From the NCBI RefSeq assembly GCF_002153425.1, contig NZ_KZ119600.1:4475795-4517429 (forward strand): a DNA stretch of 41,635 bases. Reading direction: 5' to 3'. Within the stretch, counting starts at the first letter, position 1, and each line of letters begins with the position of its first letter. Below the pieces are notes generated by a model. That model worked only from the letters and a program-made list of their open reading frames with translations, had not been told where the DNA came from and searched no databases. This document shows, piece by piece, positions 1 to 41,635 of the stretch. The translations under genes were made by a program, and so were the position numbers. Origin of the DNA: Litchfieldia alkalitelluris. GTDB taxonomy: Bacteria; Bacillota; Bacilli; Bacillales; Salisediminibacteriaceae.

Positions 1-240
1 TGCTAATAAATTCAAATCTGTCGGTATTACCTTCTCTTATCGACAGTTTTGCTTCTAATAAATTCAAATCTGTCGGTATTACCTTGTCTTATCGACAGTT
101 TTGCTGCTAATAAATTCAAATCTGCCGGTATTACCTTGTCTTATCAACAGTTTTGTTGCTGAAAAATTCAAATCTGTCGTTATTACTTTGCTTCATGGAC
201 AGTTTTCCGCTCCAATACATTAAAACTGTCTTTAGAAAAC
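1..240. repeat. 52-bp hairpin tandem array A (about 4-5 units, cut by window edge)
   Basis: Four clear tandem units start with CTAATAAATTCAAAT-like sequence near 3, 55, 107 and 159, exactly 52 bp apart, and a decayed fifth starts near 210. Each unit carries an inverted repeat. In units 1 and 2 the arms CTGTCGGTA and TATCGACAG (9 bp with one G:T pair) flank an 11-nt loop. From TGTC to GACA is 27 bp and the linker to the next TGTC is 25 bp, the same geometry as the arrays at 24609 and 41186. Units 3 and 4 have arm mismatches and look decayed. No coding potential is apparent. The array probably extends left of the window. Confidence 0.85.
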
Positions 241-267
241 AGAAGCACTCGTTTTTACCAATTGAAG

Positions 268-381
268 AGGTGGTGGTGTTTCAATCTTAGGCATAAGAAG
301 GTAGTGTTTCAATCTTTAAGCATAAGGGTGTGGTTATTCAATTTCAGGGCATAAGGTTGAGGTTCTTCGAACGCTGGGCAT
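268..381. repeat. degenerate 29-bp tandem repeat
   Basis: About four imperfect copies of a unit resembling GTGTTTCAATCTTAGGCATAAG occur in succession, spaced 28-29 bp. The last copy is strongly diverged. They fill the space between array A and the mntP terminator. No function can be assigned. Confidence 0.6.
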
Positions 382-383
382 CA

Positions 384-412
384 TAAAAAAAAGAGAGCTT
401 CAACAGCCCCCC
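384..412 (-). terminator. intrinsic terminator of mntP
   Basis: Read on the minus strand, a G-rich arm ending GGGGGGCT, a short loop and AGCTCTCT form a stem with several G:U pairs, followed by a run of eight T. It lies about 50 nt downstream of the mntP stop codon. Confidence 0.6.
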
Positions 413-460
413 TCCGATTCACGCCCTGCCCCTATGAGATAACATTTCAGCCTACATCAA

Positions 461-1006
461 CTATGAAGCAAGCATGATTTTTATACCAAAAGCAATGAGG
501 ATTGCTCCCCCGAGCCACTCGCTGTATCCATGAAAGTAATGTCCCATTTTTCTTCCCAGGATCAGACCCATCCACGTAAAAATAGTGCTCATTACACCGA
601 AGCTAACTAATGTAACCCATGTTTTTGCACCAAGCATCCCTAGACTTAGGCCTGCAGAAAAACTGTCGAGACTTACACTAACAGCAAAAAGAATCAATCC
701 TAGACCTGATGTGCTTAGGATAGATGCCCGTTCCTCTTGAAAGGTCGATGCTATCATCTGTAAACCTATAAAGATCAACATGCCACCGCCTAGAACAAAT
801 GCGAATAAACCTATGTATTGAGATAATAGTTTACCTAAAACTAACCCAATTAGTGGCATCATCACGTGAAACCAGCCCACAGTTAGCCCGATTTTCGCAA
901 TGTGTTTATACCTTAATCCAATTAGCCCCATCCCTATTGAAATGGAGAAGGCATCCATGCTTAAAGCAAATGCCATAAACCCGATTGTAACTAATTCTCC
1001 GAACAC
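461..1006 (-). CDS. mntP: Manganese efflux pump MntP (YwlD)
   Basis: This is a 181-residue integral membrane protein of the MntP (DUF204) family, which exports Mn(II) and protects against manganese excess. The internal duplication typical of the family is visible: MDAFSISIGMG at residues 17-27 and LDSFSAGLSLG at 113-123, each with the conserved acidic residue (D18, D114) in a membrane segment. About six hydrophobic helices span the whole chain. Translation starts at GTG, with GAGGGG about six bases upstream. The position beside ywlC matches B. subtilis ywlD. I saw no yybP-ykoY manganese riboswitch in the upstream 140 bases. Family assignment is firm; substrate is by homology. Confidence 0.93.
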   Translation of the reverse strand: MFGELVTIGFMAFALSMDAFSISIGMGLIGLRYKHIAKIGLTVGWFHVMMPLIGLVLGKLLSQYIGLFAFVLGGGMLIFIGLQMIASTFQEERASILSTSGLGLILFAVSVSLDSFSAGLSLGMLGAKTWVTLVSFGVMSTIFTWMGLILGRKMGHYFHGYSEWLGGAILIAFGIKIMLAS

Positions 1007-1149
1007 GTAATCACCCCTCGGACTAGCTATTCTAATCTATGCAAGTCCAAAGGGGTTTATCTCTACTTTTTTTGCTACAGTGAAAATATGAATTTTGGGA
1101 TGAGGATCATTTCAATTGCAAAACACCACTCGATGTGCAAGTTCTATGT

Positions 1150-2202
1150 TTATTCTTTTATAACTTGTCCTCCTGCCGCTTTGCGCAGACGGTTCATGAT
1201 TGCAGAGCCAATTGCCGTTTCAGGAAAAACTTCACTGTATATAATATCTACATTGTTTTTGTCAAAAGCCCTTAATGATTCATATAACCTCTGGGCAACT
1301 GTGGATAAATCAGTCCTTTTTCCACAAACGACCTCTTGATGCGCCTCTAGAAAAAGGCCTCTATTATCTTCTGTTACCATGACACCTACTTTTTTACCCG
1401 CAGCTACCCCTTCTTCCACTTGGCGATGGAAAAAATCTACGCCCCCATCAACTAAAACAAGAGGAGCGCTCGGAGCATAATGTGTATATTTCATACCAGG
1501 TGATTTAGGAGTGAGGTCTTTTTCATAAAGGGCAGGATCCTCAGAAACTTGCCCAACTACCTCCTCTAGCTGTTCTTTCGTGACACCACCTGGCCTTAAA
1601 ATGATTACTTCTCCAGTTGAACAGTCTACAACTGTAGATTCCACACCCACGCCTGTTGGACCACCATCTATAATGAGGGGGATCCTTCCGTTCAAATCAT
1701 GATATACATGATCTGCAGTAGTAGGGCTTGGCTTTCCAGAAGTATTTGCACTAGGTGCTGCTAGGGGAATATCACTCGCTTTTATCAGGGCTAGGGCAAT
1801 AGGATGATCTGGCATTCGAACAGCAACTGTGGATAAGTTAGCCGTCACCCTTGGGGATAAATTCCCACTGTGCTCTAAAACAATTGTTAGGGGACCAGGC
1901 CAGAATGCTTCCATGAGCTTTTGAGCAGGTGATGGTATCTTTTCTACATATTTACTCAATTGCTCCATATTGGCAATATGTACAATTAACGGGTTATCCG
2001 AAGGCCTTCCTTTAGCTTCATATATTCTTTCAATTGCTTTATCTGAAAGTGCATTGCCACCTAATCCATATACTGTTTCAGTCGGAAATGCCACAACTTC
2101 ACCAGCTATTATACGTTTGGCAGCATGTTCTATTTCATCATTTTTAGATAAGTTTTCCACATCTTTTTCCACAGAAATAACTTCTGTCTTGTTATCATGC
2201 AT
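1150..2202 (-). CDS. ywlC: L-threonylcarbamoyladenylate synthase (TsaC/Sua5, YwlC)
   Basis: This is a 350-residue long-form Sua5 enzyme that makes threonylcarbamoyl-AMP from threonine, bicarbonate and ATP for the t6A37 modification of ANN-decoding tRNAs in the cytoplasm. The YrdC domain covers about residues 20-205 (KGRPSDNPL at 64-72, PSANTSGKPSPT at 150-161). The Sua5 linker motif SPGMKYTHYAP lies at 234-244, followed by the C-terminal Sua5 domain. The length fits Sua5 rather than the short TsaC. The ATG is preceded by AAGGGGGC with about six bases spacing. Two perfect DnaA boxes lie inside the reading frame (about 1300 and 1828), and two one-mismatch boxes lie near its 5' end. Confidence 0.95.
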   Translation of the reverse strand: MHDNKTEVISVEKDVENLSKNDEIEHAAKRIIAGEVVAFPTETVYGLGGNALSDKAIERIYEAKGRPSDNPLIVHIANMEQLSKYVEKIPSPAQKLMEAFWPGPLTIVLEHSGNLSPRVTANLSTVAVRMPDHPIALALIKASDIPLAAPSANTSGKPSPTTADHVYHDLNGRIPLIIDGGPTGVGVESTVVDCSTGEVIILRPGGVTKEQLEEVVGQVSEDPALYEKDLTPKSPGMKYTHYAPSAPLVLVDGGVDFFHRQVEEGVAAGKKVGVMVTEDNRGLFLEAHQEVVCGKRTDLSTVAQRLYESLRAFDKNNVDIIYSEVFPETAIGSAIMNRLRKAAGGQVIKE

Positions 2203-2259
2203 ATAAATGCCCCCTTGCTGCTATATATTTTGCTTTGGTGTTGGGAAAAAGTCAATGCT

Positions 2260-2333
2260 TGTGGAAAAAACTGTGGAAGAAAACCCACTTATCCACAAAA
2301 ATCAGTGGATAAGTGGGTTAATTCTGTTGATAA
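2260..2333. promoter_or_regulatory. DnaA-box cluster upstream of ywlC
   Basis: Five 9-mers resembling the DnaA box TTATNCACA lie within 74 bp. TTATCCACA at 2289-2297 on the plus strand is perfect. On the minus strand are TTATCCACT (2304-2312), TTATCAACA (2325-2333), TTTTCCACA (2260-2268) and the weaker TCTTCCACA (2272-2280). Flanking boxes inside ywlC include the perfect complement TGTGGATAA at 1300-1308 and 1828-1836, and TTTTCCACA at 1318-1326, 2153-2161 and 2165-2173. From memory, the ywlC region is one of the stable DnaA-binding sites of B. subtilis outside oriC, so a conserved titration or regulatory locus is inferred. Confidence 0.7.
2282..2319 (-). terminator. hairpin terminator after ywlB homologue, overlapping DnaA boxes
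   Basis: A perfect 15-bp inverted repeat has arms AACCCACTTATCCAC (2282-2296) and GTGGATAAGTGGGTT (2305-2319) around an 8-nt loop. On the minus strand it ends in GGGTTTTCTT. It could terminate transcription from the acetyltransferase gene before ywlC. Both arms also contain DnaA-box sequences, so the symmetry may instead be protein-binding. Confidence 0.55.
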
Positions 2334-2391
2334 CATTGTGTACTATTAAACTATAGTAAATTATATATCTGGATAAGTTGCCTCGGGTTTA

Positions 2392-2560
2392 GACTTATAA
2401 TCTCGTTTTTGACTTATAATCTCATTTAAACTTAGAATCATGCATAGACTTAGGATCTCGTTTAAACGTACGATCAGGTTTAGAATGATAATCTCGTTTA
2501 GATTTAGGATCTGGGTTAGATTTAGGTCCTGCTTTAGACTTAGGATTAGGTTTCAAAACT
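2392..2560. repeat. 18-bp tandem repeat, about nine copies
   Basis: A unit close to GACTTAGGATCTCGTTTA repeats with starts at 2392, 2411, 2429, 2447, 2465, 2483, 2501, 2519 and 2537. All steps are 18 bp except the first (19). Copies are imperfect. The array fills the gap between the acetyltransferase stop codon and the DnaA-box cluster. No reading frame with a ribosome binding site uses it. Confidence 0.8.
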
Positions 2561-2568
2561 AGGTCCAT

Positions 2569-3006
2569 TTAGGACTTCATAAATACTGGAAGACCTTTTG
2601 ATAGATGTTTCTGAACGTCCTCCAATGAAGTGAGTTCTCCTGGCAAATGATCCGCTGGAGTTTTCGCAAATCCTAAAGGCTGTAAAAAAGTCCCCTCTCC
2701 TGCAGCCAGTAAGTAAATATTTGATAATCCTTCTTCTAAGGCGTAATGGATCGTTGCCTCTAAAAATTCTAATATGAATAAGGAATTTACTTTATCAGAG
2801 TCAATAATTAGTGTCCTTAATAAGCCTGTATCATCTGTAACCTTTTGAATTCTAATAACAGAAACAAAGTCTCCTTGCTCGTTTTCAGCTATTAAAAATG
2901 ATGACCATTCAACTGTGGCAGGTAGCTTTCCGACTCCAGTTTTCGCAATAAAATGTTGTATTGGTAATGTATCTTCTTCTGACGCTTTACGTACGATAAA
3001 ACTCAT
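2569..3006 (-). CDS. ywlB: GNAT-family N-acetyltransferase, YwlB-like
   Basis: This 145-residue protein has the size and position of B. subtilis YwlB (between spoIIR and ywlC), annotated as a putative N-acetyltransferase related to the ArgA acetyltransferase domain. The opening MSFIVRKASEEDTLPIQHFI is a typical GNAT first strand and helix. A central strand with DSDKVNSLFILEFLEA is followed by the region SNIYLLAAGEGTFLQPLGF, matching the late GNAT strand and helix with a C-terminal F-x-x-LGF. Substrate unknown. A GTG three codons upstream overlaps the ribosome binding site AAAGGG, so the ATG at 3006 is the better start. Confidence 0.72.
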   Translation of the reverse strand: MSFIVRKASEEDTLPIQHFIAKTGVGKLPATVEWSSFLIAENEQGDFVSVIRIQKVTDDTGLLRTLIIDSDKVNSLFILEFLEATIHYALEEGLSNIYLLAAGEGTFLQPLGFAKTPADHLPGELTSLEDVQKHLSKGLPVFMKS

Positions 3007-3100
3007 TGCCCCCACCCTTTCTAGTAATTAAATAGGCTTTAATCTATTACTATGCGTTAGTAGGAGCAATATGACTAGAAAACTAGAAAATTCTATTATA

Positions 3101-3712
3101 TTAAGCTTTAAATCTATCAACAATACTAGTAAAAATCTCTACTATAAAGAAAGACACTTCCACTTCCTCTTCATTCTCCTCTTCCTTAGGAGTTTCGTCT
3201 GCTTCATGGGCCACTGCGTCACCATTGGAGAAGTCTAAGAAACATAATGGTGGAAATAAAACACACCACCAATTGTCACCTTGTCCGTCCCCCAACTCAA
3301 TAAGTACAGCCTCGTAGTCACCAGCAGGGTAAAGACGATCCCCATATAGTTTTGTTGGAAATGAAGTTTCCGTTAATGAAACGTTATAACTCTCATCATT
3401 ACCAACCTTCTCTAATTCTTCCCCTACAATGCTATTCAAATCATCTATGTTTTCACCAATGATATCCCGTGCATCATCAACATCATCCAATAGTTCAACC
3501 CACTCTGTAATTTGTGCATTCACTGCATTTCGGATATTGTGTTTTACTTGTTGGTCGATTGGTGAATTGCTATTTGCTAAGATTCGTAGTCTGATAGATT
3601 CTTCGGGTATAAGAATTTCATCAGCCTGAACCGGTTTTAATAGATTTGCTTCCCAAGATAATAATAATACGGATAAGGACAAAAATATGTAAATATGAAT
3701 TCGCTGCTTCAT
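3101..3712 (-). CDS. spoIIR: Stage II sporulation protein R (SpoIIR)
   Basis: This is a 203-residue secreted signalling protein made in the forespore. In B. subtilis it crosses the septum and triggers the SpoIIGA protease to process pro-sigmaE in the mother cell. Visible features are an N-terminal hydrophobic signal segment (about residues 4-20), the SpoIIR signature IRLRILANSNSPIDQQVKH and the C-terminal block YPAGDYEAVLIELGDGQGDN followed by WWCVLFPPLCFLDF. The acidic C-terminal tail (EEENEEEVEV) is variable in the family. GTG at 3721 overlaps the Shine-Dalgarno, whereas AAGGTG stands six bases before ATG at 3712, so that start is preferred. I could not find a convincing sigmaF promoter. 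Confidence 0.92.
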   Translation of the reverse strand: MKQRIHIYIFLSLSVLLLSWEANLLKPVQADEILIPEESIRLRILANSNSPIDQQVKHNIRNAVNAQITEWVELLDDVDDARDIIGENIDDLNSIVGEELEKVGNDESYNVSLTETSFPTKLYGDRLYPAGDYEAVLIELGDGQGDNWWCVLFPPLCFLDFSNGDAVAHEADETPKEEENEEEVEVSFFIVEIFTSIVDRFKA

Positions 3713-3825
3713 GCGAGACACCTTCCCTTCGTAGTACTCATTGTTAGCACTACTTAGGGAAGATAAACATAGAATCGAACGACAAGTTATGACAGAAGCA
3801 TTAATAGATTTTGTCTAATTCCTTC

Positions 3826-4317
3826 TTATTCCGTAACCAAACCCTTTTCTTCCGCCCTTTTTGTTAAGAAAACTCTTATGAGGTTCCCCACAATAAGTCC
3901 AGGTATCAAGCTTAGAATCGGTAAGAAAACGGGACCAAATAAAATACCAAATATCTCAAAGGTTGTGGAATACATTAAACCGACTGTCACAGTATAAGCA
4001 CAACATGCTAATGGTACATAAGAATATGGTCCAAGATTCCCCCTATTTTCGTCTCGATAGGCATCCCATAACCCATACATGTATAAACACGGATAAAACA
4101 TTAGCCATTGAAAATCAATAATCTCAATCGTCTCTTGAATACGCCAGTTGAAGGATAACATGATAGCTAAATTAAAGTTACTCATTACATTTATCAAAAC
4201 TTCGGCAACCATCAAGATAAAACCTTTAAAATGCTTTTTATTTATAAATTGGCCAAAACCTGGCAAAGCGATACTCCAGAGGAGCGCTTCATATTTTTTT
4301 CTTTGTCTTTTTACCAT
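3826..4317 (-). CDS. Uncharacterised multi-pass membrane protein
   Basis: This 163-residue protein has about four hydrophobic segments (near residues 12-28, 33-55, 68-85, 102-150). The start KYEALLWSIALPGFGQFINK, then KHFKGFILMVAEVLIN, resembles the PGxGQxYxGxxxKGF pattern of TM2-like small membrane domains, but I cannot assign it to a named family with confidence. ATG is preceded by AAGGGG with seven bases spacing. It lies between prmC and spoIIR. In B. subtilis an uncharacterised gene (ywkF, from memory) is in a similar place; orthology was not tested. Function unknown. Confidence 0.75.
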   Translation of the reverse strand: MVKRQRKKYEALLWSIALPGFGQFINKKHFKGFILMVAEVLINVMSNFNLAIMLSFNWRIQETIEIIDFQWLMFYPCLYMYGLWDAYRDENRGNLGPYSYVPLACCAYTVTVGLMYSTTFEIFGILFGPVFLPILSLIPGLIVGNLIRVFLTKRAEEKGLVTE

Positions 4318-4598
4318 AGGAAATCCCCTTATGTAATTAGTAGGCTGAATTTTTATGATATGGAAATATATGATAATTATTTATCGTAAAATGGTTGTTC
4401 ACAAAATGTACACATTTAAGTTAATGTCTGTAACACCTATTATGTTGTTTACTGCATAATGTTATAACCTAAAACTTTAATGTAACATACCCTTTTTTTG
4501 GGTATAGTTGGAATAATAAATTGGCATATTAAATGAAGATAAGAAAAGCAAAGATATTCGAACGTTACATATATGAAACAAAATGACAGGAGGCTAAT

Positions 4599-4757
4599 AT
4601 GTTTAATTTTAGATTTAGTGGTGTAAAAAAAATGCTCTTAACAAGCACTATTTTATCAAGCGTTTTTAGTATGTTTATTATCATTTTCACTTTCTTCCAT
4701 CATTTTAAAATAAAAAAAATGATATCGAACTCGATATCACTTAAGAAGAATATTTAA
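4599..4757 (+). CDS. Possible small single-pass membrane protein (52 aa)
   Basis: An open frame of 52 codons begins MFNFRFSGVKKMLLTSTILS and contains one hydrophobic helix (about residues 12-35, SSVFSMFIIIFTFF) ending in the basic stretch HHFKIKK. A perfect AGGAGG sits five bases before the ATG, the strongest argument for translation. It is on the strand opposite to its neighbours, in a 505-bp gap that is otherwise AT-rich. Its last codons overlap the minus-strand terminator of prmC. No homologue is recognised, and it could be chance. From 4318 to 4598 I see nothing else except AT-rich sequence that may hold promoters for both strands. Confidence 0.45.
   Translation: MFNFRFSGVKKMLLTSTILSSVFSMFIIIFTFFHHFKIKKMISNSISLKKNI
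4712..4739 (-). terminator. intrinsic terminator of the prfA-prmC operon
   Basis: On the minus strand TGATATCGA and TCGATATCA form a 9-bp stem (4720-4728 with 4731-4739), followed by a run of eight T. It lies about 85 nt downstream of the prmC stop codon. Confidence 0.75.
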
Positions 4758-4822
4758 TGAAATCATGAAATTTTGAGAGCGGTTCTACATTTCAAGCATG
4801 AAATGAAATAGTGATGACTTGT

Positions 4823-5704
4823 TCACGATACTGTCCCTATCACTATCCGCTCTTTCCCGTTAATATCATTGATGATATCAACTGATGCTGACGGGAATTC
4901 CTCTACTATAAGAGTCTTTACAGCTTCCCCTTGACCATGTCCAATTTCAAAGGCAATGATGCCTGGTTTTATCAGAACAGATGGAATTTGTTTCACTAGT
5001 CGACGATAAATCCCTAAACCATCTTCTCCAGCAAACAATGCTAAGTGCGGTTCATGCTCAACAACGTTCCCTTTCATCACTGCTCGATCCCCTTCAGGAA
5101 TATATGGCGGATTGGATACTACAACACTCACTTTTTCCCCTAAGGAGATGAAAGGGCTTAATAAATCTCCCTCCAAGAAAGTAATAGTAGCCCCTAATCG
5201 ATTTGCGTTCTGGGAAGCTAAATGTAGTGCATCTCCCGAGATATCGATTGCTGTAACTTCTGCGTTCGATAACTCTAATGCTAGCGTGATGGCGATAACC
5301 CCACTCCCCGTACCTACATCAACGATCGCCACTTTATCACTATCTATAAGAGGAAGGCTTCTGATCATATCTAAAACGACCTCTATGAGTTCTTCTGTTT
5401 CTGGACGAGGAATTAAAACATCCTTATTCACATGGAATTCTCGTCCATAAAATACTTCTTCACCCGTTATATACTGCACTGGAATCCCTGACGCCGCTTT
5501 TTCCACGTCCTCTTGAAACTTCATCTGAATTTGCTCAGATAAAGTGGTATGGTATTCTGTCAACATCTGCGTACGCGACCAGCCAGTATGATGTTGTAGG
5601 AGCCGTTCGCCAATGGTTTCTTCGTAATCATGTTTTTGTAAAAAAGAAGAAGCCCAACGTAGGGCCTCATACACTTTCAACGATTCTCTCTCTTCCATAG
5701 ACAT
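4823..5704 (-). CDS. prmC: Release factor glutamine methyltransferase PrmC (HemK)
   Basis: This 293-residue SAM-dependent enzyme methylates the glutamine of the GGQ motif in release factors, raising termination efficiency. The N-terminal helical domain (about 1-90) is followed by the Rossmann methyltransferase domain with DVGTGSGVI (129-137) and the catalytic NPPY (198-201). It starts three bases after the prfA stop codon, and its Shine-Dalgarno (GGGGAG) lies inside the end of prfA. The two are therefore an operon and probably translationally coupled, enzyme with substrate. Confidence 0.96.
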   Translation of the reverse strand: MSMEERESLKVYEALRWASSFLQKHDYEETIGERLLQHHTGWSRTQMLTEYHTTLSEQIQMKFQEDVEKAASGIPVQYITGEEVFYGREFHVNKDVLIPRPETEELIEVVLDMIRSLPLIDSDKVAIVDVGTGSGVIAITLALELSNAEVTAIDISGDALHLASQNANRLGATITFLEGDLLSPFISLGEKVSVVVSNPPYIPEGDRAVMKGNVVEHEPHLALFAGEDGLGIYRRLVKQIPSVLIKPGIIAFEIGHGQGEAVKTLIVEEFPSASVDIINDINGKERIVIGTVS

Positions 5705-5707
5705 AAG

Positions 5708-6778
5708 TTACTCCCCAGCTTCTTCCATGGCACGTGACTGTTCTTCCACAATCAAGGCCTCGATAATCTCATCTAGGTTACCTTGAAGAATTTGATCAAG
5801 TTTCTGAATTGTTAAGCCGATACGGTGATCTGTCACTCGGCTCTGTGGGAAGTTATAAGTACGGATTCTCTCAGAACGATCCCCAGTACCTACAGCAGAT
5901 TTACGGTTTTGGGCATACTCTGCTTCTGCCTCTTTGCGGAATTTATCATAAACCCTTGCCCGTAAAACCTTCATCGCTTTTTCCTTATTCTTGATCTGTG
6001 ATTTCTCATCTTGACATGACACGACTACTCCAGTTGGAAGGTGAGTTAAACGAACAGCAGACATCGTTGTATTTACACTTTGTCCCCCAGGACCACTTGA
6101 TGCGAAGGTATCTACGCGAATGTCCTTCTCATTAATGTCCACTTCAACTTCTTCCGCCTCTGGAAGCACTGCAACCGTAGCAGTTGACGTATGAATACGG
6201 CCACCTGACTCTGTTGTTGGGACACGTTGTACACGATGGGCACCATTCTCATATTTCATTTTTGAGAAAGCACCTTTTCCGTTTATCATAAAAATAATTT
6301 CTTTAAATCCACCAATATCATTTTCACTTGCTTCAATAACTTCTGGTTTCCACCCTTGCGCTTCTGCATAACGGGAATACATGCGGAATAAGTCCCCTGC
6401 AAATAGGGCTGCCTCGTCTCCCCCAGCTGCTCCACGGATTTCAACGATAACGTTTTTATCGTCATTAGGATCTTTAGGAAGTAATAAAATTCGAAGTTTT
6501 TCTTCTAGTGGCGGCAGTTGTTCTCCTAACTCCTCCACCTCCATCTTGACCATTTCACGCATTTCATCATCAAGATTTTCCTTCAGCATCCCTTTTGCTT
6601 CATCATACTGTTCCTTCAGTTCTTTATAATTTCGATACGTCGTTACTGTTTCTTCTATGTCTGACTGCTCTTTTGAATAATCCCTTAGTTTCTTCGTATC
6701 ACTGATGACATCAGGGTCCATTAACAGTTCGTTCAGTCTTTCATAACGTTCTTCTACAGCTTGTAACCGATCAAACAC
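5708..6778 (-). CDS. prfA: Peptide chain release factor 1
   Basis: This 356-residue class I release factor recognises UAA and UAG and triggers peptidyl-tRNA hydrolysis on the ribosome. The P-x-T codon-recognition tripeptide (PTT, residues 187-189, in [10 protein letters not shown]) marks RF1 rather than RF2. The GGQ hydrolysis motif lies at 231-233 ([11 protein letters not shown]). It has the usual family length. GTG start with GAGGTG seven bases upstream. First gene of the prfA-prmC pair. Confidence 0.97.
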
Positions 6779-7065
6779 GATTCTTCACCTCAATTTAATA
6801 TCGCATCGCTTACCAGTTTTGGCTCTGCTTGCGAAAGTTCCATTCCTTATTATAGTATAGGGAGTTCTATTTGTAAAAACTGTGTTACATTAATTTTTCA
6901 CAATCCGTTTACTTAATAAACATGCATCCATTAGATTGTAACGACTAAATACTGTCCCCCTATTTCTAGAAATGCTTACGTCATTATAAGTGTGATGGTT
7001 TTTTCCGCCATGAACAGGGAATAGTGTATACCAATACGTCTTTTTTTAACAGAAAGGGGTTTGCA

Positions 7066-8400
7066 ATGAAAGTTGTAATCATTGGCGGTGACGCAGCAGG
7101 TATGAGTGCCGCAATGCAAATAGTACGGAACAATAAAAACGCCCATGTCACTGTCCTTGAAAAAGGTAGTTATTATTCCTATGCCCAGTGTGGGCTACCT
7201 TATTTTATTGGTGGTTTAGTAGAGGAAACAGATCAGTTAATTGCTCGGAGTAGGGAAACATTTCAGGATAAATACGGTATTGACGCCAGAGTAAAGCATG
7301 AAGTGACAGCCCTTGATATAGAGAACAAAACTGTTAAGGGAGTAAATCATGATACTGGTAAACCTTTTGAAGTTTCCTATGATAAACTTCTGGTTGCAAC
7401 AGGAGCATCACCCATTGTTCCTCCATTTGAGGGACGAGATCTTGATGGCGTTCATGTCCTAAAAACCATTCCAGACGCTGAAAATATCGTCGGCGACATG
7501 AAAGAGGATGTCTTAAATGTCACTGTTATTGGCGCAGGTTATATTGGCCTTGAGGTAGCTGAAAACCTTGTCCTTCAAGGACGCAAAGTAAGATTAATTG
7601 ATTTAAATGAACGTCTTGGTGCGGTCTTTGACCCAGAAATTAGTGACCATTTACAAGAAGAAGCTACTAGAAATGGCGTGGAAACGGTACTTGGGGAAAA
7701 AGTGAAACGTTTCGAGGATAATGGTGATGGTCGTGTGAAACAAGTAGTAACTGACAAGGGCTCTTATTTATCTGATATGGTCATTATAGCCGTTGGAGTG
7801 AGGCCTAATACGAGTTTTGCAAAGGAAGCAGGTATTCAGCTTCACCACAGCGGTGCTATTGAAGTGAATTCGTACATGGAAACGAATGTGGATGATATTT
7901 ATGCAGCAGGTGACTGTGCTGTTCAATATCACAGGATGAAGGAAAAAAATGATTATATCCCACTCGGTACACATGCAAATAAACAGGGGCGTATTGCAGG
8001 GAGTAATATTGCCGGTTTACGAAAGACGTTTCAAGGTGTTGTGGGGACTTCCATCCTGCAATTTTTTGACCTATCTGTTGGCATAACAGGTTTGTCGTCA
8101 GGAGCGGCGGAGGAACTCGGTTTTGATTATGAGCCACTTCTATTTGAGAGTCGTAATCACGCTGGATATTATCCTGGAAGTGAAAAAATGATGATAAAAC
8201 TTTTGCGTAATAAGGAAAATGACCAGTTGTTAGGTGTTCAAATCATCGGAAAAGCTGGTGTTGATAAGAGGGTTGACGTAGCTGCTACAGCCTTGTATCA
8301 CCACATGACCATATCAGATTTGGAAAACCTCGATTTGAGCTATGCTCCGCCTTTCAATGGCGTCTGGGATCCTTTGCAGCAAGCAGCTAGAAGATTTTAA
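7066..8400 (+). CDS. cdr: CoA-disulfide reductase-like FAD/NAD(P) oxidoreductase
   Basis: This is a 444-residue flavoprotein of the single-cysteine disulfide reductase group (CoA-disulfide reductase, NADH oxidase, persulfide reductase). FAD is bound at GGDAAGMSAA (7-16) and DIYAAGDCA (277-285), and NAD(P)H at VIGAGYIGLEVAE (154-166). The only active-site cysteine is C42 in YSYAQCGLPYFIGG, with no CxxxxC pair and no rhodanese tail. A C-terminal dimerisation domain is present. The start is the ATG after GAAAGGGG; an in-frame upstream ATG lacks a ribosome binding site. In bacilli that lack glutathione the likely role is keeping CoA reduced, but NAD(P)H oxidase or polysulfide activity cannot be excluded. 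Confidence 0.85.
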   Translation: MKVVIIGGDAAGMSAAMQIVRNNKNAHVTVLEKGSYYSYAQCGLPYFIGGLVEETDQLIARSRETFQDKYGIDARVKHEVTALDIENKTVKGVNHDTGKPFEVSYDKLLVATGASPIVPPFEGRDLDGVHVLKTIPDAENIVGDMKEDVLNVTVIGAGYIGLEVAENLVLQGRKVRLIDLNERLGAVFDPEISDHLQEEATRNGVETVLGEKVKRFEDNGDGRVKQVVTDKGSYLSDMVIIAVGVRPNTSFAKEAGIQLHHSGAIEVNSYMETNVDDIYAAGDCAVQYHRMKEKNDYIPLGTHANKQGRIAGSNIAGLRKTFQGVVGTSILQFFDLSVGITGLSSGAAEELGFDYEPLLFESRNHAGYYPGSEKMMIKLLRNKENDQLLGVQIIGKAGVDKRVDVAATALYHHMTISDLENLDLSYAPPFNGVWDPLQQAARRF

Positions 8401-8419
8401 GTTGGAGTATAAAGAAATT

Positions 8420-8451
8420 CAACCGCCTTTCCTAATAGGTGAAGGCGGTTG
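8420..8451. terminator. bidirectional terminator hairpin
   Basis: CAACCGCCTT (8420-8429) and AAGGCGGTTG (8442-8451) form a perfect 10-bp stem with a 12-nt loop between two convergent genes. T-tracts are short on both sides, so efficiency is uncertain. Confidence 0.65.
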
Positions 8452-8475
8452 ATTTACCAGCTATTTCGTTTATAC

Positions 8476-8964
8476 TTAACGCCAATCATTAACTACGACT
8501 CGGTAGTTGTATCTCGGATTTACTTCATACAACTCCTCTTCAATCTCACGAATTCTGCTTTCTTTATCTACATTCTCTTGTCCTGCCATCGTATCATCAA
8601 GCATAACATTTACCCAAGCATGTCCTCCCATGAGAACAACCATACCTGGATTTACGCCTTCCATTCTATAAAGAACATCCTCGATCATATCCTGATCATC
8701 ACCAAAATCTTGATGTTCCTGAAGTGGCGAGCGGTAGCTGGTACCTGTTGAGTTTTGCTCTGTAACTGGATGATAAGGATCAGCCTGCTCTTCAATAGCA
8801 CCGTAATTAATAGGTCCTGGCCCCATTAATGCTGAACCCCAATCCTTGTGTTCAATTGGAGCTTCATTTGTATTTTGTCCCTGAACTTCTGGGGGATTTA
8901 CGTCGTCATTACAACCAGTAAAAATTAGGAGCAATAATCCTAATCCTGTTAAGGTATATTTCAT
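8476..8964 (-). CDS. Lipoprotein, possibly YhcN/YlaJ-type sporulation lipoprotein
   Basis: This 162-residue protein has a lipoprotein signal peptide: hydrophobic TGLGLLLLIF, then T-G-C with the lipidated cysteine at C18. A disordered, Asn/Pro/Glu-rich linker follows. The C-terminal part (MIEDVLYRMEGVNPGMVVLM, then GGHAWVNVML) resembles the pattern of YhcN/YlaJ sporulation lipoproteins, in which a predicted helix precedes a VVV-GN-AYVAV-like strand; this is an inference. The ATG at 8964 has AGGAGG eight bases upstream; a GTG three codons earlier overlaps that site. It sits alone, convergent with the CoA-disulfide reductase gene. Confidence 0.7.
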   Translation of the reverse strand: MKYTLTGLGLLLLIFTGCNDDVNPPEVQGQNTNEAPIEHKDWGSALMGPGPINYGAIEEQADPYHPVTEQNSTGTSYRSPLQEHQDFGDDQDMIEDVLYRMEGVNPGMVVLMGGHAWVNVMLDDTMAGQENVDKESRIREIEEELYEVNPRYNYRVVVNDWR

Positions 8965-9140
8965 GTTAAGCACCTCCTATACCCTATCTTTTCCTAAAAC
9001 ATTGATTTAGATACAAAAGGGGTAAAGGAAGTTACTTCTTCACTCCATTAAATTAGCCAACCCTCCAACACGAAAAAGGAAAAAGGGAATTATTGCTGAA
9101 CTCGCTGCAGGCTACTTGTTTTTTAATGTGTCGTCCATAT

Positions 9141-9177
9141 AAAAAAAGAAGCTAGCTGTACGTGAACTGCTAACTTC
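9141..9177 (-). terminator. intrinsic terminator of tdk
   Basis: On the minus strand GAAGTTAGC and GCTAGCTTC pair (one G:T) around a 12-nt loop, followed by seven T. It lies just after the tdk stop codon. Confidence 0.75.
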
Positions 9178-9191
9178 TCCTTTTTGCTAAT

Positions 9192-9815
9192 TTATATGGT
9201 CATTGATGATTCTTTTTCTTTTTTGTGAGTCATTGTAGGTTTTCCTGGTACTTCATGACAGTGACGGCAACGTGGCTCATAAGATTCAGACGCTCCAACT
9301 AGTATGATTGGATCATCATAGGAAGCTGGTTTTCCATTAATTAAACGTTGGGTACGACTAGCCGGCGAACCGCAAGTTAAACAGATGGCCTGTAACTTTG
9401 TTACCGTTTCAGCTAAAGCCATTAATGTAGGAACATGTCCAAATGGCTCTCCTCGGAAATCTTGATCTAATCCTGCAACTATAACACGAAGGTCTTGATC
9501 CGCTAATGCTTGGACAACATCAACGACATCTTCGTTAAAAAACTGGACTTCGTCTATTGCAACAACTTGAGTGTCTTTTTCTAATAAGTCCAATATAGAC
9601 GATGCCTTTTCAATCGGCATGGCATACACTTTATTGCCATTATGAGAAACAACTTCTTTTTCGCTATAACGATTATCTATTTGTGGTTTAAATACCTGGA
9701 CTTTTTGCCGACCATAGCTTGCCCTTCGAACACGACGAATGAGCTCCTCTGATTTCCCCGAAAACATACTTCCGCAAACTACTTCTAGCCAGCCTTCTCT
9801 CCTGGTCAAATGCAT
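9192..9815 (-). CDS. tdk: Thymidine kinase (type II)
   Basis: This 207-residue cytosolic salvage enzyme phosphorylates thymidine to dTMP with ATP. The P-loop GSMFSGKS is at 15-22, the catalytic base E89 lies in DEVQFF, and the zinc-binding cysteines are C145, C148, C183 and C186 (CLTC and CRHC). This is the type II architecture. It is followed at the 5' side by rpmE and rho, as in B. subtilis. Its own strong terminator lies just downstream. Confidence 0.96.
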
Positions 9816-10057
9816 AATAAGACTCTCTCCCTCAACTTGTTGTAAAAATACTATCCATTCTTTTTCACTCTTCTTATTATAGACAGGTTATAGCCTTGGA
9901 ACAATGGACTTTTCTCAGGGATTGTAGAAAAAGTTAGTATAGGTGCGATTTAAGGAGAATGTGGGCGTATGATGGAGAAAAAGGTTTCTGGAAGCTTTGT
10001 GGGAATTTATGGTGGAAGTGAAGCTGAAGCGCTGCCCAGGGCTAGCAAGTACCAATT

Positions 10058-10089
10058 AAAAAACAGACAAGGGAACATCCCTTGTCTGT
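10058..10089 (-). terminator. intrinsic terminator of rpmE2
   Basis: ACAGACAAGGGA and TCCCTTGTCTGT form a perfect 12-bp stem with a 3-nt loop; on the minus strand it is followed by six T. It lies 12 nt past the rpmE2 stop codon. Confidence 0.9.
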
Positions 10090-10100
10090 TAGTAAGTCAA

Positions 10101-10346
10101 TTACTTCATATTGTATTTCTTCTTGAATCGGTCTACACGGCCACCAGCATCGGCGAACTTTTGGCGTCCAGTATAGAATGGGTGAGAGTCAGAACTAACC
10201 TCTACAGTAAGCAATGGATAAGTGTTTCCATCTTCCCACTCGATTGTTTCACTAGAACCTTTTGTTGATCCGCTCAAGAACATAAAACCTGTACTTGTAT
10301 CCTTAAATACAACCTTTTGATACTTAGGGTGAATTTCTGGTTTCAT
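10101..10346 (-). CDS. rpmE2: 50S ribosomal protein L31 type B (bL31B)
   Basis: This 81-residue ribosomal protein of the L31 family has no cysteine, so it is the zinc-independent type B (YtiA/RpmE2-like) form. The family signature is visible as [20 protein letters not shown] at the start, and [20 protein letters not shown] then FKKKY near the end. It sits between rho and tdk, the place of the zinc-binding type A RpmE in B. subtilis. The ATG has AAGGAG ten bases upstream. No Zur-like operator was seen, which suggests constitutive expression. See the leader hairpins at 10397-10443. Confidence 0.93.
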
Positions 10347-10396
10347 ATCTTTTCATCTCCTTCCGCCCTGAATCTCTCGAAACAGAGTTATCTATT

Positions 10397-10443
10397 TTGA
10401 TGTACAAAACATCAATTTTTATTAACAGTGTACTGTACATCAA
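10397..10443 (-). promoter_or_regulatory. Alternative hairpins in the rho-rpmE2 spacer
   Basis: On the minus strand, TTGATGTAC at 10443-10435 and TTGATGT at 10415-10409 can both pair with the single downstream arm GTACATCAA/ACATCAA ending at 10397. The two hairpins are mutually exclusive (9-10 bp with a long loop, or 7 bp with a 5-nt loop). The site lies about 50-100 nt before rpmE2. It may be a rho transcript end or an autoregulatory leader; no long T-tract follows on this strand. Confidence 0.45.
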
Positions 10444-10526
10444 TTTCACACATGTTGGAATTATACCAACTGGAGAAGCAATTTGCAATACTAGGAACGA
10501 CTATTTAAACAAGAAGTTTTTACCTC

Positions 10527-11801
10527 TTAAGTTCTTGTCCTAGGACGGCCTGCTTTGTCTTGCTCAAATGCCTTGAAAAACTCTTCGTTTGTCTTAGTAA
10601 GTCGTACTTTTTTCAAGAAGCGCTCAAGGAAGTCAGGCTGATCATTCATCGTTTTCCTCATAGCCCAAAGGTTTTCAATTTGCTCCTTAGGCAATAGCAT
10701 TTCTTCACGACGTGTTCCAGAACGGCGAATATCAATTGCAGGGAAAATACGGCGTTCAGAAAGCTTACGGTCAAGATGAAGTTCCATATTACCCGTCCCT
10801 TTAAACTCTTCGTAAATCACATCGTCCATTCGAGATCCCGTATCTACAAGGGCTGTTGCTAAGATTGTTAAGCTGCCCCCTTCTTCGATATTTCTCGCCG
10901 CACCGAAGAAACGCTTTGGACGGTGGAAACTTGCTGGATCAATACCACCAGAGAGAGTTCGTCCACTTGGTGGGATAACTAAGTTATACGCTCTTGCAAG
11001 ACGCGTAATACTATCCATTAAAATAACAACATCTTTTTTCGCTTCTACTAAACGTTGTGCGCGGTCTAGTACAAGTTCAGCTACTTTTATATGATTTTCT
11101 GGAACTTCATCAAAGGTAGAGCTTACAACTTCCCCTTTAATGGAACGCTCCATGTCGGTTACTTCCTCAGGACGCTCATCGATTAATAGAACGATTAACG
11201 TTACATCAGTGTGGTTTTCTGCAATGCTATTTGCCACCTCTTGTAATAGAAGTGTTTTACCAGCTTTAGGTGGTGCAACGATAAGACCACGTTGTCCAAA
11301 ACCTACTGGTGCAATCATATCTATAACTCGAGACGCCGCTTTTTTAGGTTCATATTCAAGCGTCATTTTTTTATCTGGATACAACGGTGTTAGCTGTGGA
11401 AAATGTGGTCTCTCCCTTGCTAAATCAGGATCTTCTCCATTTACCGCAGCAACTTGTAATAGTCCGTAATATCGCTCATTTTCCTTCGGCTTTCTTACTT
11501 TACCTGATACAGTATCCCCATTTCGTAATTCAAAACGTCGAATTTGCGAAGCGGAAATATAGATGTCCTGTGAACTAGGCTTGTACGTGGTGGAACGTAA
11601 AAAACCAAAGCCTTCAGAAGGAACAATCTCTAGAATTCCTTCCATAAACATTAAGTCTTCTTGCTCCGCTTGCTTTTTCAATATGGCAAAAATTAATTCC
11701 TTTTTCGTTAATTGACTGTAATAAGTAACTTTTAATTCTTTTGCCATCTTATATAAGTCCTTTAGAGTCATCTGCTCTAATTGCGTTAGGCCTACACCCA
11801 T
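10527..11801 (-). CDS. rho: Transcription termination factor Rho
   Basis: This is a 424-residue hexameric RNA-dependent ATPase/helicase that terminates untranslated and antisense transcripts. The N-terminal Rho-N helical domain (LKDLYKMAKELKVTYYSQLT) spans 13-40. The cold-shock RNA-binding domain contains GFGFLRS (64-70). The RecA-like motor has Walker A APPKAGKT (176-183) and Walker B VVILMDSITR. An upstream ATG at 11843 would add 14 residues. Neither start has a clear Shine-Dalgarno, but the start at 11801 aligns with B. subtilis Rho (about 427 residues). Confidence 0.95.
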   Translation of the reverse strand: MGVGLTQLEQMTLKDLYKMAKELKVTYYSQLTKKELIFAILKKQAEQEDLMFMEGILEIVPSEGFGFLRSTTYKPSSQDIYISASQIRRFELRNGDTVSGKVRKPKENERYYGLLQVAAVNGEDPDLARERPHFPQLTPLYPDKKMTLEYEPKKAASRVIDMIAPVGFGQRGLIVAPPKAGKTLLLQEVANSIAENHTDVTLIVLLIDERPEEVTDMERSIKGEVVSSTFDEVPENHIKVAELVLDRAQRLVEAKKDVVILMDSITRLARAYNLVIPPSGRTLSGGIDPASFHRPKRFFGAARNIEEGGSLTILATALVDTGSRMDDVIYEEFKGTGNMELHLDRKLSERRIFPAIDIRRSGTRREEMLLPKEQIENLWAMRKTMNDQPDFLERFLKKVRLTKTNEEFFKAFEQDKAGRPRTRT

Positions 11802-11843
11802 TAGTATCAACACACTTTCATTAATTTTTTTGTTTATAGTCAT

Positions 11844-12155
11844 ATAGATAAGAATGATATAATTTCACTTTTTTCATAAAAACGCTAGGATTGTCGTTCA
11901 ACTGTTTTATTTCTTAAACATATTTTAGATAATAATGTAATAGGTTGTTGAAAAAGTCAGTTGGATCACTGTGATGAGAATAAGGATAGCAGTTGAAGTA
12001 ACAGAGGTATTAATACGATGAAGTATGGTCATCGTTCACGCCGCTTTTATGTAAAAATTAATATGAATGAATTAGCGCTTGTTCACATTATAATATAATC
12101 ACAAATAATTTTATTAATCAAGTATTGAAAGTCTTGTGAACAAGTTAAATGGATA
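11844..12155 (-). promoter_or_regulatory. rho upstream region with candidate sigmaA promoter
   Basis: This is an AT-rich non-coding gap. On the minus strand TTGATT (12121-12116), an 18-bp spacer and TATATT (12097-12092) form a possible promoter for rho, with an overlapping TATAAT just downstream. The implied rho leader would be about 270 nt long. I see no other recognisable element. Confidence 0.35.
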
Positions 12156-12189
12156 AAAGAGGTGGCGGCGACCGAACAGCCACCTCTTT
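12156..12189 (-). terminator. terminator hairpin after glpX
   Basis: AAAGAGGTGGC (12156-12166) and GCCACCTCTTT (12179-12189) form an 11-bp stem with a 12-nt loop; on the minus strand it ends CTCTTTTAT. A second weaker stem (ATAAGCC with GGGCTTAT, about 12206-12237) precedes it. Confidence 0.7.
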
Positions 12190-12252
12190 CACATTTCACT
12201 AAAGATAAGCCTACAATGTTAAATGTCGGGCTTATGTTTTTAATTAATCATA

Positions 12253-13218
12253 TTACTTAATTACTAAGTCCGGCTTTTTAGTTAAAACATGAGTCCCATC
12301 AATGAAACGAACCGTTCCTGATTTTGCTCGCATAACTACGGACTGGGTTGTGCCAGTGGCGCCTTTATATTGGACACCCTTTAATAGTTCACCATCAGTA
12401 ACACCTGTGGCTGCAAAAATGGCATCGTCACCTTGGACTAAGTCATCCATTCTTAAAACACGGTTAATTTCATCAATCCCCATCGATTTACAGCGGGTTA
12501 ACTCTTCTTCGCTCTGTGGCAATAGTTTCCCTTGAATTTCTCCACCTAAACATTTTAGGGCAACTGCAGCTAAGACACCTTCTGGAGCTCCTCCAGAACC
12601 TAAAAGCATATCCACACCTGTATCATCAAATACAGTGTTTATTGCAGCAGCAACATCTCCATCGCCCATCAATTTGATACGGGCACCAGCTTCCCTTACT
12701 TCTTGGATATACTGTTGATGTCGCTTTCGATTTAATATGGCAACTACTAGGTCATCAATATCCTTGTTTTTCGCCCTCGCCACTGCTTTTAAGTTGTCAA
12801 AGACTGGTGCGTCGATATCAATTTGTCCTACTGCTTCTCTGCCTACTGCTATTTTGTCCATATACATGTCTGGTGCGTGGAGAAGCTTTCCATTGTCCGC
12901 AATCGCTATAACTGCCAGAGCATTCCATTGCCCGTTAGCAACGATATTCGTCCCTTCTAAAGGATCCACTGCCACATCCACTCTTGGACCATATCCGTTT
13001 CCTAACTTTTCACCAATATATAGCATTGGCGCTTCGTCCATTTCCCCTTCTCCGATAACCACTGTCCCTTTCATTGGTACAGTATCAAACACATCACGCA
13101 TCGCTTCTGTTGCAGCTTTGTCGGCCGCGTCCTTGTTCCCTCTTCCCATCCAACGTCCTGAAGCCAGCGCAGCCGCTTCCGTCACCCTAACTAGCTCCAT
13201 GGATAAACTTCTTTCCAT
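12253..13218 (-). CDS. glpX: Fructose-1,6-bisphosphatase class II
   Basis: This 321-residue GlpX-type phosphatase hydrolyses fructose-1,6-bisphosphate to fructose-6-phosphate in gluconeogenesis. The metal-binding motif DPLEGT lies at 85-90. [11 protein letters not shown] (57-67) and GSGGAPEG are also characteristic of this Li-sensitive phosphatase superfamily. B. subtilis YwjI occupies the same locus beside murA and rho. ATG has a G-rich Shine-Dalgarno (GGGGGAA) upstream. It is grouped with fba and transaldolase, giving a small carbohydrate block. Confidence 0.95.
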
Positions 13219-13296
13219 TACATTTCCCCCAATTTTAGTCGTTCTCCCTGGACTAAGATGTTATATAACAACTACACTCTATATTATAACACTACA

Positions 13297-14586
13297 TTAT
13301 GAATTTTCTATCTCTGATAACTCTTTTTCACTAAGTTTTTCACGCCAAATGTTTGCACCTAACCCGATCAGCTTTTCTTCCAAGCCACCGTACCCACGGT
13401 CAATATGCTCTACCCCAGTAATTTCAGTAACCCCGTCTGCCATTAACCCTGCTACGACTAAGGCAGCACCTGCTCGTAGATCGCTCGCACGTACTGTCGC
13501 ACCTTGAAGGGTTGAACCTCCATTAATTAAAGCAGAGCGTCCTTCAACCTTAATATTTGCTCCCATTCTTCTTAGTTCATCAATATGTTTAAATCTTGCA
13601 TTATATATCGTGTCTGTTACCATACTTGATCCTTCTGCTCTCGTCAGCAAGCTCGTAAATGGCTGCTGTAAATCCGTTGGAAAACCTGGGTATACAAGTG
13701 TTTTCACATCTACACCTTGAAGTCCCTTATGATTGGCTCGTACTAAAATAGAGTCATCTTCCTCCTCAATCATGACACCCATTTCCCTAAGCTTTGCAAT
13801 TAATGATTCCACATGATCAGGAATAACATTGTCAATGAGGACAGATTCACCCATTGCTGAGGCCATGATAATGAAAGTTCCAGCTTCAATTCTGTCTGGA
13901 ATGATGGAGTGTCTACAACCATGAAGCTCATCCACACCGTCAATACGAATAACGTTGGTTCCAGCCCCTTTGATATTTGCCCCCATACTTGAAAGAAGTG
14001 TTGCTACATCAATAATTTCTGGCTCTTTTGCTGCATTTTCTATAATCGTCCTGCCTTTTGCCCTTACAGCAGCCAGCATGATATTAATGGTTGCTCCAAC
14101 ACTAACCACATCTAAATAAATTCTTGCACCAATGAGCTCATCTGCCTGTAAATAAATTGCGCCTTGTTCATTTGTCACTTTAGCACCTAGTGCCTCAAAA
14201 CCTTTAATATGTTGGTCAATTGGTCTAGGTCCTAAATTACAGCCTCCAGGCAGTCCAATGACAGCCTTCTTAAATTTACCAAGCATTGCTCCCATCATAT
14301 AATATGATGCACGTAGTTTTTTAACTCGGCCATTTGGAAGTGGCATAGCAAACATCTTTTCAGGGTGAATTTCCAATGTGCCTCCTGAAAGATTCGTGCT
14401 ACCCCCTATTTCCTCCAGTAATTCTGATAAGATTGTTACGTCGGAAATGTTAGGAAGATTGTCTATGATGACTGGAGAATCTGCTAAAATTGCGGCTGGT
14501 ATAAGTGCCACTGCGCTATTCTTCGCTCCACTGACTTGAACAGTTCCATTTAGAGGATGTCCACCTTCAATCATTAGTTTTTCCAT
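13297..14586 (-). CDS. murA: UDP-N-acetylglucosamine 1-carboxyvinyltransferase (MurA2/MurAB type)
   Basis: This 429-residue enzyme transfers enolpyruvate from PEP to UDP-GlcNAc, the first committed step of peptidoglycan synthesis, in the cytoplasm. KN at 22-23 ([10 protein letters not shown]) and the catalytic C116 in [16 protein letters not shown] are present, so fosfomycin sensitivity is expected. Its position between glpX and transaldolase corresponds to the second B. subtilis paralogue (murAB/murZ). A start eight codons upstream is open, but the family begins at MEKL. Shine-Dalgarno spacing is loose for both. Confidence 0.94.
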
Positions 14587-14857
14587 AATATGATGCTTCC
14601 CTTCTGTCATTCTAAGTTTGACCTTAATATTTAGGTTACCGTGAAAATCGATTTTGTTGGTATAAACTACAGTCTACTCGCATTCCATTTGTTCCAACAA
14701 AATATAACTTTGTATTTGTTCATTCGAACATTCTATTGGTCCTTTGTCCATATTTAAATCCTATCATAAAACTAATGTTATCTACCATTTTATACGTGAA
14801 AAAGTCTTTTTAGACGTGGTAATAAAAAGTAAGTCATTACTTATGTAAGCTAGTTTG

Positions 14858-14944
14858 CTTGTTCCATAATGTAACCTAGCTTGTTCCACGATATGAGCTG
14901 CTTGTTCCATAATGAAACCTAGCTTGTTTCACGATGTGATCTAT
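14858..14944. repeat. alternating 21/22-bp tandem repeat
   Basis: Four units beginning CTTGTTCCA (or CTTGTTTCA) start at 14858, 14880, 14901 and 14923. Units 1 and 3 (CTTGTTCCATAATG...ACCTAG) resemble each other, and units 2 and 4 (with ACGAT.TGA) resemble each other, giving a 43-bp dimer repeated twice. They are non-coding. Confidence 0.75.
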
Positions 14945-15040
14945 ACTCTTTGCAGTGATCAGTGGGAATTGGTCAGTCGGCACTGGTTACTGGCAGTGGT
15001 CAGTGTGCACGATCACTAGGCACTAGTCACTGGAAAAAAG
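14945..15040. repeat. CAGTG/CACTG-rich low-complexity segment
   Basis: The segment is built of short motifs such as CAGTG, GGTCAGT and CACTGG in both orientations, able to form many alternative small hairpins. From 14587 to 14857 the rest of this gap is AT-rich and presumably carries the murA promoter; nothing firmer is seen. Confidence 0.5.
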
Positions 15041-15080
15041 TACTTTTATTAATGTGTTTTTATGCTTGTCTTCTTTATTA

Positions 15081-15127
15081 ATGAAGGAAAAAGCATCTTA
15101 TATGTGGTAAGATACTTTTTCCTTCAT
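15081..15127 (-). terminator. long-stem terminator after transaldolase
   Basis: ATGAAGGAAAAAG (15081-15093) pairs with CTTTTTCCTTCAT (15115-15127), and the inner arms ATCTTA and TAAGAT pair around a 7-nt loop. The T-rich arm after the inner stem acts as the U-tract on the minus strand, and the symmetry suggests bidirectional function. Confidence 0.8.
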
Positions 15128-15137
15128 TCATTTTTAA

Positions 15138-15785
15138 TTATTTATTCGCACTTTCCCAATCGCTTAAAAATTTTTCAATTCCCGAGTCAGTTAAAGGGTG
15201 CTTTACTAGCTGATGGATAACCTTTAATGGAACAGTGGCAATATGAGCGCCCCGAAGTGCTGACTCTGTTACATGCTGTGGATGTCTAATAGATGCAGCT
15301 ATAATTTCAGTATCAATACCATGTAGGTCAAAAATTTCAGCAATCGTTGATACGAGGTCCAATCCATCGTGTCCAATATCATCCAATCTACCTAGGAATG
15401 GTGAAACATATGTTGCTCCTGCCCTTGCTGCTAGTAAGGCTTGGTTAGCAGAAAAAATCAAGGTTACATTTGTTTTAATATTTTTTTCGCTGAATGTCCG
15501 AACTGCCTTCAGCCCTTCACTAGTCATAGGAACCTTAATGGTGATATTTGGTGCGATTGCAGCCAATTCTTCCCCTTCTTTAATCATACCTGGAGCATCT
15601 AATGCTACTACTTCTGCACTAACTGATCCTTCTGTGACGACGCTTGTGATTTCCTTTAGGCGTTCTTGAAAGTCCACCCCTTCTTTTGCAACCAAGGATG
15701 GATTTGTAGTGACACCAGAGAGTATTCCTAGTTCATGTGCCTCTTGAATTTCTTCTAAATTCGCAGTATCAATGAAAAACTTCAT
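15138..15785 (-). CDS. tal: Transaldolase / fructose-6-phosphate aldolase family protein
   Basis: This is a 215-residue small TalC/FSA-type aldolase with the size of B. subtilis YwjH. It probably acts as a transaldolase in the non-oxidative pentose phosphate pathway; FSA activity is the alternative. [13 protein letters not shown] is the typical start, and the Schiff-base lysine is K84 in NITIKVPMT. The reading frame is open far upstream, but AAGGAGTG lies five bases before the chosen ATG. It sits between murA and fba, linked functionally to fba and glpX. Confidence 0.93.
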
Positions 15786-15935
15786 GCTATCACTCCTTAT
15801 GGAATTATGATAACGCTTACTGTTATCCGAAGATTTCGACTTATTTCTGCAAAAAATCTGAGTTGGCTGTATCCTACTATCACTAAAACATATGATAGGA
15901 TCAGATGTAGCCAACCCATTATAATTAAAATCTTT

Positions 15936-16074
15936 AGTAAAGTTGATTTTCTCTCCAGGTACTCGCTTTCCGCGGGCGGCTGGTGAGCCTCCTTGATGCT
16001 TCGCATCTGCGGGGTCTCACCCCTGCCTTTGCTCCCGCAGGAGTCTCGTACCTTCTGCTCAATCAACTTTTACT
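15936..16074. repeat. structured intergenic repeat element, copy 1 (139 bp)
   Basis: A GC-rich element bounded by inverted ends AGTAAAGTTGATT (15936-15948) and AATCAACTTTTACT (16061-16074). Inside, GGTGAG (15982-15987) pairs with CTCACC (16016-16021), GATGC-TTC-GCATC forms a hairpin, and CTCC-CGCA-GGAG forms another. A decayed second copy is at 36646-36841. Similar CCGCGGGC/GAGGCTCACC/CCTGCGGGAG-type elements are, from memory, abundant between genes in Bacillus genomes. It lies 23 nt past the fba stop codon and could also act as a transcript end. Confidence 0.8.
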
Positions 16075-16097
16075 AATTTATATTCTTATGAAAAAAA

Positions 16098-16961
16098 TTA
16101 AGCTTTATTTGAAGAACCGAATTCTCTCATTTTTCCGATTACTGTTTCTTTAATCGTGTCACGAGCTGGTCCTAAGAATTTACGTGGGTCAATCATATCT
16201 GGGTTTGCATCAAGTACTTCGCGAACAGTTTTTGTAGAAGTGATTTGGTTCTCAGTGTTCACGTTGATTTTTGCAGTTCCAAGAGAGATTGCTTTTTGGA
16301 TGTCCTTTAAAGGAATTCCTGTACCACCGTGAAGAACTAATGGTACACCAGTAAGATTCATAACTTCTTCCATACGGTCGAAGCCTAGGTTTGGTTCACC
16401 TTTGTATGGTCCATGTACAGAACCTAAAGCAGGTGCAAAGCAGTCTACTCCAGTTTCACGCACTAATTGGTCACACTCAGATGGAATTGCATATGCAGCT
16501 TCTGCATCATCAACAACTAAGTCGTCTTCTTGTCCACCAATACGGCCTAATTCTGCTTCAACAGAAACACCGATTGTGTGAGCTACGTCTACAACTTGCT
16601 TAGTGATAGCAATGTTCTCTTCTAATGGGTGGTGAGATCCATCGATCATTACAGATGTGAATCCAGCATACATTGCTTCCACACACTTTTCGAAGCTTGA
16701 ACCATGGTCTAAATGAATTGCCACTGGTACAGTGGTTTCGTAGTCAGCCATAAGACCTTCAACGATCTGTACAATTGTGAAGAATCCACCCATGTAACGA
16801 GCAGCCCCTTCAGATACCCCAAGAATTACTGGAGAGTTCTCTTCTTGTGCTGCTTGTAGGATTGCTTGTGTATACTCTAGGTTGTTGATGTTGAATTGTC
16901 CTACTGCATAACCTTCTGACTTTGCTTTTTCAAGCATTTCTTTCATTGATACTAAAGGCAT
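16098..16961 (-). CDS. fbaA: Fructose-bisphosphate aldolase class II
   Basis: This 287-residue zinc-dependent aldolase cleaves fructose-1,6-bisphosphate to glyceraldehyde-3-phosphate and dihydroxyacetone phosphate, and runs in reverse in gluconeogenesis. The catalytic aspartate and zinc histidine are D85 and H86 in [11 protein letters not shown]. Further zinc ligands lie in GSVHGPYKG and LHGGTGIPL. The start has an excellent AAGGAGG. It sits between spo0F and transaldolase, as in B. subtilis. Confidence 0.97.
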
Positions 16962-17123
16962 TCGTAAATCCTCCTTATACTTTCACTACTTATTCGCCTT
17001 CCAAAGAAAATGGCGTTTTTTTCACTACACACATACAAACGTCAGTGATAATATTTGCAAAAATAGAGCAGTTTATCCCAGTCATTTGTATGGTTCGGAC
17101 GTGTATTTCGGTAAAAACGACGT

Positions 17124-17155
17124 GAAAAAGGCCATGAACCTAATTGGGTCATAGC
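17124..17155 (-). terminator. terminator between spo0F and fba
   Basis: On the minus strand GCTATGACCC and GGTTCATGGC form a mostly paired 10-bp stem around AATTA, followed by CTTTTTC. It lies about 105 nt downstream of spo0F. The rest of the gap to fba is AT-rich promoter-like sequence. Confidence 0.6.
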
Positions 17156-17259
17156 AATGTAACCATTCACCAGGTTGACTAACACAACCATTATAGCATA
17201 GTAATGATGTATTACACGTGATATTTCTAACGAATTAGTACTTTTTCACATATTTATTA

Positions 17260-17634
17260 TTAACTTTTTGTGACATTCAAGAAATTTCTTACTTCATTGC
17301 GCACTTCATCAATATCGAACGGCTTTGCAAAATGAGTGAGTGCACCTAAATTCATTGCTTCATTAATCATTTCCAGTTCCCCGTAGGCAGTCATCATAAT
17401 AACCTCAGACTTAGCACCCATTTTCTTGATTTCCCTCAGTATTTCAAGACCATCCATTCCAGGAATTTTCATATCTAAAAGTATTAAATCTGGCTCTTCG
17501 TCTTCCACCAGCTTTAAAGCCTGTTTTCCATTAGAGGCCTGCATTGTTTTGTAGCCATCTTTTTCAAAAACTTCATTTAATAATACTCTAATCCCGAATT
17601 GATCATCTACAATAAGCAATTTTCGGTTTTCCAC
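17260..17634 (-). CDS. spo0F: Sporulation phosphorelay response regulator Spo0F
   Basis: This 124-residue single-domain receiver shuttles phosphate from sporulation kinases to Spo0B and on to Spo0A. The acidic pocket D10-D11, phospho-acceptor D54 ([12 protein letters not shown]), MTAYG with the conserved Thr, and the lysine in HFAKPFD are all present, and there is no output domain. An ATG five codons upstream lacks a ribosome binding site, while GGGGGAG lies six bases before the GTG chosen here, giving the exact B. subtilis length. A possible sigmaH-like AGAAGG...GAAAT lies upstream but is weak. Confidence 0.95.
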
Positions 17635-17780
17635 ACGACACTCCCCCATCCGACTATTTTATTATATATTTTTATCTTGAGTGATGGACCTATTACGCTA
17701 CTTAATACATTTCTATATAACTGGAAAAAAACCTTCTTTTATTTAAAATATTTTATAAATTCATCCTAAAGTTAACAATG

Positions 17781-19328
17781 CTAATCAACTTTTACTGCTT
17801 TCAATGGTTCACCAAAAAGTTCTAAAGTGGCATCACTATAAAACTCTTTCATGATTAGTCCTTCGCCTTTTTTAAAATAATGGTTTAAGCCTTTGTCACC
17901 CTGATAGACAAGATATGCTTGTACTGATTGTCCGTTTATATTTATAGCTACTTCCTCTTCATTTGGAGAATGGTGAAAGAAAAGGTCACTTATTGGGTCT
18001 GAAAAATCTAGTAAATACTGTATTAAGTCGTCCGCCATGCTCTCTGTACCTTGTTCTTCTCGTACTTTCCGAAAATGATCGTCAATATCTTCATTAGCCC
18101 TGCGAATCACAGTAACGGCTCTTTCTTCTTCATCCACTTCAAATAACTCATATTTATAGACGGCGTGAGCTTGATGTCCGAAACCTAATATATAATCATA
18201 GCTATCACTGTAAAGGAAACTAACACTTTCTGCCCCATGGTGTGAGCCATCTTCATTTACAAGCTCGAAATCGGTGAAAACGGCATATTCTTCAAGTGCT
18301 TCCTTGAATGATAAGGATTCCTCTTTATCTTGATGAAATTTATCTGGGAACAATTCAGCAAACATTTCATCTACTTCCGCTGTATCGAACTCCACATTAT
18401 ATAAGGTCCCGTTTTCCAGCCATCTAATATAATTGACACTGCCTTTTTCCAGCACATAATAGTCGATGCCGTCAATCTCATGCAATTCTAAATAATCAAA
18501 GGAATACGCATCTTCTAAAACTGTACCCTCGTAATTAAAAACAGCACTAAAAACATAGTTATCCTCTTCGTCACGTTCTTCCTCTCGATACATGACCCGT
18601 AAAAATAGCTCTACAGCATCCTGAACCTCAATAATTGCACTAACACGAATGAAGGATTCATCCATAGGAAGATTTAACTCCCCTGTAAAATAATCAATAG
18701 CCTCCTCCAATGGATACGAAGTTGACTTATAAATGTTCGCCCTTAAATCCCATACAAAATGATTAGCATATCGGTACATTTCTTCCTCACCCACAATATT
18801 CAGGTAGGTGTTATCATCAATAGTGATTAACTGTAAATCGTACACTTCCCCGCTCTGCATCTCAATTTTCACATCAACTGTAGATTGTCCAGTACTAACC
18901 TCTGAAACTTTAGCATCAGACAATTGGTTCCGATCATTTATGTTATTCATTAGGACCTCTCGACTTTCCTGTGTCAGAGTCCTTGTGTAGTCATCATATT
19001 CTTCCACATCTTTATTTAAGGAAAATTCATGAACTACCCCTTCCCTAATAAAAATCCGTTCACTCTCCCCGTCTAAACTAAATTGGTCCTCCTTATCGCC
19101 CGAGGTCTCATCTTGTTCCTCTTCCTCTGGTGAAACAGATGCAGGGTCAGAACTACTGCCCCAAAACCATTGATATGACAAAAGAAATCCTATTGAAAGT
19201 GCAATCAAAATAGCTAATGTAAATCCAAATTTTCTGCCACTACCAAACCCACTTCTGCTTTTTCCCGTTCTATTATTTTGTTTGTGACCATGCTCCTTCT
19301 CCTTTGAACCCTGAAACGTCCCCACCAT
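17781..19328 (-). CDS. Unknown membrane-anchored extracytoplasmic protein
   Basis: This is a 515-residue protein with a short basic cytoplasmic tail (residues 1-34, rich in K, R, G and S), a single transmembrane helix (about 35-54), an acidic linker (PEEEEQDETSGDKED) and a long acidic extracytoplasmic part of about 430 residues. The last includes several mixed alpha/beta stretches rich in Asp, Glu and Tyr. I recognise no domain or catalytic motif. The start has a perfect AGGAGG five bases upstream. It lies between spo0F and divergent ywjG, where B. subtilis to my knowledge has no such gene. It may be a lineage-specific surface protein. Confidence 0.8.
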   Translation of the reverse strand: MVGTFQGSKEKEHGHKQNNRTGKSRSGFGSGRKFGFTLAILIALSIGFLLSYQWFWGSSSDPASVSPEEEEQDETSGDKEDQFSLDGESERIFIREGVVHEFSLNKDVEEYDDYTRTLTQESREVLMNNINDRNQLSDAKVSEVSTGQSTVDVKIEMQSGEVYDLQLITIDDNTYLNIVGEEEMYRYANHFVWDLRANIYKSTSYPLEEAIDYFTGELNLPMDESFIRVSAIIEVQDAVELFLRVMYREEERDEEDNYVFSAVFNYEGTVLEDAYSFDYLELHEIDGIDYYVLEKGSVNYIRWLENGTLYNVEFDTAEVDEMFAELFPDKFHQDKEESLSFKEALEEYAVFTDFELVNEDGSHHGAESVSFLYSDSYDYILGFGHQAHAVYKYELFEVDEEERAVTVIRRANEDIDDHFRKVREEQGTESMADDLIQYLLDFSDPISDLFFHHSPNEEEVAININGQSVQAYLVYQGDKGLNHYFKKGEGLIMKEFYSDATLELFGEPLKAVKVD

Positions 19329-19455
19329 ACATTCCTCCTCTAGAGCCCTTGCTCGTTAAGTCGCTATGCATTCTTCATAAAATATTCATTTTGGTATTAG
19401 TCCATGTTTTGTTAAGATAAGAATATCAAATTTTTCGAGGAAGGTACGAGGTTTT

Positions 19456-19995
19456 ATGAAAATATTCCAAACACAATTACAAGGACTACTAAATCAAATA
19501 GATAATAACGAAGCAGAACTAGAAGACGCAGCCCGTCTCGTTGCCCAGAGCATCATTAGTGACGGAGATGTTTGGATCTACGCCGAAGACGAAATGATAG
19601 GCGTCGTGGCTCAAGCGATGCATGGATCAGATTCCTTGCCAAACCTTTCTTTGGGAGAACAAGGTGCCCTGTTTGATTCCATGGATACATTACTCGTTTT
19701 TTCCCCGCATAAATTGAGTAAGGACGCCCTGAATGTCGTCCTGAGTGCTAAAGAAGAGGGTGCAAACATTGTGGGCGTGTCCTCAGAATCCACTCCTCAT
19801 GAGGGGGAAGCGTGGACTGACCATTGTACCCTTCATTTTTCAACAGGCATAAAAAACGGTCTTGTGCCAACAGAATCAGGTAACCGCATTGGTATGCCTC
19901 ATTTAATCGTTGCGCTACACTATTACTATGGCTTGTACTTCTCCGTAATGGAAATGCTTGAAGAAAATGAATTTGATTTCGATGCCGTGGATTGA
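19456..19995 (+). CDS. ywjG: DUF2529 family protein, YwjG-like
   Basis: This 179-residue protein matches the DUF2529 family found between spo0F and pyrG in bacilli. The fold resembles a SIS (sugar isomerase) domain: MKIFQTQLQGLLNQIDNNEA is an N-terminal helix, and strands such as DGDVWIYAED, TLLVFSPH and ANIVGVSSES alternate with helices. Catalytic residues are not evident and the biochemical role is unknown. It is transcribed opposite to its neighbours, has its own terminator at 20253, and is followed by a duplicated non-coding segment. Confidence 0.85.
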   Translation: MKIFQTQLQGLLNQIDNNEAELEDAARLVAQSIISDGDVWIYAEDEMIGVVAQAMHGSDSLPNLSLGEQGALFDSMDTLLVFSPHKLSKDALNVVLSAKEEGANIVGVSSESTPHEGEAWTDHCTLHFSTGIKNGLVPTESGNRIGMPHLIVALHYYYGLYFSVMEMLEENEFDFDAVD

Positions 19996-20122
19996 TAGTT
20001 GAAATCTCACCGCCATAGGATGCGGTGGGTTGATGAAGGTGATTTGACAGGCCATTGGTCGCGGTGGTTTGACAGTTGGAATCTCACTGCCATAGGACGC
20101 GGTGGGTTGACAGGCCATTGGT
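19992..20122. repeat. 76-bp direct duplication after ywjG
   Basis: The segment from TGATAGTTGAAATCTCACC (19993) is repeated from TTGACAGTTGGAATCTCAC (20068). TTGACAGGCCATTGGTCGCG follows in both copies (about 20044 and 20106). Each copy holds a CACCGC...GCGGTG-like hairpin, perfect in copy 1. The duplication begins at the ywjG stop codon. From there to the terminator at 20253 nothing else is seen. Confidence 0.75.
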
Positions 20123-20252
20123 CGCGATGTTTCGTTATCTGCGTTGGCTTTATAAAGTTGTTATTGCTAACTGCGTTAACTCTACAATTGTTGTTATCGA
20201 TAATAGCCCTAACGGCTTTCTAACAGTTTTCTCTCAATAGATTATGCAAGCA

Positions 20253-20284
20253 AAGCTGGCCCCTGGTGGTCAGCTTTTTTTGTT
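20253..20284 (+). terminator. intrinsic terminator of ywjG
   Basis: AAGCTGGCC (20253-20261) pairs with GGTCAGCTT (20268-20276, one G:T), followed by a long T-tract on the plus strand. Confidence 0.85.
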
Positions 20285-20336
20285 TAGTTTGTGAAGGTGG
20301 GTGGCAATGCTTTGATTTGGGGTAGTGAATTTAAAG

Positions 20337-21344
20337 TTATTTCAAACGTTCGATGGAAGGTAAATGGTAAATTCGCTTTCTAGTGGTCCCTTCGCAAACA
20401 AGATTCATTGACTTCAGCAAATATTTGCAGCCACTACTGTTAGGCAAGTCTATGAAAATCTGCATTTGCTTGTTGTTAATTGTATCTCGTAGTAGAAGTT
20501 TATAGTCAGAGAGCGCCGTGATATGCTCAAATTTTGCCTCATACGCACAACATATATTGTGGCATTTCCATGTTCCTTGCTTCCTTAACATTGGGCGAGT
20601 ATTACATTTTGGACAAATCACCCCTCTGAGAATTTCACTTTCTTGAATTTGAAATTGCTCAAGAATGTTAGGTTCGTCATCGATATGATTTCTAGTTAAT
20701 TGCTTCCCAAGTTTTTTTAGTTGTTTTGGTGAAAAAACCGGTGCGGTATGGAGCGTAAAAAAGTTATTTATCATGTCAGGGAGAATCGAGCTTCGGAAGA
20801 AATTCTGGTAAATTAATTTGGTGTCGATGAGTTGTGACGGAAGAATTCTAAACTCCGCATGATCATTTGCAAAAACAACAACTGATTCTATTGGAAATGA
20901 AGTAGTTTGTGGAAGTAGTTTACGAGAAATAAGCCATTTTCTAAGTTGGTAGGCCTGTCTCTTCACTTGCTGTGTTGGATCAGAGTATATTCTCTTTTGA
21001 CCATTATAGATTTGAATTAATTGATGGATATCGGGATCGTATGTAACTTCACCAGAAAGGTATTTCACTTCGATTATCAGGAAGAAGTATGGGGAGAGAA
21101 GAAGTGTATCCATTTGAAACTTTACATTATCGTTGGAAAGCCTTAAATGATGTAAAATGTAGACCATTTGGTTAGGAATAAAGTTTAGATAATAGTCAAT
21201 TGAGCTTTCACCACGTACACCTGCCTTCGTAATTCGATATTGCTCCTCCACTTTCTCTCTTTTCGGATGATTTTGTGGCAAACGCCTTAATAATGTTTCT
21301 AACTTTAGAAGTTTCAACGATTTTTGTCTTGGTTTTATGATCAT
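20337..21344 (-). CDS. NERD-domain protein with C-terminal zinc ribbon
   Basis: This 335-residue protein has a nuclease-related NERD domain at about 40-160: G-E at 45-46 (GVRGESSIDYYL), D79 in QMDTLLLSP, and E92-V-K94 in LIIEVKYLSG. These residues correspond to the D...ExK core of restriction-endonuclease-like folds. The C-terminal zinc ribbon has cysteines near 244, 247, 261 and 265/266 (CPKC...CHNICC). This suggests DNA binding and possibly cleavage; substrate and pathway are unknown. The chosen ATG has AGGAAG seven bases upstream; an earlier ATG lacks one. It is an accessory gene relative to the B. subtilis order ywjG-pyrG. Confidence 0.82.
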   Translation of the reverse strand: MIIKPRQKSLKLLKLETLLRRLPQNHPKREKVEEQYRITKAGVRGESSIDYYLNFIPNQMVYILHHLRLSNDNVKFQMDTLLLSPYFFLIIEVKYLSGEVTYDPDIHQLIQIYNGQKRIYSDPTQQVKRQAYQLRKWLISRKLLPQTTSFPIESVVVFANDHAEFRILPSQLIDTKLIYQNFFRSSILPDMINNFFTLHTAPVFSPKQLKKLGKQLTRNHIDDEPNILEQFQIQESEILRGVICPKCNTRPMLRKQGTWKCHNICCAYEAKFEHITALSDYKLLLRDTINNKQMQIFIDLPNSSGCKYLLKSMNLVCEGTTRKRIYHLPSIERLK

Positions 21345-21497
21345 ATAGCCACTTCCTATTCTATTTTTTGTTTTCAATCAAATAATAATTGATAATTACC
21401 TGCTTTTTATGGAAAAATATTGTATTTTTAGTGAACATATTTTGGTAATTTCTCATTTGTATATGGAAATTAGCGTAGGTAGGAGATTGTGAATATG

Positions 21498-21573
21498 TGA
21501 ATCGGGCAAAAAGTTTGTGAATTAGGCAAAAAAGTTTGTGAATCGGGCAAAAACAACCTATAAACGGGCAAAA
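21498..21573. repeat. short GTGAATCGGGCAAAAA tandem repeat
   Basis: Three to four copies of GTGAATCGGGCAAAAA or close variants occur about every 20 bp, separated by GTTT or similar. The fourth copy keeps only ACGGGCAAAAA. The remainder of the gap 21345-21691 is AT-rich with no evident element. Confidence 0.7.
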
Positions 21574-21691
21574 AAATCAATATAAAGATAATTCGACAAA
21601 ACTAAACAAAATCAGACACTCAAAATACAAAGAGCGGTACCATACTAGTACTCACTTCTCCTCACCTTCCTCCCGCCCGCTCCCCAAACCT

Positions 21692-21718
21692 AAAAAATCC
21701 CCGCACAAAGGCGGGGAT
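21692..21718 (-). terminator. intrinsic terminator of pyrG
   Basis: ATCCCCGC (21697-21704) and GCGGGGAT (21711-21718) form a perfect 8-bp GC-rich stem with a 6-nt loop; on the minus strand six T follow. It lies about 35 nt past the pyrG stop codon. Confidence 0.9.
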
Positions 21719-21750
21719 CAAGCTAATTTAGTCTTTAGATCTTTTTATCT

Positions 21751-23745
<1,995 letters not shown>

Positions 23746-23788
23746 AAAAAAAGCAAGACTCCCGTCCATATTTGGAGGGGACCCTTGC
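23746..23788 (-). terminator. intrinsic terminator of rpoE
   Basis: On the minus strand GCAAGGGTCCCCTCC and GGACGGGAGTCTTGC pair with a few mismatches around a 6-nt loop, followed by seven T. It lies about 85 nt past the rpoE stop codon. Confidence 0.85.
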
Positions 23789-23873
23789 TATGAGTAACGT
23801 TTTAATACAATTATTAATTGTATAGCCCAAAAATGATTTTAGCGATTTCCGATAAAAAAGTCAAGCTGTCTTT

Positions 23874-24386
23874 TTATAGAAGATCCTCTTCATCTGATTC
23901 AGCTTCTATTTCTTCCTCATCTTCATCAAAATCTTCATCTAAGTCGGTATCTTCTTCTTTATCTTCATCAAAGTCTTCTTCATTTGCTAACTCATCAAGC
24001 TCATCTTCTAAATCTTCAAACTCATCGAAGTCTTCTTCGTCGTCAACTAAGTAATCTTCATCTTCCTCGTCTTCAGTACGTTTTTTCTTCTTCCGTGGCT
24101 TATTTGTTTGAGACAGTTCTTCTTCAGTCTGATCAAACGGGAACCATGAACGAAGGCCCCATTGATTATCACCGAGATTAACAAAACGACCATCGACAGA
24201 CATTTCCGTGTATAGATGTGCAATTCGATTTGTTACCTCTTCTTCTGTTAAACCTTTTACTTTCGCAACTTCTTTTAACAATGCATAATAATCCGTGTTA
24301 GTTTTCGATTCTTTTAACAGCTCATAAGTTATTTCAAGCATTGCAACTTCCTTAAGCTGCTCTTTAGTATATTTATTGATGCTCAC
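23874..24386 (-). CDS. rpoE: DNA-directed RNA polymerase delta subunit
   Basis: This is a 170-residue delta subunit of Firmicute RNA polymerase, which reduces nonspecific RNA and DNA binding and speeds polymerase recycling. The N-terminal HARE-HTH winged-helix domain (about 1-90) ends with the conserved WGLRSWFPFD. A lysine/arginine patch (KPRKKKKR) follows, then a long unstructured tail almost wholly Asp and Glu, as in the family. GTG at 24386 has AAAGG about ten bases upstream; a GTG three codons earlier is too close to it. In B. subtilis rpoE follows acdA directly; here the repeat array and the icmF operon intervene. Confidence 0.95.
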   Translation of the reverse strand: MSINKYTKEQLKEVAMLEITYELLKESKTNTDYYALLKEVAKVKGLTEEEVTNRIAHLYTEMSVDGRFVNLGDNQWGLRSWFPFDQTEEELSQTNKPRKKKKRTEDEEDEDYLVDDEEDFDEFEDLEDELDELANEEDFDEDKEEDTDLDEDFDEDEEEIEAESDEEDLL

Positions 24387-24608
24387 GGTCTGCACTTCCT
24401 TTCAACTGGGAACATTTTATTATTATCACCTATGATTTTTGAAAACATCTATGGTGTACAAATCAACGCTGAATTCATACCTTTCATTATAAACATATCT
24501 GCTCTAATTATGCCAGTCTATACCATTAATTCGTCAAGACTTTTTTGAATTTTATCTCTGTATACCATGATAGACAATATCTGTGCGTTTAATCCCCTAT
24601 ATTTTTGA

Positions 24609-26300
24609 TGTCCGCTGCTCCTGCTTCTGCGGACATTTACTGCTTGATTCGCTTACCTTTTGTCCGCTGCTCTTGCTTCTGCGGACATTTACTGCGTGGA
24701 TCGATTGTCTTTTGTCCGCTGCTCTTGCTTCTGCGGACATTTACTGCTTGATTCGTTTGCATTTTGTCCGCTGCTTCTGCTTCTGCGGACATTTACAGCG
24801 TGGATCGCTTACCTTTTGTCCGCTGCTCCTGCTTCTGCGGACATTTACTGCGTGATTCGCTTAACTTTTGTCCGCTGCTCCTGCTGCTGCGGACATTTAC
24901 TACGTGGATCGATTGTCTTTTGTCCGCTGCTCTTGCTTCTGCGGACATTTACTGCTTGATTCGCTTACCTTTTGTCCGCTGCTTCTGCTGCTCCGGACAT
25001 TTGCAGCTTGATTCGCTTACCTTTTGTCCGCTGATACTGCTGCTGCGGACATTTACTGCTTGGATCGTCTGACTTTTGTCCGCTGCTTCTGCTTCTGCGG
25101 ACATTTACTGCGTGGATCGCTTACCTTTTGTCCGCTGCTCCTGCTTCTGCGGACATTTACTGCGTGATTCGCTTAACTTTTGTCCGCTGCTCCTGCTGCT
25201 GCGGACATTTACTACGTGGATCGATTGTCTTTTGTCCGCTGCTCTTGCTTCTGCGGACATTTACTGCTTGATTCGCTTACCTTTTGTCCGCTGCTTCTGC
25301 TGCTCCGGACATTTGCAGCTTGATTCGCTTACCTTTTGTCCGCTGATACTGCTGCTGCGGACATTTACTGCTTGGATCGTCTGACTTTTGTCCGCTGCTT
25401 CTGCTTCTGCGGACATTTACTGCGTGGATCGCTTACCTTTTGTCCGCTGCTCCTGCTTCTGCGGACATTTACTGCGTGATTCGCTTAACTTTTGTCCGCT
25501 GCTCCTGCTGCTGCGGACATTTACTACGTGGATCGATTGTCTTTTGTCCGCTGCTCTTGCTTCTGCGGACATTTACTGCTTGATTCGCTTACCTTTTGTC
25601 CGCTGCTTCTGCTGCTCCGGACATTTGCAGCTTGATTCGCTTACCTTTTGTCCGCTGATACTGCTGCTGCGGACATTTACTGCTTGGATCGTCTGACTTT
25701 TGTCCGCTGCTTCTGCTTCTGCGGACATTTACTGCGTGGATCGCTTACCTTTTGTCCGCTGCTCCTGCTTCTGCGGACATTTACTGCGTGATTCGCTTAA
25801 CTTTTGTCCGCTGCTCCTGCTGCTGCGGACATTTACTACGTGGATCGATTGTCTTTTGTCCGCTGCTCTTGCTTCTGCGGACATTTACTGCTTGATTCGC
25901 TTACCTTTTGTCCGCTGCTTCTGCTGCTCCGGACATTTGCAGCTTGATTCGCTTACCTTTTGTCCGCTGATACTGCTGCTGCGGACATTTACTGCTTGGA
26001 TCGTCTGACTTTTGTCCGCTGCTTCTGCTTCTGCGGACATTTACTGCGTGGATCGCTTACCTTTTGTCCGCTGCTCCTGCTTCTGCGGACATTTACTGCG
26101 TGGATCGCTTACCTTTTGTCCGCTGCTTCTGCTGCTGCGGACATTTGCAGCTTGATTCGCTTACCTTTTGTCCGCTGATACTGCTGCTGCGGACATTTAC
26201 TGCGTAATTCGTTTGCATTTTGTCCGCTGATACTGATTTTGCGAACATTTACAACCTCAAACACTTGCCAGTTGTCCGCAGCTGAGATATTTGCAACATG
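24609..26300. repeat. 52-bp hairpin tandem array B (33 units)
   Basis: TGTCCGC recurs at 24609, 24661, 24713 and so on to 26273, always at multiples of 52 bp, without one indel. Each unit has TGTCCGC, a 13-nt pyrimidine-rich loop (for example TGCTCCTGCTTCT), GCGGACA, and a 25-bp linker such as TTTACTGCGTGGATCGCTTA plus CCTTT. The arms are nearly invariant while loops and linkers vary. The last two units are degenerate. GC content is above the surroundings. It occupies the rpoE-icmF spacer. The multi-frame openness is a by-product of composition: 52 is not a multiple of three and no ribosome binding site was seen. Confidence 0.95.
24764..26011. repeat. 312-bp higher-order repeat (four tandem copies) inside array B
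   Basis: Blocks of six 52-bp units starting at 24764, 25076, 25388 and 25700 are essentially identical. By eye the only difference is one base in copy 1 (ACATTTACAGCG instead of ACATTTACTGCG). Within a block the six units differ from each other. A partial fifth copy of nearly two units follows. This is the pattern of recent unequal crossing-over or slippage of a six-unit block, so the copy number in an assembly may be unreliable. Confidence 0.9.
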
Positions 26301-26422
26301 AATAAACATGCTGAAAATACCTTAAACACGCTTTTGAGGTCCCCGCGACAGCAATAGGGAAATGGTCTTTAATATGGAACAATACTATATAGTTCTGATT
26401 TTGGTTACCACAAAACAACAAA

Positions 26423-26515
26423 AATGAAGACTCAAATCGTTTCGTTTACGCATCTAACGACAATACCGAAGCTGACTAAACGCGTTTTGTCGTTAGTTTG
26501 CGGATTAGTCTTCAT
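26423..26515. repeat. imperfect long inverted repeat
   Basis: AATGAAGACT (from 26423) and CTAACGACAA (26454-26463) on the left are mirrored by TTGTCGTTAG (26487-26496) and AGTCTTCATT on the right, with unequal spacers (21 and 10 nt) between the two arm pairs. It forms a cruciform or hairpin of about 20 paired bases. No recognisable transposon end. Confidence 0.65.
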
Positions 26516-26585
26516 TCTGAACTCAAAGCCATCCATAAACTCCATAATCCATAAAAAACTAAAAAATTTTTCTATATTTCCCCTT

Positions 26586-26627
26586 AAAAAATACACCTCA
26601 CAAAATTAGTAGACATTTTGTGAGGTG
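26586..26627 (-). terminator. intrinsic terminator of the icmF operon
   Basis: CACCTCACAAAA (26594-26605) and TTTTGTGAGGTG (26616-26627) form a perfect 12-bp stem with a 10-nt loop; on the minus strand TATTTTTT follows. It lies about 90 nt past the icmF stop codon. Confidence 0.9.
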
Positions 26628-26717
26628 CACGTTTTACGATTGCTCAAAATCCCTATCGAAAATTACAATTACAATCGCTCAAAATAACCAACAACAATTA
26701 AAAATCCCCATCTACAT

Positions 26718-29700
26718 TTACAGATTCCTTCTGTATTTCCCACCCACTTCATAGAGTGCACCAGTTATTTGGCCTAGGCTTGCTACTTTTACAGTTTCCA
26801 TCAGTTCCTCAAACAGGTTTCCTCCGGTCAAAGCTACTTCTTTTAGACGGGCCAAGGCCACCTGGGCCTCCTCCTTGTGCTGCTCTTGAAACTTCCGTAA
26901 GTTGCTTATTTGCTCTTCCTTCTCTTCTTTAGTCGCCCTAGCTAATTCCATTTCAAATTCTTCCTCTGAAGGAGGATTTGGATTGAGGTACGTATTAACT
27001 CCGATGATTGGGAGGTCACCATTATGTTTTAACGTTTCATATAAAAGAGACTCCTCTTGAATTTTTCCACGCTGGTATTGGGTTTCCATTGCACCCAGAA
27101 CACCCCCGCGATCGTTCATTCGCTCTAATTCAAGAAGGACGGCTTCTTCCACAAGGTCAGTCAGTTCCTCAACAATAAAGGATCCTTGCTGTGGATTTTC
27201 ATTCTTTGCTAATCCGAGCTCCTTAGTAATGATCATTTGTATAGCCATGGCGCGCCGCACGCTTTCTTCGGTTGGTGTTGTTACAGCCTCATCGTAAGCA
27301 TTTGTGTGCAAGGAATTACAATTATCATAGATTGCTAGCAATGCCTGAAGAGTCGTTCGAATATCGTTGAAGTCTACCTCCATGGCATGAAGGGAGCGCC
27401 CTGATGTCTGAATATGGTATTTCAACTTCTGACTTCGAGCATTCGCACCGTATTTTTCCCGCATAGCCACTGCCCAAATACGCCGGGCAACTCTGCCGAT
27501 TACTGTGTATTCAGGATCAAGTCCATTGCTAAAAAAGAAAGATAGATTCGGCGCGAAGTCATTCACGTCCATTCCGCGGCTTAAATAGTACTCCACATAA
27601 GTGAATCCATTAGCTAGTGTGAAGGCCAGTTGACTAATCGGATTGGCCCCCGCTTCGGCAATGTGGTAACCGCTAATTGAAACAGAATAGTAGTTTCTCA
27701 CGCGGTGATCAATAAAATATTGTTGGATATCGCCCATCATTCGGAGGGCAAATTCCGTAGAAAAAATACACGTGTTCTGTCCTTGATCTTCCTTTAAAAT
27801 GTCAGCTTGGACTGTTCCACGCACGGTTGACAAAGTAAACTCCTTGATTTCAGCACGCTCTGCCTCATTTGGATCTCTACCATTTTGTATTGCAAAAGCA
27901 TCTAATTGCTGTTGAATCGCTGTATTCATAAACATGGCCAAGATGATTGGCGCAGGGCCATTAATTGTCATAGATACGGAGGTGGTAGGTGCACAAAGGT
28001 CGAAGCCATCATACAATTTTTTCATATCATCGAGGGTACAGATGCTCACACCACTCTCCCCGACTTTCCCGTAAATATCTGGTCTGTAATCAGGGTCTTC
28101 CCCGTATAGTGTTACGGAGTCGAAAGCCGTGCTCAGACGTTTTGCCTCGTCATCTTTTGACAAGTAGTGGAAGCGCCGGTTCGTTCGGCTCGGGCCACCT
28201 TCGCCAGCGAATTGTCGCTTTGGATCCTCCCCTTTTCGCTTGAATGGGAAAACTCCTGCAGTGTACGGGAACTCGCCAGGAACATTTTCCTTGCGAACCC
28301 AACGAACAATTTCCCCATAATCTGCAAAACCAGGTAGGGCTACCTTTGGTATATCGAGGCCAGACAAACTTCTAGTCTTAAGCTCAGTAACAATTTCTTT
28401 ATCACGAATTTTTGTCACAAACTTATCTTGCTTGTATTTATCTTTTTTATCTTCCCATGTTTCTATCGTTTCCTTCGTTTCTTCACTTAGGGAATCAGCA
28501 ATTCGTTCCCGTAAACCTTCTATTCTGGCGTCCACTGGGCCCCCGACATCCCCGACGTTCCCGCTGTCCCCTGCATGCTCGACTTCCCTGATGTCTCCTG
28601 CTTGCCTGGCGTCTCCTGCGTGCCCGACGTCCACTGCGTTCCTTGACTTTGCCCCTCCTAATTCCCCCAACTCCTGGAGAGCTTCCAACGTTCCTTCTAC
28701 TTGGAATAAGCGCCTTGCTTTTTTTACTTCTTCTATTGTCTCATCATGGTACTGCTTTACGGATTGGGAAATCTCTCGTAAATAATGAACTTGCTCTGGA
28801 GGGATAATGACTTTTTTCAACGTGATTTCATCATTTTTCCCAAAATCAGTCTCCCATTTATCTTCACCGTATTTCCTCCTAAGCACTTGAGCTAGCTCGT
28901 AAAATAATCGATTTGTACCTGCGTCATTAAACTGGCTTGCGATCGTTCCATATACAGGCATTTCCTCTACATTCCTCTCAAACAAGGTATGACTTCGCTG
29001 ATACGCCTTTCGAACCTCACGTAAAGCATCTTCTGAACCTTTCCGCTCAAACTTATTTATAGCAATCAAATCTGCAAAGTCGATCATATCGATTTTTTCC
29101 AACTGTGTTGGCGCACCAAATTCACTTGTCATCACATACATGGACACGTCAGCAACATCGGTAATGGCAGCATCCCCTTGCCCAATCCCGCTCGTCTCCA
29201 CAATAATTAAGTCATAGCCAGCAAGCTTCACAACGCGAATCGCCTCTTCAATTGCTTTAGATAATTCCTGCCTGCTATCCCTCGTTGCTAAGGAACGCAT
29301 GTATACACGCGGGTGGTGGATGGCGTTCATTCGAATCCGATCACCGAGGAGGGCTCCTCCAGTTTTTCGTTTCGTAGGGTCTACGGAAAGAATGGCCAAT
29401 GTTTTTTCTGGAAAAGCCATTAAGTATCTCCGCACAAGTTCATCAGTGAGTGAGCTCTTCCCGGCCCCGCCAGTACCCGTAATCCCAAGGACAGGAATTT
29501 CTGATTGGATGCTCACCTCCGTAACAGCTTTAGAAAAAAATAAGTCAGCATTTTCTGAAATTTCTTCTTGGAAAGTCTTCTGTTCTGCAATACTTATCAG
29601 CCTTGCTACTGACTTTGAATCTTTCTTCTTCAGATTTTCCGTATCTAAATCTTCCACATCGTCCAATGGGAAATCACATAATTCTACCATTTCGTTTATC

Positions 29701-30098
29701 ATTCCCTGAAGCCCCTGCTGTCGTCCATCTTCTGGTGAATAGATTCTCGTAATCCCGTATTCTTGCAACTCTTTAATTTCCGATGGGATGATAACCCCAC
29801 CGCCACCACCGAATATTTTTATATGAGAAGCGCCACGTTCATGTAGCAAATCATACAAGTATTTAAAATATTCCACATGTCCGCCTTGATAGGAGGAAAT
29901 AGCAATCCCTTGCACATCTTCCTGTATTGCTGCCTGGACAATTTCATCTACGGAACGGTTATGTCCTAAATGAATTACTTCAGCCCCAGTTGCCTGCAGC
30001 ATTCTCCTCATGATATTAATAGAAGCATCATGGCCGTCAAATAAACTTGATGCAGTAACAAATCGAACTGCATGCTTCGGTTGATATTTCATTTCCAT
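26718..30098 (-). CDS. icmF: Fused isobutyryl-CoA mutase IcmF
   Basis: This is a 1126-residue adenosylcobalamin enzyme that interconverts isobutyryl-CoA and n-butyryl-CoA (some homologues act on isovaleryl/pivalyl-CoA). The B12-binding domain comes first ([12 protein letters not shown] at 21-32, His23 as likely cobalt ligand, and GGGGGVI at about 97-103). A MeaB-like GTPase chaperone domain follows (P-loop GTGGAGKSS at 208-216), then a linker and the mutase TIM-barrel domain (about 545-1126). This order defines IcmF. It is somewhat longer than usual because of a Gly/Asp/Ala-rich repetitive linker near 486-520. GGAGGGA lies seven bases before the ATG, and tetR ends one base earlier. Last gene of the operon. 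Confidence 0.95.
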
Positions 30099-30099
30099 G

Positions 30100-30771
30100 T
30101 TATCTTCCCTCCGAGTTTATGTTTGAGCGTGCTGGTTGAAAACTATGGTCCTTGATTTGGAACCCACGAAAAAGCTGTGCTATCTGCAAGTCACAATAAG
30201 CCTCTATATCGTATTCTTTTTGTATAATCCATCTTCTAAATGTCCACATATGACCTGCAACAAGAATGTTATGGCAAGCGAGGGAAATCTCCTCTTCATC
30301 AATGGTAATCAGTCCCTTTTCTATACAAGACCTGATCTCTTTTTCAAACATGACCTTCATGCTTAATTCCTTCTGTAAAACATAGTTTAACGCCTCTCCT
30401 GACAGTGCTTTTGACTCTTGGTACATGACAAGCACTTCGTCCTGTAAGTCATCCACGACTCGGAAATAGGATTGAATCACTTGATGGAGGCGTTCAAGCC
30501 CCACTAAATTTTTATCCACAAGTCGCTCCCATTTTTCCACAACCTCATCGTAAACAGCATCACAGACGAGATACAAAATATCTTCCTTAGAGCCTATATA
30601 TTCATAAAGCGTCCCAATGCTAAATCCAGAAGCCTGGGCAACCTCTCTCGTTGTTGTGCCATGATAGCCTTTTCTGTTAAAAAGCTCGACGGCGGCTTTT
30701 ACAATTTGTTCTCTTCTTGTCTTGATTAATCGTTCATCCTTTACTAGTGATGGTACTTTTTTCTTTTTCAT
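30100..30771 (-). CDS. TetR/AcrR family transcriptional regulator
   Basis: This 223-residue one-component repressor-type protein has an N-terminal TetR helix-turn-helix at about 20-65 ([20 protein letters not shown], then [12 protein letters not shown]), followed by an all-helical ligand domain. The ligand may be an acyl-CoA given the operon; this is inference. It does not look like B. subtilis FadR in the recognition helix ([11 protein letters not shown] against GVADGTIYLYF), so it is probably a different, local regulator. GGAGGAGG precedes the ATG by about 12 bases; an adjacent TTG is possible. It ends one base before icmF. Confidence 0.88.
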
Positions 30772-30803
30772 CAACCGCTGCTTCCTCCTCCCAAGCACCC
30801 TTC

Positions 30804-30969
30804 TTATTCTGCTGCTCCTGTTCTCAAATTCTCAGATCTCAGTGAGAAAATCGAAAACCCCACTTCGTAAATTCCGTATGATTCAGTAACACTCAGTTTT
30901 TTCCTCGCTTCGCAGATTCCCGCATCATTCATTAAAAAACTCGATGGCCCCGCTTCCACAAGTTCCCTC
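30804..30969. repeat. degenerate 45-bp tandem repeat between meaB and tetR
   Basis: Landmarks C[A/G]CTTC[G/C] at 30861, 30906 and 30951, and ATTC-type words at 30826, 30871, 30916 and 30961, recur every 45 bp, giving about four diverged units. As 45 is a multiple of three, a minus-strand frame through it shows 15-residue pseudo-repeats, but it has no convincing start signal and overlaps the end of meaB. Confidence 0.55.
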
Positions 30970-31917
30970 TCAATTCTCCTCCCCCTCATCTTTCCACCGC
31001 TCGTATATATGCTCGGCAGCGTCATAAGGGTCTTGCGATTCACCTTCCGTATTCATATACTCCTCTACCACCTGTTCTATCTCAGCCGTAAAACGTTCAT
31101 GTAATCGACGCATCACTTCCTGCTTTCGTTGACTGAACCTCCGCTCAGTTTTCCTACCTGAGGAAATTAAGTAGTGATGGTGAGCCAACACCTCTTCCAC
31201 TACGTTCTCCATACCTTGTTTTTGCGTGGAAACCGTTTCTGTTATTGGTGGATTCCAATCTTCTTCTCCCTTTGTTATATGAATAAGATCCCGTAACTCG
31301 CCACGGAGCTGATCCACCCCCGGGAGATCCGCTTTATTGATGACAAAGAGATCGGCAATCTCCATAATGCCTGCTTTAAAAGCTTGAATGACATCTCCAC
31401 CAGACGGATATAGGACAAGAGCGACGGTGTCAGTTGTTTTCATAATATCCAACTCTGACTGGCCAACTCCAACCGTTTCCACAACAACAAGGTCAAATCC
31501 CGCTGCGTCCATTAAACGAACCACATCTTGACAAGCTTCAGATAATCCCCCTAAACTCCCTCTCGTTCCCATGCTACGAATAAAAACTCCCTCATCTTCG
31601 TCATGATCACGCATGCGGACCCTGTCACCAAGTAGAGCTCCACCTGAAAATGGACTCGTAGGATCTACAGCAACGACCGCCACTGTTTTCCCTTGTTTGC
31701 GCCATTCCTTAACGAGTCCATTGACAAGGGAGCTTTTCCCCGCACCTGGCGAACCAGTAATACCAATCGTTTGCGCACGACCAACATGGGGATAGAGGAG
31801 GGACAATAGTTTTCTATGATCTGAGCTTCGATTTTCAACAAGTGAAATCCCTTTAGCCAGAGCTCGATGATTCCCACTTACGATTTGTTCTGCGAGTTTC
31901 GTTGCGTCCATATCCAT
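30970..31917 (-). CDS. meaB: MeaB-type G-protein chaperone of B12-dependent mutases
   Basis: This 315-residue SIMIBI-class GTPase gates cofactor loading and protects acyl-CoA mutases from inactivation. Walker A GSPGAGKSS lies at 55-63. The switch region [20 protein letters not shown] and the base motif NKAD are present. Strangely, IcmF in the same operon already has a fused MeaB-like domain, so this stand-alone copy may serve another mutase encoded elsewhere or be a remnant of a split system. The start is uncertain: GGGGAGG precedes a TTG (31923) and the ATG used here, and GTG at 31932 overlaps it. Confidence 0.92.
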   Translation of the reverse strand: MDMDATKLAEQIVSGNHRALAKGISLVENRSSDHRKLLSLLYPHVGRAQTIGITGSPGAGKSSLVNGLVKEWRKQGKTVAVVAVDPTSPFSGGALLGDRVRMRDHDEDEGVFIRSMGTRGSLGGLSEACQDVVRLMDAAGFDLVVVETVGVGQSELDIMKTTDTVALVLYPSGGDVIQAFKAGIMEIADLFVINKADLPGVDQLRGELRDLIHITKGEEDWNPPITETVSTQKQGMENVVEEVLAHHHYLISSGRKTERRFSQRKQEVMRRLHERFTAEIEQVVEEYMNTEGESQDPYDAAEHIYERWKDEGEEN

Positions 31918-31966
31918 TTTCAATTGCCCCACCTCCCCTTGTTAAAATGCTCGCTCGCCAATTTTA

Positions 31967-33109
31967 TTAATCCTTCAACAGCATTTTTGAGATAACGAGT
32001 CTTTGCACCTCATTCGTTCCTTCATAGATTTGAGTAATCTTGGCATCACGCATATAGCGTTCCACAGGGTACTCCTTCGTATAGCCGTAGCCGCCAAACA
32101 CTTGAACCGCCTCTACTGTCACTTCCATTGCCGTATCCCCAGCAAATAGCTTGGACATTGCCGACTCCTTACCATAAGAAATGCCTTCGCTCTCACGCCA
32201 TGCAGCCTGATAGGTTAATAGTCTAGACGCCTCTATTTTTGTGGCCATATCTGCAATCTTAAATCCTATTCCCTGCTGCGCACCTATCGCCTTTCCAAAT
32301 TGCTTTCTTTCCTTCGCATAATCAACGGCTGCATCAAGGGCACCTTGTGCAATTCCTACTGCTTGAGCTGCGATTCCGTTTCGCCCACCATCAAGCGTCA
32401 TCATGGCAATCTTAAACCCTTCCCCTTCTTCCCCTAAACGGTTTTCAGCAGGAACGCGACAATTGTCAAAGATGATCTCAAGGGTAGGTGATGACCTTAT
32501 TCCTAACTTACTTTCCTTTTTCCCCATTGAAAAACCTGGTGTGCCCTTTTCTACAATAAATGCCGTGCACCCTTTATGTTTCTTCTCAGGCTCCGTCAAT
32601 GCAAAAACAACATAGATTTCCGCTTCTCCAGCATTCGTGATGAAAATCTTTGAACCATTAAGAATATAGTCGTCTCCATCTTTCACAGCTGTTGTTCTCA
32701 TAGCTGCTGCATCACTACCAGAACCAGGCTCTGTCAGTCCATATGCACCTAACTTTTTCCCTTCTGCTAGTGGACGGAGGAATCTTTGTTTCTGTTCTTC
32801 ATTTCCGAATTTATATATAGGCCACCCTGCTAAGGACGTATGGGCCGAAAGGGTAACACCCGTTGAGGCACATACTCTAGATAACTCTTCCACCGCGATA
32901 CAATAACTGAGGTAATCAGCACCAATTCCCCCATACTCCTCTGGCCACGGAATACCCGTTAATCCCAGCTCCCCCATTTGATCAAAGATAGAACGATCAA
33001 ATCGCTCTTCTTCATCACGCTCTGCTGCAGTAGGTGCTACTTCATTTTCTGCAAAATCACGAACCATTTTCCTAATCATTTCTTGTTCATCTGTTAGTTT
33101 AAAAAACAT
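31967..33109 (-). CDS. acdA: Acyl-CoA dehydrogenase (AcdA-like, short chain)
   Basis: This 380-residue FAD flavoenzyme oxidises short-chain acyl-CoA to the 2,3-enoyl-CoA and passes electrons to ETF. The catalytic base is E363 in [10 protein letters not shown], as in butyryl-CoA dehydrogenases. The FAD and substrate signatures [14 protein letters not shown] and [14 protein letters not shown] are present. The ATG has AGAGGGG eight bases upstream. It follows a paralogue by about 30 bp. By locus (fadF-acdA-rpoE in B. subtilis) this or its neighbour is the AcdA orthologue. Substrate is likely butyryl- or isobutyryl-CoA; not proven. Confidence 0.93.
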
Positions 33110-33142
33110 GTCTACTTCCCCTCTTTCTTCTCTTCCCATTTA

Positions 33143-34282
33143 CTATTTCAACAGCTGTTTACTGATCACTATTCGTTGAATTTCATTTGTTCCTTCATAG
33201 ATTTGCGTCACTTTCGCATCTCGGAAATATCGCTCCACAGGGTACTCCTTCGTGTAGCCATAGCCACCGAAAATTTGGATCGCCTCTGTCGTTACTTCCA
33301 TTGCCGTATTGGAGGCAAATAGTTTTGCCATTGATGCTTCCTTCACTGCCGGCAATCCTTTTTCAATGCAATCTGCTGCTTGATAGGTAAGCAATTTTGC
33401 TGCCTCCACCTTCGTCGCCATGTCAGCAAGCTTGAACGCCACGCCTTGTTGCAATCCAATCGGCTTTCCAAACTGCTTTCGTTCCTTTGCGTAAGCAGTT
33501 GCTGCTTCAAGTGCCCCTTCAGCAATACCTAAGGATTGGGCTGCGATTCCTATGCGCCCCTTATTTAAATTAGCGAGGGCAATCTTTAAGCCTTCTCCTT
33601 CACGTCCGAGGAGGTTTTCCGCTGACACTTTTGCATCTGAGAAGGAAAGTGCCCTCGTATTCGAACCATGGATTCCCATTTTCTTTTCTTTCGCACCAAC
33701 CAATAGGCCTGGCGTATCCTTCTCGACGATGAAAGCACTGACACCTTTTGTACCAGCTGCAGGATCTGTTTTGGCGAAAACAACGTAAGTGTCCGCTGCG
33801 CCAGCATTTGTTATGAACATTTTTTCCCCGTTCAAAATGTAGTTTTGGCCTTCTTTGAACGCAGTCATTCTCATGCCCCCAGCGTCGCTCCCCGCGCCAG
33901 GTTCCGTTAATGCAAAGGCACCTAAATACTCCCCTGAAGCAAGCTTTGGTATAAATCGGCGCTTTTGCTCCGCAGTTCCAAAGTGTAAAATAGGGTTCGT
34001 GCCAACAGATGTATGAACGGATAAGATAACTCCAACCGTTGCACTAACCTTCGAAAGCTCATGAATGGCAATAATATAGGAGAGGTAATCCATTTCGGAG
34101 CCACCTAGGACCTCTGGAATCGGGATACCCATTAACCCTAGCTCCCCCATTTCCTTAATGATTTCAGTAGGGAACTCATCTGTTTCTTCCATCTTTTCTA
34201 CTGCTTTTGCCACTTTTTCTTCCGCAAATTGCTTTACCATGCGGCGCAACATTTTCTGCTCTTCTGTGAAAGTTAGCTCCAT
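33143..34282 (-). CDS. Acyl-CoA dehydrogenase (second paralogue)
   Basis: This 379-residue FAD acyl-CoA dehydrogenase has E363 in [10 protein letters not shown] and the motifs [14 protein letters not shown] and [14 protein letters not shown]. It is clearly a paralogue of the downstream gene, with the same domain order. Tandem copies suggest a division of labour, for example butyryl-CoA against branched-chain acyl-CoA (compare mmgC/bcd-type enzymes); which is which cannot be read from sequence alone. ATG at 34282 has AGGTG six bases upstream; a GTG three codons earlier overlaps it. It starts nine bases after the hbd stop codon. Confidence 0.92.
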
Positions 34283-34291
34283 ATATGTCAC

Positions 34292-35158
34292 CTAACCTTC
34301 ATAGTTGTAAAAGCCTCGGCCTGATTTTTTCCCAAGCCAGCCAGCCTTTACATACTTCCTTAACAAAGGACAAGGTCTGTATTTGTCGTCTCCAAAGCCT
34401 TCGTGCAGTGTTTCCATAATATAAAGGCATGTGTCGAGTCCGATGAAGTCAGCCAATGTTAACGGCCCCATTGGGTGGTTCATACCGAGCTTCATCACTT
34501 CGTCCACATCCTTTGGGCTAGCTACACCTTCATATACTGTAAAAATTGCTTCATTGATCATAGGCATGAGGATTCTATTAGACACAAAGCCAGGATAGTC
34601 GTTCACTTCCACTGCCGTTTTCTTCAAAGATACTGCCATTTTTTCCACAGATTCATAGACTTCCTGAGCAGTGGCCAATCCACGAATCACCTCTACAAGC
34701 TTCATCACAGGTACTGGATTCATGAAATGCATACCAATAACCTTTTCTGGCCGTTTCGTAGCAGCAGCAATTTCCGTAATAGGTAATGATGATGTATTAG
34801 TGGCTAGGATCGTTCTTTCTGGAGCAATATCATCTAGCTGAGCAAAAATTCTTTTCTTTGTTTCCAAGTTTTCAGTTGCAGCTTCAATCACGATATCTGC
34901 CTGTTCCGCATTAGACAGATGGGTAGATGATTGGATTCTTCTCAAAAACCTTTCCATATCCGCCTCTGCAATGCGCTCCTTATCCACTTGGCGCTGGAGT
35001 TGTTTCCTTATACTGGACAATCCTCCATCTACAAATTCCTCTTTCAAATCATGAAGAATGACATCATAGCCATTCATAGCACAAACTTGCGCAATACCTG
35101 AGCCCATCTGTCCTGCACCAATTACCATCACTTTTTTTATATCCATTCCAATCATCAG
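34292..35158 (-). CDS. hbd: 3-hydroxybutyryl-CoA dehydrogenase
   Basis: This 288-residue short-chain 3-hydroxyacyl-CoA dehydrogenase (MmgB/Hbd type) oxidises 3-hydroxybutyryl-CoA to acetoacetyl-CoA with NAD(P). The Rossmann motif GAGQMGSG is at 13-20. ATNTSSLPITEIA and the catalytic histidine in GMHFMNPVPVMKLVE are conserved, and NHPMGPLTLADFIGLD marks the C-terminal domain. There is no enoyl-CoA hydratase fusion, so the hydration step is supplied elsewhere. Start by AAGGGAG just before the first ATG; an ATG three codons later is an alternative. Confidence 0.94.
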   Translation of the reverse strand: MMIGMDIKKVMVIGAGQMGSGIAQVCAMNGYDVILHDLKEEFVDGGLSSIRKQLQRQVDKERIAEADMERFLRRIQSSTHLSNAEQADIVIEAATENLETKKRIFAQLDDIAPERTILATNTSSLPITEIAAATKRPEKVIGMHFMNPVPVMKLVEVIRGLATAQEVYESVEKMAVSLKKTAVEVNDYPGFVSNRILMPMINEAIFTVYEGVASPKDVDEVMKLGMNHPMGPLTLADFIGLDTCLYIMETLHEGFGDDKYRPCPLLRKYVKAGWLGKKSGRGFYNYEG

Positions 35159-35180
35159 CTCCCTTCGAACTCCTGGCTTT

Positions 35181-36359
35181 TTACACTTCAATCATCACAG
35201 CATCACCTTGACCGCCGCCACTACAGATTGCAGCTATTCCAATACCTCCGCCACGACGTTTCAACTCATATGCTAATGTCAAAATAATTCTCGTTCCACT
35301 CGCCCCTATTGGGTGACCTAAAGCAACAGCGCCACCATTAACATTAAGCTTTGCTGGGTCCAACTCTGCTATTTGTCCACTTGCTAAAGCTACTGCAGCA
35401 AACGCCTCATTCACTTCAAATAAATCAATTTCTGCAACAGACTTTCCTGTTTTTTTCAAAAGCTTATTTATCACTAACCCTGGCGTTTTCGGGAAATTCT
35501 CTGGCTCTACTGCAAGTTGGGCATGCCCCACGATTGTCGCTAATGGCGTAGCTCCTTGCGCCTTAGCCTTTTCCTCGCTCATTAAAACAACGGCTGCCGC
35601 ACCATCATTAACACCAGGCGCATTTCCAGCTGTAATCGTCCCATCAGCTCCAAAAACTGGCTTTAGCTTTGCTAGTTTCTCAATGGTTGTATCTGCCCTT
35701 GGAGACTCATCAGCATTGACAACTAAAGGATCTCCCTTTCGCTGTGGCACCTCAACAGGAACGATCTCCTCATCCAACCTTCCAGCCTCCATTGCTTTCA
35801 CAGCTTTTTGATGACTCTCAAACGACCACTTATCCTGTGCCTCACGGGTCAATCCACACTCAGAAGCAACACCATTTCCATACGTGCCCATATGAACGCC
35901 AGTGAATGTACAAGTCAGTCCGTCATGGGTCATCATGTCATGGAATTTTTGTTCTCCCATCTTGAAGCCAAACCTTGCCCCTTTGACAAAAAACGGTGCC
36001 TGACTCATGGACTCCATTCCACCGGCAACAACGGTTTCTTGCTCACCAGATTGAATAAGAATATCCCCTAACGTGACGCTACGCATGCCTGAAGCACAGA
36101 CTTTATTAATTGTTTCTGTTTCCGTTTCCCATGGTATTCCTGCTTCGTGCATCGCCTGTCGTGAAGGTAGTTGACCCTGTCCCCCCTGTAGAACAGACCC
36201 CATGATAACGTGGTCCACATCTTTCCCATCCAGGTTTGCTCGAATTAAAGCCTCTTTTATCGCCTTTCCCCCTAATTGTGAAGCTGTAAAACTCGATAGT
36301 TTGCCCCCTAGCTTACCAATTGGTGTTCTCGCACCACTTACAATTACTGTTTTCCCCAT
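35181..36359 (-). CDS. thl: Acetyl-CoA C-acetyltransferase (thiolase)
   Basis: This 392-residue thiolase cleaves acetoacetyl-CoA with CoA to two acetyl-CoA, or runs in reverse. The nucleophile is C88 (NKVCASGMRSV). The C-terminal catalytic histidine is H349 (ALGHPIGASG) and the second cysteine is C379 (CSGGGQGDA). First gene of the operon thl-hbd-acd-acd-meaB-tetR-icmF, with all spacings short. A palindrome and a near-consensus cre site lie 105-155 bases upstream. AGGGAGG nine bases before ATG. Confidence 0.95.
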   Translation of the reverse strand: MGKTVIVSGARTPIGKLGGKLSSFTASQLGGKAIKEALIRANLDGKDVDHVIMGSVLQGGQGQLPSRQAMHEAGIPWETETETINKVCASGMRSVTLGDILIQSGEQETVVAGGMESMSQAPFFVKGARFGFKMGEQKFHDMMTHDGLTCTFTGVHMGTYGNGVASECGLTREAQDKWSFESHQKAVKAMEAGRLDEEIVPVEVPQRKGDPLVVNADESPRADTTIEKLAKLKPVFGADGTITAGNAPGVNDGAAAVVLMSEEKAKAQGATPLATIVGHAQLAVEPENFPKTPGLVINKLLKKTGKSVAEIDLFEVNEAFAAVALASGQIAELDPAKLNVNGGAVALGHPIGASGTRIILTLAYELKRRGGGIGIAAICSGGGQGDAVMIEV

Positions 36360-36462
36360 TTTTTAAAGCCTCCCTTTTTTTAAAGGCTATGTTAAAATTT
36401 GAAGTTGATTTTTTAACAGAGCCCCATTAAAACTGGTGTCGCGCTGTTCGATATATGGTGGT

Positions 36463-36480
36463 TGATCGAACGCTCGCTCA
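36463..36480. promoter_or_regulatory. 18-bp palindrome upstream of thl, candidate TetR operator
   Basis: TGATCGAACGCTCGCTCA reads TGAnCGAnCGnTCGnTCA, symmetric at 14 of 18 positions, the size and style of TetR-family acyl-CoA regulator operators. On the minus strand TTGTCA (about 36494-36489) could be a -35 element whose -10 would fall inside this palindrome. Proposed target of the operon's own TetR protein; inference. Confidence 0.5.
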
Positions 36481-36497
36481 GTTCCCTTTGACAATGT

Positions 36498-36512
36498 TTT
36501 TAAGCGCTTACA
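36498..36512. promoter_or_regulatory. candidate cre site (CcpA) upstream of thl
   Basis: TTTTAAGCGCTTACA matches the cre consensus WTGNAANCGNWNNCW with one mismatch. Its position just upstream of the operon's palindrome fits carbon catabolite repression of acyl-CoA breakdown. Confidence 0.5.
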
Positions 36513-36645
36513 AATCTAGTGAACTACTTTCTTTAAAGATAACTTGAGAATAATATTTGTTGGAAAAACTACAGTCTGCTTCTTAGAGGTCACTTAAAAA
36601 GAATCTATATTTGAAGAATTGGCTTTTATTTATAAGGCCATTCAT

Positions 36646-36841
36646 ATAAAGTTGTTGATGAGACCTGCGCAAACTCGCTTTCACGCAAGGTACAAGTGCG
36701 ACATCTACTCATTCTTCGCAGTGTCTTCTTTGCCTCGGGCAGCTGGTAAGCCTCCTCATGCATTCGCACTGCGGGGTCTTACCCCTGCCTTTGATCCCGA
36801 AGGTGTCTCACTTGCTCCGGTCTCATCAACAGTTCTTTATT
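36646..36841. repeat. structured intergenic repeat element, copy 2 (196 bp, decayed)
   Basis: It is related to the element at 15936: GGGC.GCTGGT.AGCCTCCT, TGCGGGGTCT.ACCCCTGCCT and TCCCG.AGG.GTCTC segments are shared. The terminal inverted repeats are longer (ATAAAGTTGTTGATGAGACC at 36646-36665, mirrored at 36819-36841). The left half carries about 57 extra bases. GGTAAG (36745-36750) pairs with CTTACC (36778-36783), while copy 1 has GGTGAG with CTCACC. The rest of the gap 36360-37028 holds the thl regulatory sites and a hairpin. Confidence 0.75.
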
Positions 36842-36956
36842 AAGGACTCTTGAATAATGATTTGATCTAAAAGAAGATACAGTTACCTCGTAAACTTCAG
36901 TTTGTTCCACAAATTTACTAATCTTTAAATCTGTAAAGAATATCTAATAACATATC

Positions 36957-36995
36957 TATTCGGGAGCCTCGCATTTCATACGAGACACCCGAATA
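36957..36995 (-). terminator. hairpin after fadF, probable terminator
   Basis: TATTCGGG (36957-36964) pairs with CCCGAATA (36988-36995), and inner CTCG with CGAG, around an ATTTCATA-like loop. It lies about 35 nt past the fadF stop codon. The T-tract is poor on the minus strand, so this may be a weak or factor-assisted terminator. Confidence 0.55.
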
Positions 36996-37028
36996 TTTAG
37001 AATTTTCTGTTCTTCATACTTTATTTCT

Positions 37029-39149
37029 TCAAACAGCCTCAGATTCCTTTTTTATGTCTAAAGATTTTTCTAAAATCTCTACAATATCTAACGTTTTCAC
37101 ATCATCTTCTACTTCCTTCGCCTTTGTTCCATCACTTAGCATCGTTAAGCAATAAGGACAAGCACTTCCAATTACTGATGGTGAAACTTCAAGAGCCTGC
37201 TCTGTACGGGCTTCGTTTACGCGAGTTCCCGTGTCCTCCTCCATCCACATCATACCTCCACCAGCGCCACAGCACATTCCGTTTTCACGGTTACGTTCCA
37301 TTTCAACTAGTTTTACACCAGGAATGGACTTCAGGATTTCGCGAGGTGCATCATACACATCGTTATATCTTCCTAAGTAACATGAATCGTGGTATACGAT
37401 CGTTTCATTTACTTCTTTCGTAGGCTTAATCTTCCCTTCCTGAAGCCATTGGAATATTAGTTCTGTATGGTGATAGACTTCTGCTTCTAGTCCAAAGTCA
37501 GGATACTCATTTTTAAATGTGTTATAGATGTGAGGATCTGTTGTAATAATCTTCTTCACACCATTTTTCTCAAATTCTTGAATGTTTGCAGTTGCGAGCT
37601 CTTGGAATAAGAACTCGTTACCAATTCTTCGTGGCGTATCACCTGAGTTCTTTTCCTTGTTTCCTAGAATTGCAAACTTAATGCCAGTCTCATTCATGAT
37701 TTTTGCAAAAGACTGGGCAATCTTCTGGCTTCGGTTATCATAAGACGCCATGGATCCAACAAAGAACAAGTAATCAAATTCTTCTCCACGCTTCTTAAGA
37801 TCCTTCACTGTAGGAACTTCGATATCGTCCCTACCATCACGCCAGTTTTCACGCTCTTTACGGTTAATACCCCAAGGGTTCCCTTGCTTCTCAATATTTT
37901 TAATTGTACGCTGCGCTTCCGTATCCATCTTTCCTTCTGTCAGCACAAGGTAACGACGCATATCAATAATTTTGTCTACGTGCTCGTTCATTACTGGACA
38001 TTGGTCCTCACAGTTACGGCATGTTGTACAAGCCCAAATTTCTTCTTCCGTAATGACATCTCCAATAAGACTTACATCATATGGATCTACAACAGTTGCA
38101 GCAGCCTCTTGTCCTGCTTGCCCCGCACCTGTAGCAGCTGCGGCTAGTTGGTTTCCTTTTGTATGGTTAAATGCAAAAGATGGTAACCACGGTTTTCTTG
38201 ATGTTACTGCAGCACCTTTTTCTGTTAAATGGTCACGCATTTTTACAATGAGGTCCATTGGTGACAGCATTTTCCCTGTTCCAGTTGCTGGACACATATT
38301 TGTACAGCGCCCACACTCCACACATGCGTATAGATCAAGTAGTTGTTTATGGTCAAAATCTTCAATTTGATTTTTCCCAAACTTCTCAGCATCTTCGTCC
38401 TCAAAGTTGATGGACTCCAGCTGCCCTTTCTTATGCGTCGGTCCGAGCCAAACATTCGCTGGCCCTGCAATAAGGTGGGCGTGTTTCGATTGTGGAATAT
38501 ATACAAGGAATACTAGAAGGAATAACAAGTGCATCCACCAGAAAACGAAAAATGCTATTCCAGCAGCAGTGGCGCTAACCCCGCTGAAAACGGTTGCAAT
38601 CCCAGATGCAATCGGCTCAAATCCAGTAGTCCCTTTATCTAGCCAGATCATTTCCATTCCTTTTGCAAATAGCTTGGAAATCATCAATCCTCCGATAAAA
38701 ATTAGAACTAATCCTGCTTTAAAATTTCGCTTTAATCGGACGAGCTTTTCCACATATCGGCGGTGGAACGCCCAAACTACAGCTACAAGGATCATAAGTA
38801 CGACTATTTCTTGGAAAAAAGTAAAGAATGGATATATTGGACCTAGTGGCAGATGTGATTCTGGTGCTAGCCCCTTCCATATGACATCAATGGCACTAAA
38901 TTGAACGAGCAGGAATCCGTAAAAAAGCATGACATGAATAATTCCACTTTTCTTGTCCTTCATCAGCTTTTTTTGACCGAATACCATCGTCCAAAGGGCC
39001 TCCCACCGTTCTTTTACAGTGAGATTAAATTCTGCTTTTTTCCCTAGCTTAATGTACTCCATCCGCGTCTTAACTAATGACGCAAATAAATAAAGTGCGT
39101 ATCCTGTTACGAGTAAAAATAAAATCCAGTTAATGATAATTGGTTCCAA
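37029..39149 (-). CDS. fadF: Membrane (Fe-S) oxidoreductase FadF, probable ETF:menaquinone oxidoreductase
   Basis: This 706-residue protein has about six N-terminal membrane helices resembling a NarI-type cytochrome b subunit. Two 4Fe-4S motifs follow (CVECGRCTNMCP near 273-284, CTTCRNCEDQCP near 372-385), then CCG/heterodisulfide-reductase-like domains (HDSCYLGRYNDVYD, MCCGAGGGMMW near 626). Such proteins are thought to move electrons from ETF, reduced by acyl-CoA dehydrogenases, to menaquinone. It begins at TTG: AAGGGGAG lies six bases before it and no ATG fits. A FadR operator overlaps its promoter. The B. subtilis counterpart is fadF (ywjF). Confidence 0.92.
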   Translation of the reverse strand: MEPIIINWILFLLVTGYALYLFASLVKTRMEYIKLGKKAEFNLTVKERWEALWTMVFGQKKLMKDKKSGIIHVMLFYGFLLVQFSAIDVIWKGLAPESHLPLGPIYPFFTFFQEIVVLMILVAVVWAFHRRYVEKLVRLKRNFKAGLVLIFIGGLMISKLFAKGMEMIWLDKGTTGFEPIASGIATVFSGVSATAAGIAFFVFWWMHLLFLLVFLVYIPQSKHAHLIAGPANVWLGPTHKKGQLESINFEDEDAEKFGKNQIEDFDHKQLLDLYACVECGRCTNMCPATGTGKMLSPMDLIVKMRDHLTEKGAAVTSRKPWLPSFAFNHTKGNQLAAAATGAGQAGQEAAATVVDPYDVSLIGDVITEEEIWACTTCRNCEDQCPVMNEHVDKIIDMRRYLVLTEGKMDTEAQRTIKNIEKQGNPWGINRKERENWRDGRDDIEVPTVKDLKKRGEEFDYLFFVGSMASYDNRSQKIAQSFAKIMNETGIKFAILGNKEKNSGDTPRRIGNEFLFQELATANIQEFEKNGVKKIITTDPHIYNTFKNEYPDFGLEAEVYHHTELIFQWLQEGKIKPTKEVNETIVYHDSCYLGRYNDVYDAPREILKSIPGVKLVEMERNRENGMCCGAGGGMMWMEEDTGTRVNEARTEQALEVSPSVIGSACPYCLTMLSDGTKAKEVEDDVKTLDIVEILEKSLDIKKESEAV

Positions 39150-39384
39150 GTAAAGCTCCCCTTTCTTCTAGACTTAATTTGCTGACAGGTGTTAATTAGT
39201 GGGACTCTTGAAGCTCTTGGTGCTTTGATGCTATTGGTGCTGGTTGATGCTACTGGTGTTGGTTGGTGCTCTTGGTGCTGTTGATGTTGGTTGTTGGATA
39301 AAAAATGAACTAAAGCATTATATATTTACCCATGTCGCCCCCGAAATCACACCTTATTCTGAAAATAATTATTATTCGGTTTTC

Positions 39385-39422
39385 ATTATAGCACAATTTT
39401 TACTGAATGAGTATTCATTCAT
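39385..39422 (-). promoter_or_regulatory. fadF promoter with FadR operator
   Basis: CTGAATGAGTATTCATTCAT at 39403-39422 matches the Bacillus FadR box ATGAATGANTANTCATTCAT except for one outer base. On the minus strand the -10 element TATAAT lies at 39390-39385. The box covers the expected, poorly conserved -35 position, as expected for repression relieved by long-chain acyl-CoA. The implied leader to the TTG start is about 230 nt and includes a TTGGTGCT-like low-complexity stretch (39205-39297). Confidence 0.85.
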
Positions 39423-39716
39423 ACTAAGTTTGTTAATACTATATTGTCTAATGTTTGAAAATATGCAGTCTAATTGGGGGTTGGGCAGTTTAGATTTGAA
39501 AGTAATAGAACTATAATCAACTCCTTTTCCACCTCTATGAATTAATTTCGCACATGTAAAAACAAAAGTCGGAATCTTATTTTTTCAAAAGCAACAAGCT
39601 TATGTTCAATAACATAGGGGAATAACCCTTCATATGCAAAAAGTAGTAAAAAACCGTTTTTTCGGAAAAGCTAACTAATCAAAGCCAAAAAATACATATT
39701 CTCAGGAGGGGTTTCT
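39423..39716. other. upstream region of cls, no firm element
   Basis: AT-rich spacer with a small CCG-TTTTTT-CGG hairpin near 39654 and the strong ribosome binding site AGGAGG at 39704-39709 that decides the cls start. I found no confident promoter. Confidence 0.4.
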
Positions 39717-40919
39717 TTGTTTCTGATGGCACTTATAATAATCCTTATCCTCATCATTGCCTGGATAACAGTGGATATTTATTTAGGTTACAAGAAACAC
39801 CAAGCAGCTATTAAACAATATAAAGAAGCTCCAATTAGACAGAGTGATGCCCATTTTTTTTCTCAAGGAGATAAGCTTTATGACGATATGTTTAAGGAAA
39901 TTGTGAAGGCTAAAGACCACATTCACATGTACTTTTATATTTTTCGCGATGATAATATCGGAAAAAAAATGCTCGGGAATCTAATGGAAAAGGCACGTCA
40001 AGGTGTGACTGTCCGGTTAATGGTGGACTGGATAGGCTCTAAAATCTCAAAAGAGTCACTAGCTAAGTTAAAGGAAGCAGGAATACAATTTTCCAAAGCA
40101 AATCCCCCTTCTTTTCCATATTTCTTCTACACACTAAATGAACGTAATCATCGTAAGATCACTGTCATTGATGGAAAAATTGGATATATAGGCGGCTATA
40201 ACATTGGTGATGAGTATTTAGGTCGTGATCCAAAAATGGGGCCATGGCGCGACTACCATTTAAAGCTAGCAGGAGAGGCAGTGGCAGACTTACAGAAGCA
40301 GTATCTAAATGACTGGGAAAGATCAGCGAACGAAACGATTCCACATGATGAGAAGAACTTCCCTCTATTAGAAAAGGGGAAGTTAAAAGTACAAATTGTT
40401 CCTACAAATGGAACACACGCAAAGGAAACAATCGTGTCCCTTTTGCATCGAGCCAAGAAATCCGTTATGATTGGGACCCCTTACTTCATTCCAGGTTCCG
40501 AGGTTCAAAATGCATTGCTTGATTTGGTAAAAAAAGGAGTACGCGTAAAAGTATTAATTCCGAAGACGCCAGATCATCCATTAGTTAAGGACGCTGCCAT
40601 TCCTTACATCGAATCACTATTGAAAGCAGGTGTGGAAATCCGCCAATTTAATAAAGGGTTTTATCATTCAAAGGTCATTATCATTGATGATGATATTGTG
40701 GATATTGGGACAGCTAATTTCGATAAGCGCAGCTTTCATTTAAACCATGAAATCAATTGTATTATTTCTGATCAGGAATGGATTCGACAAGTGAAGGATG
40801 AGATTGAAGAAGATTTTTACCAGCGTGGTGAGGAAATTACGTTAGAGCAGATTAAGAGCAGATCATTTTTTGAAAAAACGAAGGAAAAAGTTGCTACAAC
40901 CTTGTCTCCCCTTCTTTAA
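39717..40919 (+). CDS. cls: Cardiolipin synthase / phospholipase D family (YwjE-like)
   Basis: This 400-residue membrane-bound phosphatidyltransferase condenses two phosphatidylglycerols to cardiolipin. One N-terminal transmembrane helix (about 2-24) is followed by two PLD domains, each with an HKD motif: H145-x-K147-x4-D152 (NHRKITVIDG) and H317-x-K319-x4-D324 (YHSKVIIIDD). The start is TTG, with AGGAGG seven bases upstream; the ATG three codons later is too far from it. The locus next to fadF corresponds to B. subtilis ywjE, a paralogue of the main synthase ClsA. Confidence 0.93.
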   Translation: MFLMALIIILILIIAWITVDIYLGYKKHQAAIKQYKEAPIRQSDAHFFSQGDKLYDDMFKEIVKAKDHIHMYFYIFRDDNIGKKMLGNLMEKARQGVTVRLMVDWIGSKISKESLAKLKEAGIQFSKANPPSFPYFFYTLNERNHRKITVIDGKIGYIGGYNIGDEYLGRDPKMGPWRDYHLKLAGEAVADLQKQYLNDWERSANETIPHDEKNFPLLEKGKLKVQIVPTNGTHAKETIVSLLHRAKKSVMIGTPYFIPGSEVQNALLDLVKKGVRVKVLIPKTPDHPLVKDAAIPYIESLLKAGVEIRQFNKGFYHSKVIIIDDDIVDIGTANFDKRSFHLNHEINCIISDQEWIRQVKDEIEEDFYQRGEEITLEQIKSRSFFEKTKEKVATTLSPLL

Positions 40920-41185
40920 ATATTGTAGAGGATCGGAGGAAGAGGTCAGAGGTTGATAAGGGCAACTCTTGAAGTAAAAATTCTTCGTTGGCAAGGAACA
41001 TTTGTGATCCACGCGATCGCGATAAGGAACTCGTCATTCATTGGAAAAAATGCTATTTCTGTTGATATTCACCGAATATATCAATAGGGTGTTCTGTGTA
41101 CTGCATCAATTTGAATGACGGACCGGACATATTTTAAAGACAATTGTGATTGTGGCTGTGCTGGAAAAACTAGGTTGATTTTGGT
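40920..41185. other. spacer between cls and array C
   Basis: No gene, no clear terminator and no repeat were recognised here. The short palindrome GCGATCGC occurs near 41014. Confidence 0.4.
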
Positions 41186-41635
41186 TGTCCGCAGCTTGTG
41201 GGGCTATGGACAATTACAGCCTTAATCGCTGGCATTTTGTCCGCTGCTCATGCTTCTACGGACAATTACAGCCTCAATCACTGGCATTTTGTCCGCTGCT
41301 CATGCTTCTGCGGACAATTACAGCCTCAATCACTAGCATTTTGTCCGCTGCTTCTGCTTCTGCGGACAATTACAACGTGAATCACTAGCATTTTGTCCGC
41401 TGACTCTGTTTCTGCGGACAATTACAGCCTCAATCACTGGCATTTTGTCCGCTGACTCTGTTTCTGCGGACAGTTCCAACGTGAATCACTAGCATTTTGT
41501 CCGCTGACTATGTTTCTGCGGACAATTACAACGTGAATCACTAGCATTTTGTCCGCTGACTATGTTTCTGCGGACAGTTGCTGCCTTAATCGCTGGCATT
41601 TTGTCCGCTGACTATGTTTCTGCGGACAGTTGCTG
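41186..41635. repeat. 52-bp hairpin tandem array C (at least nine units, cut by window edge)
   Basis: TGTCCGC starts at 41186, 41238, 41290, 41342, 41394, 41446, 41498, 41550 and 41602, every 52 bp. Arms TGTCCG and CGGACA are conserved in all but the first unit (TATGGACA). Loops change from TGCTCATGCTTCT-like to TGACTATGTTTCT-like along the array. The linker (ATTACAGCCTCAATCACTGG plus CATTT) is alignable to array B at TTAC.GC.T..ATC.CT..C. It is therefore the same family, diverged, 15 kb away, and continues beyond the window. Confidence 0.95.

Follow-up and report, generated by a model that had tools for sequence, protein, structure and literature searches.

A tandem array of 52-bp hairpin units in Litchfieldia alkalitelluris belongs to a constant-length satellite class, most of whose arrays in this genome keep one orientation relative to replication

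Upstream of rpoE in Litchfieldia alkalitelluris lies a bacterial satellite of the constant-length 52-nt Bacillus class. The analysis of the window, by which we mean the whole stretch of 41,635 nucleotides (contig NZ_KZ119600.1, 4,475,795 to 4,517,429), and of the surrounding genome confirms this array as a clean member of a class that is known but unexplained. Each unit has dyad symmetry, which in the TGTC families takes the form of a 27-nt stem-loop followed by a 25-nt linker, and the array of the window grew by whole blocks of units. Most such arrays point in one direction relative to the replication fork, which also holds between convergent genes, and the positions and sequences of the arrays turn over between species. 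As the cause we favour, with some hesitation, a hairpin-driven and replication-coupled tandem amplification of DNA over a lattice of bound protein. The class itself is said to have been first described in a J Bacteriol paper of 2020.

Results

Structure of the array in the window

The array occupies 24609..26272, and its purine-rich, leading-sense reading is the - strand. Cut at 52-base steps from 24609, the sequence yields 32 full units of family A without any indel; TRF gives period 52 with 31.6 copies (24609-26252) and in addition a period of 312 bp with 96% matches. An initial annotation of the sequence had counted 33 phased units. Of these, 32 stand in register and free of indels, but the 33rd is a remnant (26273..26300, - strand; unit comparison) in which the first 7 bases alone are intact and 28 of 52 bases differ from the consensus. 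The unit before it, number 31 when counted from 0 (the remnant being unit 32, at 26273), shows 15 consensus differences and one broken pair. Both arms are exact in 27 units, that is, TGTCCGC-N13-GCGGACA occurs 27 times between 24609 and 26195. Across the window there are 34 matches, the other seven at 41290-41628, and 100 shuffles of the window give none. Counted in relatives, the exact pattern is present in one of nine genomes of the genus and is species-specific.

Only 14 of the 32 units are distinct. In units 4-27 a higher-order block of six units (312 bp) is repeated four times without any difference (24817..26064, - strand; unit comparison and the TRF period of 312), and with 24 of 32 units in identical blocks the proposal of an exact amplification mechanism is supported. 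The exact phase of the array is therefore largely the product of recent block amplification and does not represent 33 independent tests. The evidence for selected spacing, which had been read from this phase, was overstated for the same reason, but a constraint on unit length is supported at the level of the class, since unrelated families in this genome and in congeners share 51-52 bp. Strict phasing at five helical turns is not required either: 15 of 69 catalogued arrays have period 51, and Salipaludibacillus daqingensis has period 53 in the orthologous gap. The phasing argument loses strength, since most units are recent copies and other arrays run at 51 or 53 bp.

Neighbourhood of the array

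The array lies 214 bp upstream of the start of rpoE (23874..24395, - strand; RNA polymerase delta subunit, NCBIfam TIGR04567), whose product has its best match, among three named, in Evansella tamaricis with 78% identity. On the other side follows icmF (26718..30098, - strand; NCBIfam NF045497) for the fused isobutyryl-CoA mutase/GTPase. Between icmF and the array, 3' of icmF, a consensus scan finds a terminator-like stem-loop (26591..26630, - strand); such a scan gives two sites in the region, versus a shuffle mean of 2.5. The same gap contains at 26423-26516 a 94-bp nested palindrome, in which F0-family (51-bp) arms AATGAAGACT..AGTCTTCATT surround a 43-bp family-C piece, CTAACGACA-N25-TGTCGTTAG. 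Its make-up suggests the insertion of one family into another, or a fusion of the two. At 28553-28639, within icmF, the part that encodes the linker of the protein contains short tandem repeats. The alignments of IcmF with six congeners are interrupted from about residue 482 to about residue 525, G001 aligns throughout, and by these alignments an additional repetitive segment seems to be present there in this species.

Two other arrays are found in the window. A second family-A array with 8.1 copies lies at 41208..41628 (- strand; TRF and motif count), with a further one just outside the window at genome position 4518457, and a related B-family array, TGTCGGTA..TATCGACA with period 52, lies at 1..230 (- strand; TRF and family catalogue). 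The ribosomal protein L31 leader (Rfam RF03156) is recognized at 10357-10387 on the - strand. At the gathering score Rfam gives no match at the window array, and comparison with plasmids (near mode) and phages (distant mode) gave no match.

Unit anatomy and stem covariation

In the TGTC families the hairpin span is 27 nt in 435 of 447 units, in a search that covered spans of 26-28 nt with at most one mismatch among the eight foot bases. From unit to unit the step is 52 in 388 of 407 cases. The absence of indels thus holds for the window array, but elsewhere in the genome TGTC-family steps deviate from 52 in 19 of 407 cases (50, 51 or 53 in 12, other values in 7). The two-unit pattern TGTC-N19-GACA-N25-TGTC-N19-GACA has 442 matches in the own genome and none for the reversed control, and it is present in 8 of 35 genomes of the family. 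Other families have different hairpins and spans, and 27 nt is not universal. By eye, the GTC/GAC feet are equally spaced in families A, B/D, C and the 51-bp family F0, and several consensus repeats in Table 1 of PMC8161180 likewise appear to contain a 27-nt stem-loop.

The 27-nt stem-loops of the TGTC families keep pairing while their arm sequences change. Pairs 5-9, which lie outside the bases fixed by the search pattern, are Watson-Crick in 70 of 100 cells, whereas 5,000 partner shuffles average 40.2 and never exceed 62. The set draws on 48 arrays from three genomes and comprises 20 distinct consensus arm pairs, which are partly related by descent and not independent. At pair 5, 10 of these have G-C and 8 have C-G. 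Paired arm changes, for which the initial annotation proposed to look, thus exist between families but not within the window array, where the changes are few and unpaired: a CCGGACA arm is common to four units, which are copies of one event, and GCGAACA occurs in one.

Arrays across the genome

We sampled the genome systematically with 40 stretches of 20 kb, one per 121 kb (800 kb in total). The sample contains 36 arrays with 19,953 array bases (2.49%), and by extrapolation the genome holds about 220 arrays. TRF periods in the sample peak at 51 and 52 (34 rows), followed by period 21 with 14 rows; other repeats occur as well. A first catalogue of 69 arrays has period 52 in 52 cases, 51 in 15, and 53 and 54 in one each, so that 68 of 69 fall within 51-53. 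Together with a 160-kb block the catalogue comprises 76 arrays, sorted into eight multi-member families and one singleton; beyond the 40 stretches and the block it is biased by the search patterns to TGTC families, the arrays there being those among the matches listed. Families of unrelated sequence have a common period of 51 or 52 in this genome, and inside each family the period is nearly uniform. One array outside the 50-54-bp filter (C1 4001432-4003300; L014, L063) has B-family units every 104 bases, which suggests that two alternating 52-bp unit types were amplified as a pair.

The initial annotation had argued that the repeats are not explained by coding. As far as tested this is right, as none of the 69 arrays lies within a longer open reading frame when frames consisting mostly of array are set aside. 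Only 4 of 64 arrays lie between divergent genes, most being in co-directional or convergent gaps. Solitary units are nearly absent: of 20 raw unit matches outside the catalogued arrays, 17 belong to a single missed array, and the remaining 3 include one at a stretch edge. Identity to the consensus is 0.87 within 57 arrays and drops to 0.36 immediately beyond either end, which is little informative with TRF-defined edges. Wrap-around alignment of 62 arrays counts 3,557 substitutions and 113 indel events, 35 of the 62 being free of indels; some of these events look like insertion-deletion artefacts of the alignment and homogenisation copies events, so that we claim no rate.

Among the 35 catalogued arrays of the sample, 23 start in stretches of the origin half and 12 in the terminus half, and the array bases amount to 15,033 versus 4,920 (including one array absent from the catalogue). 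The territories of the families differ (Kruskal p=0.003). A confinement of arrays to the origin half, which the TGTC patterns alone had indicated, is ruled out by other families in the terminus half of the sample and can hold for the TGTC families only. In contrast to the TGTC families, F6 is catalogued in the half around the terminus and F7 exclusively on the left arm, both in small numbers.

Orientation relative to replication

By GC skew the origin lies near coordinate 0 and the terminus at about 2.5 Mb; no match to DnaA was found in the own-genome stretches analysed. On these replichores the arrays mostly keep one orientation relative to replication. Family B/D has 10 plus and 2 minus arrays on the right arm and 1 plus and 9 minus on the left, F0 has 7 and 0 against 0 and 6, A has 4 and 0 against 0 and 8, and C has 2 and 0 against 0 and 4. 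For F2 the counts are 4 and 1 against 1 and 2, for F3 they are 1 and 1 against 0 and 4. Family F6 shows no polarity (1 and 1 on either arm), and F7, found on the left arm only and all alike, permits no contrast between arms. The summed net polarity is 59, while the highest of 20,000 random draws is 45; merging neighbouring arrays gives 51 versus 43. Agreement with the rest of the own family is seen for 65 of 75 arrays, or 61 of 71 without F7.

Grouped by their ORF-based context, 17 of 20 arrays in convergent gaps agree with the rest of their family, 28 of 31 where both genes run with the fork, 3 of 4 in divergent gaps and 12 of 12 in unknown context. Between two genes that run against the fork only 5 of 8 arrays follow replication, and gene direction may therefore contribute to the polarity. 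The purine-rich strand is the leading strand in 55 of 69 arrays; in 3 of 4 F7 arrays it is the lagging one. The skew is 0.093 in arrays versus 0.031 in other non-coding DNA. The motif GAGAAGGG, presumably of the SpoIIIE type, occurs six times in the leading sense and never in the other sense within 41,651 array bases, which is few to build on.

A second species, G002, has one family with plus orientation at five right-arm loci and minus orientation at three left-arm loci (8/8). The plus loci reach up to 2.26 Mb and the minus loci begin at 2.56 Mb; the skew changes sign at 2.14-2.53 Mb, so that the locus at 2.26 Mb is assigned to its arm and not measured. In another genus (G034) all six arrays examined among the matches listed, three of them on one contig, fit the local GC skew. 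This pattern is broken in other sets: TGTC arrays of G002 are identical in absolute orientation on both arms, against the rule, and in G007 5 of 7 and 2 of 4 arrays agree with the skew, with two skews near zero and several small contigs.

Turnover between species

The gap between rpoE and icmF has 52-bp TRF arrays in the own genome and in the congeners G002, G005 and G006, and by eye their units are unrelated. In G001 lag 52 gives the best self-match of the gap without a TRF array, and no 52-bp array is present there in G003, G004 and G008; the G007 contig ends about 0.5 kb past icmF. Salipaludibacillus daqingensis has two period-53 arrays (L147, 9479-9737 and 19868-20088), one of which lies in the rpoE-icmF gap. 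No array is found in this gap in S. neizhouensis nor in E. tamaricis, whose contig starts 434 bp before rpoE.

Over a syntenic block of 120-160 kb (40 kb in G008) and TRF periods of 45-60, there are 13 arrays in the own genome, 5 in G002, 1 in G005, 11 in G006, 1 in G003, 1 in G001 (period 58) and 0 in G008. Restricted to periods of 49-54 the numbers per 120 kb are 1 for G003, 1 for G005 and 0 for G001. Across orthologous gaps, the other species carries an array in 4 of 31 comparisons if the own gap is occupied and in 6 of 304 if it is array-free. Two G006 arrays lie where the own genes are 1-4 bp apart and the gaps of other species are short. Array position is thus mostly not conserved, with rpoE-icmF as one shared hot gap. 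Several contigs of the G007 draft (L194-L203) begin or end within 52-bp arrays, and draft genomes probably under-report them.

Discussion

The suggestion of an amplification driven by the hairpin and coupled to the replication fork rests on several observations: the orientation of families tracks the replichore in the own genome, in a second species and in another genus, the stems covary, amplification occurs in exact blocks, arrays are gained in single lineages such as the two in G006, solitary units are nearly absent, and there is no overall strand asymmetry of G.T and A.C mismatches. The unit would act as DNA. A stem-loop could form on single-stranded DNA at the fork and promote slippage or unequal sister exchange in register. 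Units with a pairing stem and a workable length would then expand, with a bias set by their orientation relative to the fork, and the arrays would be tolerated in gaps that mostly lack divergent promoters. Any benefit of an array would be collective and not local. Candidates for the ruler of 51-52 bp are the helix itself, at roughly five turns, and a replication protein with a footprint of this size.

We note, however, that slippage alone does not explain the dispersal of families over many loci. There are also exceptions to the polarity, namely 10 of 75 arrays, F6, F7, the TGTC family of G002 and G007, and inversions symmetric about the origin-terminus axis would keep the polarity without a fork mechanism. 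More cautiously still, we consider it possible that the constant-length Bacillus satellites form a replication-polarised DNA hairpin system, in which units are born, expanded and maintained mainly in one orientation and the 51-52-bp ruler derives from the replication machinery or the helix.

A possible, though less probable, cause is a protein lattice, in which the dyads would be binding sites of a protein that requires a distance of about five turns from unit to unit; the arrays would play a collective part in nucleoid organisation or in segregation, with the polarity reflecting a directional function of the chromosome. Apart from the polarity this corresponds to the published proposal (PMC8161180). 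A period near five turns in unrelated families speaks for such a lattice, as does the recurrence of TGTC-N19-GACA dyads across families and genomes, although the feet are fixed by the search pattern. So do the arm spacings of 20 and 32 bp in family A, about two and three turns, the larger share of array bases in the origin half of the sample (15.0 vs 4.9 kb) and the different territories of the families (Kruskal p=0.003). Yet the inner arm sequence varies between families, periods of 51 and 53 bp occur, positions are mostly not conserved, and G003, G005 and G001 manage with the 1, 1 and 0 arrays (period 49-54) per 120 kb given above.

Y1 transposases of the RAYT or IS200/IS605 type work on lagging-strand DNA, and the replication polarity of the arrays therefore suggested a mobilisation of REP/BIME-like hairpins by such enzymes. 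The own genome does have five Y1_Tnp genes, by our reading four long RAYT-like ones and a short IS200-like one, and the rarity of arrays between divergent genes (4/64) is a REP-like placement (PMC3733652). We nevertheless regard this origin as unlikely. There is no 52-bp array in the examined flanks of the five own Y1 genes, and nine array arm motifs give only one 7-base match, GGTATGA, within about 600 bp on each side of the four RAYT-like frames. Among 40 Y1 loci, in which some genes count twice, three have a 52-bp array, and only at L140, a truncated Y1 gene in G006, does it lie within about 300 bp. Solitary units, moreover, are nearly absent, and Y1 genes are present in all nine genomes of the genus whether arrays are few or many. 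The four RAYT-like genes (C1 3714046, 3980816, 4187216 and 4426070), all of them left-arm genes, differ in sequence; a hairpin with a 7-bp stem lies about 120 bp past the frame at 3980816.

The arrays might also be transcribed, with the hairpins acting in RNA as regulators, sponges or 3' ends, and a regularly folded RNA was among the proposals of the initial annotation. RNA-seq reports exist for the 52-nt repeats of B. coagulans (PMC8625621), and a stretch of two units folds more stably than its shuffles, with z of -5.7 and -3.6 for the two strands. The mismatches in the stems give no overall support. In families A and C, G.T exceeds A.C on the leading-sense strand (20 vs 9; 14/7 for A and 6/2 for C), but B/D has 24/37 and all TGTC families pooled have 44 vs 46. 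The replication orientation is kept in convergent gaps, the array has no Rfam match at the gathering score, and, as a weak point, a terminator-like stem separates icmF from it. A function in RNA thus seems improbable to us. As the RNA and transposase readings gained little support, fork-driven amplification or a protein lattice remain.

Least probable of all, and very doubtful, is a neutral descent from one ancient 52-bp array with inherited period, drifted sequence and a polarity kept by origin-symmetric inversions, for although the feet of A, B/D, C and F0 are by eye equally spaced and the period is nearly uniform within families, single species gained arrays in gaps that are small elsewhere and one gap carries unrelated sequences across congeners.

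The replication polarity is the result worth following. Together with the covarying stems it points to a testable cause, the fork, and not to a local regulatory role. If amplification at the fork is indeed the cause, the arrays would be a bacterial counterpart of orientation-dependent repeat expansion, with ever-new sequences and about 2.5% of the chromosome. On the practical side 52-bp arrays limit the assembly of such genomes, as the G007 contigs ending inside arrays illustrate.

Comparison with known systems

CRISPR loci combine a palindromic repeat with a spacer of constant length, the spacers being unique. The palindromic repeat and the constant-length spacer are found here as well, whereas the linkers of the array are themselves repeated (14 distinct units in 32) and tens of loci exist in the genome. 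The CIRCE element of HrcA has a 9-N9-9 geometry, which family C shares in geometry only, as its sequence differs and the arrays are long. REPs occur in many single or paired copies, unlike the present units, which are nearly absent as single copies. REP/BIME elements with RAYT resemble the arrays as short extragenic palindromes in many copies within co-directional or convergent gaps (PMC3733652). In the arrays, however, the TGTC foot pairs with GACA whereas a REP has an unpaired GTAG or CGTC tag, and the arrays are long, of fixed period and not found beside the own RAYT-like genes.

Closest to the arrays are the Bacillus tandem repeats with a constant length of 52 nt (Subirana and Messeguer 2021, PMC8161180). 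Both this class with its fixed unit length and the proposals of a nucleoid or RNA role are published (PMC8161180, PMC8625621, PMC6749651), and the text of PMC8161180 reports that other repeat lengths are scarce and that array positions are partially conserved between B. coagulans strains; its Table 4 lists no 51-53-nt repeats for B. subtilis. Our arrays agree with that description in their period of 51-53, in being non-coding, in the several unrelated families per genome and in species-specific sequence with partial conservation of position between strains. The short signal and its reverse within one repeat correspond here to the TGTCCGC..GCGGACA arms, and G002 even carries the B. cellulosilyticus family 61_52_6 of PMC8161180. 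B. cellulosilyticus is now named Evansella cellulosilytica, and with the RpoE match to E. tamaricis this suggests Evansella as the genus that the window shares with G002. The main text of that paper makes no mention of hairpin, palindrome, intergenic location or origin of replication, and its single "replication" is unrelated to orientation; the term "leading strand" is absent from the two papers by its authors that were examined for it. Stem covariation, replication polarity and the gap-by-gap comparison of species are not described in the literature examined and are added here. Why bacterial satellites of fixed length without fixed sequence exist is a question raised in print (PMC8161180), and the array upstream of rpoE is one more satellite to which it applies.
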